DNA from: Candidatus Nitrosocosmicus sp.
GTDB lineage: Archaea; Thermoproteota; Nitrososphaeria; Nitrososphaerales; Nitrososphaeraceae
Reading direction: 5' to 3'
Assembly (NCBI GenBank): GCA_029194465.1
Contig: JARFXS010000004.1
Location: forward strand, 1-64,000
DNA: 64,000 bases
Shown: one piece after another, positions 1-64,000 of the stretch
How the letters are laid out: every line of letters starts with the position of its first letter
Numbering within the stretch: the first letter of the stretch is position 1
Translations under genes and position numbers: made by a program
The notes under the pieces: generated by a model
The model's input: the letters and a program-made list of their open reading frames with translations, nothing else
Databases searched by the model: none
What the model was told of the DNA's origin: nothing

Positions 1-1
1 T

Positions 2-1193
2 TCTCCCCCAGGACTAGCGTTATTTGTTAGTTTGACAGTATTTTCTATTTTGTCTTCTTTCTTTCTGATAAATAATGTCAAAAATATCAATAGTTTAACT
101 GTTGGAAAATACGCTCATTTCAAACTCATCTATTACCTTGTATTTACAGGACAATGTCTGATTTCATTGATGCTTATTTTTGCTGTTCTTCAAATACTGA
201 TATTTCACGAATATGATACTATTTCATTATTAGTAATACACGTAATTAGTTATGGTATTTGGATCGGTATTTTAGGATTATTAGCAAGGGCATTTATTTT
301 GTGGTACCGGAATTTTAACCAAAATGTAATGATAATGATATTTGCCATGGCTATGATAGCATATGTTGTCAACGGAGTATTCGGTTTAGTTAATCAAATT
401 GATATACTTACTCAACAGGATCCGATTATATCTTCAGATTATGTTGCTTATTTTCCTGAATTTAGTAATTTATCCGTTAGTGATCAAATTAATGTAGTTT
501 ATCAAATGTCTAGTATATCTGCCTATCTTAACATGGATAGGTAGCGTAAAACTACTCTATCAGAATTTGCGAAGAATTGGAAGGCTAAAGTTTTGGTGTA
601 TGATGATAATGTCTCTAGTTTATTATAATATATCCTTTCCTCTTTTTGTATTGGGATATTTTGATCCAGTCAATGATGACAATGCGTTACTAAACATACT
701 CCTATTTTCTTTAGGCGGACTTATATCCGGTATTATATTTGGTATTTCTTTCTTGTATGTAGCTAGGTCTTTAAAGGCAAATTCTGTTATTAGAACTCAG
801 TTAATCTTGACGGCGTATGGTTTTCTTCTTTTCTATATAACAGGATCAGCCACCGCTGCACAGGCCGCATACCCTCCATTTGGCTTAATTTCAGTTTCGC
901 TTATCGGCTTATCGTGCTATCTTATTTATTCAGGACTATGTTCGGCAGCTCAAATTGTTTCTCAAGATCTTGTACTTCTTAGGTCTATCAAGAATTCTGT
1001 AACTGAACAAGCCAATTTCCTTGGTAGTATTGGCACCGCTCATAGAAACAAGGAATTAGAATCTCGAGTATTGACTGTTGCTAAGAATCTTGAAAATGAA
1101 ATGGAAGAAGCATCTGAAGTTGAACCCTCAATGACTGAAACTGAAATAGTCGATTATATACAGTACGTTATGAATGAAATTCATAAGAAATAA
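2..1193 (+). pseudogene. Polytopic membrane protein, 5' partial and frameshifted
   Basis: The frame is open to the window edge, so the N-terminus is missing. A first frame stops at 542-544 and a second frame runs to 1193. They read as one protein: 'SISAYL' continues as 'TWIGSVKLLYQNLRRIGR' if one T of the TT near 528-529 is removed. About seven or eight hydrophobic segments are followed by roughly 60 charged, probably cytosolic residues ending 'NEIHKK'. I recognise no family and assign no function. The single lesion could be a sequencing indel and not true decay. A start at the internal TTG (567) is possible but would begin in the middle of the conserved-looking stretch. Confidence 0.6.
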
Positions 1194-1451
1194 CAATTTG
1201 ACGGATTCAAATCCCGCATTTCCTTTTCCTTTAGGAATTTAAACAATATCTGTTTGCCTACTATTAAATTAGAATCGAGTAATTGTCATTATTTTTCTGG
1301 AGAAGAGTGATATTTAAAACAGATTAAAAAATACTAGACATCATGTTAAATTGAAAAGATGGTTAAAAGAACTATTCTGGTTGATCCCAAACAGAAATCG
1401 ATTTATTCAAAGTTATGAATTTTAAAGATGTATGTATCTTAGCACTAATTA

Positions 1452-1847
1452 TTAACCACTTGCTATATTTCTAAATTCACCACTGATAAATCCAGTACCA
1501 GGAGTTAGCAACTTTATAAACTCTTCATAAATATCTTGGCATTCTTTATCTTTTGAAATTTTTTCTACAACTAGAGTGCGGTGCTCCCGATCTTTGTATG
1601 TTACCTTATTTATCCATATCTCTTCTTCTTCGGGATTAATGGTGATGACTTTGGTAATGTTAACGAAGCCCGGTATATTTTTAGCACCTATTAGACTAAA
1701 ACAGTCGTAGGTTACTTCCTCTTTTTTAATAAACTCGATCAATCGATTTGTAACTTGTAACAAAGATTCATGATTTTTCTTGGGGACACGATAAAAGACA
1801 AATTCCACATAATTTTTACCATTTTTATTGTTTTCTGATGATTCCAT
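1452..1847 (-). CDS. DUF1428/YbaA-like small protein
   Basis: A 131-residue cytosolic protein. After about 12 polar residues, 'YVEFVFYRVPKKNHESL' and the C-terminal 'FISGEFRNI' resemble the ferredoxin-like dimeric alpha/beta barrel of the DUF1428 (YbaA) family, in which one domain covers the whole chain. No catalytic residue is known for the family, so function is open. The ATG at 1847 fits the domain boundary. It stands alone, and the next gene on the same strand begins about 680 nt upstream. The family call is from memory of motifs; an unrelated ferredoxin-like fold is possible. Confidence 0.5.
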   Translation of the reverse strand: MESSENNKNGKNYVEFVFYRVPKKNHESLLQVTNRLIEFIKKEEVTYDCFSLIGAKNIPGFVNITKVITINPEEEEIWINKVTYKDREHRTLVVEKISKDKECQDIYEEFIKLLTPGTGFISGEFRNIASG

Positions 1848-2013
1848 GATATCTTCTTATGTTCAAACTTAAAATAAAAAGAATTGTTTACAGATGGGAA
1901 TTCCATTTCTATTTCGTGTGGCTTGATAAGAGGTCAGGCAAATTATACTTGGAGGACGGATTCAAATCCCACTCTTTGTATTATTTAAGAGGTTTTTGAC
2001 ATAGCCGCTATCT

Positions 2014-2529
2014 TTATTGAGTTAAGGAACTAACATCTCCATCTACTGTGTAGGTTACAATAAAGGGGTTTCCTTTTAAATTGTGAAATGCTAAAGCGTT
2101 ACCAGCAAATACAAATGATCCTGCATTGAATTGGGATTCTGTAAATTGTTTCATTACTGATGCCGCAAATTTGCTATCATTAACTGACGTATTGAATGGT
2201 TCTGCAATTGCGGATGAATTTGATACCAAATTGTATTTATGTAAAATTACCGCCTCAACGGGTTGGCTTGCGGTAAATGAAACTATACCTGAATAAATCT
2301 TTCCGTCATCTCTTAGTGGAGCTGCAATCACAACTTGATGGGTTTCATGCCCTGGCAGAGGATCTTGTACAGACTGCTTTGTATCTTGTACTACAAAAGG
2401 AGTTGGTTGTTCCTGTTGTTGTGCCAATACTATTTCCGATAGTTGAATAACCAAAGCAATTGCACCAAGTAGTGCAACTACAGTTAATACTATACTTACT
2501 TTATTCACTACTTTGAGAATAAAAGACAA
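2014..2529 (-). CDS. Exported or membrane-anchored protein, unknown
   Basis: 171 residues with one N-terminal hydrophobic segment (about residues 10-36, ending 'IVLAQQQEQ'), which could be a signal peptide or an anchor. The rest is a soluble beta-rich domain with 'HETHQVVIAAPLRDDG' and several N-x-S/T sites. Similar single-domain exported proteins are frequent in thaumarchaea. I do not recognise a named family. A TATA-like 'ATATATA' lies immediately upstream of the start on the coding strand. No operon partner. Confidence 0.6.
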   Translation of the reverse strand: MSFILKVVNKVSIVLTVVALLGAIALVIQLSEIVLAQQQEQPTPFVVQDTKQSVQDPLPGHETHQVVIAAPLRDDGKIYSGIVSFTASQPVEAVILHKYNLVSNSSAIAEPFNTSVNDSKFAASVMKQFTESQFNAGSFVFAGNALAFHNLKGNPFIVTYTVDGDVSSLTQ

Positions 2530-3057
2530 TATATATAAACACTTAGCAATAACGTGTTGTAATTAGTTAGCAATTTCAACATGATTAAATTCACAGGAAT
2601 TGTATGATAAAGAGAACTTTCAAAAGTATGAAAAAACAAAGAATCTCGATACCTACTTGAATTTCAATGACGATTTCATTTGCCTATGAGATGAGTCTTG
2701 TAAATGTCAGTGATGCCAAAGCAATGGGAATCATAACCTTGTCAGGCAATTGGGTGTTTCTACTTTGGTCACTTAAATCCTGATTACTTTTATTGTAGAA
2801 ATGATGATGGAAATTTAAACACTGTTATGGTTGATCCTATGTCTCTGTTTCAAAATGTTCGGTCAAAATATAAACTACAATAAATCATTCCTTTTAACTT
2901 TGTATCTGGTTCAAATCCCTCACTTTGCACCATTTGTTTTTAGAATGATTGCATTGTGTTTCTTACTAATTTTCTACTGTTTTATTAAAGGAGAAATTTA
3001 TGATTTTGTTTATATACTCCTAAAGTTTTGTCCATTTTGTGGAGCGGACAAAGAAGA
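2530..3057. other. Intergenic, no supported gene
   Basis: A 76-codon plus-strand frame (2831-3061) ends in 'FCPFCGADKEE' and overlaps the next ATG by ATGA. Only the last ten residues look protein-like (a CPxC zinc knuckle), so it may be the tail of a decayed small zinc protein. Nothing else stands out. Confidence 0.4.
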
Positions 3058-3246
3058 ATGACTAGAGAGTTTTGTTGTGAGAAATTCAAAGAAGAATATG
3101 AAAGTGAATGCATTAGACATGACACAGAGATTTTTAAGTATTCGGGAGATCATAAAGGAGTTTACTATCTTATGTTTGAAGGCAACATTGCCAGCGCCCC
3201 TTTAGTTTTTTGTCCCTATTGCGGTAAGCGATTGGTTGGATCCTAG
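3058..3246 (+). CDS. Small zinc-binding protein (CCEKF...CPYCG)
   Basis: 62 residues starting at the ATG at 3058. It carries 'CCEKF' near the N-terminus and 'FCPYCGKRL' near the C-terminus, a spacing typical of compact single-zinc proteins with two Cys pairs. The frame opens further upstream (a TTG at 3028), but ATG 3058 is preferred because the preceding residues look random. The remnant upstream ends in a similar CPFCG knuckle. Function unknown; RNA, DNA or protein binding are all possible. Confidence 0.6.
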   Translation: MTREFCCEKFKEEYESECIRHDTEIFKYSGDHKGVYYLMFEGNIASAPLVFCPYCGKRLVGS

Positions 3247-3674
3247 CATGTATAGGTCATGGATCATTAAAACGACAGCTCTATAGAATCAGGATATACT
3301 AAATGAGCGTATGGAATAAACCAGAAAACCAAGATAATCACTTCGTTCACTTGTAATGCGATAGTAAAGTGATTCTACAACTTAGATAATTATAGATTTG
3401 TAAGAAAGTGTAATAGTGTAAGTCTTGTCATTTTCATCATTTGAGACTCGATGGTTTCTCAAACTTTTTATTGATTTAAAATCTAAATCTGGAACGTTCA
3501 CTGCAAAAGGTTCTTTCTGATAGCAAATCATTAAATATATAAAAAGATTCATCATTGATTGCTCTCACAGACAAAATCATTTTTCCAGGCTCATCTTCCG
3601 ATCGTATTTAGTAATGTCATCACTTTTTAGTTTACTATCATATCATTCCTGCCGTATTGAAATAGATAGGTGTG
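3247..3674. other. Intergenic, nothing recognised
   Basis: AT-rich, with no open frame or RNA-like structure that I could support. Confidence 0.5.
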
Positions 3675-4735
3675 TTATGGTCGTGCCTCTAAGACCAAGT
3701 TGAATGGTGTTTGAGTAGCACAACGGATCTTTGAGAATCCTGCCGATTTCATTATCTCTATTGTTTTCTGTTCACCAGCCCCTGTGCTCCCAGAGCCGGT
3801 CCATTTTCATTTAAAGACGCCGGAACGCAAATCAGAGAGGATGCCGAATAAAACACTCTTCCAAGAGGATTTAGATTATCTTCCAATTGATTATTGGCAA
3901 ATGGTTCTACTAGCATCCATGTCCCTGCCTTTTTCTTTAAGGTTTCACGTACATGTTTGGCTGCACCTATTGGATCACCCATATCATGGAAACAGTCAAA
4001 GAAGGTTACCAAATCATAATCATCTCCTGGATAATCTGATGATTTTGCCACTTTAAATGTAATATTCATTACACCCTCTTCTACTGCCCGCTTTCTGGCC
4101 CATTCAATAGATGGTTTGTGTGAATCAAATCCTATCACATTTGAATTTGGATATGCTTTTGCCATCATGATTGTCGATGCTCCATGACCGCATCCTACAT
4201 CTGCTATCTTACATTTTTTATTTTTTAGCTTGATTTCGACATCATCAAGTGCTGGAATCCAGCTTTGTGTTAGATTCGCTACATAATTAGGTTTGAAGAA
4301 TCTTTCTGTTCCTTCAAACAAGTAATGATGATGATCACCCCAACCTAGCCCTTTTCCAGTCTTGAATGCCTCAATAATCTTTTCCTCGTCTTTGAAAAGA
4401 CTTACTATTGATTGGTAAAATCCACATACATATGCAGGGCTCTTTTCATCTGTCAGTGCCAATGCATGTTCTTCGGGCAATGCAAATTTTTTGGTATTAC
4501 TATCGTAAATGACATAACCTCCAGCAGCTTGACTGGCTAGCCATTCTTTTATCATTCGTGGATGGGTATTTGTCTTCTTTGCTAGTTCTTCAGGTGTCAT
4601 TTCGCCTTCTCCAATCATCGCTTTAAATAATCCGAGCCTGTCGCCAACAAAAGTGATCAATGCACCTTCTGCAGCTCCCCAGTCATTTATGATTCTTCCA
4701 ATGAATTCCTGCAACTTTACTTCATCTACTACCAT
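3675..4735 (-). CDS. wHTH + class I SAM-dependent methyltransferase, C-terminal frameshift
   Basis: N-terminal winged-helix/dimerisation domain (about residues 1-100, 'MTPEELAKKTNTHPRMIKEW') followed by a Rossmann methyltransferase domain with SAM motif 'VADVGCGHG'-type ('IADVGCGHGAS', about residue 180), 'GFDSHKPSIEWARK' and 'FFDCFHDMGDP'. This is the Rv2258c/O-methyltransferase-like architecture; the substrate is unknown. The uninterrupted frame ends at 3758 with 'GLVNRKQ'. Reading G3 instead of G4 at 3779-3782 continues as 'AGEQKTIEIMKSAGFSKIRC' and ends at 3675 with '...LVLEARP', the expected last helix and strands. I therefore annotate the full gene with one single-base insertion, possibly a sequencing error. 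Confidence 0.75.
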
Positions 4736-5008
4736 TTGCTTCCACTCCTCCTACAGAATTAACAGTACATTTTGAAGTTACGTGTTTTTTTAAAAGATTG
4801 GCCATCTCCAATTGAAATGGCACTAATGATATTGTTTCTTGTATCATGTTATATAGATACAAAGTACATGATTGATAAATAAATGCCGGGAGCTCGATAC
4901 CCGTATTTTACATATTAAATGATGAGACATTGCTTTTATCTCTATAGCATCAATCGTGAATAACAATCTTGATCTAAATTTTTTAACCAGGTCGTTCGGG
5001 AAAAATTG

Positions 5009-5947
5009 ATGGATGCCAAAGACGTATGGATCTTTTGCGAAATAGCATTCAAAGGAATTGATTATGACTCGTTTACTGACAGGAGAGTTAGTCCTTCAGT
5101 GATTGGAAAAAAGCTTGGATTAGATGAAAAGACAGTTCGATCAAGAGTAAAGAAAATGGAAAATGACGGGTTCATAAAGTACTATCAAGCTATGCCCCAG
5201 CTGGGCTTTTTTGCATTTAAGAATATTAATACATATCGATTCGAAGCGTTAAATATTTCCACCAAACACGGGGTTATAAAATATGCCCGTGGACTCCCAT
5301 TTGTTGTTGATATAGTTGACTACTTAGGGAATATAGTGTCTATTAGTATTGCAGGCGGTTCTTCTGAGGAGATAGATCAAGTAGCTACTGAAATAGCCAA
5401 TAGATTTGAATTATTAAAGTGGAGACTTGGAAATTGTGGAGTAAAAAACCCCCTAATCATTCCGGACAAGTTAGATTGGAAGCTTATTCAAAAACTTCGA
5501 TACAATGCACTATCCGGAATCAACGAGATCTCTGATTCATTATCAATTACTTCTAGGATGGTTCGATATAGGATTACAAAACTCTTGGGTTCGGATATGT
5601 TGAGAGTACGAGCAATAATAAATAGCCAGAAACAACAAGGTCTAATATTTTATGAACTGGAGTTGTCAGTCGATGCATCAAGCCGATATAAGATTATTAA
5701 TCATTTAAGAGAGATATATGTAGAACATCTTTGGTCAGTACGAACTATTGCAGAGAAGATCTTGCTTGCTAATCTTTTTGCTTTTACTCTTGCAGAGCCT
5801 GAAGAAGCATATGTAGATGTATTAAAACTAGAAGGTGTTAGATCTTGCTCCCTTTTTATATTCAAAGAAATTGTCGAACCAAAACGACAAAATTGGATGG
5901 ACGATTTGATAGATCAGAAAATCATCATTGAGTCAAAATTTGAATAA
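5009..5947 (+). CDS. Lrp/AsnC-like regulator with two winged helices
   Basis: 313 residues. An AsnC-type HTH sits at the N-terminus ('PSVIGKKLGLDEKTVRSRVKKM', about residues 30-55). A second HTH lies at about 165-195 ('GINEISDSLSITSRMVRYRI'). Each is followed by a ligand-binding-like alpha/beta region, so the chain looks like a tandem duplication of the Lrp layout. Such tandem one-component regulators are common in thaumarchaea; target and ligand are unknown. A TTG one codon upstream is an alternative start. It is transcribed away from the methyltransferase at 3675-4735, with about 270 nt between them. Confidence 0.7.
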   Translation: MDAKDVWIFCEIAFKGIDYDSFTDRRVSPSVIGKKLGLDEKTVRSRVKKMENDGFIKYYQAMPQLGFFAFKNINTYRFEALNISTKHGVIKYARGLPFVVDIVDYLGNIVSISIAGGSSEEIDQVATEIANRFELLKWRLGNCGVKNPLIIPDKLDWKLIQKLRYNALSGINEISDSLSITSRMVRYRITKLLGSDMLRVRAIINSQKQQGLIFYELELSVDASSRYKIINHLREIYVEHLWSVRTIAEKILLANLFAFTLAEPEEAYVDVLKLEGVRSCSLFIFKEIVEPKRQNWMDDLIDQKIIIESKFE

Positions 5948-6009
5948 AATTTGTAACCTGTTATGGCACTGTCTTAAATAATCTTCATAGCCCCATAATT
6001 GTCTAAACA

Positions 6010-6165
6010 TCAAACCGTTTTAATCATCTTTTCGACTTCATCCTCTGTCTCGGTTAAGCCAGGATGATGATCCTTAGCATGTATTTGTATGTGCTTTTTT
6101 ATATCGTCATTTCCTTGGGGAGATATAAGTGTCCAACCACATGGGCAACTAATCATTTTTGCCAT
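6010..6165 (-). CDS. DUF1059 small protein
   Basis: 51 residues from ATG 6165 ('MAKMISCPCGW') to the TGA at 6010-6012. The 'SCPCGWTL' start, the H-x3-H and the 'DHHP' motif followed by 'LTETEDEVEKMI' match the DUF1059 family, small putatively metal-binding proteins with a CxCGW N-terminus. The family has no established function. It is shorter than many gene callers report. It lies alone in what would otherwise be a 640-nt gap. Confidence 0.75.
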   Translation of the reverse strand: MAKMISCPCGWTLISPQGNDDIKKHIQIHAKDHHPGLTETEDEVEKMIKTV

Positions 6166-6579
6166 GCATAGCATTAAAGAATAAGTTTCGTATATACTTT
6201 TTATTTTAGTTTGGTCATTTATCTCTATTTTACTAGGGTATAGGTTATGATTATTAAATGTCTAGTACATGAAGATCCTTACCATGGTAACTTATCCTTT
6301 ATGACATACCAATTTTTAACACTTATAATATAAGAGATAAGATGCGAGGCGATTGCCATGGCATTCATTTTCATGACTTTGCTACTTGGATAGTGTTAAA
6401 ACGATTATCAAGAATAGTTCGTATTTCCAGAAAGCCAGATCAGATAGTAACCAATGCATATTGTAGGTAGAGTAAAAGATTTTTACAGTGTAACATGGAT
6501 TAGGGTATAAACTAGCTGAGTTTGATATTCTTCTAGTAGAACTTGGATAGAGTTATTTATACCATATTCAAGTTATCAA

Positions 6580-6588
6580 AAATATTTT
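6580..6588 (+). promoter_or_regulatory. TATA-like element of the ZIP gene
   Basis: 'ATATTTTAA' is centred about 27 nt before ATG 6612. This is the archaeal TATA position for a leaderless transcript and decides between the ATGs at 6591 and 6612. Confidence 0.45.
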
Positions 6589-6611
6589 AAATGCCTAAAT
6601 TAAGATGCTTT

Positions 6612-7388
6612 ATGAATGGCATAGTTGATTCTTTGATTTGGGGTTTTATTGCAAGTAGTCCTTTACTTATTGGTTGCGTTATTGCATTGTATGTCAATTT
6701 GTCCCGCCGAGTCATTACAACAATAATGGCTTTTGGAAGCGGAGTACTAATTGCAACATTGACTTTTTCAATTTTAGTAGAGGCTTTTCAGGTAACCCAC
6801 ACTCTCCCCGCTACTGTAACTGGTTTCATTCTCGGAGGAGTATCTTTTAGTATTGCAAATTATTTCCTCAAGAAAAAATCGACTGCCAAAGCTAGTAATA
6901 ATAACCTTAAGAAGGGATCAAATTATCAAGAAAAAGGGAATACTACATCATCAGACTCTGGTCGGTCCTTATTCATAGGTGCTCTAATGGATGGTATACC
7001 AGAAAACGCTGCACTTGGGCTGACACTAGCAACTGGAGGCGTTTTAAATATTGCTTTTCTTGTTGCAATTTTTGTTTCAAACCTTCCTGAAGGATTGGCT
7101 TCAACTTATGGAATGAAATCTAGTGGCATAGGTAAAAAACGAATACTAGTTACTTGGTCCATAGCATTAGTACTATGTACACTATCAACAACTCTGGGGT
7201 ATGCTGTTTTATCATATGCTAGCCCACCTATTATCTCAATATCAATCGCTTTCGCAGCGGGAGCGGTACTTGTTATGCTAGCAGATTCTATGATTCCAGT
7301 GGCATTTAAGGAAGGTGGAATTATTAAAGGAATTGCCTTATTGGCAGGTTTTCAAGTCGCGGCTATTTTGACAAAACTACAGGGTTGA
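6612..7388 (+). CDS. ZIP-family divalent metal transporter
   Basis: Integral membrane protein of about 258 residues with eight hydrophobic segments. A Ser/Lys/Asn-rich loop (about 90-120) separates the first three from the rest. The transport site motifs are 'MDGIPENAALG' (usual HxxPEG-type motif on helix 4) and 'SNLPEGLAS' on helix 5. This is the ZIP (ZupT-like) fold that imports Zn, Fe or Mn. The first site has M-D-G-I-P-E-N where many ZupT proteins have H at the first position, so metal preference may differ. Start at 6612 is chosen from the TATA distance; 6591 would add seven residues. Confidence 0.8.
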   Translation: MNGIVDSLIWGFIASSPLLIGCVIALYVNLSRRVITTIMAFGSGVLIATLTFSILVEAFQVTHTLPATVTGFILGGVSFSIANYFLKKKSTAKASNNNLKKGSNYQEKGNTTSSDSGRSLFIGALMDGIPENAALGLTLATGGVLNIAFLVAIFVSNLPEGLASTYGMKSSGIGKKRILVTWSIALVLCTLSTTLGYAVLSYASPPIISISIAFAAGAVLVMLADSMIPVAFKEGGIIKGIALLAGFQVAAILTKLQG

Positions 7389-7690
7389 TGAAATCATTAG
7401 AATCTAAACCAAGTAAGGTATCTCGATGTCTCACTTCTGCAACCATAAAGTTTATGACGATTTTATTAATCAAGAGATTTTGGTGTTGACATCTTACTTT
7501 ATTATTAGGTTCAAATAGTTGCAGTCGAATCCAAATAAGAACCATATTAGTAATGCATTTTTGATCACACTGTTATTTTTATAATTATTTATATGAAATG
7601 ACCAAATAATACTTATTTTAGTCGCTATTAATTAAAAATATATGTTGTTTAGAGAATGTTTATAAAAAAGTATGATACAAACTTGTAATA

Positions 7691-8038
7691 TTGGAATACA
7701 ATGAACTAGGAAAAACAATACTGGGCCTGGATTCTGCAATAAGGTTTGTAACAATATTTGATACAAAAGATGAAAAGATTCTGTACTCGGAGCATAATCC
7801 TGGAACTACAAATTTATTATCAAAAGAAGAAAGTCAGGAATCCTTGCAGTTAGCCATCAACGCATGGAAAACTAGAAGTAAGTTGGCTTCAAAGATAGGT
7901 AAAGGAAAGTATGTTCTAGCAGAGTACGAAAAGATTAAGCGTATAACCATGCCCTTTGACGAGAGTCACTTGCTTTATATCACAACTGACGTTGGATCTA
8001 ATTCACTCGATCTAATTGACAAGATAAAGAATTTATGA
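7691..8038 (+). CDS. Conserved thaumarchaeal protein, roadblock/profilin-like
   Basis: 115 residues beginning at TTG 7691, with a TATA-like 'TATAAAAAAG' at about 7659-7668, the right distance for a leaderless start. The order helix ('ELGKTILGLDSAIRF'), strands ('VTIFDTKDEKILYS'), helix and strands ('HLLYITTD') resembles the roadblock/profilin-like fold of small signalling proteins, probably the family NCBI calls DUF6659 (from memory). No catalytic residues are expected. Function unknown. Confidence 0.5.
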   Translation: MEYNELGKTILGLDSAIRFVTIFDTKDEKILYSEHNPGTTNLLSKEESQESLQLAINAWKTRSKLASKIGKGKYVLAEYEKIKRITMPFDESHLLYITTDVGSNSLDLIDKIKNL

Positions 8039-8518
8039 CAACGGGGCTCAAATCCCCCACTTTACATTTTTATACTTAATATAAAAAATATTGTTTGTTC
8101 CCAGTGCTAACAGAATTTGTTTTGTTGTTTGTGTTTTAACTCTAGCCAGTTTAGTTGCTTATGAATTGTCAATAATACCCAAAACTGAGTTTTACCGTTC
8201 ATGAAATGATCAAGGCATTAGTCATTGTTTATGCGATATGGTGAAAAAAACATACCAGGTTCAAATAAAAGAGTCATGCTTGTTGATCTCCAAGATAAAA
8301 TCAATTTTAGAATTTACTTTGTTTATCGAACCTTTTCTATTCTTACTCCATTTAAGATCCAAACATTAAATGATAATCTAAATAATATTCATAACCTTGA
8401 AACTTCCATATCTCTTACCAAATTTACAAAATCTTTGAGAATTGGGTAACATCAGAATAGCATTTCTGATTCTACAGGACTTAATGCTTTTATATGTCCA
8501 GATTATATGAACAATTTA
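8039..8518. other. Intergenic with a weak ORF and a TATA element
   Basis: A 74-codon frame at 8225-8449 has no domain and unconvincing composition; I do not call it. 'TTTTATATG' at about 8486-8494 is the likely TATA element for the secreted protein that follows. Confidence 0.4.
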
Positions 8519-8932
8519 ATGGATACTAATATAAAGATACTCGCAATAGCACTTGTTGTTATATCGATCGCCGTAGCTCCATCATTGCTCGTCAATAAAT
8601 CTGTATATGCTGCATATTATTGTGCAGATGAAATGGGAAAGTCAAACGCATGGATCGAAGGATGTAAACAAGGTTGGTATGATCATGACCATTGCAAAAG
8701 TTACAACCCAGGGACCGGCGAGGTAGCTAAGGGGTATAAAGTAGGATGGAATAAAGGCGAATGCAAAAGTACACCACATTATTGTACAGAGTACTCTGGA
8801 AAATCACAGAGTTGGATACAAGGATGTAAACAAGGTTGGTGGGATCATGACCACTGTTGGGGATATTCTCCGGGATCAGGGGACTATGGTAAAGGATACA
8901 GTGTTGGCTGGTCAAAAGGTCACTGTAAGTAA
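8519..8932 (+). CDS. Secreted two-repeat protein with HDHC motifs
   Basis: A signal peptide ending 'SVYAA' (first ~30 residues) precedes two tandem repeats of about 50 residues each. Each copy has C near its start, 'W-I-x-G-C-K-Q-G-W-x-D-H-D-H-C', 'Y-x-P-G-x-G', 'KGY-x-VGW-x-KG' and a final C. The two His and Cys in H-D-H-C plus the flanking Cys suggest metal binding or disulphides outside the cell. I do not recognise a named family. The ATG at 8507 is an alternative start; 8519 agrees better with the TATA distance. Confidence 0.7.
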   Translation: MDTNIKILAIALVVISIAVAPSLLVNKSVYAAYYCADEMGKSNAWIEGCKQGWYDHDHCKSYNPGTGEVAKGYKVGWNKGECKSTPHYCTEYSGKSQSWIQGCKQGWWDHDHCWGYSPGSGDYGKGYSVGWSKGHCK

Positions 8933-9233
8933 ATAATATATTTCTTCTTTTTGTTTTCTTTCTAAAATAAACAATCTGAATGGTTTTAGACCAAATGGGT
9001 ATATCTATGTGATTGCAGAACATTTTGTTTAATACTTTGGAATCAAACACTACTCTATCAAGAATATATACGCCTTCTTGGGGAAATAACTAATTATACA
9101 ACAAATACCTTCAGATAGGATCGGGTTCAAATATGACGGTTCGACCTTTTGGATAGAATGGATAGGACATTATAATCGGTAAATTTATTCGTATAGATAA
9201 AGGAGATAGAAATCGCCAGGCTGATACAAATAA
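8933..9233. other. Intergenic, nothing recognised
   Basis: The minus-strand frame here (8727-9050) is antisense to the secreted-protein gene and has no domain. Confidence 0.4.
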
Positions 9234-9497
9234 ATGAAGTTTTTTAATCCTTCTATTTCATTGGCAACTTCACCAGAAAACACTACGCCAGATGATAATA
9301 AAATCCGGTGGATTATTGAAGTTAATGATCTTTACAAACAACACAAAGGAGAAAATAGATATGAGAATCGGTATTCAATAGTTCATAAAATTTATGAAGG
9401 GGAAAACTTCATCGAATCTCATAGTATTACCGTCAATAAAAAAAACCTTTTTCAAATAAAAGATAAAATAGATATGGTTCTAAATGAATGCATGTAG
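9234..9497 (+). CDS. Small hypothetical protein
   Basis: 87 residues, soluble and charged ('KIRWIIEVNDLYKQHKGENRY', then 'YSIVHKIYEGENFIESHSITV'), with a plausible beta-rich core and a C-terminal helix. The codon use resembles neighbouring genes. I recognise no family and see no operon partner, so this rests on composition and length only. Confidence 0.45.
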   Translation: MKFFNPSISLATSPENTTPDDNKIRWIIEVNDLYKQHKGENRYENRYSIVHKIYEGENFIESHSITVNKKNLFQIKDKIDMVLNECM

Positions 9498-10020
9498 AGA
9501 ACCAATTCTTTATTATTTCGACAATAGATATCTATCTGTTTGTTGTTTTAGTAAATTCAGTATCACCTAACAAATTCTAGATATTGTAAAAAAAATAACA
9601 AAATTGTTTGTCGATTTACAGTTACTGAAAGGCGTAGCGACACATTAATGGGGATTCATGCTAACAATAGAGATGTAAAGTTTGAAGGGACATAATATAA
9701 CAATTTAATTATGATAATAAAGATGAAATCAGGATGGTCCCATGGTTTGATTTAACAAGAAGGTACAATAAATCTACAGTTTATTGTATTGCTGGAATTA
9801 GACAAATTTTAAACCAGGGGCATAAACAATAAATTATTCGAGTTATTCATACTGCTTTTATTTTGATTGTTGGTTGTGCACATGTATAGGATGGGCTTTA
9901 ATATGTTATTACTAAGATCTTATCCTTAGCGCTTCTCGATTCTTTTTTTAGTAAGGAATTTTTCATTCCGGGTAACTCTGTGTGAGTATTGACCTTTCTA
10001 TATTTTGTCTATTCCGCCCG
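9498..10020. other. Intergenic, nothing recognised
   Basis: 522 nt between convergent genes. AT-rich, no supported ORF or hairpin. Confidence 0.5.
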
Positions 10021-11622
10021 TCATATTCCTGGTATTTTGAATGAGAATGTGGCGCCTCTACCATCTTGATTATTTTTACCCCAAATAGTACCATTATGCC
10101 TTTGAATGATCTCTTTAGAAATGTATAGTCCTAAACCTATTCCATAGGATGATTTGCAGGCGAACTTGGAAAATAATCTTGAATTTAAGTCGGGATGTAT
10201 ACCTTCCCCGTTATCTTTTATAAGTACAACAACATTATTTTTGCCATCTTCATCTATTTTCTGCTCGACAAATATGGATATCAAACCTTCCTTTATAATA
10301 AAATTTATTGCATTGTCTATAATATTATAAACAACTTTTGAAATTAAGTGCCTGTCGGCGTTTACCATTATCTTCCCATCAAAACCATGCAATTGAAAAC
10401 TTATTTTTTTCTTAAATTGTCTATCGAATTTTGGTAGTTTCTCTAGCTTAATCCTGCAGTCATTGATAATATCCAATATTACAGGATTTAGATCAAATAT
10501 CACTTTTGAAATATTAAACAAATTCCCCTCCATCATTGTTAGGGCCAAGATGTTTTCACTCAATGATTGTAGCCTTTTACCATTATCTATTACGACGTCA
10601 AGTAGTCCTATTTGTTTCTCGTCTTTCAATTTGTCCTTAACAAGTGTTGTCAAGCCAATAATAGGTGTAATTGGAGTCCTAAGGTCATGTGCAACTGCAT
10701 TAATGAATTCCTTTTGCATCCTATCTTGGACTTTAAGTTGTTCATACAACTCTGTCTGTTTCCAGATCACGTCAAAGATTGCTGAATATGTTAATACTGT
10801 GGGGATACTGTTCGAATACGTGGCCAATCCTATCGCTTCTGCTATTGTATGCTTGGCGTCATCCCTCAACTCTGCGACTATTGACCATCTTTTATCAATT
10901 ACCAAAATTGTTACTTGAGATATTGGATCCATGAATCTAAAATGAAAATTTGGGTTGCGGGCAAGTTCATTACATGTTTCTTCTACTTTCTCATCCTTAG
11001 GTGTCAAGACTTTAATTTTTACATCGTGTCTTGTTTCTCCTATTTCTTTTAGAGTCTGTATCGATCCAGTGCGTTCTTGTCTGTGAAAAGCATTGGAAGT
11101 AGAAAAAATAACTAAAATCTCTTCTTTGGCAATCCTTAAAAGTTCAACTACCTTAGTTTGCAGCTCCACTGGGTCATTAATCGATTCAATGACTTCGGGA
11201 ATTATGCTCTCCTCGATTTCCTTAATTTTCCTGAGTGCTGGGATAGCGTTTCTCCAAAACGTGTCAAAGATGTATTGACCTTGTTCAATAACATTAACTG
11301 CGTTACTCCAATAAACCTCAGTTAATGGCTGCATACTTTGGATTAGTGTTGCTGCCATATACTCTGTTTCGTTGATTGCTAAGCCCCCTTTAAGACCATC
11401 AAGGTGTCGCAGCTCAGTCACCAAACTAATTATTTCTTTGCAGAATGAAATATTTTCAGGTGTAATCTCTGTAATGCATCTAATTTTACAACCTTTCTTT
11501 ATGATATCATTATAACTATCACGATATGAGGGGGTAGTGGTTAGTATTGATGGACCTTGGTAGTCAAAAGTTATGTCCATTTTTGTTTGGGTACTACGAA
11601 TAAATGCATTTATTTTTTTCAT
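10021..11622 (-). CDS. Sensor histidine kinase, cytosolic
   Basis: 533 residues without membrane segments. Residues ~1-290 form an N-terminal sensor region, the last part of which ('EEILVIFSTSNAFHRQ', 'VTILVIDKRWSIVAEL', 'AIGLATYSNSIPTVL') resembles the PLD/TrmB-like sensor seen in other archaeal kinases. HisKA follows with H-box 'AHDLRTPITPI', then HATPase_c with N-box 'IDNAINFI', G1 'DNGEGIHPDL' and G2 'GIGLGLYIS'. All ATP-binding motifs are present, so it should be active. It autophosphorylates on the H-box His. No response regulator is adjacent; the nearest is at 20.2 kb. Signal unknown. Confidence 0.85.
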   Translation of the reverse strand: MKKINAFIRSTQTKMDITFDYQGPSILTTTPSYRDSYNDIIKKGCKIRCITEITPENISFCKEIISLVTELRHLDGLKGGLAINETEYMAATLIQSMQPLTEVYWSNAVNVIEQGQYIFDTFWRNAIPALRKIKEIEESIIPEVIESINDPVELQTKVVELLRIAKEEILVIFSTSNAFHRQERTGSIQTLKEIGETRHDVKIKVLTPKDEKVEETCNELARNPNFHFRFMDPISQVTILVIDKRWSIVAELRDDAKHTIAEAIGLATYSNSIPTVLTYSAIFDVIWKQTELYEQLKVQDRMQKEFINAVAHDLRTPITPIIGLTTLVKDKLKDEKQIGLLDVVIDNGKRLQSLSENILALTMMEGNLFNISKVIFDLNPVILDIINDCRIKLEKLPKFDRQFKKKISFQLHGFDGKIMVNADRHLISKVVYNIIDNAINFIIKEGLISIFVEQKIDEDGKNNVVVLIKDNGEGIHPDLNSRLFSKFACKSSYGIGLGLYISKEIIQRHNGTIWGKNNQDGRGATFSFKIPGI

Positions 11623-12095
11623 TATTGGCTCTTGCCCATGTAAAATCTCTGTTTTGCTATTCTTAGCATTACTATGGGTTATTACTAATCGATTATAATA
11701 TGAACATCTATCTATTTATAGTTATTCTAGATTTTGAATTTTAACTACATTTACGCGATAGTTTTAATATTTCAATTAAACTACTTAATAGTATTTTCAA
11801 ATTCTTTATCGAGCTTATACCTTCTTGATGATAATGCGAAGTTAATTCCCTGCTAAACAAAACAAGTGTCAATCTTAATATGAGTAAAGAACTGCCTGTC
11901 AAGTTACAATAGTATTCATCCATCCGGAATTATGATCTGATATACTGATGCTGATCCGTTTAGTAGGTATATATGCAGTCATTACATAAGTTTTAATAAT
12001 CATAAACTTGGATTGGTGGTAAAAAAATTAAAGGATGGATTAGAGTTGATTTATTCAGCTAAGACGAATTTGCTATATTTTGAACTTTAAATTCA
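11623..12095. other. Intergenic, nothing recognised
   Basis: A 60-codon minus-strand frame (11741-11923) has no features of a real gene. The region probably holds the promoter of the histidine kinase. Confidence 0.4.
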
Positions 12096-12488
12096 TCATC
12101 CAGTTGCATTAGCGATTAATCTGTCTAACTCATTATCAGCATTTTGACAATCATTTAAGGCCTCATCAGTGTTATCATTTTCTATTTGTTGAATACAACT
12201 TTCCAAATGAGTGTCTACAGTCTCTAATGATGGTTGTTCATTATCTGTTTGACTTGAACTAGATTGATCATTGTTAGATTGATCATTGTTAGATTGATCA
12301 TTGTTAGATTGATCATTGTTAGATTGATCATTGTTAGATTGATCATTGTTAGATTGATCATTGTCAGAATCTTCTGTGGTAGCAAATACTGGGCTAATAG
12401 AACCTAAGGTGGATACTGCTGATGCACCGATCATCAGTACAGAAAATGCTACAATAAAGATGCTTAAATTTCTAATTTTGTTCATCAA
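12096..12488 (-). CDS. Exported protein with (NNDQS)n tandem repeat
   Basis: 130 residues. A signal peptide ('LSIFIVAFSVLMIGASAVS', cut near 'PVFATTE') is followed by an acidic linker, then about seven copies of a five-residue N-N-D-Q-S repeat, then a helical C-terminal domain with two Cys ('HLESCIQQIENDN', 'LNDCQNADNELDRL'). The repeat is probably a flexible spacer that holds the C-terminal domain away from the membrane or S-layer. The C-terminal domain is unassigned. Confidence 0.65.
   Translation of the reverse strand: MMNKIRNLSIFIVAFSVLMIGASAVSTLGSISPVFATTEDSDNDQSNNDQSNNDQSNNDQSNNDQSNNDQSNNDQSSSSQTDNEQPSLETVDTHLESCIQQIENDNTDEALNDCQNADNELDRLIANATG
12261..12365 (-). repeat. Minisatellite, seven 15-bp units
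   Basis: Seven uninterrupted, identical plus-strand units of 'TAGATTGATCATTGT' fill 12261-12365 inside the exported-protein gene. Each unit encodes five residues, so copy-number changes keep the frame. Confidence 0.95.
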
Positions 12489-12770
12489 GGATTATCCAAG
12501 CCGTGGGTAAATAAGTATTTACATTTATATCCAAATTTAATATTTTTAAATGTTATTTATGTTGGTGACGACATTTTGAAATGATCTTAAATACAAAGAG
12601 TGTATTTTGAACCTACGAATGAAATTAGAATATTTTAGATCTAATAATCAATTTCTGTCAAATTGAGGAATATCAAAGTTAAAATATATTAATTTATCAC
12701 ACTTTAGAATTTTTACCTCGGGGATCATTTCTAATTAGATCAATCATAAAAATTTTTTACTGAGACAAGA

Positions 12771-13308
12771 TTATGGAGATGGGTTGTTATAGCACAAAAT
12801 TTTGGCAGTAACAGTGATCTCTCCGCTATCCTGAGCTTTCCCTTGAACATTCTAGGAAAACCAAGATGTCTTAGAAAATAATTTATAGATTTTAAGGATG
12901 ATCTATCCGAAAGTTCAAAGTTTGAGGTTCGACTTATCAAAGCATCCCCGGCATCGCATGCTACGGTCGAAAGGGCCGTGCCAGGACCAGTCGCAGTAGC
13001 TCGATTTCCATCCCGCACATAGATTTTGTCATTACTGCTGATCCTGGAAATCCTATTCCCGGTGTTCCTTGTTCACTTGTACCTATACTATTTGAACTTC
13101 CGTTGTTGCAACTAAAGAAATTACTGTCTCCAGAAACACATTGACTATTTTGATCTATCTCTTGGGAATTATCTTCGCTTTGGGATGCGTCAGTTCCTTC
13201 CACGTCTTGTCCAATCATATTGTTATCTTCAATCTGTGCAAAAATCTGTTCAAATGGACTCAACACCATCGAAATCATAAATATGGAGGTGATCAAAATA
13301 TATAACAA
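12771..13308 (-). pseudogene. Exported Cys-containing protein, frameshifted twice
   Basis: A signal peptide ('YILITSIFMISMVLS...IFAQ') and an acidic Gln/Ser-rich stretch lead to 'QCVSGDSNFFSCNNGSSN', like the protein at 17316. The frame then shifts between about 13000 and 13040 to one reading 'ATATGPGTALSTVACDAGDALI', and again near 12850 to one reading 'GEITVTAKILCYNNPSP' before a stop at 12771-12773. The three pieces look like one secreted protein in which 'VACDAGDALIS' and a final 'KILCYNN' supply conserved Cys. Two lesions make either sequencing errors or real decay possible. Confidence 0.6.
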
Positions 13309-13671
13309 AACAAATCTTTTTTGAATTTTCCCAAGTTTTTTGATATAATTATTTTAATATCGATTTTGAATACAAGATGGTATTGATTGAGACTGATATT
13401 TTGTCATTGTAAATATCATAGACAACCAGGTCGCAATTATTATTATGTTGATAAGCTAATTTTGTATCTTGCTTATTCGATAATCTTGATTCAAATCCTT
13501 CATGCAATTTTTCACGTTGAAATTTTAATATGATTATCATACACACAAAAAAATAAAAGTGGACTATTCTATTTTTTAAGAGAACATATTATAAGAATGA
13601 AAGGGAGCAAGGTGAATGATTCCAAGAAGGAAATATCTTTTTGAATCAATAATCATCCACCTTTCATTTGT

Positions 13672-13681
13672 TTATATATAT
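13672..13681 (+). promoter_or_regulatory. TATA-like element of the carbonic anhydrase gene
   Basis: 'TTTATATATA' is centred about 27 nt before ATG 13704, consistent with a leaderless mRNA and with that ATG and not the upstream TTG as start. Confidence 0.5.
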
Positions 13682-13703
13682 AGAGAGACTTACGATTAAC
13701 CTA

Positions 13704-14507
13704 ATGAGAAGTAATACAAAGAAGAAGAATATTTCTATGCAAATAACAATTATGACCGCTTTAATAGTAATGGGAATAATTTCCTTTGTTGGTCATCAAG
13801 GACCACTAGCACTAGGTCAGGAAACTAATGACACAAAAGCAACAAATCAATGGCCTAACATAATGTCTAATGTAAAAACATTTGTAGTTTCAAATGTTTC
13901 CTCTCCTAAAATTGCTGATTCAGCTTTTATACATCCTTTTGCTGTAGTCATAGGTGATTGCTTTATAGGGAAAGATGTACTAGTGGCCCCTACAGCCGTT
14001 TGCAGAGCAGATGAAGGTGTTCCAATTCATATCGGGGATTATTCTAACATACAAGATGGTGTCATACTGCATGCTATTGATGCGGTTAAAGATGGAACAA
14101 ATAATGATAACAAAAGATTCTCTCAAAATGGAGAACGACTACTTGGAAATGATACGAGGTTTGATCGGGGATATGCTATTTTCATCAGTGGCAATGTGAG
14201 CCTGGCACATGATTCAGTAGTCCACGGACCTGTTTGGATTGGAAATAACACCATAGTAGGAGTAAAAAGTGCAGTACTTGATTCAAAAATAGGTAATAAT
14301 GTTGTCATAAGGCTTGGTAGCATTGTAGTAGGAGTTGAAATCCCAGATAATACACTCGTTCCTATTGGTAGCATAATAACAAATCAAACACAGGTTGCTG
14401 GTCTGCCTTCAGCTATCGGAAATCCAAGTCAACATCTTAATCAAGGGGATCTTTTGAATAGTCAAGCTCTGACGAAGGCGTATAATAACGCAGGTATCGA
14501 AAAGTGA
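13704..14507 (+). CDS. cam: Exported gamma-class carbonic anhydrase (Cam-type)
   Basis: Catalyses CO2 + H2O to bicarbonate + H+. An N-terminal signal peptide (about residues 10-40) precedes a left-handed beta-helix. Key Cam residues are visible: 'RADEGVPIHIGD' (the Glu of the proton-transfer loop), 'NIQDGVILHA' (first metal His) and 'SLAHDSVVHGP' (second and third metal His). The loop between the first and second His sites carries the insertion that distinguishes Cam from CamH. The usual Glu after the first His is Asp here ('HAIDA'). Export implies that it works outside the cytosol, where it could convert CO2 and bicarbonate for carbon fixation. The stand-alone gene lies upstream of the MEDS sensor. 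Confidence 0.9.
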   Translation: MRSNTKKKNISMQITIMTALIVMGIISFVGHQGPLALGQETNDTKATNQWPNIMSNVKTFVVSNVSSPKIADSAFIHPFAVVIGDCFIGKDVLVAPTAVCRADEGVPIHIGDYSNIQDGVILHAIDAVKDGTNNDNKRFSQNGERLLGNDTRFDRGYAIFISGNVSLAHDSVVHGPVWIGNNTIVGVKSAVLDSKIGNNVVIRLGSIVVGVEIPDNTLVPIGSIITNQTQVAGLPSAIGNPSQHLNQGDLLNSQALTKAYNNAGIEK

Positions 14508-14622
14508 ACATACTTGAGGATATGCTAGGTCACTTTGCGGTTTTCCTACTCTCTCAAATCCATTTTTTTGATTCTTAATAATGCACTTATACTCCATAAT
14601 CATAATAGAATAGTGTATAGTC

Positions 14623-15819
14623 TTGACAATTAATGTATATAAACCCAAAAAGAGTGATGATATCTCACATACGTTTTCCATTTATTCTAATAGTCAAGAG
14701 AAATTAGAAGCTGGTCTTCAATTTTTGATTGAGGGTTTGGAAAATGATGAATCCATTTCGTTCGTAACAGATGACCTTTCTAAAGAAGAAATTATAGAAA
14801 GACTAAAAAAGATTTGTCAATTTCGATTCAATATCTCTACTCTAGTAAATGATGGGGTAATTACTCTCTTATCGAGTACCCAATGGTATTTTTCTGGTAA
14901 CATGTTAGAAAAGGGTAAGCTGTCGCCCTCTGGTGGGATACCAATGTGCAAAAGTCTTTCTCCGATCCGTAATGATACTAGTATGAAGAATGAAGATAAT
15001 ATCAAAGGTAGTGATTTTATTTTACCAATGGACAGCAAGAAAAGATTTCGAGCTTTTTACGATATGAAACCGTTTTTTGAAAAGAGATATTACGAGGCGT
15101 TGATCAACTATGAATCAACACAAAAAGGTCCTTCCAATCCAGCACATACTTTGTGTGCTTATGAAATAGGTTTGATGCAAGAGATAAGTCCAGAAACCTT
15201 TAGAACATTGGTAAAGAATCATACACTAATAAATGAAATGTACTATGATGCATTGATTGATCCTAGCACCAATATGCATGTCATTCTTTTATATGATAAA
15301 CAAGAGGATTTAGATAAAGCGGTTTCAACATACATTAACGAAGGCCTAAAACGAGGTCAGCTATGTATCCACGCCTCTGTTAGTTTAGCAAATAAAAGTT
15401 ATTTGGAAAACTTTTCATCGCAGATTACAAATTATCAAGAAAACCTTGAAAAAGGAAATCTTATTGTTATTGACTTGGTACCTTATTATGTTAATGCGAT
15501 GGAAGGAAATTTAGAATCTTTTAATAAATTGAAAGAAGAAATGATTTTTAATACCAATCAAGACCCAAACAGAAAGGACAAGCACATACGTTTAACCGCA
15601 GATTGTGCTACCCTGCTGTTTAAGAACAAGCATTTTGAGGAATGCATCAATCTGGAGAATTGGTGGCACGAAAAACCTTTTGACGGTTCATATGTGTGTC
15701 CATATCCAAAGTCATTACTCGAACGATATCCATTTAATGCTTTTCTTTCAAGACTCATTCATAATCATGATGTAATTATAGATAGTAATGGAAAATTGAT
15801 TCACGAGTATATGTTATAG
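14623..15819 (+). CDS. Protein with two MEDS (DcmR-like sensory) domains
   Basis: 398 residues without membrane segments or a DNA-binding domain. The N-terminal half ('HTFSIYSNSQEKLEAGLQFL', 'DESISFVTDD', 'FRAFYDMKPFF') and the C-terminal half ('HVILLYDKQEDLDKAVSTYI', 'GQLCIHASV', 'IRLTADCATLLF') both have the order of the MEDS domain, a RecA/KaiC-like sensory domain known from methanogens and methylotrophs. No Walker A is obvious, so the ATPase site seems lost. It probably senses a small molecule or partner. It starts at TTG 14623 and ends 72 nt before the methyltransferase at 15891, on the same strand. Confidence 0.65.
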   Translation: MTINVYKPKKSDDISHTFSIYSNSQEKLEAGLQFLIEGLENDESISFVTDDLSKEEIIERLKKICQFRFNISTLVNDGVITLLSSTQWYFSGNMLEKGKLSPSGGIPMCKSLSPIRNDTSMKNEDNIKGSDFILPMDSKKRFRAFYDMKPFFEKRYYEALINYESTQKGPSNPAHTLCAYEIGLMQEISPETFRTLVKNHTLINEMYYDALIDPSTNMHVILLYDKQEDLDKAVSTYINEGLKRGQLCIHASVSLANKSYLENFSSQITNYQENLEKGNLIVIDLVPYYVNAMEGNLESFNKLKEEMIFNTNQDPNRKDKHIRLTADCATLLFKNKHFEECINLENWWHEKPFDGSYVCPYPKSLLERYPFNAFLSRLIHNHDVIIDSNGKLIHEYML

Positions 15820-15890
15820 GCTCTGTTACTATATCTCATCATGAATACAATATTAAAGTTTATCAGGCTAAGCTGAGGTACGATTTTAGG

Positions 15891-16706
15891 TTGAATAATT
15901 CAAACCAGAGCATCAGGAAAAGATGGACCTTAGGTGATTACAGAAGTATCGGCAAAGTTATTTCTCCAGTCTCAGCTAAGCTTGTAAGACTTGTTAATGT
16001 CAAACCTGTGGATTCTGTTTTAGATGTGGCGTGTGGATTTGGTAACACTGCAATAACTGCACGCAGAGCCGGTGCAAAGGTGACCGGTATAGACATTACC
16101 CCTGAGCTTTTAGCTCAAGCAAAGGAGGAAGAGTCCATTGCAAAAGTCAGTGAGATTGACTGGAGAGAGGGTAACGCTGAAAGCCTTCCATTTGAAGATG
16201 AATCATTTGATATTGTATTGTCAACGTTTGGTCACATGTTTGCATTAGACCAAAAGGCAACGGCATGCGAGATGCAACGGGTTCTCAGGAAAGGCGGGCG
16301 CATAGGCTTTGCTACTTGGTCTCCTGAGCTTGCATGGGGAAGAATGTATGATACAATCTCAAAGTACATACCCCCTGTTCAAAATAACCAATCAATGACA
16401 CCTCCTCTTCCGTCCCCTATGCAATGGGGAATCCCGGACAAAATTCAAGAACTATTGTGTGACGTGAAGAATATATTATTTGAAAGGGATACCGTTGAAT
16501 ATGCTATCCTTAGTCCAAATCATTATTGGCAGGAGATGGCAACGAAATCAGGTTCACTGATTCAACTAATTCAGGCACTTGAAGAGGAGGATAAAATGGA
16601 AAAAATAGAATTGATTAGACAAGACTATCTTAAAACCTTAGAACCATACATACGTGATAATATAGTGCGATTAGGTTATTTGCTAACAATAGCAACAAAG
16701 GTATAA
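15891..16706 (+). CDS. Class I SAM-dependent methyltransferase (Methyltransf_11)
   Basis: 271 residues. SAM motif I 'VLDVACGFGNTA', acidic loop 'VTGIDITPELL', motif II 'LPFEDESFDIVLSTFGHMF' and 'RVLRKGGRIGFATW' are all intact. The C-terminal ~110 residues form a family-specific cap ('ILSPNHYWQEMATK', 'LGYLLTIATK'). It is a paralogue of the gene at 18535 across its whole length. Small-molecule methylation is likely; the substrate is unknown. Start is TTG 15891. It lies 72 nt after the MEDS protein and may be co-transcribed with it. Confidence 0.8.
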   Translation: MNNSNQSIRKRWTLGDYRSIGKVISPVSAKLVRLVNVKPVDSVLDVACGFGNTAITARRAGAKVTGIDITPELLAQAKEEESIAKVSEIDWREGNAESLPFEDESFDIVLSTFGHMFALDQKATACEMQRVLRKGGRIGFATWSPELAWGRMYDTISKYIPPVQNNQSMTPPLPSPMQWGIPDKIQELLCDVKNILFERDTVEYAILSPNHYWQEMATKSGSLIQLIQALEEEDKMEKIELIRQDYLKTLEPYIRDNIVRLGYLLTIATKV

Positions 16707-16788
16707 TTACAGTACCTTCTCCCTGGGAAAGTTGAAAAGAAAATTCTGGAACCAAAGCATATGGTCTAAACTTAACACGATATCATAA

Positions 16789-17028
16789 CTAATTCTGTTT
16801 TAAGGTCGCATCAAAGCGCATTCCGGTTTCAACCTTGATTTTCTTATTTTCACCCAATAATTTGCTCTTCTTCCTCTTTCTATCTAAAACCAGGTAAATA
16901 TTATACGCAAGAGATGAAAATCCAGCTAATTCTAATAATTCGGATGCAGTGATGGCACTCCTATCCAGAACTATTGCTTTATCATTTACATACACTTTGT
17001 TTTCTCTCTCAACTTTCGTTAATTCCAT
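16789..17028 (-). CDS. Multiubiquitin-like beta-grasp protein
   Basis: 79 residues from ATG 17028, placed by a TATA-like 'ATTTATAAA' (17053-17062, centre about 30 nt upstream); ATG 17052 is the alternative. 'KVYVNDKAIVLDRSAITASE', 'LLELAGF', 'YNIYLVLDRKRKK' and 'KIKVETGMRFDATLKQN' follow the strand-helix-strand order of the Multi_ubiq (PF14452) beta-grasp domain. In bacteria this domain occurs with E1, E2 and JAB genes. None of those is near here, there is only one domain copy, and the C-terminus is QN and not GG. It may be a protein-protein adaptor. The call is from motif memory. Confidence 0.55.
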   Translation of the reverse strand: MELTKVERENKVYVNDKAIVLDRSAITASELLELAGFSSLAYNIYLVLDRKRKKSKLLGENKKIKVETGMRFDATLKQN

Positions 17029-17315
17029 AATATGATGTAGTACTGTGATCATAATTTATAAAACTAGCACAAGAGTGGGTCTCAAATTAGCGATATGAAA
17101 ACCTTGTTAGGTTCTACGTTTTTAGATCTCTTCGACAAACCAATTTCAGAGGGTGTGACTAGTCATTACATTCATGCTAAATAAATAAACATCTTGAATA
17201 TTTTCACAAAATCAGTTATCAGACTATGTTACTGGTTAAGTATTTTATAGAAATATGATAGCAATGAGTATCCAAACTATGATATAATAAATTTTATCTA
17301 CACATTATGATTATA

Positions 17316-17582
17316 ATGAGTAACATAACAAAAACTAGTAAGATTGGAGTATTTGCAATAATGTTTATTGCTGCAGCTCTCGTTGGTTCAGTCGTAGCCT
17401 TTGGAGATAACATGGCATTTGCAACAGGAAAACATAACAAAGCAGAGCAGGGAATCGAACAAGGTCAATCAAGCGAACAGAATGCACAATGTGTATCCGG
17501 TGAATTTACCTTAGCATCATGTAACAATGTAGGAATACAATTACAAGAACAATTAGGCGACTTGGCACTAGGCCAACAATAA
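17316..17582 (+). CDS. Small exported protein with QCVSG...SCNN motif
   Basis: About 88 residues. A signal peptide (through 'NMAFATG') is followed by a short mature chain: a His/Lys/Gln/Glu stretch, 'NAQCVSGEFTLASCNNVGI', and an amphipathic Gln-rich tail. The two Cys probably form a disulphide. The same 'QCVSG...SCNN' module appears at 12771-13308. ATG 17316 is chosen over 17307 because the AT-rich TATA-like stretch 17283-17296 is centred about 27 nt upstream. Function unknown. Confidence 0.65.
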   Translation: MSNITKTSKIGVFAIMFIAAALVGSVVAFGDNMAFATGKHNKAEQGIEQGQSSEQNAQCVSGEFTLASCNNVGIQLQEQLGDLALGQQ

Positions 17583-17781
17583 ATTTTTTTTGTTTTTACT
17601 ATACGCTGGTAAACATTGAATTTTGCAATCTTTAGATTTTTAATGATTTGACGGACCGTTAACAATGGTCGATTATTTCCAGAGAAGGGGATCTAAAATG
17701 TTTGGATCTAGTTGGATCTAATATGATATTCTTATTATTTCATTTTTAATTTCTGTGCTATCTTCTTATTCAAAGATATAA

Positions 17782-18144
17782 CTAGCTCAAGAAAAGTTTA
17801 TGCATATTTTCTTTTGTCAAATGCAATTTGTAAATCTGATCATTATTGAGGATAAATACCTGATCATGTAACTCGAACATTTCTATCATTTCTGTTGTAG
17901 AAGCTTTAAACATGTTATTCAACTCATATGCACAAAATACTAGCCCCTCTAATCTATTCTTGTCATATTCTTTTTCAAGATAGCAAGCTTCGCTGACCGA
18001 CGAGTACGCAATATCATTGATGAGGAAATCAAGTAGACATATTTCTTTATTATTCGAATTCTGAGAAATATTTTGTAAAATGTCTTTAAGATATTTCAGA
18101 GGATCTTTTTTGAGATGACCTATGTGGTGTAATTGTCCCATCAA
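17782..18144 (-). CDS. Hypothetical protein, or frameshifted C-terminus of the RHH protein
   Basis: 120 codons that begin inside the RHH gene with a 59-nt overlap. Such an overlap is long for archaea. Shifting frame at the A6 run near 18108-18115 would join the RHH chain to 'KDPLKYLKDILQNISQ', giving one protein of about 215 residues. The stretch is alpha-helical, then beta ('HDQVFILNNDQIYKLHL') with no recognised family. I list it separately because the continuous reading stops in both frames. If it is one gene, this part would be its ligand- or partner-binding domain. Confidence 0.5.
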   Translation of the reverse strand: MMGQLHHIGHLKKDPLKYLKDILQNISQNSNNKEICLLDFLINDIAYSSVSEACYLEKEYDKNRLEGLVFCAYELNNMFKASTTEMIEMFELHDQVFILNNDQIYKLHLTKENMHKLFLS

Positions 18145-18442
18145 ACCATTCTAGTTTTTCTAGTACCTCTGTAACTGAAGAATTAGATGACCGGACGAAA
18201 CATCTAAACCATTCACCTTCCTTGGCCAATTTATCTAATGATTTGATCATTCGAATAACAGATTCCGCGTTATCGTATAGAAGTAAATGATGCCGTTTTG
18301 GGATTTCGTCTTGTTTTTTTAGCCACTGATCCACGGCGTCCTTTACAATTGAATTTATGGAAACACCCTTCTTTTTTGATTGATCGCCAAGTTGAGAGTG
18401 AATCTCATCGTCGAAACCTCGGATTATCATGTTACGGGCCAT
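18086..18442 (-). CDS. Ribbon-helix-helix (CopG/Arc-type) regulator
   Basis: 118 residues. The first ~45 ('NMIIRGFDDEIHSQLGDQSK', 'GVSINSIVKDAVDQWLKK') are a textbook ribbon-helix-helix: a beta strand that inserts in the major groove, then two helices. A helical region with 'ESVIRMIKSLDKLAKEGEW' follows. It is divergent from the methyltransferase at 18535. A TATA-like 'ATATAAG' (minus strand, about 18464-18472) is centred about 26 nt before its ATG, and a palindrome (18473-18494) directly abuts it. RHH dimers bind such sites, so it probably represses itself and the methyltransferase. Confidence 0.75.
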   Translation of the reverse strand: MARNMIIRGFDDEIHSQLGDQSKKKGVSINSIVKDAVDQWLKKQDEIPKRHHLLLYDNAESVIRMIKSLDKLAKEGEWFRCFVRSSNSSVTEVLEKLEWFDGTITPHRSSQKRSSEIS

Positions 18443-18472
18443 ATCTTTATGAAATCTTCAGAGCAATATAAG

Positions 18473-18494
18473 TGATGATATCTAGATATCATCA
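18473..18494. promoter_or_regulatory. Operator-like palindrome 1
   Basis: A perfect 22-bp palindrome with arms 'TGATGATATC' and 'GATATCATCA' around a TA centre. It lies between the TATA boxes of the divergent RHH and methyltransferase genes and abuts the RHH TATA element. Confidence 0.8.
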
Positions 18495-18503
18495 AAAGAA
18501 AAC

Positions 18504-18512
18504 TATTTATAT
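18504..18512 (+). promoter_or_regulatory. TATA-like element of the methyltransferase gene
   Basis: 'TATTTATAT' is centred about 27 nt before ATG 18535, so the transcript should be leaderless. Its 3' end overlaps operator 2. Confidence 0.55.
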
Positions 18513-18536
18513 GGTGATATCACGATATCACCATAT
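18509..18536. promoter_or_regulatory. Operator-like palindrome 2
   Basis: A 28-bp inverted repeat with arms 'ATATGGTGATATC' and 'GATATCACCATAT' around an AC centre. It shares the GRTGATATC-NN-GATATCAYC core with palindrome 1. It covers the end of the TATA box through to the start codon, so a bound protein would block initiation. Confidence 0.8.
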
Positions 18537-19377
18537 GAGTCAATTAAATCTATCAAATAAAGAGAATGAATCAAGTGAAAAAGAGAGTTTGAAAAATACA
18601 AAAACCGGGAATGTTTGGAAACTAGGGGATTATCGTAGTATCTCTACAATGCTTCCTTCCATATCTTCTCACCTGATGAGATCAATAAATGTTCGATCTG
18701 GAGAGGATGTTCTTGACATCGCATGCGGAAATGGTAACACTGCAATTACGGCCAGGAGAATAGGTGCAAATGTAACTGGAATTGATATCACGACGGAACT
18801 TTTAGAACTAGCTGCAGAAGAAGCTAAAATTGCCCAGGTCGATGGGATAACATGGAAGGAGGGTGATGCCCAGAGTTTACCCTTTGAGGATGAATCCTTT
18901 GATGTTGTTCTTTCAACCTTTGGACACATGTTTGCTCCTCAACCAGACCTCGTTGCCAAAGAAATGATTCGAGTGACAAAGAAAGGTGGTAGGATAGGAT
19001 TCGCAACTTGGCCGCCCGAGCTTGCCATTGGATCAATATTTAAGGCAAATGGTAAACATTTGCCTAAACCAGTTAATAGTCCTCCCTCTCCAATACTTTG
19101 GGGTGTCCCTGAAGTAATAGAAAAAAGATTAAATGAAGTATCAAGAGTGCATTTTGAACGTGGAACAGCATTCTTTCCGATTCTTAGTCCAAATCACTTT
19201 TGGGAGTTTATGAGTACAAAGTATGGACCATTGATTAATACTATTCAAATATTAAATAATCGGGGTGATTCTAGTGAAACCGATTCACTTAGAGATGATT
19301 TCTTGAAAGCAATAGGTCCTTATGTCTTAGAAAATAGTATTGGATTGGGTTACCTATTGACCATTGCAAAAAGATAG
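18535..19377 (+). CDS. Class I SAM-dependent methyltransferase (paralogue of 15891)
   Basis: 280 residues from ATG 18535. The longer frame from 18472 would translate the operators and is rejected. SAM motifs are 'VLDIACGNGNTA', 'VTGIDITTELL', 'LPFEDESFDVVLSTFGHMF' and 'VTKKGGRIGFATW'. The C-terminal cap ('ILSPNHFWEFMSTK', 'LGYLLTIAKR') matches its paralogue. The ~30-residue N-terminus is polar and absent from the paralogue. The two strong palindromes in its promoter indicate tight control by the divergent RHH protein. Substrate unknown. Confidence 0.85.
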   Translation: MSQLNLSNKENESSEKESLKNTKTGNVWKLGDYRSISTMLPSISSHLMRSINVRSGEDVLDIACGNGNTAITARRIGANVTGIDITTELLELAAEEAKIAQVDGITWKEGDAQSLPFEDESFDVVLSTFGHMFAPQPDLVAKEMIRVTKKGGRIGFATWPPELAIGSIFKANGKHLPKPVNSPPSPILWGVPEVIEKRLNEVSRVHFERGTAFFPILSPNHFWEFMSTKYGPLINTIQILNNRGDSSETDSLRDDFLKAIGPYVLENSIGLGYLLTIAKR

Positions 19378-19429
19378 TAGATTCTGTGGCATAGAGCATA
19401 CATTTTCATAATTTTACAATAGTGATGGA

Positions 19430-19825
19430 CTATGAGGATGTTACATCTTGTCTATCATTATCTTTATTTGTTTCAATCAACGGCGTCTCGGGATCTACGA
19501 TGTATTTTACCAACTTTTCTTTATCTATTTTAATAGCTAAAGTGCCACTTTTCTTATCATGATCGGAAATGATTATTTTTCTTACTTTCATCCATTCAAT
19601 GTTTTTTTCAAATGTAAACAATAATTCCTTTCCATGATAACTTGTTTCCTCGGTTGTATCATAGGGTTCGAGCCTCGCATCTATTTTATCATATAACTCC
19701 TGTAGGGAATTAAATGTATGATTTTTCTCAGGTTCGTTTCCTAAGATCAGATGTATATGGGTCAGTATACTTTTTGTTATTTCTAAATCCTTATTCACAG
19801 GTCTAAATATTATGGTTGTATGCAA
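19430..19825 (-). CDS. Hypothetical protein
   Basis: 131 residues, cytosolic. Mixed alpha/beta: 'TTIIFRPVNKDLEITKSILT', 'TFNSLQELYDKIDARL', 'WMKVRKIIISDHDKKSGTLA', then an acidic tail. It has the composition and codon use of a real gene, but I recognise no family. It converges with the methyltransferase (52 nt between stop codons). Confidence 0.5.
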   Translation of the reverse strand: MHTTIIFRPVNKDLEITKSILTHIHLILGNEPEKNHTFNSLQELYDKIDARLEPYDTTEETSYHGKELLFTFEKNIEWMKVRKIIISDHDKKSGTLAIKIDKEKLVKYIVDPETPLIETNKDNDRQDVTSS

Positions 19826-20217
19826 TAATTATTTATCTTAATTTACGATTATTTCGCTACTTTTCCGACTGGGAAATATCTATCCAGAATGAGAAAAGTA
19901 TCTTTATGTTGATTCATTTGATATATTTTAATCAAATTAATTTTTCCGTAAGATTTGGCAAGTTAGTTTGTCAGTGTTGTTCATCTAAGACACTAAAATG
20001 CTTATTCATTTCTCTATCAATTTTGTGTTGATATCTCTATAAATGGTGTTTGAAAGATCATGATATATTTGCTATTATGTCAAAAATTTGGACATAGATA
20101 CTAAATTTCACCTTAAAAACGAACCTATCATTTAACAGTAAGTTACCAGAACAAATTAGACTTTAGGATTTAAAACGATGTATTTAACTTTTGTTGATTA
20201 TATCTTTGTAACCTAAG
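19826..20217. other. Intergenic, nothing recognised
   Basis: Divergent promoter region between the hypothetical gene and the response regulator. No supported ORF. Confidence 0.45.
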
Positions 20218-20826
20218 ATGAATGAAATGGTTATGAACTTTGTAGAATGTGAATTCCAACGCGAACAACCATTTGAAGAATCTGGGGAAAAACCATATAA
20301 AGAACACACTGAAACTGTTATGTTTAAAGAAAAAATATCTAATTCAACCGCAGATGTTGCAGACACCAACTTATCCGATTATTACAAAAGAAAATCAAAC
20401 AAATCTGAAGATAGTACACCTACTAATTCCTCCACAAAAGAATTTGAACCATCACACATCTTAATTGCAGAACCGGAACCCGATATTCTAACCTTGTTAA
20501 AGACATTTCTAGAAACTCTGGGAGTAACATCGGCTACAGTCGCTGATGGTGAGGTGGCCCTTGAATTTTTTCTTGAGAAGGAAAACAAGGGTAGACCATA
20601 CGACGTGGTCGTTTTGGATACTCATTTAAAAGGTCTAAATGGTCTTGATCTGGCAAAAATGATACATGATATTAGCCCCACCCAACGAATAATTATGGTT
20701 ACGACAACTCCAAAGGAATACCTACCAAAGTATGTCTTAAGGTCTGCGATGATAGAGGAGGGGGACATTCTAACCATGCCATTTAGACTATCTGATTTCA
20801 TTTCCAAATTGAAACAGAAAGAATGA
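20218..20826 (+). CDS. Response regulator receiver protein with N-terminal extension
   Basis: About 80 disordered, charged residues precede one receiver domain. The acidic pocket is in 'IAEPEPDILTLL', the phospho-acceptor Asp in 'VVVLDTHLKGLNGLDL' and the Thr switch in 'RIIMVTTTP'. The conserved Lys of the K-P-F motif is Met ('ILTMPF'), which usually weakens phosphorylation-driven switching. There is no output domain, so it would act through partner binding. The nearest kinase (10.0-11.6 kb) is not adjacent. The start at 20218 follows a long AT-rich leader; an ATG at 20233 is also possible. Confidence 0.75.
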   Translation: MNEMVMNFVECEFQREQPFEESGEKPYKEHTETVMFKEKISNSTADVADTNLSDYYKRKSNKSEDSTPTNSSTKEFEPSHILIAEPEPDILTLLKTFLETLGVTSATVADGEVALEFFLEKENKGRPYDVVVLDTHLKGLNGLDLAKMIHDISPTQRIIMVTTTPKEYLPKYVLRSAMIEEGDILTMPFRLSDFISKLKQKE

Positions 20827-21231
20827 ACTCTAGACTTTGCATATTTCTTGTTATATTTGCAATAAATACTGTTTTTGTGAGGGAGCTAAAAGAGAGTCAT
20901 ACTATTGCATATCCTTTATCATATGGAATAATAATTTACATTTTTGTAGCCTCCCCATGTATGTTGGAAACATGTCAACATAGCCAATTTCATAGGTTTA
21001 AAAAAACATTGTCTTGATTTGTTTCCATGAACAATTATTTGAAAGGTACATAATAATGACATCAAATAAAATAACAGATTTATTCCGATAGAATTGCCAA
21101 AAAAAGCGTCCTTCAACCTGCATACCTACATAAAGTATCAATTTTGAGATATGTTATGCCCTCCTTAGATGAAAAGATCCATTGTTGATTGCCATCAATT
21201 TTAAATATTGGTATACGGGTTTATTTGTATA
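20827..21231. other. Intergenic with promoter of the next gene
   Basis: No supported ORF. 'TTTAAAT' at about 21200-21206 is centred near 28 nt before ATG 21232 and is the likely TATA element. Confidence 0.45.
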
Positions 21232-21450
21232 ATGAATAGTCCAAAAATCTTGGGGCTTGGCCTCCTGGCAGTCTCGACATTGTTCTTAATTGTTACAGCA
21301 ACCCCAGGAGCAATCAATGTTTCTTCTACAATTCAGCATGTCAATGCAGCCGAAGGTGGTGATGGCGGTGGTAGTGAGAGAGAATGTTTATCTTCTTCAT
21401 CGGCTCTCTTTTTTGATAGCCAACCTGCAGTAACTACTGCCTCAGCTTAA
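21232..21450 (+). CDS. Small exported protein, Gly-rich
   Basis: 72 residues from ATG 21232. A signal peptide ('ILGLGLLAVSTLFLIVTATP') is followed by 'NVSSTIQHVNAAEGGDGGGS', a single Cys ('ERECLSSSS') and a Ser/Ala-rich end. It resembles the other small exported proteins in this window in size and layout but lacks the QCVSG motif. No family recognised. The upstream in-frame TTG (21208) is rejected on TATA distance. Confidence 0.55.
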   Translation: MNSPKILGLGLLAVSTLFLIVTATPGAINVSSTIQHVNAAEGGDGGGSERECLSSSSALFFDSQPAVTTASA

Positions 21451-21729
21451 TTATTAGATCAGAAAAAGCTTTTTAGATCTAATTTCTTTTTTTAGTTTTT
21501 TTGTAACCGACAATTCCTTGTTTGTGGATCTCGTTGTGCTTGCGTCTACAACGTGTTTTGTATATTTGAGGGGAGAGATGTCATTCCGACCCGTCCTAGA
21601 AATTCTCTAGTTGTAGTATTATGTTTGTCTATCTTGCAAAAAGAAAAGGGGTTTAAAATAATTCTAAATGCATTGATTTTATGGATTATTGGCTAATCGT
21701 TGTTGTACCTGAGGTAAAAAATATATTTC

Positions 21730-22279
21730 TTAACTCATGTTTCCCATTTTTTCAAAAAAGTCCTTAGCAGCGATTTCTAATTCTTTGTTTATCATATCCT
21801 TTTTGTGAGTGGCAACTTCCCAAGTATGTCCAAATGGATCTTTGAATTGACCGTATCTATCTCCCCAAAACGCGTCCATTAAAGGCATAATCACAGTTGC
21901 TCCCTCCATTATAGCTCTTTCAAATATATCATCAACGTTCTCAAAATACATGTTAAGAAATACTGAAAAAATACATGTTAAAAAATACTGAACTCCGTCC
22001 TATCGGACCAGGCGCTCCTATTTTCTCTCCTGACTTGACGTGCTCATTACACATTTCTGGAAATTCATCAGCAGGCATTATTTTAGAGATTCCAGTGGTT
22101 ATTACCAATTGAACAATCTCCTTTATTTTCCTTATTTTTATTTCCGGGAATCGAGTGGCAGTACTCTTCAACCCCACCAAATACTTTAGCGTAAAATTCG
22201 ATGACAGCTGCGGAATCATTCTCAAAAATATGCGAAATTATTAAATCGTATCCAGTTGGAATGGGGTTACATTTTCCAT
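21730..22279 (-). pseudogene. VOC (glyoxalase/PhnB-like) protein, broken
   Basis: Pieces of one VOC-superfamily protein in different frames: 'NPIPTGYDLIISHIFENDSA' and 'AVIEFYAKVFGG' (first beta-alpha unit), 'IVQLVITTGISKIMPADEFP' and 'APGPIGRSSVFFNMYF', and finally 'FERAIMEGATVIMPLMDAFW' with 'GQFKDPFGHTWEVATH'. Lesions: a likely missing A after the start 'MENV', a shift in the K/E/N-rich stretch near 22120-22140, and a 25-bp tandem duplication at 21943-21992 that puts a stop in frame. Three lesions, one not a run indel, argue for a real pseudogene. The intact relative would be a PhnB-like dioxygenase-fold protein. Confidence 0.75.
21943..21992. repeat. 25-bp tandem duplication inside the VOC gene
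   Basis: Units 21943-21967 and 21968-21992 differ at one base (G at 21957, A at 21982). Removing one unit restores the frame from 'SSVF' through 'NMYF' to 'ENVDDIFERA'. Confidence 0.9.
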
Positions 22280-22657
22280 AGATACTATATACTTGCCATG
22301 TTAAAATTTCATTTATCACATAATTTTCACAATGCATATACAACTCAATAAAATATTACAGAGAAAATTTCTCCTTCATGATCATCGATACTAGATACCA
22401 ATTATGGGGTTTGAGTAATTCGACGATGGGCTAAAGAAGTCAATTTTCTTGAAAGAAAACAAAATAGTGGAATTTGACTCGATTAAGGTGAGAAGCCAAT
22501 TTTGGAATCTGACATTTTTGCGATTTATCGAGCAACCATACTTTTTTTGTAATTTTTGTTTGCACCACAGAAATTTACTATTAGTAGAAAATCCTTTCAG
22601 AATAGATATCGCCTGAAATGGTTATGCTTTTTATAAAAGAATAACTAATCAATATGT
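22280..22657. other. Intergenic, nothing recognised
   Basis: Divergent region between the VOC pseudogene and the Cys-rich gene. No supported ORF. Confidence 0.4.
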
Positions 22658-22798
22658 ATGAGCATTAGTAAACCTGACGATTTTGTAACGTGCAAAGTAT
22701 GCAACCATCCGAAATCTGTTCATGTGGCTATGGGTATGGGCAATACTCCTGCTTTTTGCAAAGTTGAGGGGTGTAATTGTCCTAGTTTTACACTATGA
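22658..22798 (+). CDS. Small Cys-rich zinc-binding protein
   Basis: 46 residues: 'FVTCKVCNHPKSVHV' then 'AFCKVEGCNCPSF'. Five Cys in the pattern C-x2-C ... C-x4-C-x-C plus two His are enough for one tetrahedral zinc site. Despite its shortness the residue pattern is clearly selected. 'KPDDFVTCKVCNHP' is reminiscent of small thaumarchaeal zinc-knuckle proteins. No operon partner; function unknown. Confidence 0.7.
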   Translation: MSISKPDDFVTCKVCNHPKSVHVAMGMGNTPAFCKVEGCNCPSFTL

Positions 22799-23015
22799 GA
22801 CGATTCAAATCGGTCCAGAATTGCTAATACGGTTTTTAGTATTGATCTTGATAGCAAAAACAATAAAAGTTAATACATATAACGAAAAAAACGTTCATTC
22901 GTCGAGCATCAAGTTATCAATCATTTGCTTACATTGGAGATTATTTTTTGCTCTAAATCGTAATAAGGATACCCAGTGCTGCTACCAGACGGGTAAAGTC
23001 ATGAAAAATGTGTTT

Positions 23016-23426
23016 CTAAATCAATCTGTATCCACTACAATTATAGGATTTATTTCTAGAATCAAATATCCCGTCCAAAAAACATACCATGCCGTCAAGA
23101 TCTTTTAACTCCTCATTGCGAGTAAAATATGTTCTTATTACATAGTATTTGCCATTTCTGCTTGTATCTTTTCCAATAAAAGAAATTTCTTGCCCGTTTT
23201 CTATAGTCCAAATACCTTGCCAGTTAGAAATCGAGACACCATTTTCAAAAATAACTGAGCGCCCATGACCCTCTACAGAACCGCTTGGAAAAGAATCTAT
23301 TCCTTTAATCTTTCCCGTCCAACTACTTTCTCTTTCGATGATTGATTTATCTTTATCCTCTGAAATTATTCTGCTATTGGTTGGAAAATCTACTTCCTCA
23401 AATATTTTTTTTCCAATATTGATCAT
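23016..23426 (-). CDS. Hypothetical beta-barrel-like protein
   Basis: 136 residues without a signal peptide. 'SVEGHGRSVIFENGVSISNW', 'GIWTIENGQEISFIGKDTSR' and 'NGKYYVIRTYFTRNEELKDL' give a run of beta strands with a pattern like allene-oxide-cyclase/lipocalin-type barrels. The exported protein at 25750 has a comparable strand pattern. The resemblance is by eye. Function unknown. Confidence 0.5.
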   Translation of the reverse strand: MINIGKKIFEEVDFPTNSRIISEDKDKSIIERESSWTGKIKGIDSFPSGSVEGHGRSVIFENGVSISNWQGIWTIENGQEISFIGKDTSRNGKYYVIRTYFTRNEELKDLDGMVCFLDGIFDSRNKSYNCSGYRLI

Positions 23427-23629
23427 TAATCCATATTTTTTTTACACCTTATAAAAGATGTTGTGTAATAATGACTGATATCAGTAATCTCACTAATGTA
23501 TGTTGGTAAGTTATAACTATCGAAAAATACTTTTTAGAATAGATAGAGTAATTGATACCAAAAAAAAGAGGAAAAAAAGAAAACTAGGAGACTTTATTGA
23601 ATGAGCTGTCTCTGTCTCATCCTATTTCT

Positions 23630-23921
23630 CTAATTTCGAGGAATTGTTGAATCGGTGGGTGGTTGTTCAAAAGTTTGTATGCACTCACCATTTTTTTGTG
23701 CTTCAACACCAAGGTTATTTCCTGTTAATGCATTAAGTTCTGGCGAAACAGATTGTGCTCCTGTGTCACCTGCCTGTCCTTGTTTCGTTTCCTGTTGCAG
23801 CGCTATTCCCAGTACAAATCTCCAATGGTGTGCCTAATGTTGCCAAAGCATTTGGAATATAAACACCCAAAATACCTGTTACTATAAAAACTGAAAGAAT
23901 TCCAGTAATTAATTTACTCAT
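23630..23921 (-). pseudogene. Small exported protein, one frameshift
   Basis: A signal peptide starting at ATG 23921 ('KLITGILSVFIVTGILGVYI', 'PNALAT') continues to 'LEICTGNSA'. The frame is then lost. In the next frame 'QQETKQGQAGDTGAQSVSPE' and 'LGVEAQKNGECIQTFEQPPT' run to a stop at 23630-23632. One indel near 23800-23810 joins both halves into about 96 residues with two Cys, like the other small secreted proteins here. A single lesion, so sequencing error is possible. Confidence 0.6.
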
Positions 23922-24186
23922 GTTTTCCTTTGAAAAGATATGATATTTACCGCTTGCCTCAAATAGTTATTTAGCTTTCTTATTGGAAAAAGGTAGACAA
24001 TATCTATTTTTCTGCGATTATTTTAGTAGCATTTTAGTAGTCATTAATTATTCTGCAAACTTCTCATAATTTTAGTTATGCTACCATTGTCAATTAGGGA
24101 TCTCTATACTCAATATTATTAATGATAATACTGATCTAATAGATTAAGCGAATACGTCGAATATTAATTTCATTGTCAAAAAAAAG

Positions 24187-25212
24187 TTATTTTGTTTGAT
24201 CTGATATGGATGAAGCATTTTGCAATGTTTTTGTCAAGTTTTGCTGCCAGTCTATCATGCTGACCGACTTTGTAACTACTATGTCCTTTCCGTCTACCAG
24301 GTGTCCATTTGGCAAAGAGACATTGAAATATCCCATAGAGCCTCGTTCCTCAGGAATTCCATGCATATGAAAGAGAAAATTTCCAGTCCACGGCCATTTC
24401 AATTCAAAAACCGCCGCATCGCCTGACGCAGTTGCCCATGTTTGAGTATAAATAGGATCATTCATAAGAATACCGGAAATCCATGTCTTAAATAACGTTC
24501 CATGCACATGATATCCATATGCGGGAAGCTGCGCCAAGTTTATTAAATAAACCCTTGCTGTTTCATTTTCATATACTGGAAGCGGATTGTCATAGTGAAT
24601 GTTTTCATATCCATTAAAAAACATACTTTCTGGATCAGATGTGAGTATATTGGTTGAATCATAGTCTCCAAATACAAGCAAAAATTCTTTTGCTGGAGGT
24701 AAAGGGACTTTGGGATCAACGATAAATGCTCCGTACAGTCCCATTCTTACATGTTCAACCACTGGCATGACGTGGCAGTGATACATCAAAGCACCAGCCG
24801 GAGTAGCTATGAATTTATAGGTAAATATCTGGTTTGGAGGGACTATTTCAAAAACTCCATCCACAGTTCCATTATGACCACCATGAAAGTGAATAGTATG
24901 TGATAACTTTAGTTTATTTATGAAATGTACCACTATTTTATCTCCTTCAGTAACACGAATAGTTGGACCAGGGATGGTACCATTATAAGTCCATGCATTA
25001 ATTCTTTTACTTGGAGAAATATTTAGTGTTGTTTCTTCTGCTATCAATGTAAATTCTATGGTTTTTTGAGATTGTTGACTCGCTGTGGCTATTCTATTTT
25101 CTAAGTTGAAACCCGAGACAATTGCGGATGAAAAAGAGAGTAACATTATCAATGTTAGTGCTTCTAGGGTCTTTTTGCGAGGAATCATTCCTGCTAGGTC
25201 TATACTTTTCAT
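24187..25212 (-). CDS. Two-domain multicopper oxidase, exported
   Basis: 341 residues with an N-terminal signal segment (about 15-35) and two cupredoxin domains. Domain 1 has 'HTIHFHGGHNG' and 'MYHCHVMPVVEHVRMGLYG', giving a type 1 copper site (Cys, His, Met) plus His for the trinuclear site. Domain 2 has 'YHVHG' and 'LFHMHGIPEERGSMG', where Met stands in place of the Cys. The type 1 copper is therefore only in domain 1, as in NirK and type C two-domain oxidases. Homotrimer expected. Substrate could be a metal ion, phenolic compound or nitrogen species; thaumarchaeal NirK is a relative, but the HCH motif favours a multicopper oxidase. Confidence 0.8.
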   Translation of the reverse strand: MKSIDLAGMIPRKKTLEALTLIMLLSFSSAIVSGFNLENRIATASQQSQKTIEFTLIAEETTLNISPSKRINAWTYNGTIPGPTIRVTEGDKIVVHFINKLKLSHTIHFHGGHNGTVDGVFEIVPPNQIFTYKFIATPAGALMYHCHVMPVVEHVRMGLYGAFIVDPKVPLPPAKEFLLVFGDYDSTNILTSDPESMFFNGYENIHYDNPLPVYENETARVYLINLAQLPAYGYHVHGTLFKTWISGILMNDPIYTQTWATASGDAAVFELKWPWTGNFLFHMHGIPEERGSMGYFNVSLPNGHLVDGKDIVVTKSVSMIDWQQNLTKTLQNASSISDQTK

Positions 25213-25749
25213 ACGAACTCTAGAAAAAAGGGATAAATAACCAGGGCGTTTCTCGTGTAATCGGATGCACTATTTTGTGATGTACTTGTACCTTATGTGA
25301 TTTTGGTCGTGATGAAAAGGACTGCTTTAGATATTTAAATTCAATTGATATCGGGATAGATATAAAATATTCCTGTCACATGTCATCAAAAAATCATATC
25401 CTTATTTTTATTACACTGTTACCCGATTTCTCAAATCGATCTCAAGATGACATTACTATAATATAGTAAAAATAATATGAAACAAGATACAATACAAATT
25501 GTTGAGAATTTGTTTTTCAAAGGATGACAATGATCCTTTGATCATTCGCAAAATTAAAGGGTTTAAATTATTAAACGAGATCATGGTTTTTGCACTTATA
25601 GTTTATGGCATAAATATTTAGATCACCAAAACCCTAATGAGGGTATCTAAATGAAATCAGTCTGTTTTATTAACTAGAAGAAAAAAATTGTATTTGTTGT
25701 CGTTAAACCCTATCCCTTCCCTACACTCAATTATCTTGTCAGTAATTCT
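25213..25749. other. Intergenic, nothing recognised
   Basis: 536 nt between genes of the same strand. No supported ORF. Confidence 0.5.
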
Positions 25750-26388
25750 CTATTTCCATAACCATGTTTTTGTCCAGTCGGTACCGTTAGTATCTTTCCA
25801 GTAAAGATAAAGTCCTATCTTTCCGTCAATGCTTTCCATTTTTTTATCATCCGATTGGAAAAACATAGTTCCTTTCAATAGTAAGTTCCCGTCGTTGTCA
25901 TATTTTCCAGTATCCTCAGCAGTAAACGTTGCTACATTATCATTCTGAACTATCATTCCTTTACCAGTGCTGCTAATTTCAGGTGATGAATAAGTTGATA
26001 TATATGTACCATACTCAGTAACGTTACCTATTCCTTTCATATTGCCCTGAGCAATATAAGAGTCCTTGGTTTGTTGTGGATCGATATTTAGTACTTCTTT
26101 ACCGGTATCTTTGGCATCCGTTAGTTCATAAAATGGTAATCCAAATGCCGATATTAGTTTATTAATTTCACCATCAGAATCATGATAGAATGTATTATTC
26201 AAAGCAGATGTTGTGGCCACAGCTGTGGTAGGAGTAGAAGAAATAGTGCTGTTTGAGTCATCTTGCATAAAGGATGTAGCACCTGCTTCTATTGTATTTG
26301 AATTTTGAAACATAAATACTATCCCTGTTCCCATAATTATTATGGCAACAAGTAGTGGATATCGAACAAAACTGATTTTGAAACTCAT
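25750..26388 (-). CDS. Exported barrel-like protein
   Basis: 212 residues. A signal peptide or anchor ('YPLLVAIIIMGTGIVFMF') and a Ser/Thr-rich linker precede a beta-rich domain: 'GNMKGIGNVTEYGTYISTYS', 'GKGMIVQNDNVATFTAEDTG', 'NLLLKGTMFFQS', 'GKIGLYLYWKD'. The G-x-G / DTGK / GTMFF pattern suggests an allene-oxide-cyclase-like or DUF3224-like barrel. ATG 26388 is preferred over 26406 because 'TATTTAAG' (26412-26419) is about 27 nt upstream. Function unknown. Confidence 0.55.
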   Translation of the reverse strand: MSFKISFVRYPLLVAIIIMGTGIVFMFQNSNTIEAGATSFMQDDSNSTISSTPTTAVATTSALNNTFYHDSDGEINKLISAFGLPFYELTDAKDTGKEVLNIDPQQTKDSYIAQGNMKGIGNVTEYGTYISTYSSPEISSTGKGMIVQNDNVATFTAEDTGKYDNDGNLLLKGTMFFQSDDKKMESIDGKIGLYLYWKDTNGTDWTKTWLWK

Positions 26389-26406
26389 TACACATAGCAG
26401 AATCAA

Positions 26407-26792
26407 ATCTCTATTTAAGATTTTACCATCTACTGATTCGAGACTCGACTAAACTGAAACTACTGTCTTTTGTGATTCATGTTCGTCTGCTCGTTTCAAT
26501 CAAAAGGTCATTTATTTATTCTCAAGTTTAATAGACAAACTAAAAGAAATCTAACTTGCAAAAAATTTTACAACATAATGTCTTTTTACAAATCTTGATA
26601 GCAAAACAAACCTACATGCGATTGGTATTTCAATCTAACCTGATTAGAAATTTCCAAAATTTCATCCCAATTCTTTTGGTTTAATCTGCATTTTCTTTGT
26701 CAAATTATGCGTGTGATAAGCATGGAGATTCTTATCTGTTAATTTGCACATATAGATAAATATCGAGGGCTGATAATTAAAATGAAATCTAT
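26407..26792. other. Intergenic, divergent promoters
   Basis: Holds the TATA element of the exported-protein gene at 26412-26419. Nothing else recognised. Confidence 0.4.
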
Positions 26793-26951
26793 TTGGTTGG
26801 CTGGAGCTATATTGTTATTTGTGAAAAATGTGGTTATATTTCAACAGAAAAATTACCTGAGGAAAACGCAAAACAGCTTTTGCACGAACATGAAGAAGGT
26901 TCAGAAGCCTGTACTACTGGTCATATAAAACTAATGAAAGTTAGAACCTAA
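26793..26951 (+). CDS. Small zinc-knuckle-like protein
   Basis: 52 residues from TTG 26793: 'SYIVICEKCGYISTEKLP' then 'LLHEHEEGSEACTTGHIKLM'. One C-x2-C plus H-x-H and a later C could bind one zinc. An ATG at 26782 is in another frame and gives a non-biological reading. It overlaps the end of the convergent gene by 4 nt. Confidence 0.5.
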   Translation: MVGWSYIVICEKCGYISTEKLPEENAKQLLHEHEEGSEACTTGHIKLMKVRT

Positions 26952-27151
26952 ATTGCGTTGACTACGCCTGCACTTTTGTAGAGCATCTTAACGCATTCAG
27001 AATAAGTTCTATATTTGAATTTGATTTCATTAATCGGGATATCCTCATCAAGCTGTTCTTTGGACGTATCAATTTGATACTTTTTAGATATGTCATCTAA
27101 AATTGTGTTTATTGTCGAGTTGGTGTAGGATTCGACTATCAGGCGATTCAT
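26948..27151 (-). CDS. Small hypothetical protein
   Basis: 67 residues, cytosolic: 'SYTNSTINTILDDISKKYQI', then 'INEIKFKYRTYSECVKML'. It could be alpha/beta with a helix at each end. 'TTTAGTATG'-type AT-rich sequence precedes the ATG. No family recognised. Confidence 0.45.
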   Translation of the reverse strand: MNRLIVESYTNSTINTILDDISKKYQIDTSKEQLDEDIPINEIKFKYRTYSECVKMLYKSAGVVNAI

Positions 27152-27790
27152 ACTAAACTATAAATTTCCTAGTATTTATTCTTCTATATTACTTTCATAC
27201 CTGTCCGGATATGATACCGTATTTTCCTTCTGTCATTGACTTTGATTCTACTTTTGTTGATATTTGATTATAGTCCAAGCTTGATTTTCATCGAACCGTA
27301 TTTTTGATCCTTCTATAATACCCCATAATTACAAATTGTTTGTGTTTTTGAAAGTCCATAGAAGCATTAGAATTTTGATTCTGATTATTTCTTTTGTAGA
27401 TATCATGATTACTGGTAATATTTAGAGACTCTATCAAACAAAGGTGTGTGGTTTTATAGTTATGTTTGATTGCAATGGAATTCCAAATATTTCTCCATGA
27501 TTTATTTTGGTAAGGTGGAGTGAGATGAGGTGAGATGAGACGATGTGGATTGAGATAAACTGTGCTGGAACTTGTTAAGGGCAGGATTCTTTTTGCTGAT
27601 GCCTATTAAGATAAGACAACATAATATTTTGTTCTGAGGATCGATATATAGTTCAATTCCTGTGTTTTACATTCCTAATATTACAATTATCGGAGTCTAC
27701 TTATTTACTTGCTTACCTTGTTTCCTCCCTGATGCTAACTAATTTGTAGACCGATAAACATTATATTCTATATAACTTGGCTATAATCGC
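27152..27790. other. Intergenic, purine-rich patch
   Basis: 638 nt without a supported ORF. At about 27512-27556 a G/A-rich stretch with near-repeats of 'GTGAGATGAG' stands out from the AT-rich background. A TATA-like 'TATATAAC' near 27770 may serve the following gene. Confidence 0.4.
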
Positions 27791-28249
27791 ATGTTTGATT
27801 ATTTTTCCATGTTTTTGAGTTTATTGACCGGATTATTTTCTACATTGATGATGACTATTTTTGAATTTCCTTTTTGGAGAAAGTGGGGTCTAGAAGGAGT
27901 TCTTGAATGGCATGAAAATCAGCTGTTATATAGCAAATTTTTTAGAACTGATAGAACAAAGATCAATTTTCCTGGACTTTTTTTTCTTCATTTTGTAAAT
28001 GGTGGATTGGGGGGAATTGGTTTTTATTTTTTATTGACTTTGATTCCATCCTTAATCACTATGATGTTTTTCGTAGGCATTTTATATGGTCTAGTTTTAT
28101 GGGTTCTAACGCTGCTACCAATTCACAAACCCATAACCGGAATTGATCCGCTTAGACATCGATTAGGACTTGGTCCAGTCATTACAAGTTTAACTGGCCA
28201 TATGCTGTATGGTGTGATTCTGTCTGCTCTCATGATGACAATTATCTAA
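27791..28249 (+). CDS. Conserved membrane protein, four TM segments
   Basis: 152 residues with hydrophobic segments at about 5-25, 55-80, 85-110 and 128-150. Loop motifs 'FPFWRKWGLEGVLEWHENQL' and 'GIDPLRHRLGLGPVITSL' are polar and look conserved. No transporter or enzyme motif recognised. The gene is followed by 125 nt and then the convergent UbiD gene. Confidence 0.55.
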   Translation: MFDYFSMFLSLLTGLFSTLMMTIFEFPFWRKWGLEGVLEWHENQLLYSKFFRTDRTKINFPGLFFLHFVNGGLGGIGFYFLLTLIPSLITMMFFVGILYGLVLWVLTLLPIHKPITGIDPLRHRLGLGPVITSLTGHMLYGVILSALMMTII

Positions 28250-28373
28250 CCTTCTTTTTCATACTTGCTAAACCGCGTATTTCTAATCCTTTTGAATTAA
28301 TCTCTGCACAAAGATTCCTAGGCAGGAATACACAGATTTAGGACTTTGAAAGCATGTGACCTTCTTTTTCTTT

Positions 28374-29855
28374 TTATGCATACTTTTTGATATCGATATT
28401 ATCTGCACCAGGTATTCTAGCAATCTCAAATCTCTCCCTATCTTTAAGAAGAGAAATCGTAGCATCTATTCCTAATTTTGTAGTTAATAAATTGGTTTGG
28501 TCACTAGAGGGATCTAAACTTGAACCCTTTGCATTTGTTATTATTAGAAAATCTTTATCAGCTTGGGTTCTAGTAGAAACAGCATAATCTACCTCTACAG
28601 GATTCAAGGGATTAATATCCTCATCAACTATGATTGCAGTCTTAAGAGACGGATGTGCTGCAAATGCAGTTAGAATTGCATTTTTTGGTTCACCCTCTAG
28701 TCTCTTCTTTATTTGTACTACTGCAGTTAACCAATTACTCCCTCCATCGGATAAGTGTACCATTCTCGTGGAGGGAACAGTATTCTTAACGTAACTAAAA
28801 ATTTTGGCTTCGATAGGCAATCCCATTAACAATCTGTGTTCCGTGTATCCAGGTAAAATGTCGTAATATATGGGATTATCTCTGTACCAAATTTTATTAA
28901 TTTCAAAAACTGGTTGTTTTCGTTTAAAGTCATATGTCCTCAGCATCTCGACCATCCATTCTTCAGATACTTCGTCATGAAGTATTTTACCTTCTAACAC
29001 TATCTCGCTGTGTTTTGGTATCATTAAATCAGAATAATTATTCTTTGCAAGCTTTAGAGTACCATTCAAGAGGTAATTTGCTATTGTAATTTCGTCAATT
29101 CCATGTGCTGCTTGATATGCTGCTGCAATATTCAGGGCTGGATGTACCCCAACTACAACATTGATTTTTAAATCTTCTTTATGCTCTTTAGCGTAAACGA
29201 AGCATTTATGAAGATGCCTGCCCTCTACCATTCTTATCGCCATTTGGCTATTATTAAGCAGTAACATTCTGTGAACTGAAGAGTTTTGATTTCCATTCTC
29301 CTGATCCTTCACATATACTGTAGATGAAGTAATAAATGGGCCTGCATCTTTTTCAAAATGACTTACGATTGGAAGATCATAGAGATTTTTAGTACTGTTA
29401 CTATAGAATAGTGCATCATTGGAAAATTCTTTTGGGTAATATTCTGGTCCTATGTTTCCTAGGTTAGATAAATTGATTTTACTGATTGGACCTGAAGACT
29501 CGATCCCATAAAAAAAGCGCTCCCTGGTTCCCACAATATTTGAAACGACTTTGAATTTCGATTCATCAACGTTGGTAAACATTACAGCCTCTTTCTTATC
29601 AAACTTACTTATTATTGCAGCAAGTTCAAACTTCTTTTTTACTTTCTTGTGTATTGTTATTAATTCCCCCATTTCCTCGAGGTATGATAAAAAGCTTCTT
29701 AAATCATATTCATGCTTTAATTCTGAGTCTTCTTTTGCGGTGATATTTTCAACTTTCTTTTGGTTGGACTTTGAATTAAGGTTTCTATTATTTTTGTTTC
29801 TCAAAATACCTTTGTGATCCTTGCTGTTGTGGTTGTTTTTTTCTTTTTTTGCCAT
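28374..29855 (-). CDS. UbiD-family decarboxylase, probably anhydromevalonate phosphate decarboxylase
   Basis: 493 residues. After a Lys/Asn-rich, low-complexity N-terminus (about 1-45), the chain is a full UbiD protein: 'DLRSFLSYLEEMGELITIHK', 'EAVMFTNVDESKFKVVSNIV', 'VVVGVHPALNIAAAYQ', 'SEIVLEGKI', 'HRLLMGLPIEAKIF' and 'VDEDINPLNPVEVDYAVSTR'. UbiD enzymes decarboxylate with prenylated FMN supplied by UbiX, which is not in the window. In archaea this clade catalyses decarboxylation of trans-anhydromevalonate phosphate to isopentenyl phosphate, the step after phosphomevalonate dehydratase, whose genes lie at 63.1-64 kb. The N-terminal extension is unusual. The next gene upstream abuts it directly. 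Confidence 0.8.
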   Translation of the reverse strand: MAKKEKNNHNSKDHKGILRNKNNRNLNSKSNQKKVENITAKEDSELKHEYDLRSFLSYLEEMGELITIHKKVKKKFELAAIISKFDKKEAVMFTNVDESKFKVVSNIVGTRERFFYGIESSGPISKINLSNLGNIGPEYYPKEFSNDALFYSNSTKNLYDLPIVSHFEKDAGPFITSSTVYVKDQENGNQNSSVHRMLLLNNSQMAIRMVEGRHLHKCFVYAKEHKEDLKINVVVGVHPALNIAAAYQAAHGIDEITIANYLLNGTLKLAKNNYSDLMIPKHSEIVLEGKILHDEVSEEWMVEMLRTYDFKRKQPVFEINKIWYRDNPIYYDILPGYTEHRLLMGLPIEAKIFSYVKNTVPSTRMVHLSDGGSNWLTAVVQIKKRLEGEPKNAILTAFAAHPSLKTAIIVDEDINPLNPVEVDYAVSTRTQADKDFLIITNAKGSSLDPSSDQTNLLTTKLGIDATISLLKDRERFEIARIPGADNIDIKKYA

Positions 29856-30194
29856 TTATTTCTCCTCTATTGCCGACAGGATCTTTTCATTAATTATTTT
29901 CATGTCATCTAAATGTAATTTATTTTTTGTGAACATTGATATGATGCAGATACCATTTTTCATTAGGGAAATCCTGGTAGAAAGAGTGTCAATAAATAAT
30001 TGATCATTTTTGTCTTGAATCACTCTAGCCGTGTTAGATTTGTTTGTCACAGCTAGAGATACAGAGATAGATCCAAGCTTTGATTCATTCTCTGATATTG
30101 AAATAAAATAACCGTTATCAAATCTTAGTATGTTTAAGAGAAATTTTCTACCCAACGTGTTTGAAAAAATCTCAGTAGGATAATTAATCGACAT
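29856..30194 (-). CDS. Hypothetical protein upstream of the UbiD gene
   Basis: 112 residues with no signal or membrane segment: 'GRKFLLNILRFDNGYFISIS', 'KLGSISVSLAV', 'DQLFIDTLSTRISLMKNGIC' and a C-terminal helix 'MKIINEKILSAIEEK'. The strand pattern recalls proteasome-assembly-chaperone (PAC3/4-like) folds, but I would not assign that. Its stop codon is directly followed by the UbiD start, so the two genes are probably co-transcribed. Confidence 0.5.
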   Translation of the reverse strand: MSINYPTEIFSNTLGRKFLLNILRFDNGYFISISENESKLGSISVSLAVTNKSNTARVIQDKNDQLFIDTLSTRISLMKNGICIISMFTKNKLHLDDMKIINEKILSAIEEK

Positions 30195-30296
30195 TATTTA
30201 TGATTTTAAGGTAAATTATATTACTGTTAAATCTTTCTTTGAACATACGTGCAAATCTATATCTATAATTAAATTCTCAAGATAGTCTGAATAGAA

Positions 30297-30470
30297 ATGA
30301 GAAATCTGCAAGTAGATGACATTACTTATAAAAGACTTCAATCATTGTTAAGCGAATATATTTCCTCAAAACAACAAGATAAGGATATCAATGATTTGTT
30401 AAATGAGTTAATTGATAATTATCAAGAAGTTCAATGGGGTACATTGGGAGGTGGAGCAGGTGGCGGGTAA
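30297..30470 (+). CDS. Small helical protein with poly-Gly C-terminus
   Basis: 57 residues: 'NLQVDDITYKRLQSLLSEYI', 'INDLLNELIDNYQEVQWG', then a tail of T-L-G-G-G-A-G-G-G. The first 40 residues look like a ribbon-helix-helix or short helical hairpin ('DDITYKRLQSLL'), typical of small antitoxin-like DNA binders. The Gly tail is unusual. It lies 69 nt before mre11 on the same strand and may be part of that operon. Confidence 0.55.
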   Translation: MRNLQVDDITYKRLQSLLSEYISSKQQDKDINDLLNELIDNYQEVQWGTLGGGAGGG

Positions 30471-30539
30471 GTTCGAATGCGGTTTATCAAGAATGATTTC
30501 TTGATAAATAAAATATGGCATTGATCTTTTGAACCATAG

Positions 30540-31793
30540 TTGCTTATATCTCATATTTCAGATATTCATTTGGGCTATGCTCAATTCAATCTCCAAGAGC
30601 GAGAAGAAGATCTGTACGAAGTATTTGGAGAGGCTATTGAAAAATCAATCAGTGAGCATGTAAAAGCTATCATTTTGGCCGGTGACATATTTCATAATCC
30701 AAAGCCAAATGGTGCGGCCATTATTAGGCTTGCCCGAGAATTAAAAAAACTAAAAGAAAAATCAATATCCGTATTTTTTGTATTAGGTGAGCACGATATA
30801 AGTAGGTCCAATGATGTACCTCTGCCATACCTATTTCATAATTTGGGATTAGCAAGAAGACTCCAACCCGATTCACCGGTCCAAATTGACAATCTACTAA
30901 TCTATGGTTTCAATAAGGAACGTCGTTCAAATATTGATAACGGATTGATCAGGCCATTTAGAAAATTAGAGTCTATCTTGAAAGATGACATCCAAAAACA
31001 TACAGCTCAAAATCAACAGTTAAAAAAAATACTTGTTCTTCATCAAGGCTTATATGATTTTAACAAATTTGCAGGCGAAATTTTTTCTAGTGATTTACCA
31101 ATCGGATTTGATTATTATGCTATGGGTCACTATCACGACCACATTGAAAAGAGATTTACTTCTCTAAACGATGGTTTGGTGGCTTATCCTGGTTCGATTG
31201 ATCTAGGACATAACGAGGCCATCTCAGATGTGGAGAAGGGATTTTTACTAGTAGACCTTTCAGAAGCCTCTACAAACATCGATACTCATTGGATAAAGCT
31301 AGAAAAGAGACGACATCAGTTTGAATACCAAATTGAATATCCCGAATTAGATGTTAAGCTGCGTAATATCGTCCAAGAATCTACTCGATATTCAAAAAAA
31401 CCTGTTATAGATCTAAAAATAGGTGGAGCAGCTATAGATCCCAAAATATTATCTAGACAATTATTGCTATTAGAGGCTCCGTTTTTATATTATAATTGGA
31501 GCATTTTAGACAAAGGTGCCGATACTGGATTTTCTTATGATAATACAGGAGATTTTGACATGGATAAAGAAATGTCTTCACTAATTCTTAATTCTCTCCA
31601 TTCTGAACCTCTGACTCATCTATCATTGGATCTAATCAGTATGTTTAATAATCAAGATGACACCCACGACAACAAGAATGTTGATAAAGATAAGAACAAT
31701 CAAGTTGCCAATTACGTTTGGCAGTTTTTTGAAAATAATAAATCGATCTATCAGACTTTGGACGAATCAAAAATAGCTGGGAAAGGCAATTAG
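30540..31793 (+). CDS. mre11: DNA repair exonuclease Mre11
   Basis: 417 residues, starting at TTG 30540. Calcineurin-like phosphoesterase motifs: 'SHISDIHLGY', 'ILAGDIFHNPKPN', 'FFVLGEHDISR' (G-E-H-D where bacteria have G-N-H-D), 'LVLHQG' and 'DYYAMGHYHDHIEKR'. These bind two Mn ions for 3'-5' exonuclease and endonuclease activity. A C-terminal Rad50-binding region follows. Length and motif order fit archaeal Mre11. It is separated from rad50 by 2 nt, so the two are co-translated. Together they process double-strand breaks. Confidence 0.93.
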   Translation: MLISHISDIHLGYAQFNLQEREEDLYEVFGEAIEKSISEHVKAIILAGDIFHNPKPNGAAIIRLARELKKLKEKSISVFFVLGEHDISRSNDVPLPYLFHNLGLARRLQPDSPVQIDNLLIYGFNKERRSNIDNGLIRPFRKLESILKDDIQKHTAQNQQLKKILVLHQGLYDFNKFAGEIFSSDLPIGFDYYAMGHYHDHIEKRFTSLNDGLVAYPGSIDLGHNEAISDVEKGFLLVDLSEASTNIDTHWIKLEKRRHQFEYQIEYPELDVKLRNIVQESTRYSKKPVIDLKIGGAAIDPKILSRQLLLLEAPFLYYNWSILDKGADTGFSYDNTGDFDMDKEMSSLILNSLHSEPLTHLSLDLISMFNNQDDTHDNKNVDKDKNNQVANYVWQFFENNKSIYQTLDESKIAGKGN

Positions 31794-31795
31794 AA

Positions 31796-33949
31796 TTGAT
31801 AAAAAGGATAGTTTTAAATAACTTTTTATCACACACTGATACTTCTCTTGAATTCCATCCTGGAATTACAGTTTTCGTAGGGCACAACGGTTCCGGTAAA
31901 TCCAGTATTATTGATTCTATAACATTTGCACTATTTGATGAACACACTCGCAAATCTCACAAAAATTTGCTAACAAGAGGAATGGGTGGATATGTTAGTA
32001 ATGAAACGGGATCGTTTGTAATTTTAGAATTCTCCATTGGTTCCACAAATTATAGGATCAATAGACAAATAGATAGCCAAGGCAGACTGACTTCAGTTAG
32101 ATTAGAACAGAAGGTTAAAAGTGGCATCAATAATTCGAATATAGATCAAAATGACAAGTCCACTTACAGATCAATCATCTCTGGAGAACGAAAACAACTT
32201 GGTGAATCAGTAATCCATGAAACTGAATCTATCATGGGGATTAACTATACTAAATTGCAAATAGCAGGTATTATTCAACAAGGTGAAATTAGTAAGATAA
32301 TAGATTCACAGCCTAAGGAATTTAAAGAATTACTAAATAACATGATCGGATTAGATAGATTAGATAAGTCATTTAGTAACATGCATAGTGTTATAGAGGA
32401 TTTTAGAAAAATACTCCGAGAAAAAACCCAAGGTTATGACGATAATCAAATTAACATCCTCATTAAGAAAACTAAAGATAATGAATCAAGATTTTTACAA
32501 TCAAAACAATCATTAAACACTGTCCTCGTACATTTATTACAAAAAACAGAAACATTGAATGAATTGGAAAAACAAATCGAAATTCTTGAGCCAAAAATAG
32601 CTAAACTTTCTGAGATCAAATCCCTAGAAAATACTTTACTAGGATATTTTAGAGAACGATCGAATACTTTGAAAACAGAAATTGATAAATCACAAAGAAT
32701 GATTGTGGATATAAAAAATGCCGTCGGTTTTTTGACAAATAAGGATGAAGTCTTAATCACTATACAGATGGTTAGTTCCGAATTGGATGAATTGAACAGT
32801 AAAGTTATCAAAGTAGAGGGGGAGATAGGAAAATTAGAAGGATTTACCGAATGCGCTCAAAAAATCCAAATTAAAGATGGCAAATGTCCTGTTTGTAACT
32901 CTGAAATCATTTCACTTAACCAAATGTTTGATATTTCTCATATCAATTTTGAACTCAACGAAAAGATCAAAGAGAAGCACCTTCTACTCTCTGAAATTTC
33001 CAAACTAAACAAAGAGGAAATGGAACTCAAAAAAAAGGAGAAAAATATAATATCTGCAGAGCGTACTCTATTAAATTATGATTTTGATATTAATGGTAGA
33101 ATCGATACCTTAGAGTATAAACTAGAGAGTCTAAAGAAAGATCACCAGAGCCTATCCAAACTACAATTGGATACATTAAAAGATATCGATCTATCTACTT
33201 ACAAATTAGATGAATATTCTGCAAACCTGATCGATATTATTCAAAACATGAGAAAAGATGTAATAGAGGTTGATTTAAATTCTTATCAACAAAAAAAGAT
33301 AACCAAAAACAAGCTCTCAGCAGAAATGGTTAATATACATAATCAAAAAGCGATATTGGAAAAAACAATTGTAGACGTTCAGAGAGAAAACTCGGAATTT
33401 CAAACATTGATAACAGAGTTATCATCAGCTGCAAAATTTATTTCTGATCTTGAAAATATTCGCTCCATAGTCTTTAACAGAGATGGTATCGTGAGTTCAA
33501 GTTTAAGGACACGGGCACTAAACTTGATCTCTACCAAAGCCTCTGAATACATTAACATTTTCAACGTTGGACTGTCAAAAATAACACTGATTGAAAAACC
33601 ACGAGAAATAAAGGTACTTTGTTATGGTAAGCGCGGAGAAATTGATACTGTATCATTGAGTGGAGGCGAAAAAGTCGCTGTATCATTGGCTATTAGGATG
33701 GGGATTGCATTCTTGATGGGATCATCAAAAATTGATTTCATAGTTTTAGATGAACCTACAACAAATTTGGATGAGGAGAGACGTCGATCATTTGTAAAAA
33801 TTATTTCAGATGTCTTCAGTAAAGGAATGAGTCCGTTATCCCAAATGATAATTATTACTCATGATGAAGAAATATTTGAAAATTCTGAGGTTGAACAAGT
33901 ATATAAATTCAAGATGACTGAGAAGGGTTCCAGTGTAAGTGTTGTCTAA
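31796..33949 (+). CDS. rad50: Rad50 ATPase (short form)
   Basis: 717 residues from TTG 31796. Walker A 'VGHNGSGKSSII', Q-loop region 'LQIAGIIQQGEIS', a long coiled coil interrupted by the zinc hook 'KDGKCPVCNSEI' (about residue 365), the ABC signature 'VSLSGGEKVAVSLAIRMG', Walker B 'FIVLDEPTTNLDEER' and H-loop 'IIITHDEE'. The coiled-coil arms are shorter than in Pyrococcus-type Rad50 of about 880 residues. Works with Mre11 and probably HerA in break resection. No sign of a frame lesion. Confidence 0.95.
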   Translation: MIKRIVLNNFLSHTDTSLEFHPGITVFVGHNGSGKSSIIDSITFALFDEHTRKSHKNLLTRGMGGYVSNETGSFVILEFSIGSTNYRINRQIDSQGRLTSVRLEQKVKSGINNSNIDQNDKSTYRSIISGERKQLGESVIHETESIMGINYTKLQIAGIIQQGEISKIIDSQPKEFKELLNNMIGLDRLDKSFSNMHSVIEDFRKILREKTQGYDDNQINILIKKTKDNESRFLQSKQSLNTVLVHLLQKTETLNELEKQIEILEPKIAKLSEIKSLENTLLGYFRERSNTLKTEIDKSQRMIVDIKNAVGFLTNKDEVLITIQMVSSELDELNSKVIKVEGEIGKLEGFTECAQKIQIKDGKCPVCNSEIISLNQMFDISHINFELNEKIKEKHLLLSEISKLNKEEMELKKKEKNIISAERTLLNYDFDINGRIDTLEYKLESLKKDHQSLSKLQLDTLKDIDLSTYKLDEYSANLIDIIQNMRKDVIEVDLNSYQQKKITKNKLSAEMVNIHNQKAILEKTIVDVQRENSEFQTLITELSSAAKFISDLENIRSIVFNRDGIVSSSLRTRALNLISTKASEYINIFNVGLSKITLIEKPREIKVLCYGKRGEIDTVSLSGGEKVAVSLAIRMGIAFLMGSSKIDFIVLDEPTTNLDEERRRSFVKIISDVFSKGMSPLSQMIIITHDEEIFENSEVEQVYKFKMTEKGSSVSVV

Positions 33950-34053
33950 AAAATTAGGTAGCATGTATGCATATACCTCATTAGCATTCGCATTCGTAAT
34001 ATCAAAACAGTAAGATTACATGCATAGAAAAGATTAATAGATCATGAGCAAAT

Positions 34054-34316
34054 ATGGTAGTTGTCGTAAACACCATGAAATTATCTCGTTTACCAAGAGA
34101 GGCACGAAGAACTCGTAAACAACTCGTAAACCATTGCAAGAAAACTGGTTGAAGGGTCCAAAAAAAACATTTTGGATTCAATGTATGTATCAAAAATGTA
34201 ATTATTATTGGAGATACTCAGGGGGAAAAAACTGGGCTGAATGTCCAATATGTCACTCTATAAGCAAGGTTTCAATAGCTAGAAAATGTTTTAAGTATAA
34301 TAATCCTGAAACATAG
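34054..34316 (+). CDS. Small zinc-ribbon protein, one frameshift
   Basis: Frame 1 from ATG 34054 (or 34075) reads 'LSRLPREARRTRKQLVNHCK' and ends at a TGA near 34148. The next frame continues 'LKGPKKTFWIQCMYQKCNYY', 'GKNWAECPICHSISKVSI' to 34316. One inserted base in the GG/TT run near 34145-34150 joins them into about 87 residues. It has a basic N-terminal helix, then a C-x4-C-x14-C-x2-C zinc ribbon. Likely nucleic-acid binding. The lesion could be a sequencing indel. TTG 34134 would start inside the conserved-looking chain. Confidence 0.6.
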
Positions 34317-34377
34317 AAAATAAATGACTTTAGCATTTTTTCATTCTTTACTATCCTTTGTAGAGTAAAAAGGTTAT

Positions 34378-34671
34378 CTATTCTTGTATGAAATAAGAAT
34401 TTTCATCCTTGGCCAGTAAAAGTTTTACATTGTGGTCATAACCTTCTAGATTTGCATCATTATCAGGCAGGTCCAAGATGTTATTTGTTATTTCCAAATC
34501 GTTAAAAATCAAGAGAGTCTTGTCTGGGCCAAAAGTTTTTGGGATTGTTTGTAAGAAGAAATTCAATGTATATAAATCCTCAAAAATCTCGTTAGTCAAA
34601 TTTTTTAGATCTTCATCATACAGTTTTAGATCTATCCTTTCCCTAGTTTTGGTAATCATGGCGATGTTCAT
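34378..34671 (-). CDS. Hypothetical protein
   Basis: 97 residues, acidic, cytosolic: 'RIDLKLYDEDLKNLTNEIFE', 'TLNFFLQTIPKTFGPDKTLL', then an Asp/Asn-rich loop. Predominantly helical at the N-terminus. No family recognised. It lies 55 nt downstream of the small zinc-ribbon gene on the opposite strand and 56 nt upstream of the herA end. Confidence 0.45.
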   Translation of the reverse strand: MNIAMITKTRERIDLKLYDEDLKNLTNEIFEDLYTLNFFLQTIPKTFGPDKTLLIFNDLEITNNILDLPDNDANLEGYDHNVKLLLAKDENSYFIQE

Positions 34672-34726
34672 TATTATAGATAGGGGATAGAATCTGACAA
34701 ATTTATATATTTAACTCTTTATAATC

Positions 34727-36328
34727 TTATTCTATGTACTCCTCTTCTATGTAATCCTCTCTGATATACATCCGACTATCCTCTACTGACATCTCTTTTT
34801 TCTCTTTGATGTTTTTCCACTCGTTTACTGGCTCTGGATCCTTTCCCATTGTTCTCTCTACTATTTCATCAATTCTTACAAACGAAGGTAAATTAACCCA
34901 CTGACCTACTAGCAACGCTTCTCCGGGATTAAGAGATGGTAATTGTTCAATAATCTTACCGTTTATTGATTCACTAGATGATTCAATTTGTGATTGGTCT
35001 TCTTGTTGAACCAACTTCATTATTGCTAAGGAGCCCATTTGACTTAATACATTTGGATCCAAAGTACGTGGTCGTTGAGACACTATTATCAGTCCTACCC
35101 CAAATTTTCTTCCTTCTCTCGCAACCTTTGAAGCAATATACTTTGTATCAGTATTCTCATTTTTTGGCATGAATACATGGGCTTCTTCAATTACCACAAT
35201 AACTGGACTATGAAATAATATTTGATCCGTGCTTTCATAATTTGATTTAAAGCTCTGGCTCTTTGAGAGCTTTCTTTGATACAATATTGATTCGAGGTAA
35301 AATGCTATCGCTACATTAGCTTGTTTCTCAGTAAATTCTATCAGATTTATTATATTTATACAACCTTCTCTTATTTGAGAAACAGGATCTGATGCATTTG
35401 GAATCAAAATGCTACCAAATCTTCTCCTAGCTTCCTTGATCTTGTCTAATACTCTGTCTGCAGAACTTGCAAATCTCTTCTCCCTAAGACCTATGTCCCT
35501 TACATTTTTCTCTAATTCCTCCCAAAAGTCATCCCCTATTTTCTTTTTCAGGTCATCGTTATCATATGCCTTTAGTAATATTGTGTTTTGAATGTCTGCG
35601 TTTTCTCTTATTTCTATGACTTCTCCAAACTTATCGGATGTTAATAATCTTGGGTTTATCTGAGCTTGGACAAAATTTATGTTCTCTCCCTGTAGAAAAC
35701 GATATTCGTCATGATAGTCAAAGATCACCATAGTGCCCGGAATTTTTGCTATCGATTTTGCAATTACACTGACTAAATTACTTTTTCCCATACCTGTCAT
35801 TGCCAAAATCCCTAGGTGTCTAGTTGTAAGTCTATTGGTGTTGACTCTAACATTCACATTTGCATTTCTCAAGAGAGTACCTATCTTTAGCCACGATTCT
35901 TCTTCAGAATCAAAAATGTCTTTTAGATCATCTTTTTTTGCTCTATATATCTCGGTTCCTGGTAGTGGGGGTATTTCAGGTAAGATGGCTTTTGATTTTT
36001 TCAACATGTCAAGCATACCGAGAATTTTTACATTAACCTTAAAGCTCTTGTCTCTTTTGTTTATTTCAGCTACTACCTTACTCTCTAGAGCTTCTTCAAA
36101 ATTGGAAATCTCATCTAGTGCATCACTCTTAATAGAACATGATTCCACTACACCCAGAATCCTTTTTTGAAAACCGTCAGTTATTGTGATGTATTCTCCT
36201 AAGCCCACAGGCTCTTTACCTTCAAAAGTAATGTATCCTGGTTTAGTTACGCCTATGACCACACCTAGAAGCTCCTCATTAGTCGTCGTCGTCAAATCAT
36301 TCTGTAATTTATTCAGCTCCCTGCGCAT
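34727..36328 (-). CDS. herA: HerA hexameric DNA-translocating ATPase
   Basis: 533 residues. N-terminal HAS-barrel ('LLGVVIGVTKPGYITFEGKE'), then a FtsK/HerA-type ATPase: Walker A 'GILAMTGMGKSNLVSVIAKS', Walker B 'PVIVVIEEAHVFMP', and the arginine region 'IASKVAREGRKFGVGLIIVS' with 'QRPRTLD'. HerA pumps DNA for the nuclease NurA after Mre11-Rad50 opens the end. Many archaea keep herA-nurA-mre11-rad50 together. Here herA is convergent with rad50 and no nurA is visible in 64 kb. The C-terminus ends in an unusual Glu/Tyr-rich tail ('EDYIEEEYIE'). Confidence 0.9.
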   Translation of the reverse strand: MRRELNKLQNDLTTTTNEELLGVVIGVTKPGYITFEGKEPVGLGEYITITDGFQKRILGVVESCSIKSDALDEISNFEEALESKVVAEINKRDKSFKVNVKILGMLDMLKKSKAILPEIPPLPGTEIYRAKKDDLKDIFDSEEESWLKIGTLLRNANVNVRVNTNRLTTRHLGILAMTGMGKSNLVSVIAKSIAKIPGTMVIFDYHDEYRFLQGENINFVQAQINPRLLTSDKFGEVIEIRENADIQNTILLKAYDNDDLKKKIGDDFWEELEKNVRDIGLREKRFASSADRVLDKIKEARRRFGSILIPNASDPVSQIREGCINIINLIEFTEKQANVAIAFYLESILYQRKLSKSQSFKSNYESTDQILFHSPVIVVIEEAHVFMPKNENTDTKYIASKVAREGRKFGVGLIIVSQRPRTLDPNVLSQMGSLAIMKLVQQEDQSQIESSSESINGKIIEQLPSLNPGEALLVGQWVNLPSFVRIDEIVERTMGKDPEPVNEWKNIKEKKEMSVEDSRMYIREDYIEEEYIE

Positions 36329-36695
36329 TTATGCAGTAGTTAGGAGATTGGAGTTTTTATTATTTGTCATTAGGTTCTAATTGAGACAATTTTCAGACAA
36401 AACTAATGACCTATGTAGCCTACTCGTTCATAGTTTTATCATTTGATAGAGTTTGGACTCCTAGATAGTTTCGGGAAAATGAAATTTGCAATATATTGTC
36501 ATTTGATATATATATTACATTATGGTTATCGATGTTAAGAATATTTCATAATCTTGTGATTAAATAATATGTAATTGCAAGTCTTGATCAAGGTTAGTAT
36601 TTTTGTGTATAATCTTCTAGATTTATTGTTTACACCCTGAATCTTGATTTCATAGTTTTTATTTGCTTGTTAAAATAAGATCATTGTGATTCATT
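36329..36695. other. Intergenic, divergent promoters of herA and IMPase genes
   Basis: 367 nt, AT-rich, with 'TATATATATTACATTA' near 36508-36523 as the only obvious TATA-like cluster. No ORF supported. Confidence 0.4.
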
Positions 36696-37496
36696 GTGCC
36701 GATCCTAGATATATTAAAAGAATGTGCTATTAATGTTTATAAGAATACCCATGATTTGATTGGAACCATTGAGGGACAAGAAAAGTTTGGAATCGGTGCC
36801 GGCGGTGATGTATCCACAAAAATTGATTTACTTGCCGAGAAATCTGTTTTTGAGATTCTAAAGAAGAATTCCTTTAATCCTAACATTGTAGGAGAGGAAT
36901 GCGGTTTCATAGAAGGCAAAGATAATGGATTAGTTGTTATGGATGGAGTTGACGGTACAACCAACGCTAACTGTGGATTGCCATTTTACTGCTGTTCCCT
37001 TGCTTATTCTTCAGATACTAATTTAAAATCTGTTACTGATGCTGTGGTATTTAATCTAGTATCTGGGGATTTATACCATGCTTCCCTATCCACAGGCTCA
37101 TTCATGAATGAAAAGAAAATCCAAACTGCGAAGGAGCCTTCACTTTCAATAAAAGAAATGGTAATAGGATTAAATATTTCTGGACTTTCGGAAGATCATT
37201 TTTTATCAATTTCAAAATTGGTATCGTCAATTAGTCACGTTAGACACCTAGGCGCAAATGCATTAGAATTGTGCTATTTTGCACGTGGTTCTATAGATGC
37301 ATACATTGATATCCGAGACAAGATAAGGGCAATAGATATGGCCGCATGTTATCTCATAGCTAGGGAAGCAGGGGGCTTAATTTTCGATACTTCTGGAAAG
37401 GAATTAAATACTAATCTTTCTGTGAACTCTAGGATGTCATTTATAGCTGTTGCCAATATCCCTATGTATGAATGGATAACTAACCTGATAAACTGA
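36696..37496 (+). CDS. Inositol monophosphatase-family phosphatase
   Basis: 266 residues from GTG 36696. Metal-binding motifs of the lithium-sensitive phosphatase superfamily are intact: 'IVGEECGF' (Glu), 'VVMDGVDGTTN' (D-x-x-D-G-T) and 'IRAIDMAACYLIAREAGG' (late Asp). Archaeal members dephosphorylate inositol-1-phosphate and fructose-1,6-bisphosphate. The replacement of W by I before D-M-A-A is a mild deviation. It stands alone. Substrate not decidable from sequence. Confidence 0.8.
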   Translation: MPILDILKECAINVYKNTHDLIGTIEGQEKFGIGAGGDVSTKIDLLAEKSVFEILKKNSFNPNIVGEECGFIEGKDNGLVVMDGVDGTTNANCGLPFYCCSLAYSSDTNLKSVTDAVVFNLVSGDLYHASLSTGSFMNEKKIQTAKEPSLSIKEMVIGLNISGLSEDHFLSISKLVSSISHVRHLGANALELCYFARGSIDAYIDIRDKIRAIDMAACYLIAREAGGLIFDTSGKELNTNLSVNSRMSFIAVANIPMYEWITNLIN

Positions 37497-37718
37497 TCCT
37501 TTATCAATTCATGTAATATTCTAGAATATTATGGATTCTTAGCCTGGTAGGTACTTGGCTTCATATACAAATGCTTTTTATCTTCTTTCCTTGGGTTTGA
37601 CTAATCCATTATTGTAAAAGAGATTAAATCTCATAATTTGAAATATCATTGATGATGATTTTTTGTTATTGTCGCTATGCTCTTACAAATACATAACAAA
37701 AGAACTTAATAATATCTT

Positions 37719-38021
37719 ATGACTAGAAGATGTGTGGATTTCTTTCATAAAAAATATTCTTGCGAAGTTGATGGAGAAAAGTTTAGTTCTGAGGAAGATT
37801 TGATGAATCATTATAAAACAGTTCATCATAAGTTAATCTTAAAATGCCACAATTGTGGAAAAGAATTCATTCACGAAAAAGATAGATTACATCATGTACG
37901 GGAAGAACATGAAAAAGCGATGGATGCCAGGGTTCATAAAAGTGAACATAAGCAGAAAGGGACTGGAAATCCTCAAGACCAGGTAGATTCCAATATGAAA
38001 AATTTTGGTGACAATTTCTAG
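37719..38021 (+). CDS. C2H2-type zinc-finger protein
   Basis: 100 residues. The second finger is canonical ('LKCHNCGKEFIHEKDRLHHV' followed by R-E-E-H). The first ('YSCEVDGEKFSSEEDLMNHY' followed by K-T-V-H) has Gly where the second Cys should be, so it may not bind zinc or may use another ligand. The tail after residue 65 is polar and disordered. Archaeal C2H2 proteins of this size are presumed nucleic-acid or protein binders. A relative with one finger is at 50192. Confidence 0.65.
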   Translation: MTRRCVDFFHKKYSCEVDGEKFSSEEDLMNHYKTVHHKLILKCHNCGKEFIHEKDRLHHVREEHEKAMDARVHKSEHKQKGTGNPQDQVDSNMKNFGDNF

Positions 38022-38265
38022 TATTTTCTTTGTTTTTGTTTGTAAATTGTTATTTACGAGCAATAAGAAAAATACGTTGAAATGCCGATACCTGCAGTAC
38101 TAATCCGCGTATTTACTTAGAGACGTTTTTTATAATTTATGTAGGTGATTAGTGTATAACCAGCCTCTATACATAAGAAATGGTTAAAAGTAAATCTTTC
38201 GTCCATTTGACCTGCGTTTCATTTTATTATCCCATTAGTGCCTTACTGGAGGAAGGACCTCTTAA

Positions 38266-39114
38266 TTAAACTACCAACTCCGGTTCAAGATTCTTGAAAT
38301 TTCCTGTGTTGTTACCCTTGACTATACCCTTAACAGTTTTCACTATTGCACTTAATGGAGAGTTTACAATTACTCTAACGCTGGGACTAATCGCTTCTAT
38401 GTTTTTTCTTTCAATATCACTACTATGATTTACGGCTAATCCTCCCACCAAAATTGGAATACTAAATATTGTGCTGATCTTTTTTATGAGCCTTACTGTC
38501 GAACCTATGTTATCTTTTAGAGTTACTGAAATGAGTATCATAACTGGTTTAGTTTCATCGATATAGTTAATCATTGAATCAGTGGGAATTGAAGGTGATA
38601 CATTAATGACCCGAAACCCTTTTTCAAATAGTAATGATTCTATGATATTACAGGCTATATTGTGGAGTTCTCCATCAGGAGTACATATGATGATGTTCTC
38701 CATTCTTTCGTTAGGTTTGATTGAATCAGTGATCTTGTGTATTGTTTTGTTTGCCGTGTTGCTGCAGACGTGCTCCATTCCAATATCTAATTTATTTTCT
38801 TGCCAGAGATATCCCACATCATATAGAACTGGTCTCAGAATATCATCATAAAATTCAGCCAAGCTTGCCTGTTCTTTGTATGCTGCTGTTACGACCACTT
38901 TGTTTTCATGTTCTTGAGAAACAGATGCTAACAAGGATAAGATTTTGGGATTATTCCTATATTCTGGAGGAATACTGTCAATTGTTACATCAGCGGCCTT
39001 TCCCAAATATTTTATTGTGTGTTGCATAGATATTTTTCTTTTCGAATCCCATTGGCTCTTTACCAGGTAATAATAATCAAAACCCTTTACTTTTTTTACT
39101 CGTATGAAAACCAT
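38266..39114 (-). CDS. Cobalamin-binding regulator-like protein
   Basis: 282 residues. An N-terminal ~55-residue module ('KGFDYYYLVKSQWDSKRKIS', 'QHTIKYLGKA') of a type often found at the start of archaeal proteins and some transposases is followed by a B12 cap domain ('LAEFYDDILRPVLYDVGYLW', 'IGMEHVCSN') and a Rossmann B12-binding domain ('IIICTPDGELHNIACNII', 'GFRVINVSPSIPTDSMINYI', 'PILVGGLAV'). The His of 'GELHNIA' is the expected lower axial ligand. The layout of cap plus B12 domain is that of CarH/MtaC-like proteins; with no enzyme domain it is probably a sensor. Confidence 0.75.
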   Translation of the reverse strand: MVFIRVKKVKGFDYYYLVKSQWDSKRKISMQHTIKYLGKAADVTIDSIPPEYRNNPKILSLLASVSQEHENKVVVTAAYKEQASLAEFYDDILRPVLYDVGYLWQENKLDIGMEHVCSNTANKTIHKITDSIKPNERMENIIICTPDGELHNIACNIIESLLFEKGFRVINVSPSIPTDSMINYIDETKPVMILISVTLKDNIGSTVRLIKKISTIFSIPILVGGLAVNHSSDIERKNIEAISPSVRVIVNSPLSAIVKTVKGIVKGNNTGNFKNLEPELVV

Positions 39115-39477
39115 ATTCTTAAATGTTGTTCCAAAGATATTAACATAGTGCTAAATAGTGTAACTAGTGCTAACTCATATCCTCAAGAATGAATATTATT
39201 GAGATGACGATTCATAATAAACGATGATACATATTATGCTTGTCTCAGTTTGGATCTAGCGTTTGAGGATAAGGAATTAGCTATGTAGTCTAATCTTGTG
39301 AAAGATGTTGTGTGCTGATAAAATAGTAAAAGTTGTAATTATTATGCCAATCATGTCTCTCCATGTTTCATCTACTCCTGGTTTTTGTGCTATTATTGGA
39401 TGTCCAAATACAATATACGCGTTATCCAAGATCCAGACGAATAGTGTTCCTCAGGGAAGTATTCCAGCAATCAAGGA
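39115..39477. other. Intergenic, nothing recognised
   Basis: A 67-codon plus-strand frame (39305-39508) overlaps the end of the SDR pseudogene antisense and is not supported. Confidence 0.4.
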
Positions 39478-40519
39478 TCAAAGCCTGGCTCCAAAGCGTA
39501 CAAAGTAAATGGCTGTTAAAATTAATATATACCAAACAATTGCTATAGATAACCAAAATGGTTCCAAGAAGGTCTTTCTATCATCCAGAAAATAGTAGGT
39601 AGTTCCTATAACTAGTAGTAACAATAAAGAAATTAGCAGAATCTTGAAATTTATTGACAGAGATGTTCTTTCTTTCTTTAAATTTCTTGTATTTTTTCTC
39701 TTCCTTCATACAGAATTCTAATGATTCTTTAAACGATTTCAATTCAGTGGGAATAATTTTGAGAATTGAATCGTCTCTTACTGTTGATTCGTGCTTTAGA
39801 CTGTCAATTAAAGGTCTAGCTAATGATGCTTTTATAGGTGTTACTAAATCTACCCAGTATGAAGACAATCTTGGTGTCAAAAAAGGGGATTATTAGTATC
39901 TTGATAGATTTGTTAAGAATTTTGGAGTAGATCTTCATCATGTCTAAATAGGAAAGTGTGTCCGGACCTCCTATGTCGAAGGTTCTTCCCTCTGTTTCTT
40001 TTATCTCTGTAGATTTAGAAAGATACGTTATTACATCGCCTACGGATATTGGTTGACACTTTGTCAATACCCATTTTGGACATACCATTAATGGCAATCT
40101 TTCCACCAAATATCTTGACTTTTCAAATGATCCTCCACCACTGCCTAAAATTACTGCTGCACGGAAAATCGTTACTTGGGATTTTGATCTTTCTAATATG
40201 TCTCCTACTTGTTTTCTACTTTTCATATGTTGAGATAATTAATCGTCTTTGCCGTAGATTAATCCGCCTAGACTACGAATTCCCTAATTTTTCATTGTCA
40301 CTTTGAATTTTATGTCTAGATAAACCTCGTGTATAATAATTAACATTCTTCTGTTCTTTATTTTCAATCAATTCGTTCAACAGTCTGCTTCCTATGAACC
40401 CGCTTGCACCGGTGATTAGGATAACTAATTTATCTTTATAGAAATCCAAACCGTTGGGATTATTATTTTTTTTTATCTATGATTTCGTATTGAGAGTTGT
40501 CAATATCGTCCCTATTCAT
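39478..40519 (-). pseudogene. NAD(P)-binding SDR_a5/YbjT-like protein with membrane C-terminus, broken
   Basis: Pieces in order: ATG 40519 'MNRDDIDNSQYEIIDKK'; after an A9 run that should be A8, 'YKDKLVILITGASGFIGSRL' with the Rossmann G-x-x-G-x-x-G; then a jump at about 40285 that deletes most of the domain core (perhaps 60-80 codons); 'LGGLIYGKDD', a stop, 'LSQHMKSRKQVGDILERSKS', 'VTIFRAAVILGSGGGSFEKS', 'TFDIGGPDTLSYLDMMKIY'; a shift near 39860; 'LTPRLSSYWVDLV', 'SLARPLIDSLKHES', and a C-terminal double membrane segment ending 'YFVRFGARL' at 39478. Several lesions and an internal deletion make this a true pseudogene. Confidence 0.8.
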
Positions 40520-40894
40520 AACCCCTGTTCCCTCCTATGATTAGTTATGATATGCTTAACTCTTAATAAGATTATCAGATTTTTATTTTTGTTACCACTA
40601 GGTTCTATTTTTTGATACAATAGAAATAGTACTTATTCATCTTTTTCTATATTATTGATATATTTCATTTCTTCTTTTTTCTTATCATATGCTCATCAAA
40701 TGTTCAACTGCATTCTCATAGAGCTTAAAATCATGATTCTTGGATGTTTCCCTATTTAATGAACCTTGATAATTATATTTGATATTTTCCTTTAGGCAGG
40801 TAAAATACCTGTTTGATAAATTTGATCTTATTTGATGGTTCAAAGTATGCCGTTGCCTGATACATCATGATCTTATTTTTGGATTGTATTCAGA
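40520..40894. other. Intergenic, nothing recognised
   Basis: 375 nt upstream of the SDR pseudogene and downstream of the malic enzyme. No supported ORF. Confidence 0.45.
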
Positions 40895-42166
40895 TCAACT
40901 TGGATTTTGATTGGTGATATATTCCTTTAGGGAATTAGTAACTACCGGTAGTATCCTCGGATCGTTTATTTTAGGTATGATGAATTCTTCGTTCAAATGC
41001 TTAATGTCAACTAGGTCTGCTATAGACTTGGATATAGAAATTAGTATGTCTTCATCTAAATTTTTTACCCTTAAATCTAATAGTGCTCTAAATATTGAGG
41101 GGAAAACTACCGCGTTATTAATTTGATTGGGAAAATCCGATCTACCTGTGGCAATAATTCTAGCACCTGCATTCTTTGCTTCATCGGGTAAAATTTCTGG
41201 TGTAGGATTGCTCAATGCAAAAATAATTGGATCTCTTGTCATCGATGCTACCATTTGTGAATTCATGAGATTTCCTATACCTGATGTTCCAATAAAGATA
41301 TCCGAATCTTTGATTACTGTTTCTAGATTACCTGTTATTTTGTTTGGATTGGAGTTTAAAGCTATCTCTCTCTTAAATGTATTCAAGATAACACTACTGT
41401 CGTGCTTTGAATCGCCTTGTTTGTTTAATTCAGGATTGCTTGATTTCTCATTATTATCTTTATTATCTCTTCCGTCGTAAATGGCTCCCTCCTTATCTAT
41501 TACTATTATCTCTTCAAAGCCTGCCCTAGACAAAATCTTAAAGATGCCATACCCTGCAGACCCTGCACCAGCAATCACCACTTTAACATTCTTTGAGTTC
41601 TTTCGTACTATTCGTAATGCATTTATTAAAGCTGCAAACGTGATGACTGCTGTACCATGCCTATCATCATGAAAAATTGGAATTGACATTTCCTTTTGAA
41701 GTCTTTCTACTATTTCTAAAACCTTGGGAGATTCGATATCCTCTATATTTATGGCACCAAATGAAGGTTCAATAGCTTTGACAAATTTGATAATTTCTTC
41801 CTTATCTTTCATAGATATGCAAAGTGGAAATGCATTTACATTACCAAGGGTTTTAAATAAGACTGCTTTCCCTTCCATTACGGGTAATGCTCCTTCTGGA
41901 CCAATATCCCCTAGTCCTAGGACTCTTGTCCCATCACACACTATTGCTATATTATTCCATTTTGAGGTGTATTCATATGCTAATTCTTTATTCTTTTGGA
42001 TTTCAATTGAAACATAGGCGACTCCCGGAGTATAGATCGAACTTAACGTTCCTCTGCCTTCTTCTTTTGAATTTTCAAAAATATTATCTGAAGAGATCCT
42101 GCTTGAGATCTCTATTTTCCCTCTAAGTAATCGATGTAAATTTATTGCGTCTTCCTTTAAAGTCAA
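40895..42166 (-). CDS. maeB: Malic enzyme (NAD(P)-dependent, decarboxylating)
   Basis: 423 residues from TTG 42166, the compact bacterial/archaeal form. Converts malate to pyruvate + CO2. Substrate/metal region: 'YTPGVAYVSIEIQK', 'GTRVLGLGDIGPEGALPVME', the catalytic Lys in 'GKAVLFKTLGNVNAFPLCIS', and 'IFHDDRHGTAVI'. Cofactor fold: 'VVIAGAGSAGYGIFKIL' and 'IFALSNPTPEILPDEA'. An Asn/Lys/Asp-rich insert of about 40 residues ('GAIYDGRDNKDNNEKSSNPE') sits after the Rossmann strand 'EIIVIDKE' and is unusual. Cofactor preference is not clear. It links the C4 acid pool of the carbon cycle with pyruvate. Confidence 0.88.
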   Translation of the reverse strand: MTLKEDAINLHRLLRGKIEISSRISSDNIFENSKEEGRGTLSSIYTPGVAYVSIEIQKNKELAYEYTSKWNNIAIVCDGTRVLGLGDIGPEGALPVMEGKAVLFKTLGNVNAFPLCISMKDKEEIIKFVKAIEPSFGAINIEDIESPKVLEIVERLQKEMSIPIFHDDRHGTAVITFAALINALRIVRKNSKNVKVVIAGAGSAGYGIFKILSRAGFEEIIVIDKEGAIYDGRDNKDNNEKSSNPELNKQGDSKHDSSVILNTFKREIALNSNPNKITGNLETVIKDSDIFIGTSGIGNLMNSQMVASMTRDPIIFALSNPTPEILPDEAKNAGARIIATGRSDFPNQINNAVVFPSIFRALLDLRVKNLDEDILISISKSIADLVDIKHLNEEFIIPKINDPRILPVVTNSLKEYITNQNPS

Positions 42167-42376
42167 TTATTGTTATGGATATCATGAAAATTATTTAAAC
42201 GAATCATTCTTTTTATTATTTGTATTAAAGTAGTCCAGAAACGATATCAATGGTTAGGATGTTTAAATAAAATTTATCAGTCGACAAGACAAAAGAAATT
42301 ACTATCAAATAATCAGATTCTAATAAAATATTATTTGTTGTAGTTTTAAATAAAGTTACAAGTTATGAAAAAAGCA

Positions 42377-43288
42377 TTAATTAAGAAATGATGCATTCAC
42401 TACTACATTTTTGACTTCTGAAAGTCTTTTTCTTAGAGTCATTATGTTAATATTAGCTGCTGAAGCGATTTTTGCCTGTGATATTTTTTGTTTGTGTTTT
42501 CTACATGTTATGTAAAGGATGGCTGCTGCGATAGAGAGCGAGTTCTTACCCGCGAAAACATTCTCATTTTGTATGGCCAAAAGCAAATCTATAGACTCTC
42601 TTGCTGTCTTCTCGCTAATTTCTGCCTCGTCTGCTATCTTTCTTATAAAAATAGTTGGTTTGAATTGTACATGGGTAATTTTCAACTCTCTCATTAACAG
42701 ACGATAGCACCTGGCGGCAAAGATTTCATCAGCTTGCACTATTTGGGAGATTTCAGGCAATGTTCTTGGAATGTTGGTTTTCTTGCAAACCAGATATACA
42801 CATGAAACGATCATTTCCTTTATTGATCTTCCTTTAATTAATCCCCTTTCTAATGCCTTCTTGTAATAGGATAGTGCTTCTTCTATACAGAACGATGTTA
42901 AGGATAATTTATCTTTAATACGATTCAAAAGATCTATGACTATTTTCAAATTTCTCTTCTTGTTTGAGCAACTAACTATTTTGTTTAGAAACTCTATCTT
43001 ATTATGTTCTTTCCTATTTGAAAACCTTTTAGATGTACTTGTATCATAATCTGCAATCGCTGTTGACATTCCTTTATCATTAAGAATAACGGAATGAGGC
43101 AATACAGTGTTAGTATCGCTTTTATATTTATGAAAATCAGTATCCAACTCGGCATCATATATCTTATCTTGTACAATGACACCACATGACTTGCAAAGCT
43201 TTTCACCTTTTTCATAGTCATAAATAACGACATGTTGGTGTACTGGTGAATATTTTTCTATATTTTTAACTAATAAATTATTATACAT
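42377..43288 (-). CDS. tfb: Transcription initiation factor TFB, incomplete zinc ribbon
   Basis: 303 residues. B-reader/linker 'RFSNRKEHNKIEFL', then two cyclin-like repeats: first with 'YYKKALERGLIKGRSIKEMI' and 'YLVCKKTNIPRTLPEISQIV', second with 'RKIADEAEISEKTARESIDL' and 'SIAAAILYITCRKHKQKISQ'. It recruits RNA polymerase to TBP-bound promoters. The N-terminal ribbon has the second Cys pair ('GEKLCKSCGVIV') but the first is replaced by 'SPVHQHVV', so zinc could use His or the fold is degenerate. Thaumarchaea usually have several TFBs; this one may be a specialised paralogue. Confidence 0.85.
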   Translation of the reverse strand: MYNNLLVKNIEKYSPVHQHVVIYDYEKGEKLCKSCGVIVQDKIYDAELDTDFHKYKSDTNTVLPHSVILNDKGMSTAIADYDTSTSKRFSNRKEHNKIEFLNKIVSCSNKKRNLKIVIDLLNRIKDKLSLTSFCIEEALSYYKKALERGLIKGRSIKEMIVSCVYLVCKKTNIPRTLPEISQIVQADEIFAARCYRLLMRELKITHVQFKPTIFIRKIADEAEISEKTARESIDLLLAIQNENVFAGKNSLSIAAAILYITCRKHKQKISQAKIASAANINIMTLRKRLSEVKNVVVNASFLN

Positions 43289-43408
43289 TGAAGGAATTTG
43301 TGTTGCAGGATATAAGGCAACTACGTATACTATATTGCATTTATCGTTATTCGATTACAAATGGTTACAAACAGTTACAGTTTTAAGATATGAATACTAA
43401 GTAATGCC

Positions 43409-43945
43409 ATGGGTGGCCAATCGTCTACTGTCAGATCCTTTCGTATTGATAAATCCCTTTCTGAAATTCTAAATTCAGAGGCAGAGCGAATGGGTATTTC
43501 TGTAAATGCTATGATAAACTCGGTGCTTAAACAGTATGCTGAATTTACGAGATTTCAATCAAAATTAGACATGCTTATTGTAAATCGTGAAGTATTCAAA
43601 TCTTTGCTGTGCCGATTAAATGACGACGATGTATATAACTTTGGCCTTGAAATGGGCAAAGACATTCCAAATGATACTATTCTATTCTGGAAAAAAGATA
43701 TCACGTTTGATGGTGTTTTGGAGTATATTGAAAAAATAGTATGTACCTATGGATATATTGGAACGTATGATGAATTGAATACCAGTGAGTACAAAGTAAT
43801 TGTAATTAGACATAGATTGGAAGGAAAGGGTTCAAAGTTTCTATCAGGATTTTTTAAATCATTACTCAACCAAACTTTGGGTATAGATGCCGAAATTGAT
43901 ATTACCGATTATTCTGTAAAAATAAAGATTAGTTTATCGGAATAA
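43409..43945 (+). CDS. RHH-domain regulator with C-terminal sensory-like domain
   Basis: 178 residues. Residues ~5-50 are a ribbon-helix-helix ('TVRSFRIDKSLSEILNSEAE', 'MGISVNAMINSVLKQYAEF'). The rest is alpha/beta: 'DVYNFGLEMGKDIPNDTILF', 'YKVIVIRHRLEGKGSKFLSG', 'LGIDAEIDITDYSVKIKISL', which resembles the layout of V4R/heme-NO-type sensor domains (by eye). Divergent from the TFB gene with 120 nt between. A one-component regulator; ligand unknown. Confidence 0.65.
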   Translation: MGGQSSTVRSFRIDKSLSEILNSEAERMGISVNAMINSVLKQYAEFTRFQSKLDMLIVNREVFKSLLCRLNDDDVYNFGLEMGKDIPNDTILFWKKDITFDGVLEYIEKIVCTYGYIGTYDELNTSEYKVIVIRHRLEGKGSKFLSGFFKSLLNQTLGIDAEIDITDYSVKIKISLSE

Positions 43946-44033
43946 ATGGTCTGTTATTTCATAAAAGCAAAAACAAATCTTGCCAGTCTTTTTTTTATTG
44001 ATAAATAAAAACTTTGTTATATAGGATGATATA

Positions 44034-44240
44034 ATGTCAGAAGAACCTATTAACAGAAAGGATGACGTTGAACAAGATATAAGGGATACAGCGGATCATG
44101 TAGAAGAAGGCCTAGACGAAACAGGAGACAAAATAAAAGCTGGTGCTAAAGCAATGGGAAACAAAATAAAAGATCCAAATGTTGACCTTGATACCAAATA
44201 CAAAGAAGAAAAGCTAAAGGAAGAAGTAAAAGATATTTAA
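44034..44240 (+). CDS. Small acidic helical protein, CsbD/LEA-like
   Basis: 68 residues, highly charged and without hydrophobic core: 'DVEQDIRDTADHVEEGLDET' and 'GDKIKAGAKAMGNKIKDPNV'. The Glu/Asp/Lys/Gly/Ala composition with repeating amphipathic 11-residue-like spacing is that of CsbD or LEA-type stress proteins. 'TTATATAG' at about 44016-44023 precedes the ATG. Probably a hydration or chaperone-like stress protein; no partner. Confidence 0.55.
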   Translation: MSEEPINRKDDVEQDIRDTADHVEEGLDETGDKIKAGAKAMGNKIKDPNVDLDTKYKEEKLKEEVKDI

Positions 44241-44409
44241 ATATCTTATACTACAAGTTTAATCATTTTTTCTGTCTTAATTGTTTATATTTTATATGAT
44301 AACCTCGATTAAGCGTCAGAACTGTTACTTCATATAGGAATTCTTTCTTAGATTCTAGATCAATATATCTGAGTCCTTCCTTCATGTGGCCTATTTATAG
44401 TTTGAACAA

Positions 44410-44858
44410 TTGATCTTTTCAATATCTAAAATAAGTCTGTCGTTATTTGGAATTGTAATTACAACTATATTTTCAATGATTCTTGGTTTATACAATCGGC
44501 CGTTGCCGAACCCATGACTATGGATATCAGCAAAGCTTTATCCTGGTCCTAAATTTAATACTAATAAATTAGGTATCTTTACCATTAATTCAAATAATAA
44601 CACATTGGATGTTTCTGCAAATCTCACTGTAACTCCAAGACAAGGTAAGGCATTTGAAAGTTAGTTGATGCCGATGGTTTAAACTATAAACTGAGTTAGA
44701 ATGCAATAGAAAGAAACAATTCAAAGTTTTCTGTGATTATGGTTAATCCATATACATATACACAATTTATTATAACTGAAGAACCAATCGATTATGCCGA
44801 TCCAAATGCAATAGGAACGTATTGTGGATCTGAATTACAGCCTCCTTTCGGGCAATAA
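44410..44858 (+). pseudogene. Exported protein, decayed
   Basis: Readable in alternating frames: 'SLFGIVITTIFSMILGLYN' (signal segment), 'SAVAEPMTMDISK', 'AKLYPGPKFNTNKLGIFTIN', 'TLDVSANLTVTPRQGKAFES', then a stop, 'LVDADGLNYKLS', a stop, 'AIERNNSKFSVIMVNPYTYT' and 'QFIITEEPIDYADPNAIGTY' ending 'PPFGQ' at 44858. Five or more lesions in 450 nt mean true decay. The core 'LTVTPRQGKAFE...LVDADGLNYKLS...TEEPIDYADPNA' looks like an anti-sigma-K-factor-C-like or similar extracellular beta domain. Confidence 0.65.
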
Positions 44859-44982
44859 TGACCTTTTTTGGGATGTTGTAATTTTAAAAAATCCTATTTT
44901 TTGGTCTTTGATCTAAATATTTTTTACATAGAATGACTTTGGGCGCAATCTTAAATACATATTATTCTTGTTAATTTATTTT

Positions 44983-45264
44983 TTACTTTAAAGTCTCAAA
45001 ATGGACCCGCATTGGAAAGTTGACGGATTCATGAAAGTGAAGTTTCTTGAAACCTCTTTCATTTGATAGGAAATCTTCGATCTTGCCGGAATACTTTATT
45101 ATGTTTCCGGCTGATTCTGCTTTTATTATCTCTGTGACATTTAATGCAATCCCGTTTTCATAGTCCACTTCCCATAATTCGTTTATAAACCCATCTAAAA
45201 GAACATATTCCACAGATTTCGAGGCAGCAGGCGTAGGAACATTACTTTCTTTTTCTGTGTTCAA
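44983..45264 (-). CDS. Hypothetical protein
   Basis: 93 residues from TTG 45264: a short disordered start, then 'VEYVLLDGFINELWEVDYEN', 'GIALNVTEIIKAESAGNIIK' and 'RGFKKLHFHESVNFPMRVHF'. Beta-rich, soluble. No family recognised. Real by codon use and length only. Confidence 0.45.
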   Translation of the reverse strand: MNTEKESNVPTPAASKSVEYVLLDGFINELWEVDYENGIALNVTEIIKAESAGNIIKYSGKIEDFLSNERGFKKLHFHESVNFPMRVHFETLK

Positions 45265-45718
45265 CCAATCTATTATTGTATCTGAAGTTATTATATTTAT
45301 TGTTGAATATCCGAGTCTAGTCTAGCTGAGTCGAGAATGTCTCACAAATAATAAGTTATCCTTCATTTTTGGTCTTGCCAACTCTAATAATTAAGTTAGG
45401 ACACCTCAAGAATCATGTCATGGAATATTGTTTGGATTATTGTGGGACTATGCTGTTATTATTGCAGAAATTCCACTTAATTACTTTATGATCTGTAATA
45501 AAACTTGACGATTACCAATATTGGAATAATAACATTTTTTATTCCAATGTAGTTATCTTTTAATCTCTGGATTTACAATTTCTATAGTTAGTTAGATCTG
45601 GAAGAACATGTAAAGCGTCTAGCAGCAATCTGGCTATAGATTACCTCCATTCAAAATAAATAAGAAAATTTTTATCCTATTTTGTGATCTATTTAAAACT
45701 TGTTTTATAAGACATTGT
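45265..45718. other. Intergenic, nothing recognised
   Basis: 454 nt, divergent. 'TTTTATAAG' at about 45704-45712 lies close to the start of the PRC-barrel gene, too near for a canonical leaderless start. Confidence 0.4.
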
Positions 45719-45952
45719 ATGTCAGGTAATCTGAATATAAACTGGTCAGATGTAATCAAAAAAGAAGCAAGAGGAGTTAATGACTATGATTTAGGAGAAG
45801 TCCAAGAAATTAGTGAGGATTATGTTATTGCAGAAAAAGGAGTAGTTGACAAAACTAGATTCATGATACCTAAAATTTTAGTTTCTAATTTCGATGGACA
45901 TAATTTGCATTTTAACGTCACTGAGCAAGATGCCTCTAAATACAAACAATAG
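45719..45952 (+). CDS. PRC-barrel/DUF2171-like protein
   Basis: 77 residues: 'NWSDVIKKEARGVNDYDLGE', 'VQEISEDYVIAEKGVVDKTR', 'FMIPKILVSNFDGHNLHFNV'. 'G-x-D-x-x-D-L-G-x-V' followed by alternating strands and a final 'VTEQDASKY' is the pattern of the PRC-barrel/DUF2171 fold, small beta barrels that bind protein or RNA. Cytosolic, alone. Confidence 0.6.
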   Translation: MSGNLNINWSDVIKKEARGVNDYDLGEVQEISEDYVIAEKGVVDKTRFMIPKILVSNFDGHNLHFNVTEQDASKYKQ

Positions 45953-46265
45953 GTAGAAATTGTAAGAAATTACCAAACTCTACGAGTTTTATACCAAATC
46001 TGCGTTTTGGCAAGAATCCCTCGTTTTTGTAGGGAACACAAGATGTACGTTTAAATTCCTGAAATGTGATTTCCTGCTGAGTTGTTAGTAACAAATGGAA
46101 AGCAAACAAGTAGTGCTATTGATTGCTGACAAAATGATGGAATTATTTAATATGTGAGCTGATGGATAAATATTTTTAATCATAACTAGGTATACATAAT
46201 CTGCACTTTGCAAAATATATGGATTAGAATTTATTAATGTATGTTGTACTTGATATCTTACTGAA
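45953..46265. other. Intergenic, nothing recognised
   Basis: 313 nt. A minus-strand frame at 46085-46336 is antisense to the broken response regulator and not supported. Confidence 0.4.
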
Positions 46266-46677
46266 GTGATAAAGATAATGATCATTGAGGATGAGCAGGA
46301 TTTGTTAAATCTATATAAAGATTTTCTGATAAACAAGGGATATCACATTTCTGTTACAAACACCACCGCTTCAAATGTTCTGAGTGACTATGAAGAATTC
46401 AAACCCGAATTTTGGATTACAAACTACCAGATGGTAAAAACGGGCTTGAAGCGGCAAATGAGATTTTTGAAAAGTATCCATTTGCATCCATACTAATCAT
46501 TTCTGCATATGATTCAGTAAAACAATCTTTTAATAGCGAGAAAAATTCGTCTCTAAAAACATTAAATTGCTGATTAAACCATTTAAGCTATCTAAGCTGA
46601 ATGAATTAGCAATTGATTTAGTTAACAAACAATCAAATAAACAAATCGAAATTAATATTATTGTTACCATTGATTAG
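46266..46677 (+). pseudogene. Response regulator receiver, broken
   Basis: Starts at GTG 46266 with 'KIMIIEDEQDLLNLYKDFLI' (acidic pair present). The phospho-acceptor position reads Asn ('FWITNYQM', expected D-Y-x-M-P). The frame shifts near 46435, continues 'NGLEAANEIFEKYPFASILI' and 'ISAYDSVKQSFN', shifts again near 46557 and ends 'KLLIKPFKLSKLNELAIDLV' at 46677 with the K-P-F Lys intact. Two shifts and a lost Asp point to a real pseudogene. Confidence 0.7.
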
Positions 46678-47204
46678 AGCGTTCTTAAGATGGGGTTTAA
46701 ATTATGTCAAAAATTCTCACTAGTTTAATAAATCCGTGGTAATTTCATTATGTATCGCTAGATCAGGGCTGCAATCTGCGAGACTGGCCTGAGAAGAAAA
46801 AGCAAGATTAGTTACTGACGAGATAAACCATGCTAACATAAAAGACATTTTGATAACTGCTATTGAGGAGATCAAAAAAGGGAAATGAACTCCATGATAA
46901 GTAAAAGTGGAAAAGAAAAAGTGGTAATTATTCCAAAATCTTATGATGAAGATAAAGCCAAAAGCACTAAACCAAGTCAGGTTTTGGTGAGGTTCAATGA
47001 TTATGGCGTTTCATGAAATAGAAATACATGGTGCCTGAGAATAGATGGCAATATGTTACGTATAGGAAACGAGTTATTGAAAAAGTGAATGTTTTTGATC
47101 ATAAATGAATATGTAGTTAAAAAACATATCAGAGTTTGAAAATATGGAAATTACAGAAATATCACATACCATATCTTCTTATTTCATTTGTAAAATTAAT
47201 TTTC
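46678..47204. other. Debris region
   Basis: Short stretches such as 'ARLVTDEINHANIKDILITA' followed by 'IEEIKKG' (about 46800-46888) and a 40-codon frame at 46894-47016 ('VVIIPKSYDEDKAKSTKPSQ') read like protein but have no intact gene around them. They may be remnants of a regulator linked to the broken receiver upstream. Confidence 0.35.
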
Positions 47205-47369
47205 TTACCCTCCTCCACCGTCTTTTCCACCACCCGAACTTTCTACTTCTAACTCCTTTAATTCTTCGTCTACTTCGGTTTTTGCTTTGGTTATAGGTTT
47301 AAGCATTTCTTTTTTTAATTTGTCGCTATTCAAAGTTTCTCCATTTTTTTCATCATCATTATTATCCAT
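47205..47369 (-). CDS. Small acidic protein with Gly-rich C-terminus
   Basis: 54 residues: an Asn/Asp/Glu-rich start, one amphipathic helix ('LKKEMLKPITKAKTEVDEEL'), then 'VESSGGGKDGGGG'. Size, single helix and poly-Gly tail parallel the small protein at 30297. No family recognised. Position is isolated. Confidence 0.45.
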   Translation of the reverse strand: MDNNDDEKNGETLNSDKLKKEMLKPITKAKTEVDEELKELEVESSGGGKDGGGG

Positions 47370-48190
47370 AGGCACCATAGTACAAGAACAATAAATAAAC
47401 TTTGAAATTCTTGATCAATATGTTTCCTGGAAAAAACAAAACCAAAAGAGTGTTGGAGAAGATATTTGGTGTTTACAAATAAGTTAAAAACTTACCTAAT
47501 TACCATAATTTTGATAGTGAAAAACATATTAACAATAAAAATCTTGATACATGATGTTACTTGGATAATTATCAATATTTTGTACAGTATTGTTTGACCA
47601 TTTTGATGTTTTTATCAATGTGACACGATTAACCTTGTGACGAAAAATAGGAAAATTGCATAGGAAAGTAACTTTGTAGGTTGTGATATTTGATTCAATT
47701 CAAAGAAATATTTCCTGTTTTGGAAATCAAATGGATCACTATAATATTATCGGTAATCATTTGGAAAAAGTAACTTAATTAATAGTGACGTTTACTGTAT
47801 TTAGTTTTTTAGGAATCTTAGTATGATATAGTGCAACTACTTTGTCGTTTTTGATTTTTTTGTCAGCTGTACAAACATATGCTATTGGGTAGATTTAAGA
47901 ATATTCATGATTCAATTTGTGGAGATTCAATTTGGGTGGAATCTTTTGAAAACTTTACCGGTTAGGTATGAAATAATCAACCCACTTCTCTGACATTATC
48001 AAGAATATCTTTTATTAATTTTGCCAGATGATAAAGAGCAATTATCTATCATTTATTGCTGCTCCTAACTTTTATCGTTGATTGATCATCTGATAGTTAG
48101 ACATAAAGTGGTTAACATCTATGGATGTAAGCTGTTTTAACTTTATTTAAATAGAGTTATATTTATAAGGGAAAAAATGTAGTTCTTTGC
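47370..48190. other. Long intergenic gap, nothing recognised
   Basis: 820 nt with no open frame of note. 'TATATTTATAAG' at about 48158-48169 is the probable TATA region for the gene at 48191. If a non-coding RNA lies here I cannot see it. Confidence 0.45.
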
Positions 48191-48466
48191 ATGGTCAAGG
48201 TCAGTTATAAACCAATACTAGTAGCTGGTTTAATCATGGTAGTTGTTGGGGTAATAGGGGTATCTATTACAGCACCTGTTGTAATTCAAGATTCCATTCC
48301 TGATACAGAATATAATATACAATCTCCTCCAAATGAAGTAGAATTCCGAAATCCGATGGTAGACGCTGAAGTGGTATCTATTATGTTAATTATTGTTGGA
48401 TGGGCTGTATCGCTCTTTGGGTGGTATACCAAGACAGACAAAAAGAATCCAGCCATTCCATCCTAA
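48191..48466 (+). CDS. Small membrane protein, two TM segments
   Basis: 91 residues: TM1 'ILVAGLIMVVVGVIGVSITA', a ~35-residue external loop rich in Pro and acidic residues, TM2 'VVSIMLIIVGWAVSLFGWYT', and a Lys-rich cytosolic end. It looks like a tail-to-tail hairpin protein of the membrane; no family recognised. A TATA-like cluster lies about 27 nt upstream of the ATG. Confidence 0.55.
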   Translation: MVKVSYKPILVAGLIMVVVGVIGVSITAPVVIQDSIPDTEYNIQSPPNEVEFRNPMVDAEVVSIMLIIVGWAVSLFGWYTKTDKKNPAIPS

Positions 48467-48766
48467 AACCATATTTCCATTACTACTGTCTGTCTTCATT
48501 ATTCTCTAAACCTAAATTTCCACAGAATGACATGTTTCGTGAACCCCAGAAAAACATTTGATGTCTCCAACAAAGTTCCTCTAGTTTAGTCATTGATACT
48601 ATCGTTAAATAATATTTGACGATTGATGGCACTTGAATTCGACAACCTCTATTTGCGGTGCTACCAAAATTATTAATTTGATATAGACATTGAAACCGTC
48701 CCATTATCAAGAACCTTACTATCAATAATGAGAGTTATCCCAAGCCAAAACCTAGAATCTATAAAG

Positions 48767-48865
48767 CGCCCGGGCCGGGATTCGAACCCGGGTCAAGGGA
48801 GTGACAGTCCCCCATACTGGACCGGACTTTACAATGCAATTAATGCATTTCTATACTACCCGGGC
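48767..48865 (-). tRNA. tRNA-Asp (GTC) with ~24-nt insertion in the D-loop
   Basis: Acceptor GCCCGGG pairs with CCCGGGC (discriminator G). Anticodon loop CTGTCAC with GTC at 48803-48805, stem GGGGA/TCCCT; T-arm CCGGG-TTCGAAT-CCCGG. The CCA end is not encoded. The D-arm is split: GTATAG, then 24 extra nt (48827-48850), then TCCGGTCCA and GTAT. Without the insertion, the D-loop is AGTCCGGTCCA with the conserved GG. The insertion is therefore probably a non-canonical intron. Aspartate identity is clear from the anticodon. Confidence 0.92.
48827..48850 (-). other. Putative tRNA intron at D-loop position 15/16
   Basis: The 24 nt contain a hairpin with arms AATGCA and TGCATT around a TTAAT loop. 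Exon UAUA (tRNA positions 11-14) can pair with intron UGUA, leaving three-nucleotide bulges GAA and AAG on opposite sides, the elements of a relaxed bulge-helix-bulge site. Exact cut sites are uncertain by one or two bases. Confidence 0.6.
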
Positions 48866-48977
48866 ACTTCAAATTTTATCATTACCAAAACCAATTAAAA
48901 CGTTTTGTTTTATACTCTATGTAGGTTCACTTCATTTAAATTATCAAGTTTAAATTCCAGTTCTCTCAATTTAACGT

Positions 48978-49787
48978 ATGCTCAGCCAGGCCGACGATGA
49001 CTTTCAATCAGTTTTCTTTGAACTTGCAGGAGACCTGCGAATATACATGCTCATGAAATTATCAATAAAGCCTTATCGCTTATCTCAGCTGGCAACTGAC
49101 CTAAATGCCACCATGCAGGAGTCACATCGTAATATAAACCGCCTAATTGATTCAAAACTTGTGAAAAAAACAGGAGAAGGTGAATTGTTATTAACTCCGT
49201 ACGGCGAGATTATTGTTTCTCTTATTCCAAACTTTAATTTCCCATTTAAACACAAAGACTATTTTCAAGAACATACACTTAGTAACCTACCATTAAAATT
49301 CATTCAGAGAATTGGTTCCTTGAACAATTGTGAAGTGGTTGTGGGTGTAATGGCTGTTCTTCAACGTTGGAAGGCTGTTTATCACAATTCTCAAGACTAT
49401 ATCAAGGAAGTAATCTCCCAAGTTCCAATCGATTTAATTGAAACCATTGCTGAAAGAGTGAATAATAATGTCAAATTCTGTTACATCTTCCCTGCTGATG
49501 TTGTGATCCCCAAAGGAAGAAATGAACTATTAAAAAAACTTGGATGGAAAAATCTTGTATCTAAAGGAATAGTGGAACGACGGATGATGGATAAAACAAA
49601 CATAGTGACAATATTTAACGAAAAAGAATCCTGCATATCGTTTCCGACGTTAAAGGGGGAACCTGATCTTAATATCATGTTTTATAGCAAAGACACCGCA
49701 TTCCATGAATGGTGTGAAGACTTTTTCGATTACGAATGGGCCAGGGCTAAATTATTTGATGAATCAAAATTAAGTCCAGAAATCTAA
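48978..49787 (+). CDS. ArsR-type wHTH regulator with FilR1 (DUF1724)-like domain
   Basis: 269 residues. Winged helix at about 20-95 ('YRLSQLATDLNATMQESHRN', 'LLTPYGEIIVSLIPNF') then a C-terminal domain ('NCEVVVGVMAVLQRWKAVYH', 'VKFCYIFPADVVIP', 'MDKTNIVTIFNEKESCISFP', 'FHEWCEDFFDYEWARAK') matching the layout of FilR1/DUF1724 proteins known in methanogens. Transcribed away from the tRNA gene. The ligand is unknown. Confidence 0.75.
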   Translation: MLSQADDDFQSVFFELAGDLRIYMLMKLSIKPYRLSQLATDLNATMQESHRNINRLIDSKLVKKTGEGELLLTPYGEIIVSLIPNFNFPFKHKDYFQEHTLSNLPLKFIQRIGSLNNCEVVVGVMAVLQRWKAVYHNSQDYIKEVISQVPIDLIETIAERVNNNVKFCYIFPADVVIPKGRNELLKKLGWKNLVSKGIVERRMMDKTNIVTIFNEKESCISFPTLKGEPDLNIMFYSKDTAFHEWCEDFFDYEWARAKLFDESKLSPEI

Positions 49788-49865
49788 TATTCTCAAATGC
49801 CATTGAACGAATAAATTTGATTCTAAATCACGTTTTTATATTTGTTATAGGTAGTAATCTGGTAT

Positions 49866-50096
49866 ATGCCAGAAGCTTTTGTGCTTATGAATGCAGAATT
49901 GGGTAGTGAGGAATCGATTGTTAATGAATTAAAAAAAATAGATCTAGTAAAACATGTTTATCAGGTTTATGGTGTCTATGATATAGTAGCTTTGGTAGAA
50001 GGTGAAAGCATGGATAAAGTAAAAGAAACTATAACATGGAAGCTAAGAAAGCTGAATGGGGTTAAATCCACTTTGACTATGATAGTTATGGAGTAA
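49866..50096 (+). CDS. Stand-alone Lrp/AsnC ligand-binding (RAM) domain
   Basis: 76 residues and no HTH: 'EAFVLMNAELGSEESIVNEL', 'VKHVYQVYGVYDIVALVEGE', 'IRKLNGV'-type end ('KLRKLNGVKSTLTMIVME'). This is the beta-alpha-beta-beta-alpha-beta fold of the AsnC_trans_reg domain. Single-domain forms bind amino acids and assemble into octamers or hetero-oligomers with full Lrp proteins. It follows the FilR1-type gene after 78 nt. Confidence 0.8.
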   Translation: MPEAFVLMNAELGSEESIVNELKKIDLVKHVYQVYGVYDIVALVEGESMDKVKETITWKLRKLNGVKSTLTMIVME

Positions 50097-50191
50097 TCAA
50101 CTTCCATTCATTCCTTTATTCTAGTTTGACAGATTTTTGGTAAAAGATGTTGATAGCAACTTTAATTTATATCCTCATTTTGTAAATAATT

Positions 50192-50401
50192 GTGAAATTA
50201 TTTTCTAAAAAAAATACAAAGGATAAAGATAAAAAAAATACAAAGGATAAAGATAAAAAAAATGAAAAAGATGATAATAAAAAGAAATGCAAATATTGTG
50301 ACATGATCTTCGACGAAGATGATCGGCTACGACGACATGTTAGAAAAGCTCATAGTGAAACAAATAGTGATATGCCTAATTTCAATCCTTTTGGCACATG
50401 A
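50192..50401 (+). CDS. Single C2H2 zinc-finger protein with Lys-rich repeats
   Basis: 69 residues from GTG 50192. A low-complexity head carries copies of K-K-N-T-K-D-K-D, from a DNA repeat of about 24 nt at 50206-50271, and precedes one C2H2 finger ('KKCKYCDMIFDEDDRLRRHV' then R-K-A-H). It ends 'DMPNFNPFGT'. The basic head could bind nucleic acid. Related to the protein at 37719. Confidence 0.6.
   Translation: MKLFSKKNTKDKDKKNTKDKDKKNEKDDNKKKCKYCDMIFDEDDRLRRHVRKAHSETNSDMPNFNPFGT
50206..50271 (+). repeat. Imperfect ~24-bp tandem repeat in the zinc-finger gene
   Basis: 'AAAAAATACAAAGGATAAAG' recurs twice in near-identical form, and a third degraded copy has GAAAAAGAT. It encodes the K-N-T-K-D-K-D-K head. 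Confidence 0.75.
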
Positions 50402-50448
50402 AAAACTTCCATATTCTTCTATTTTATGATTGACAACCCGCTTTAATT

Positions 50449-51486
50449 ATGTTCCCGATTCATGATGATACTCCTCGATTACATGGACGACCATATGTAA
50501 ACTATGGTCTAATTGGTATGAATATTGTCATTTTCATTTATGAAGTTATTGTCACTTCTAACTTTTCAAATAGAACAGCAGTTATTGCATTATTTTACAA
50601 TTATGGTTCTATTCCAGATTTGATTCTTTCAGGTCAAAACTTGGGCTCAATTTTTAGTTCGATGTTCATGCATGGTGGCATAGCACATCTTTTAGGTAAC
50701 ATGTTTTTTCTTCATGTTTTCGGTGACAATTTAGAGGATCGTTTTGGTCATTTTAGGTATTTGATGCTGTATCTTTTTTGGGGGGTTATGGCTGCTTTTT
50801 CACACAGTATTTACGCTGTGGCTACAGGTCAAGGGGATATACCCGCAATTGGTGCCTCCGGAGCAATATCGGGTGTTTTAGGCGCTTACTTAGTTTTCTA
50901 TCCTCATGCAAAGATTCATACCATCATATTTGCATTTTTCATAACTACCGTCAGAATTCCTGCAATAGCATACATCCCATTTTGGTTCATAATGCAGTTA
51001 GTATTTGCATTTATCGGTCAATCAGGCGGAGTTGCATATCTAGCTCACATAGGTGGATTCATTATCGGCTTGGGAACAGCTTTTGGATGGAAGTTCTTTT
51101 CGAATATATTTATTAAACAAAAGCAATACCCTTCACAAAACTATCGACGAAGGTCTTTTATATCCTCACCTTCTTTTTCAAATGATTCAAATAGATATGA
51201 CGACCGTTCAAAATCCACAAATACGGATAAATTGGAAAAATCCTTTACCCCGGAAATCATAATCGGAGACAAATTCATTGACGTAATAGTAGAAGATCGG
51301 GATACTTTGAGTGATTCTCAGATTCAAGCAAATTTTGATGAATCCATAAACACCTTATCCGTACTTATTACTGATACTAACAAGAGATATGATATACCAG
51401 TTTCACATCCAGCGAATACCATTCTCCGTATCTCAAATGTTTCTGCTAGAAATGGAATTATCCGAATAAGGCTAGATGTAAATTGA
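50449..51486 (+). CDS. Rhomboid intramembrane protease fused to a C-terminal beta domain
   Basis: 345 residues. Six or seven hydrophobic segments between 15 and 225. The rhomboid motifs are 'SMFMHGGIAHLLGNMFFLHV' (HG-H and N), the catalytic Ser in 'AIGASGAISGVLGAYL', and the catalytic His in 'AHIGGFIIGLG'. After a Ser/Asn-rich linker, residues ~265-345 ('TPEIIIGDKFIDVIVEDRDT', 'INTLSVLITDTNKRYDIPVS', 'RNGIIRIRLDV') look like an Hsp20/CS-type beta sandwich. Cleaves membrane helices; the extra domain may capture substrates. The extra domain call is by eye. Confidence 0.8.
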   Translation: MFPIHDDTPRLHGRPYVNYGLIGMNIVIFIYEVIVTSNFSNRTAVIALFYNYGSIPDLILSGQNLGSIFSSMFMHGGIAHLLGNMFFLHVFGDNLEDRFGHFRYLMLYLFWGVMAAFSHSIYAVATGQGDIPAIGASGAISGVLGAYLVFYPHAKIHTIIFAFFITTVRIPAIAYIPFWFIMQLVFAFIGQSGGVAYLAHIGGFIIGLGTAFGWKFFSNIFIKQKQYPSQNYRRRSFISSPSFSNDSNRYDDRSKSTNTDKLEKSFTPEIIIGDKFIDVIVEDRDTLSDSQIQANFDESINTLSVLITDTNKRYDIPVSHPANTILRISNVSARNGIIRIRLDVN

Positions 51487-51494
51487 AATTAATG

Positions 51495-51518
51495 TAATTG
51501 TAATTGTAATTGTAATTG
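51495..51518. repeat. (TAATTG)4 microsatellite
   Basis: Four perfect copies of TAATTG followed by a TGATTG variant, directly after the rhomboid stop codon. Confidence 0.85.
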
Positions 51519-51737
51519 TGATTGATTGAGAATTGTCCACAAACATTTATCTTTTTTTACAATTGCTGTGATTTATCAATTCCAAATCTTATGCCGGTAA
51601 GCAATAGTTTTCTTTTGGAAAATAACAAAATCTCAAAAATTAATTCAAGAATAAATTCATAAAAGCAAGTTATGTGTGTTAAATACATAAAATCTAAATA
51701 AAGATTTATAAGATATCTTTCCACATTTTTGAATATA

Positions 51738-52352
51738 ATGTCTCAACGACAACCTCCAAACGTTGACGGAGGCAAGATTTCACGTAGAGATTTTTTAAAA
51801 TTGCTTGCAGCCGCAGGTACAGTTATGACCTTCACTCCTTTCGTAGATTGGGGAAAATTTTTGCCTAATCCGAAAGAAAGTACGGGAGAGCGTTCAAAGG
51901 TGGTTCTGCCTGACGGAAGTCAAGCAAATGTTAATACTTTCAAAATAAATCATGCTGAAGCTGTTGTTTTTCCTTTATCGGAAGACCCTGTATTAAATGA
52001 AGAAGCATTCAGGACCTGGCAATTTATTAGACTACCCCCAGAACTAGGAGGCGAAAAAAAGGATGCATCTGCCTTCAGAATGTTTAGTATGGTATGCTTG
52101 CATTTATGGTGCTTGTGGAAATATTGGCCTGAAGATGGCAGAAAACGTGGGGAATGTCCATGCCACGGGTCAATGTACGATCCTTTGACTGGGGCTGCTT
52201 TTGCAGGGCCTGCCTCACTTCAGGCGCCACCTTCTAATGTCTTACCAATGTTAGATCTTGAGGTTGATGATGAAGGCAATGTTTGGATCAAACCTCCTAA
52301 TTGGACTCCGTCTGGAAATGGGGTAGTTGGATATGGGCGCTTCCTTACATAA
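51738..52352 (+). CDS. Rieske iron-sulphur protein of complex III
   Basis: 204 residues from ATG 51738. Twin-arginine-type start 'KISRRDFLKLLAAAG' exports and anchors the folded protein. The [2Fe-2S] ligands are 'CLHLWC' (C-x-H) and 'CPCHGSMYD' (C-x-x-H), with the two extra Cys of a disulphide. The domain ends with 'GRFLT'. It overlaps the cytochrome b start by 20 nt, so they are translationally coupled. Like the Nitrosopumilus Rieske/cytochrome b/plastocyanin locus, it should pass quinol electrons to copper carriers. Confidence 0.9.
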   Translation: MSQRQPPNVDGGKISRRDFLKLLAAAGTVMTFTPFVDWGKFLPNPKESTGERSKVVLPDGSQANVNTFKINHAEAVVFPLSEDPVLNEEAFRTWQFIRLPPELGGEKKDASAFRMFSMVCLHLWCLWKYWPEDGRKRGECPCHGSMYDPLTGAAFAGPASLQAPPSNVLPMLDLEVDDEGNVWIKPPNWTPSGNGVVGYGRFLT

Positions 52353-54129
52353 TCAAGATAACAGCCTAGTAAGGCTATTCAAGTGGATTTACACCGGTTT
52401 CGATAGAACTATATTCATGGGGCTAAAATTTACACTACCCACCAAGTTTGTCAGCCCACTTGGATTCCTTGGTATGTTGACTTTTGTAGTCTTTATCATA
52501 TTGGGTATCACAGGAGCTTTCTTAATGTTATGGTATGAACCTATACTCGATAGGGCATGGGATAGTGTTAGTAAGATTAACGATACTATACCGTATGGAT
52601 TCCATATGAGAAATATACATTATCATGCCTCCAATGCCATGGTTATGCTTGCAATTTTGCACATGTACTACCAGTTTTTCAGTGGTAGATATAAAATCCG
52701 AAATGAAATGCTGTGGGTAACGGGAATCCTATTAGGCGTATTAACTATTCTTGAGGCTTTTACTGGCTATGATATTATTTTTAGCGAAAGAGCTGAACTA
52801 GCTATTTCTATAGCGGCGTCGCTGACAAATTCGATTCCTATTTTGGGGCCCGACATGATGAACGCGTTTTTCGGGTCTGGGTTTCATGACTTTGTACTCA
52901 GATTCTATGCTTTCCATGTTTTCTTCTTGCCCATTGTACTGCTGGGATTAATGGTAGTACATTTTCCACGATTTTTGGTGTTTGATGTTCCTATGGTGAT
53001 GGCCGTTTCGGGAGCGATAATGTTGACCGGGGGTGTATTTCCAATTGATATGGGGCTTAAATTTGATCCAAATGTGCCGCCGGGAATCACTGTTCCAGAA
53101 TGGTATCTTACAGGACTTTATTCTTTCTTAAGAAGTGCATTCGACAAGTTTACTACAGGTGTACTTTGGCCTGGACTATTCATATTCACGTTGATGATAA
53201 TTCCATTCATAGATAAATACAAAAAATTCTCTTGGAAGGACAGGCCGATTATAACCGCAATAGGCATAACCAGTATAGCGCAGATTATAATTACTACTTA
53301 TTGGGGATTTTATATCGATCCAGATAGGACAAAGTCTTTGTTGGAGAGACTGGTCATTGACCCCATTTTCCTATATACTGTAATGGCCTTGCTGGTTCCG
53401 TTGTCATTTGGCTTTACGTACTTGATGATCAAGCTGGCTAAAAATGCAGAGGCTAACGCAAAAAAACAAAAACCTGCCGAGAAAAATCCAATTCAGCTTC
53501 CAGCTAAATGGTTGTATATTCTCTTTATAGCATTAATAGCATTTCAAGTATACTTGAACATAGCTGCATACTACGCCGTATTAAATGGTATGAAAAACTA
53601 CTCTCTCTTCTTGATGGGTATATTGATGCTCGTATTTGCGGGAATGTTCCATCTATATAGGTATGGACGTGGACTTACCAAGTCTAATGTGGAAGTTGTA
53701 ACTACCAATAAGCGCAAATTTGTTTTTCCGTCTATTGGTGCAAGTTCCACAAAGTCATTGCCCTCTAAATCTGCCACGGTTGGTGAACTATCTGATTCGT
53801 CGGATCGCATCTTTAATGCTCCATCGGATAAGTCACTAGAAGACAAAAAACCTGTTCCGGTTCCTGAAATATCCTCTTCAAAAGGAAGTTCTATATCATC
53901 TCCCTCAAAGAATTCCGCAACAGGTGTTGATGCTAGTACTGGACCTGGCCCAGCTAATGACTATAGTCGGAATTTACAAACAACTGCTGGTTCATTACAT
54001 TCTATCAAGAATGATCAAAATGATGGAGAAGTACGTCAACAGACTAATTCCACTAAATCAGCCAGTACTACTTCAATTTCGGATATGGATGGATCGAAAA
54101 CTACAAGTCCTGACAAGAATCTTACCTAA
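52333..54129 (+). CDS. Cytochrome b of complex III with long C-terminal tail
   Basis: About 598 residues from ATG 52333 (TTG 52327 possible). The heme-b His pairs are visible: 'NIHYHASNAMVMLAILHMYY' and 'LRFYAFHVFFLPIVLLGLMV' with a later H-F. The quinol site motif 'PEWYLTGLYSFLRS' is intact. The N-terminal half is cytochrome b6-like with four core helices; more helices follow to about 460. The last ~130 residues are Ser/Pro/Lys-rich and probably disordered. It is co-transcribed with Rieske; the following plastocyanin gene is broken. Confidence 0.9.
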   Translation: MGASLHNQDNSLVRLFKWIYTGFDRTIFMGLKFTLPTKFVSPLGFLGMLTFVVFIILGITGAFLMLWYEPILDRAWDSVSKINDTIPYGFHMRNIHYHASNAMVMLAILHMYYQFFSGRYKIRNEMLWVTGILLGVLTILEAFTGYDIIFSERAELAISIAASLTNSIPILGPDMMNAFFGSGFHDFVLRFYAFHVFFLPIVLLGLMVVHFPRFLVFDVPMVMAVSGAIMLTGGVFPIDMGLKFDPNVPPGITVPEWYLTGLYSFLRSAFDKFTTGVLWPGLFIFTLMIIPFIDKYKKFSWKDRPIITAIGITSIAQIIITTYWGFYIDPDRTKSLLERLVIDPIFLYTVMALLVPLSFGFTYLMIKLAKNAEANAKKQKPAEKNPIQLPAKWLYILFIALIAFQVYLNIAAYYAVLNGMKNYSLFLMGILMLVFAGMFHLYRYGRGLTKSNVEVVTTNKRKFVFPSIGASSTKSLPSKSATVGELSDSSDRIFNAPSDKSLEDKKPVPVPEISSSKGSSISSPSKNSATGVDASTGPGPANDYSRNLQTTAGSLHSIKNDQNDGEVRQQTNSTKSASTTSISDMDGSKTTSPDKNLT

Positions 54130-54243
54130 TTTTTTTATTCCTGCAATCATATCCCTTTCTTTCTTTTTAGCTGGCAAGTACTTTCTATTTTTAGGGTCTC
54201 ATAAAAAAAAATATTTATTATTGTATGAAGGAATAAAGTCTAA

Positions 54244-54710
54244 TTGGAAAAAGTAAAAAAACAGTCCCAAATTGGCGGGATTAGTATTATTTCCTTTGTA
54301 GTAATAGTCACTATTAGTTTAGCATACTATCAATTTGTTTTTACCCCTGCAATAAATGCAAAACCTGAAGTATCCGAGGAAATCTTGAATCCATCTGGAA
54401 CTACTGATATCGCAATAGCTGAAGGTTCTTCGCTACCTGCAAATCTAACCTTCTTTGTTCCCAAAGAAATAAGAGCATCATTGGGTGTCTCAAATAAGGT
54501 AGTTTGGACAAATGATGATATTACTGCACATTCGGTAACGAGGATACTAACTATGTGAATCCTGTGAATGGACCATTCAATTCCCTAGATTCAATAGGTC
54601 TAATTTCTTCCTCAAGGTATATGACTTCACCTTTACCCAACGGGAGTGATTACTTGGTATCATTGTGAACCTCATCCTTGGATGACTGGTCAGGTATCAG
54701 TTGAACTCCA
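54244..54710 (+). pseudogene. Plastocyanin-like blue copper protein, frameshifted
   Basis: A signal anchor ('SIISFVVIVTISLAYYQFVF') and 'LTFFVPKEIRASLGVSNKVV', 'WTNDDITAHSV' (first Cu His) are in frame 1, which stops at 54558. Other frames continue 'DTNYVNPVNGPFNSLDSIG', 'YDFTFTQ' and 'GVITWYHCEPHPWMTGQVSV' (Cys, His and Met ligands). At least three indels separate them. All four copper ligands survive in the DNA. It lies 115 nt downstream of cytochrome b, where thaumarchaeal complex III normally has its plastocyanin gene. Real decay or indel errors cannot be told apart here. Confidence 0.75.
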
Positions 54711-54857
54711 GCAGAATTTTATCTCATTTTTTTATTTTGATGAATTTGATATCCGATGTTATTTCTTTATGTTCTTGAATTAGTGTGGCTCTAGAAGTTT
54801 TACAACTGATTCAATATTTTTGGGAACATGTTGTGTAGTGCTTTTAATCTTATACTA

Positions 54858-55835
54858 CTAGGATTTTGAAGTTCTTTTCATTATAGAAAGTCTCGCATAG
54901 GGGTGATTAATTTTCTTACCGTTAATCTCCGTGTATGTAAACACATCCGACGAATCTTCAATCTGGGAATTAATACTTATGCTGTCAAATCTGCCAGTAT
55001 AGTTTATTTTATTATACACTCTAACTCTTCTCCAACGTTGATCTCTTTATTCTTGAAATCTAGAAAAATATTCATAGTCTTTTCAACACCACTTGTGTCA
55101 TCCATTTTCCCATACTCTATCTTCCTAAAGATGGTCTTTTTTTTAATTCTATGGGTTGAGCAACCGCACTTACTATGTTTTCTTTGTTCATATTAAAAAG
55201 ATCTAAAGATTTTTCCAAACCCTCTTCTTGTCATCAAATAAAAAGATCTGCATTTGGATCTCTTTCTCTATTACCAGTAGGAATGTCGTTGTAATTGCGT
55301 ATACTGTGATAATATTCCTCGGCTTTGCCGTATTCATGTCTATTCTTTTTATTTTGATCCTCTGAAATTTGAGGATTGGAGATTTTTTTGAATAATTCTG
55401 TAAAGTTTTCAATCGCTACCTCGATTCTTTCAAGTCCTTTAATAAATTCGAGTCAATCCTATTTATTAGTAAAAAAATAGTTCTCTAAAAATAATAACTC
55501 AACTTCCTTTCGATGTCTGCATCATCACCATTCTTGATGTTGGCATCACTTGTCAGTGGTATCTCGGATTCAAAATAATCTGCTATAGTTATTTTCAATT
55601 TCAGTCCTTTTCTTCCCCTTCTTTTCTTGATATTCTTGATGCTCTCCAGATCTGTCCATTTTTCGATTGTTATGCAATCGAAGAAGTCTGTATCTTTGTT
55701 TTTAAAAACTCGATTTCTAAAAAATTTGCGTAACCTACATTTTGATTTAGAGGATTTTCTGAAACATAATAGTCTTTAAAAAGACTATTGATGGTCTCAA
55801 TTTCACCCAAGAGATAATCCCCACTGGCCAACTAT
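54858..55835 (-). pseudogene. Heavily decayed gene, unidentified
   Basis: Protein-like text in alternating frames: 'ASGDYLLGEIETINSLFKDY', 'YVSENPLNQNVGYANFL', 'FFDCITIEKWTDLESIKNIK', 'LKLKITIADYFESEIPLTSD', 'RIEVAIENFTELFKKISNPQ', 'EYGKAEEYYHSIRNYNDIPT', 'NKENIVSAVAQPIELKK', 'VEKTMNIFLDFKNKEINVGE', 'TGRFDSISINSQIEDSSDVF' and 'HPYARLSIMKRTSKS'. Six or more shifts and stops over ~320 codons. The original was a soluble, charged protein; I do not recognise it. Confidence 0.6.
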
Positions 55836-55957
55836 AATTTGATACAAGAGAAACCAACAATAATTAAAAATTTATTATATGAATAAAAAGGATTGATCCT
55901 TTTTATTTATTACCAGTGGTGTGTCGCGTCAGGTATTAGCCCTATTTGTTCTTTTTC

Positions 55958-56191
55958 TCAAAGTATTTCTCTAATTCTTGGAGTCCATTTCTCTTTAGCA
56001 GATGCACCCCCCAAGGCCCTTCCTTCTCCCAACCAAAATGAAATTACACTCAGCAAGAATACTCCAAATAACATAGTTCCAAAAATGTATATCATTACAT
56101 CATAGAACAATGGATCATATTGAGGCCCGATTTGTAAGCCAAAGTTTTGGAACATACTACTTGTTTGAGACAGTACGTTTAACAAGCTCAT
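55958..56191 (-). CDS. Small single-TM protein, C-terminus possibly shifted
   Basis: 77 residues: a polar start, one TM segment ('VMIYIFGTMLFGVFLLSVIS'), then 'FWLGEGRALGGASAKEKW'. The stop comes after 'TPRIREIL'. One base shift would extend it to 'EKYFEKKNK', so the end may be affected by an indel. It is upstream of nothing on its strand. Possible small subunit of a respiratory complex, given its neighbourhood, but that is inference only. Confidence 0.5.
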   Translation of the reverse strand: MSLLNVLSQTSSMFQNFGLQIGPQYDPLFYDVMIYIFGTMLFGVFLLSVISFWLGEGRALGGASAKEKWTPRIREIL

Positions 56192-56359
56192 TATAATATG
56201 AGCCTGACAACTAAGATATATACATTTTGGTTACTTTATTTTGCAAAACAATATCTCTTTAGCAATTGATATTTCTCCGTTTATATGAAAACCAAACCAT
56301 TTGGACGTCTTAATAGCAGAAATGAATTTTTATAGAACATGGATATTTTATGTTTTTAT

Positions 56360-57699
56360 TTATTTACCTATTTCATCAATATCGCCCATGTACTTTTTCA
56401 AAGCTTCCGGAACTATGATTGTCCCCTCAACGGTCTGATAATTTTCCAGGATAGCTACTAGGGCTCTCTGAATTGCTACAAGAGTACTATTTAGTGTATG
56501 AACTAATGATGTTTCATCGTTAGGATTGTTTCTATACCTTATCCTTAGACTTCTTGCTTGATAATCGGTGCAATTTGAACACGAGCATATCTCTCTATAA
56601 GAATTTTGAGCGGGAAACCATGCTTCTATGTCGTAAGTCTTTGCAGACACCTTTCCGAGATCTCAGAGCACAAAATTATTGTCCGAAATGGAATCTCTAG
56701 CATTTCATAAAATTTTTCAGTAATTTTTAACAGTCTTTCGTGTTCCTTCCAAGATTCTTCTGGTTTGCAAAAGACGAATTGTTCTACCTTTTCAAACTGA
56801 TGTACCCTAAAAAGTCCTTTCATATCTTTGCCATGTGCACCTGCCTCCTTCCTAAAGCAAGTACTAATCCCACCATATCGGATAGGAAGATTTTTCCCAT
56901 TCAGTATTTCATTCATGTGCATTGATGCTAGGGGATGTTCTGACGTGCCTATCATATACAAGTCTTCATTTTCTATTTTGTAAATGGTTTCCTCAAAATC
57001 GCTCAAGATGACTGCTCCTTCCATTGCGTCTCTTCTGATCATGAAAGGAGGTTGCACTACTGTATATCCCTCTTTAATCAGATAATCTATTGCAAAGTTA
57101 GCTAGTGCCATGCTTAGCTTGACCATTTCATTTTTTAAGAAATAAAAACGGGATCCTGAAATTTTTCCTGCCCGTTCTAAATCGACCAGACCCAGTCCAT
57201 CCGTAAGGTCTATATGATTTTTAATTTGTAAAATCCCTGGAACTTCCTTATTGACTATGATTTCTTTCTCTGATTTTTCATTTCCATCAGTAGGCTTTTT
57301 AATTACCTTTAGCTTGCCGTTATACTCTCTTGTTATTTTATTGTCATTTTCATCTTTACCCAATGGCACAGTTTCGTGAAAGAAATTTGGTAAGCTACGA
57401 ATGTACTTTAAGAATGATTCTTCATTTATTCTACTTTCTTCTTCCAGTCTGCTTATCTCCATACCTATCTCACCCATTTCATGGATTTTCGAAGATACAT
57501 CCTCTTTTCTCTTCTTCCTTTCTGATATCTCCTTAGACAGTACATTTTTCTGATGTTTTACATGTTGTAATTCAACTATCAAATCCCGTCTTTGTTTGTC
57601 TGCATTGAATAGTGCATCCAGGGGAAAATCCATATTTCTATTGACTAGCATTTCCTTTACTAATCCCTGATTTTCTTTTATGATCTTTGGATCAATCAA
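56360..57699 (-). CDS. serS: Seryl-tRNA synthetase, single-base frameshift
   Basis: Charges tRNA-Ser. The N-terminal coiled-coil arm (about 1-115, 'LVKEMLVNRNMDFPLDALFN', 'NVLSKEISERKKRKED') is followed by the class II core: 'AMEGAVILSDFEETIYKIEN', 'IGTSEHPLASMH', motif 2 'STCFRKEAGAHGKDMKGLFR', and motif 3 region 'LVHTLNSTLVAIQRALVAIL'. The frame breaks after 'RTIILCS'. Restoring GG for G (minus strand; one C after 56664 on plus) gives 'GDLGKVSAKTYDIEAWFPAQ', exactly the expected core. Because the enzyme is essential, a sequencing deletion is the likeliest explanation unless a second copy exists elsewhere. Confidence 0.9.
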
Positions 57700-57970
57700 T
57701 TTTGGTCACTTCTTTGATAATTGCAATATGCTCCATGATCTCTTCAATTGTGTTTATGAGCGTATTAATATTATTTTTCTTTCCATTATTATCTCTGAAT
57801 CCTACTTTCAACAAAAACTGTGTTCTGTTCGTCTGGACTTCCATTTCCAGCCCCTCGGGAAATTCTTTGTTATCGGGATTTAGAGTCTTGAAAATGGTTT
57901 GTACATCTTTTTCGTCTTTACATTCTATTACTATTTTTGTATCAATACAAATATCAGGATCTTTTTGCAT
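57692..57970 (-). CDS. pcc1: KEOPS complex subunit Pcc1
   Basis: 92 residues: 'IDTKIVIECKDEKDVQTIFK', 'TLNPDNKEFPEGLEMEVQTN', 'INTLINTIEEIMEHIAI'. Length, the S/T-L-x-P-(D/E)-N motif and the terminal helix match Pcc1 (CTAG/Pcc1 family). As part of KEOPS with Kae1, Bud32 and Cgi121, it is needed for t6A37 in tRNA. It overlaps both neighbours (8 nt with serS, 17 nt with the RecJ-like gene), so the four genes form one operon with rps15. Confidence 0.8.
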   Translation of the reverse strand: MQKDPDICIDTKIVIECKDEKDVQTIFKTLNPDNKEFPEGLEMEVQTNRTQFLLKVGFRDNNGKKNNINTLINTIEEIMEHIAIIKEVTKID

Positions 57971-59480
57971 CCAAAACTATTTTTTTAATATTCGATAAAA
58001 AGACTTCTAAATTAACTATGGGAACTCTGATCTCTATCTTGTCAGCAATGTCTACTATAACACTAGTTGTTGAACTGGCTCTAATATTATTACTATTCAA
58101 ACCGCCATCGATTTCGGCAAGATCATAAAACTTTTCCTTTATTTTAACAAAGTTCACCTTTGCTAGCTTGGGTTTTATTAAAGTATATTTGTATTCTTCA
58201 TCACTCTCCGTTGACAGGATTCTAAGACAAATCAATCTATCTGCAAATGAAACGGATTTTTCGAGGATTGAAGTGAATAGATCAATATTTTTTTCATCCA
58301 AAATTCCCTCCGCATTAATGTAAATGGTTTCCTTGTCATCGAAGAATCTCCACTTTTCATCAAATATCTTATTACTTACATTTTTTATGAGATTGTCATG
58401 ATCTATAGATTGATTCGTTATCTGTTTCATTGCGTCGTCTCTGTCACCGAGGCAAATGGATAATCCAAGTCCAAAAGTATGATTTCTTACACACAAGTCT
58501 AGAGCTTTAGAAAATGACCTAATATTTTTTAAGATACTACCTGGTTCTTCGTTTGTCAAGGTGTAGTTATACCCAAACAACAAGTCTCGATTTCTTTTTT
58601 TCATCTCTTTGATATTGTCATCGCTTTTGTTTTTGTGATGACCATCTTCTTCTATGTACTTTTCAACGGCATTGAATATTTTGTTGAAGTCTTCATCATC
58701 TAGCTCTTTCCATGTTCTAATCCTTTGATTATCCTTAATTTGAATGCCAGCCTTTTCTAATATCTTAATTGAATTTTCCTTATTCCATGTAATCCCTTTG
58801 ATAAAATGGGCTGTATTATTTCCCATGGCGTCTACAACTGGTGTAGTTTCACCTGCTCCAAAGTTAAGTCCCTTCTTTCTCTCGATTAAGTGGATGTCCA
58901 GTGCAGATTGTAAGATTTCTTTGAGTTCAGTCTCATCATTATTGTTAAAATCAATGTTCTTTGAAAATGCAGCTACGATAGGTAAAAAAGAACTATTAAT
59001 TATCTTTCTATCAAAGTTTTTGGCTATTAGATATGTCAAACTGGACGAAGTATGTTTTGTTTCTTTGTCATTATCTCTCTGCCATACCAACGAATTCACA
59101 AAGGTTACAGTTTTATCTTTTTCTATAATTTGATCCAAATTGCATGAATCTGAATTAACAAATAAGTAATAGCTTTCTTGGATGGAGTTGGCTATAAGAT
59201 CAAAGAGGTTTGAATCAAAATCTACAAAAATATAAAAATCATGTTTCTCATCGACCACCTTCATCAATTCTTTTTTAATTTCTTCAAATTTTGATGAATT
59301 AAAACATCTGATTGTCGTATTTCCGTTCGAATTATGAATGGAACTTAGTAAGATGGCACTTCCTACTAGGCCATCTACGGTTGAATTAGAAAGAATAAAA
59401 ATATCTTTACGGTGTTCTATTTGATTTAATAATTTTTGACTTGCTGTATTTAATATATGATCACGATCAGAATATCGCAT
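57954..59480 (-). CDS. RecJ/Cdc45-like protein lacking DHH motifs
   Basis: 508 residues. The N-terminal DHH-fold region is recognisable ('IFILSNSTVDGLVGSAILLS', 'DFYIFVDFDSNLFDLIANSI', 'SLTYLIAKNF', 'LPIVAAF'), as is the DHHA1-like C-terminal part ('NAEGILDEKNIDLFTSILEK', 'GLNSNNIRASSTTSVIVDIA'). The catalytic motifs are degenerate: H-x-D-x-D-G reads S-N-S-T-V-D-G, the D-H-H triad is absent ('LFVNSDSCN'), and the late G-G-H-x-x-A is 'GGLNSNNIRA'. That fits an inactive RecJ of the archaeal Cdc45 type that joins GINS and MCM. In many archaea the recJ gene follows rps15, as here. Confidence 0.7.
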   Translation of the reverse strand: MRYSDRDHILNTASQKLLNQIEHRKDIFILSNSTVDGLVGSAILLSSIHNSNGNTTIRCFNSSKFEEIKKELMKVVDEKHDFYIFVDFDSNLFDLIANSIQESYYLFVNSDSCNLDQIIEKDKTVTFVNSLVWQRDNDKETKHTSSSLTYLIAKNFDRKIINSSFLPIVAAFSKNIDFNNNDETELKEILQSALDIHLIERKKGLNFGAGETTPVVDAMGNNTAHFIKGITWNKENSIKILEKAGIQIKDNQRIRTWKELDDEDFNKIFNAVEKYIEEDGHHKNKSDDNIKEMKKRNRDLLFGYNYTLTNEEPGSILKNIRSFSKALDLCVRNHTFGLGLSICLGDRDDAMKQITNQSIDHDNLIKNVSNKIFDEKWRFFDDKETIYINAEGILDEKNIDLFTSILEKSVSFADRLICLRILSTESDEEYKYTLIKPKLAKVNFVKIKEKFYDLAEIDGGLNSNNIRASSTTSVIVDIADKIEIRVPIVNLEVFLSNIKKIVLDAKRS

Positions 59481-59483
59481 TCT

Positions 59484-59930
59484 CTACTCTAGTTTAGCGA
59501 TTACTGATGCATATTTCCAAGATTTAGTTACTTTGCCTGTTTTTTTATAATATCTGGATAATCTATGTATTTTAGATTCTATCAACTCCAATGACCTGAC
59601 ATTTCTCTTATCACTATTGTGGACATTCAAGTGTTTTTGTAATCCCAAAGCCTTGCGTACCAGCCTTTCTAGATCTTCAGGCATTGCTCTCTGAATATCA
59701 TTTTCCTGCATGATTTGAGTAATGGTTTTACCAATAATTGGTTTAACTAATGGGACGGCAAATTCGTCTCTTAACCTTAATCCTATTTCACTCGCGGTCA
59801 TACCATCCTTTCCAAACTCTACAATTTGTTTAATAATCTCTTGACTATCAATGGTCCAAGAGGGTGCATTTTTAGAAGTTGGTCTAATAGAATGTGATTT
59901 TCCATGTGTGTGGGCATGAGTTCGCGCCAT
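59484..59930 (-). CDS. rps15: 30S ribosomal protein S15 (archaeal type)
   Basis: 148 residues: basic head 'MARTHAHTHGKSHSIRPTSK', 'GMTASEIGLRLRDEFAVPLV', 'KPIIGKTITQIMQEN', then 'LERLVRKALGLQKHLNVHNS' and 'SKIHRLSRYYKKTGKVTKSW'. The extra N-terminal 60-70 residues are typical of the archaeal/eukaryal S13-type S15. It binds 16S rRNA in the platform. First gene of the operon rps15, RecJ/Cdc45-like, pcc1, serS; 3 nt separate it from the next start. Confidence 0.95.
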   Translation of the reverse strand: MARTHAHTHGKSHSIRPTSKNAPSWTIDSQEIIKQIVEFGKDGMTASEIGLRLRDEFAVPLVKPIIGKTITQIMQENDIQRAMPEDLERLVRKALGLQKHLNVHNSDKRNVRSLELIESKIHRLSRYYKKTGKVTKSWKYASVIAKLE

Positions 59931-60026
59931 TTTTCTCTGTCTTAATATGAAAATTTACATATCTTAAATGTTATCATTATTCTTTAACATAAAAGTTATA
60001 TAATTCCTATCTGAGTAATTTTTAAT

Positions 60027-60449
60027 ATGAACAAGGCATACTCAATGGTAGCGGCTTTTTCATTGGTAATTGGTTCTATACTATTATTACCAGTATTAAA
60101 TATTGCATATGCTCAATATAGCGGTCAACCCGGTGCTGCAACTTTGGAAGAACAACTTACCTTGGCTAAAGAGAAAATTAGTAATGCTCAACAACAAGGT
60201 GCATATGGTTCTGGTACTGCAATGTTTGGAACTAATTTGGATAGTACAGTGTTGATGATAATTGTAATAACTGTAGTTATTGGTGGAGTTGCTGCTGCAT
60301 TCTTTGCTGCAGGTGGAATGACTAGTAAGAAGAAACATGTGGCTGTTGCAGCTGATGGTACTTCTGTCAGTGGCAAATTCTGCACTCACTGTGGTAACCA
60401 AATAGGCGACGGACAAAAGTTCTGTGGAGCTTGCGGAACCAAAGTCTAA
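60027..60449 (+). CDS. Exported/membrane zinc-ribbon protein
   Basis: 140 residues: a signal peptide ('VAAFSLVIGSILLLPVLNIA') with cleavage near 'AYAQ', an external Gln/Gly-rich stretch, one TM helix ('VLMIIVITVVIGGVAAAFFA'), then a cytosolic double-CxxC zinc ribbon ('KFCTHCGNQIGDGQKFCGAC'). Such ribbon-anchored proteins are common in archaea and of unknown function. Start ATG 60027 fits the leader. Divergent from rps15 with about 97 nt between. Confidence 0.65.
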   Translation: MNKAYSMVAAFSLVIGSILLLPVLNIAYAQYSGQPGAATLEEQLTLAKEKISNAQQQGAYGSGTAMFGTNLDSTVLMIIVITVVIGGVAAAFFAAGGMTSKKKHVAVAADGTSVSGKFCTHCGNQIGDGQKFCGACGTKV

Positions 60450-60540
60450 TTTTTTTTGCTTAGACCATTCAACGGTTTTTATTGGAATTAAATGGGTAAT
60501 TCTGGTAAAGTTTATAAGTCACCTTTTGTATTTATATCTT

Positions 60541-61050
60541 ATGAGTAAAGAAGTTAATACAACAAATTCAAATATCTCTACCAACGTAGAAAAAAAAGTA
60601 AATTCTTATATCAACCTCTCAGAACAATCAGCAGAAAAAACCCTTGATACTTTGCAAAATAACATGATAAAATCATTTGATGAATATGTTAAAATTCAAC
60701 CACGATTTCTACAGTCTGTTTCTGATTTTCAACTTGAAGTGATTCAATCTTCAAAAGACGCTATTACTAAGACAATTACACATCAAAAAGATTTGATAAG
60801 GGAATATGTGAACGTATCTCAATCACAGCCTAATGAAACATATCAACAACTCTTCAATAAAACCAATGAAAATGTGGATAACTTTGTAAAAGCAATCACC
60901 GCCAATAATCAATTTAATTTTGATGCAATCGATACTACTCGTGAAAATGTAAAGCTATATAACAAGACATTAGATGCATATACCGAATATATCACAAACG
61001 CCTTTAATGCCTGGAATGCTTTTATCAGGTCTTTTTATCAAAATAAATAA
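60541..61050 (+). CDS. Phasin-like helical protein
   Basis: 169 residues from ATG 60541, with 'TTTATAAG' at 60511-60518 about 27 nt upstream. Fully helical: 'LDTLQNNMIKSFDEYVKIQP', 'FQLEVIQSSKDAITKTITHQ', 'KDLIREYVNVSQSQPNETYQ', 'YTEYITNAFNAWNAFIRSFY'. Aromatic residues at regular spacing and no hydrophobic core look like a phasin that coats polyhydroxyalkanoate granules, which some Nitrososphaerales make. The PHA synthase genes are not in the window. A general helical adaptor is possible. Confidence 0.5.
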   Translation: MSKEVNTTNSNISTNVEKKVNSYINLSEQSAEKTLDTLQNNMIKSFDEYVKIQPRFLQSVSDFQLEVIQSSKDAITKTITHQKDLIREYVNVSQSQPNETYQQLFNKTNENVDNFVKAITANNQFNFDAIDTTRENVKLYNKTLDAYTEYITNAFNAWNAFIRSFYQNK

Positions 61051-61625
61051 ACCTTTTTTTTACAACCCACTAGGTCATTTCTTAATTTTTTTTTTTGATG
61101 ATTTTTGCAATATTAGAAAATTTATTTCGCTTTACAAAGCTTGAAGTAGGATATCATTTAGATATTTTATGTTTTTGATAAATTGAGCCAAAATTATTAG
61201 CATTTTTTGTCTGAAGATTATCGAGAATATGAGACGTAATTCTGGTACTTGTCATCCAGGCAGGAATTCGTATTGATATCATAATTTATTAGATCCTAAG
61301 GTTTTCTAAAACAAACATACGCGAGTGAAGACAAGTTTTTACAACCTTCGTGGAGACTAATAATCTGCTGATTCAAGATCATGGTAAGGGGCTAAATGAT
61401 AAAGAAATTGTGACCATTAAACATTTACTTTGAAATATTTCACCGCAAAACTTGATGCTAGATTGACCTTCAATGATTTTCTGAGAATCATAAAAGGATC
61501 GTAGACGACTTTTATTACCATGTTAAAGTAAACATAAATAATTAGATTTACAAATTTGAAAACTGATGATTATTGTTTGACTTTAACACTTTTAACTTGT
61601 TTGTTAGTATGCTGTACTTAGCGCT
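61051..61625. other. Intergenic, nothing recognised
   Basis: 575 nt. The stretch at about 61354-61480 reads 'NLLIQDHGKGLNDKEIVTIK' in one frame, but no gene can be assembled around it. Confidence 0.4.
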
Positions 61626-62572
61626 TTGGTGCCTACGTGCAATAAATGTAATAGAAGACCAGTTGTGTTTAACCGGATTTACTCTGGGGAAGTTCTTTGT
61701 AAATCTTGTTTCATACATTCAATTGAAAAGAAGACTTTGCACACCATTTCAAAATATTCCATGATTCATCATGGTCAACGGGTCGCTGTAGGAGTATCCG
61801 GCGGGAAAGATAGTCTAGTTCTTCTTTACATCTTGAAAAAATTTCAAAAAATAACAATAATGATATTATCGCAATCACAATCGATGAAGGAATTGAAGGC
61901 TACCGAGATGAATCTCTTACCATAGTTAAGGATTTTTGCAATAAACTACAGGTGCCTTTTAAGATTTTCAGCTATAAGGACCTTTTTGGTTCGAGTATGG
62001 ATGAAGCAATTGTAAAAAGGCCGTCAAAAAAAGTCAGCTCCTGTTCCATTTGTGGAACATTTAGGAGAAGGGCATTAGATGTTGCAGCTCTTTCAATGCA
62101 ATCAGACATTCTTGCAACTGCACATAATTTAGATGATCACCTTCAAACATTCATGATAAATTTGTTTTCTGGTGATGTTGGGAGAATTGGTTGGATGTAT
62201 CCTCAACCCATAACTTATCAAAATGGATTAAAGAAAATTAAGCCACTTGTTGAGTTATATGAGAATGAAATAGTATTTTACGCCTTCCATATGGGCATTG
62301 AATTTCAGGCAGATGAATGTCCTTATATGAACGAAAGCATCCGTAGCGACTTTCGAGTGTTTTTCAATGATCTGGAAAAAATCCACCCGGGCATTAAATA
62401 CAATTGTTTCAATTCCATGAACAAACTATCTAAAATAGTAAAAAATTCTGATAATGATAAGCAGATCAAAAATGCTTGTCTAAATTGTGGTGGAATCTCG
62501 ACCGACGAAATTTGTTCCGTTTGCAAAACCGTATTAATGTTGGATATGAATAAAAAAAAACTACCGAACTAG
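61626..62572 (+). CDS. TtuA/Ncs6-family tRNA 2-thiolation enzyme, single-base frameshift
   Basis: Adenylates a tRNA uridine and replaces oxygen by sulphur. N-terminal zinc ribbon 'TCNKCNRRPV...CKSC', PP-loop 'VGVSGGKDSLVLLYIL', Fe-S Cys pair in 'VSSCSICGTFRRRALDVAAL', third Fe-S Cys in 'DECPYMNESIRSDFR', and a C-terminal zinc ribbon 'CLNCGGISTDEICSVC'. The frame breaks after 'LKKFQK'. Reading A7 instead of A6 at 61846-61851 gives 'NNNDIIAITIDEGIEGYRDE', the expected strand, so one missing A is likely. Start TTG 61626 or GTG 61629. Which uridine (34 or 54) is modified is undecided. Confidence 0.85.
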
Positions 62573-62778
62573 TGATCGTTCTTCTTATCTTTTTTAGACG
62601 ATTGCCACCAATCTAGATAGTCGTCGCTTCTATTCTTCCGATCAACCGTATTTATTTTCTCATGCAATTCTTCGAATTTCTCTCTTGGAGCATAAAGACC
62701 ACAACCCCTACAAATAAAATTCTTAGTAATTGTATCAAAATTCAAGCTACCTCCACATTCGGGACAAAATTTGACCAA
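62569..62778 (-). CDS. Small zinc-ribbon protein
   Basis: 69 residues: 'VKFCPECGGSLNFDTITKNF' then 'ICRGCGLYAPREKFEELHEK' is a C-x2-C ... C-x2-C ribbon of the type at the N-terminus of TFIIS/RPB9 proteins. The C-terminal helix 'DYLDWWQSSKKDKK' is charged. Its stop overlaps that of the thiolase gene by 4 nt, convergent. Possible transcription-associated protein; function unknown. Confidence 0.65.
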   Translation of the reverse strand: MVKFCPECGGSLNFDTITKNFICRGCGLYAPREKFEELHEKINTVDRKNRSDDYLDWWQSSKKDKKNDH

Positions 62779-63109
62779 TATAATAACTTGTAAAGATTTA
62801 TACTAAAATGTTTTGGATTAATATTCAATTCACATTATGATGACGTGGATATTCTTCACTGAATAATAATTCAATAAAGGCGGCTCTTTGCAGTTTGAAC
62901 TACGACCTTAAATCTATCAGATTAAACCAAACCAGTATTTATCATCATAGGTATTCAACCTCAAATTAGTTTCTCACACGAATTGTATTTACCTCTCGTC
63001 CCGGCATATGGACTTTTATCTTCATTCCATTCTAAAATGGTCCGTTCGCCCATCGAAAGCCATATGCCGAGACACATTAGTTGAAAAGTATAGATTATAT
63101 AGATTTTCT
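62779..63109. other. Intergenic, nothing recognised
   Basis: 331 nt. No ORF or tRNA-like structure recognised. Confidence 0.4.
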
Positions 63110-63547
63110 CTAATAGATAATAATCTTCCCTTCTTCTGTATCTAAAGTGATTTCCATTTCCTTGTTCGTACCTGACATTTCAATACAATTGACCAAATCA
63201 TTATACCTTTGGCTGTCGATAAAAGCTAATGGTATATTTGAAATCGCACAACCTGATGCAGTAGTAATATCCACGTTGTTAGTACAAATTATGCCATTAG
63301 GCGCTACATTGTTGCTCTTTAGAGAATAAATTGTATATGCTCCTACACTACTACCAATTGAATTAGGAAAAACGAGGATTTTTCCCTTTAAATTTTGTCT
63401 TTTAAAACCGTTACTAGTACGTGTTATTTCTCCTGATTGGGTATTAACCATTCCAAGAAAATTTATGGGTTTTCTTGACAACAATAAATTGCCTTTAGCT
63501 CTCCCTCCAACTATCTTTTTACATTTTATTTCCAGATCAAATCTCAA
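63110..63547 (-). CDS. Phosphomevalonate dehydratase small subunit (aconitase X swivel, DUF126)
   Basis: 145 residues: 'CKKIVGGRAKGNLLLSRKPI', 'NFLGMVNTQSGEITRT', 'LKGKILVFPNSIGSSVGAYT', 'PNGIICTNNVDITTASGCAI', 'SNIPLAFI'. The G-K-I-x-V-F-P-x-x-x-G-S-S-x-G motif is that of the DUF126/AcnX swivel subunit. With the large subunit it dehydrates 5-phosphomevalonate to trans-anhydromevalonate phosphate in the archaeal mevalonate pathway. The large subunit gene lies 32 nt upstream. The UbiD-type decarboxylase at 28374 would take the next step. Confidence 0.85.
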   Translation of the reverse strand: MRFDLEIKCKKIVGGRAKGNLLLSRKPINFLGMVNTQSGEITRTSNGFKRQNLKGKILVFPNSIGSSVGAYTIYSLKSNNVAPNGIICTNNVDITTASGCAISNIPLAFIDSQRYNDLVNCIEMSGTNKEMEITLDTEEGKIIIY

Positions 63548-63579
63548 CTCTATTACAATAAAAGTAATTCCAAGCTACT

Positions 63580-64000
63580 TTATACCGTATATCCTTTTAT
63601 TATTGATTTAAGACTCTTTAAGGCTACTGAAACCTTGTTTGATGTTTTCATATAATATGATGCCTTAACGCTGTTAGTAATTATGCTATCGTAATTTTTC
63701 TTATTTATAAGCGGTGTTAAGCAGGTACACGCATCAGAAATAAATTCTACTCCTGATTTCTGTAATGAGTCGATGATTCCATATTGTTTAGCCTTGCAAA
63801 ATACTGATTTTGGACAAAAGATCTTACAAGGTTTGGTGAATTTCTTCCCATCCATCAGTGTTTGAATTTTACTTATCTCTTCAAATCCAAGCTGCGGACT
63901 CCCAAATGTGATTAGTTGCCCATCCTCTGAGGTATCCAATTCATCTCTAGTTTCATTCATCTCCCTTTTTCCATAATTTATTTTTTCTAGTGATTTCGAT
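63580..64000 (-). CDS. Phosphomevalonate dehydratase large subunit (aconitase X), partial
   Basis: Only the C-terminal ~140 residues are in the window; the frame is open to 64000 ('SLEKINYGKRE' upstream of the internal ATG 63960). 'DGQLITFGSPQLGFEEISKI', 'KIFCPKSVFCKAKQYGIIDS' and 'VEFISDACTCLTPLI' match the AcnX catalytic subunit, which carries a [4Fe-4S] cluster; the Cys in 'SDACTCLTPL' is a candidate ligand. It is in an operon with the small subunit. Confidence 0.85.
   Translation of the reverse strand, partial: SKSLEKINYGKREMNETRDELDTSEDGQLITFGSPQLGFEEISKIQTLMDGKKFTKPCKIFCPKSVFCKAKQYGIIDSLQKSGVEFISDACTCLTPLINKKNYDSIITNSVKASYYMKTSNKVSVALKSLKSIIKGYTV

Follow-up and report, generated by a model that had tools for sequence, protein, structure and literature searches.

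How is the methyltransferase gene that starts at 18535 on the plus strand of a Candidatus Nitrosocosmicus sp. genome controlled, and does the divergent gene for an RHH protein, with its start codon at 18442 on the minus strand, encode the regulator? The question arose because two palindromes separate the two start codons. We analyzed the surrounding 64,000 nucleotides (hereafter the window; GenBank assembly GCA_029194465.1, contig JARFXS010000004.1, positions 1 to 64,000) together with related loci from other genomes.

Palindromes and promoters between the divergent genes

The first palindrome, operator 1 (TGATGATATCTAGATATCATCA, 18473-18494, no strand assigned), is perfect over 22 bp and abuts, on the upstream side, a TATA-like element of the regulator gene (18465-18472, minus strand). 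The second, operator 2 (18509-18536, also without strand), consists of two 13-bp arms, 18509-18521 and 18524-18536, that are 100% complementary and 2 bp apart; it lies between a TATA-like element of the methyltransferase gene (18506-18512, plus strand) and the start codon of that gene. Both operators are conserved in relatives. The TATA-like elements were assigned from the sequence and by inference from archaeal promoter spacing. Since they stand about 26 bp 5' of the two ATG codons, the transcripts of both divergent genes may be leaderless. The sequence-only reading had placed the palindromes correctly, the first adjoining the TATA box of the RHH gene and the second running from the end of the methyltransferase TATA box through the ATG.

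Each palindrome can also be read as two GATATC boxes with an 8-bp period. Exact matches to GRTGATATC-NN-GATATCAYC were found in the window only at operators 1 and 2, and 3 matches were obtained with up to 3 mismatches, compared with a shuffle mean of 0.15. A genome search had been proposed as a check, and it gave the same picture: the exact core TGATATC-NN-GATATCA occurred only at the two operators in the 3.3-Mb genome, and a search with 2 mismatches returned 46 further places per strand, compared with 10 in the control. The idea of a plasmid-borne cassette was rejected, as the intergenic region had no match among plasmids.

The plus-strand gene (18535-19377) encodes a UbiE-like class I SAM methyltransferase of 280 amino acids (PF08241, 3.6e-23), and orthologues starting at the same position confirmed its start codon. 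Family searches for its substrate gave generic matches only, and the low quality of the structure model (pLDDT, 37.5) made it unusable. A second methyltransferase (15891-16706, plus strand), 53% identical to the first, lies directly downstream of a gene for a stand-alone MEDS-domain protein (14623-15819, plus strand; PF14417, 9.8e-23), an adjacency kept in genomes G013, G012, and G014. No operator was found when this pair was searched, in agreement with the earlier remark that the copy at 15891 has no such palindrome upstream. Two other neighbors were recorded. An 87-amino-acid protein with a Multiubiquitin domain (PF14452, 1.9e-6) is encoded at 16789-17052 on the minus strand, an unusual companion for a regulator/methyltransferase cluster, and a 130-amino-acid open reading frame (ORF) at 12096-12488, also on the minus strand, begins with a signal-like segment and contains seven tandem repeats of the SNNDQ type.

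An RHH protein with a MEDS-type C-terminal domain

The RHH ORF in the window has 118 amino acids and is a fragment of a longer regulator. A DNA alignment with four relatives showed that a homopolymer at 18106-18111 (minus strand) is longer here by one base, and this extra base splits the gene into two ORFs. The N-terminal part (18086-18442, minus strand) contains the RHH domain (residues ~1 to 45) and the start of the second domain before it ends early by the frameshift, and the C-terminal part (17782-18144, minus strand) continues the second domain in another frame. The full regulator would have about 219 amino acids; homologues were found in 35 of 101 related genomes, and intact ones mostly have 218 to 260 amino acids. 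Because the two halves share 96% and 92% identity with the intact gene of G013, the latter value referring to the C terminus, the frameshift could reflect a lesion of recent origin or else a mistake in the draft assembly (263 contigs). The activity of the regulator in this genome is therefore uncertain.

It is a real possibility, although one to which we give somewhat less than an even chance, that the regulator is a pseudogene here and that the methyltransferase is expressed constitutively or is under the control of a second RHH-MEDS protein. Such a second gene is present in the same genome on contig C228 (locus L160, positions 1 to 1951), where it is cut by the contig end. That locus carries TGCTATC/GCTAGC operators and a divergent gene for an Rv2258c-like methyltransferase. 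The split caused by the inserted base, the existence of this paralogue with GCTATC/GCTAGC operators, a broken regulator gene in one copy of G012 (Dino_bin19), and its loss from G009 all fit a pseudogene; a homopolymer error in a draft of this kind, together with the high identity of both halves to G013, fits sequencing error equally well. Beside the methyltransferase, only remnants of the regulator were found in G009 and G007.

The N-terminal region bears an RHH sequence signature, with PF09274 (ParG) exceeding its cutoff. The best RHH matches were PF09274 (4.9e-6) and PDB entry 1p94 (E = 0.003), and a weak FitA-like similarity was also present. An AlphaFold model of the orthologue from Nitrosocosmicus sp. 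SS (pLDDT, 82.5) displayed a helical pair followed by an α/β domain. The two helices of the RHH region span residues 12 to 25 and 29 to 44, and the N-terminal strand was unresolved in this monomer model.

For the C-terminal domain, Pfam searches returned nothing above noise, and PF14417 did not match the C termini of three family members at E values up to 1. We therefore compared profiles using hhalign, one built from 13 regulator C-terminal domains and the other from 14 MEDS domains found via the stand-alone MEDS gene of the window. The two aligned over 139 columns with a probability of 95.3% (P = 2e-8), and ten column-shuffled decoys and one reversed decoy reached at most 0.5%. Foldseek matched the structure model to solved structures that include adenosylcobinamide kinase, KaiC CI domains, and Elp456, with modest TM scores of 0.4 to 0.5 and, for the latter two, E values of ~1e-4 to 1e-3; by this model, the domain has a KaiC/RecA-like fold. 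MEDS is listed as an inactive KaiC domain in PMC5847659, which also names MEDS, MEDS-REC, and REC-MEDS architectures in Nitrososphaera/Nitrosocosmicus. According to PMC11507031, MEDS as part of a helix-turn-helix (HTH) regulator typifies proteins binding simple hydrocarbon derivatives. We predict that the regulator is an RHH domain fused to a divergent MEDS domain, a sensory domain with an inactive KaiC-like fold, and not a small RHH protein; the sequence-only reading had missed the second domain. A MEDS-type domain would thus accompany both methyltransferases of the window, since the second one directly follows the stand-alone MEDS gene. No description of an RHH-MEDS fusion was found in a full-text literature search of incomplete coverage, so that its novelty is likely rather than proven.

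Operators and partner genes across the family

To see how far this arrangement extends, we compared 58 different RHH loci found in the Nitrososphaerales and the Nitrosopumilales (Nitrososphaeria), counting TGNTANC-NN-GNTANCA with up to 2 mismatches as an operator. Two operators were present in 51 of the 58 loci, compared with 0.17 in shuffled upstream regions, and in 48 of these 51 the distance from start to start was 36 to 39 bp (0.01 in shuffles). A palindrome count blind to the motif still gave two in 39 of the 58 loci, versus 4.4 in shuffles. The divergent RHH/methyltransferase pair itself was kept in eight Nitrosocosmicus loci. Conservation of the pair and its palindromes in relatives had been named as a check of the sequence-only reading, which their absence from orthologous loci would have contradicted; because they are conserved there, that reading withstands the check. 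In a wider search of the phylum, matches occurred in 17 of 398 sampled genomes and in two families only. So far, the RHH-MEDS family has turned up only in ammonia-oxidizing archaea.

The half-sites vary across the loci (GATATC, GCTATC, GCTAGC, and GGTACC). Operators within a locus were more alike than operators of different loci (165 versus 126 ± 5, reached in 0 of 5000 randomizations), a test inflated by relatedness. In one clade, represented by L137 and L162, GGTACC-type half-sites occur in both operators and the RHH strand has the sequence KDLHIR; histidine takes position 6, which is I, L, or V in most members. This joint switch of both operators and the RHH β-strand points to the RHH protein as the binder of the operators. 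A tree-aware test of the broader association between RHH strand and half-site type, with traits defined post hoc, went in the expected direction and was not significant.

The evidence also bears on whether a different regulator binds the palindromes, with the RHH-MEDS gene as merely one of its targets. This would account for two methyltransferase genes, at L083 and L081, that have operators without an intact adjacent regulator; operators persist in this way in G009 and G007. In G007, however, an RHH-MEDS paralogue might act in trans, the operators accompany the RHH gene through many partner types, and in one clade both sites and the RHH strand change jointly, making another binder very unlikely. 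At L081 (G009), three GATATC boxes stand in a row, one every 8 bp, and the regulator is reduced to ~13 codons. Overall, the comparisons strongly support the operators as the DNA target of the RHH-MEDS protein.

The gene opposite the regulator was far from constant. It encodes OsmC in 20 of the 58 loci, a UbiE-like methyltransferase in 9 (all Nitrosocosmicus), an O6-alkylguanine-DNA alkyltransferase (PF01035, PCHR motif) in 9, an ArsR-like HTH protein in 7, an Rv2258c-like methyltransferase in 3, an α/β hydrolase in 1, and an SCO4226-like protein in 1; no partner was recognized in 8. Mapped on the regulator tree, the partner labels required 16 changes, at least 6 of them for OsmC alone, forced by well-supported branches. 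Partners have thus been swapped repeatedly while the twin-operator layout persisted. Small ORFs were seen at some loci: at L130 and L132, the operators and the OsmC gene are separated by one of ~55 to 72 amino acids, and a similar one precedes the methyltransferase gene at L137.

These partners decide against a toxin-antitoxin-like pair of an RHH antitoxin and a methyltransferase toxin, a reading that we rejected as hardly credible. RHH domains are common in antitoxins and a weak FitA-like similarity exists here; against this, the genes are divergent instead of forming one operon, the C terminus resembles a sensory domain, and the partners, all ordinary enzymes, differ from genus to genus.

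Sites were also found away from the regulator. As a rule, the Nitrosocosmicus alkyltransferase gene is not linked to the regulator. Upstream of this gene, exact operators were present in G003 and G010, the genome that contains the window has a site with 1 mismatch (TGATATCATGCTATCG), and G013, G012, and G006 have sites with 2 mismatches. The OsmC gene of G015 has two sites without an adjacent regulator. Lone exact sites in G001, G002, G008, and G011 fall within the coding region of a gene for an HD-type hydrolase and probably arose by chance, and a lone exact site in G013 has no ORF nearby. In G012, an operator-like pair is located upstream of a gene for a small secreted-looking protein (L173, ~1501-1560, and the end of L093), and a similar operator-like site is found near a third methyltransferase copy.

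Because the partners differ and unlinked genes carry the operator, the switch is neither self-contained nor tied to the methyltransferase, as had been proposed. The sequence-only reading had also considered a resistance role; OsmC, the O6-alkylguanine transferase, and the hydrolase point rather to damage repair or detoxification.

Proposed mechanism and relation to known systems

We consider it probable (about 0.7) that the regulator is an autoregulated one-component RHH-MEDS repressor that acts at twin operators and senses a small molecule through its MEDS domain. RHH dimers, which place a two-stranded sheet in the major groove of inverted repeats, would bind both palindromic operators in the shared promoter region; the operators are inverted repeats, as such binding demands. 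Occupation of operator 1 would hinder TBP/TFB, and autorepression is expected because this operator directly adjoins the TATA box of the gene that encodes the regulator. Occupation of operator 2 would block polymerase entry and repress the methyltransferase gene, as its position between the TATA-like element and the partner's start codon implies. Binding of a small molecule to the MEDS domain would change the affinity for DNA and so switch the gene pair. The Nitrosocosmicus regulator probably also controls the unlinked O6-alkylguanine-DNA alkyltransferase gene, and in other ammonia-oxidizing archaea the same type of regulator faces different protective enzymes, among them peroxide reductases and DNA-alkylation repair proteins. 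Comparison of the loci establishes the domain architecture, its conservation, the geometry of the operators, their change along with the RHH strand in one clade, and the sites in trans; we infer the binding itself, the direction of regulation, and the existence and nature of the ligand. The autoregulated repressor of a methyltransferase postulated earlier is thus consistent with the conserved divergent pair and its two operators, but the partner is not fixed.

The protein could instead be an activator at these operators, or an activator at sites upstream of the TATA box and a repressor at sites downstream of it. Archaeal activators also bind upstream of the TATA box, which is where operator 1 and the sites at the unlinked alkyltransferase genes lie. 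A precedent for both roles in one RHH protein is AmrZ, an activator and a repressor according to PMC3325190. Operator 2, which is kept in 51 of the 58 loci, occupies a repressor position between the TATA box and the partner's start codon, and we regard activation as unlikely.

The set of partners (OsmC, alkyltransferase, hydrolase, and methyltransferases) suggests, as a hypothesis, a response to alkylation, peroxide, or electrophile damage. More tentatively, and with the balance leaning against it, RHH-MEDS proteins might be the sensors of an alkylation/electrophile-stress regulon, with the MEDS domain sensing reactive hydrocarbon derivatives, e.g., from side oxidation by ammonia monooxygenase. 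One operator code would then serve the genes for OsmC, the O6-alkylguanine-DNA alkyltransferase, the hydrolase, and the methyltransferases, and the partners would have been reshuffled from genus to genus.

Little is known about the specific transcription regulators of ammonia-oxidizing archaea. The family offers a lineage-wide regulator whose operator code is readable, a set of targets predicted in trans, and a sensory domain related to proposed sensors of hydrocarbon derivatives. The partners that recur in it hint at a stress circuit responding to alkylation or peroxide damage, and the natural change of specificity from GATATC to GGTACC makes protein-DNA recognition directly testable.

Among known systems, DcmR-type and other HTH-MEDS regulators (PF14417) similarly join a DNA-binding domain to MEDS beside genes for small organic molecules, and MEDS has been described as sensing simple hydrocarbon derivatives (PMC11507031). 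The DNA-binding domain here is RHH instead of HTH, so that the combination is not HTH plus MEDS, and the MEDS domain is too divergent for detection by PF14417. The MEDS, MEDS-REC, and REC-MEDS proteins of Nitrososphaera/Nitrosocosmicus share the inactive KaiC domain and the organisms, and the stand-alone MEDS gene of the window is of the same kind; they have no RHH domain and are listed in PMC5847659 among two-component systems, not with operators. ParG, a plasmid partition protein, and FitA, an antitoxin, gave the best RHH sequence matches, but both are without a MEDS domain, and this locus has neither a ParA partner nor a toxin. An RHH antitoxin would form an operon with its toxin gene, whereas here the gene is divergent and its enzyme partners vary. 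MetJ and other RHH repressors that act on short palindromic box arrays resemble the regulator in their RHH domain and in an operator made of hexamers every 8 bp, three of them at L081. The box spacing of MetJ is comparable to this period. Family and structure profile searches with the regulator gave no MetJ match, the partners are not methionine genes, and the sensory domain is unrelated. Known parts, RHH and MEDS, are thus combined in a new way, in a lineage-specific RHH-MEDS family with a conserved operator code.
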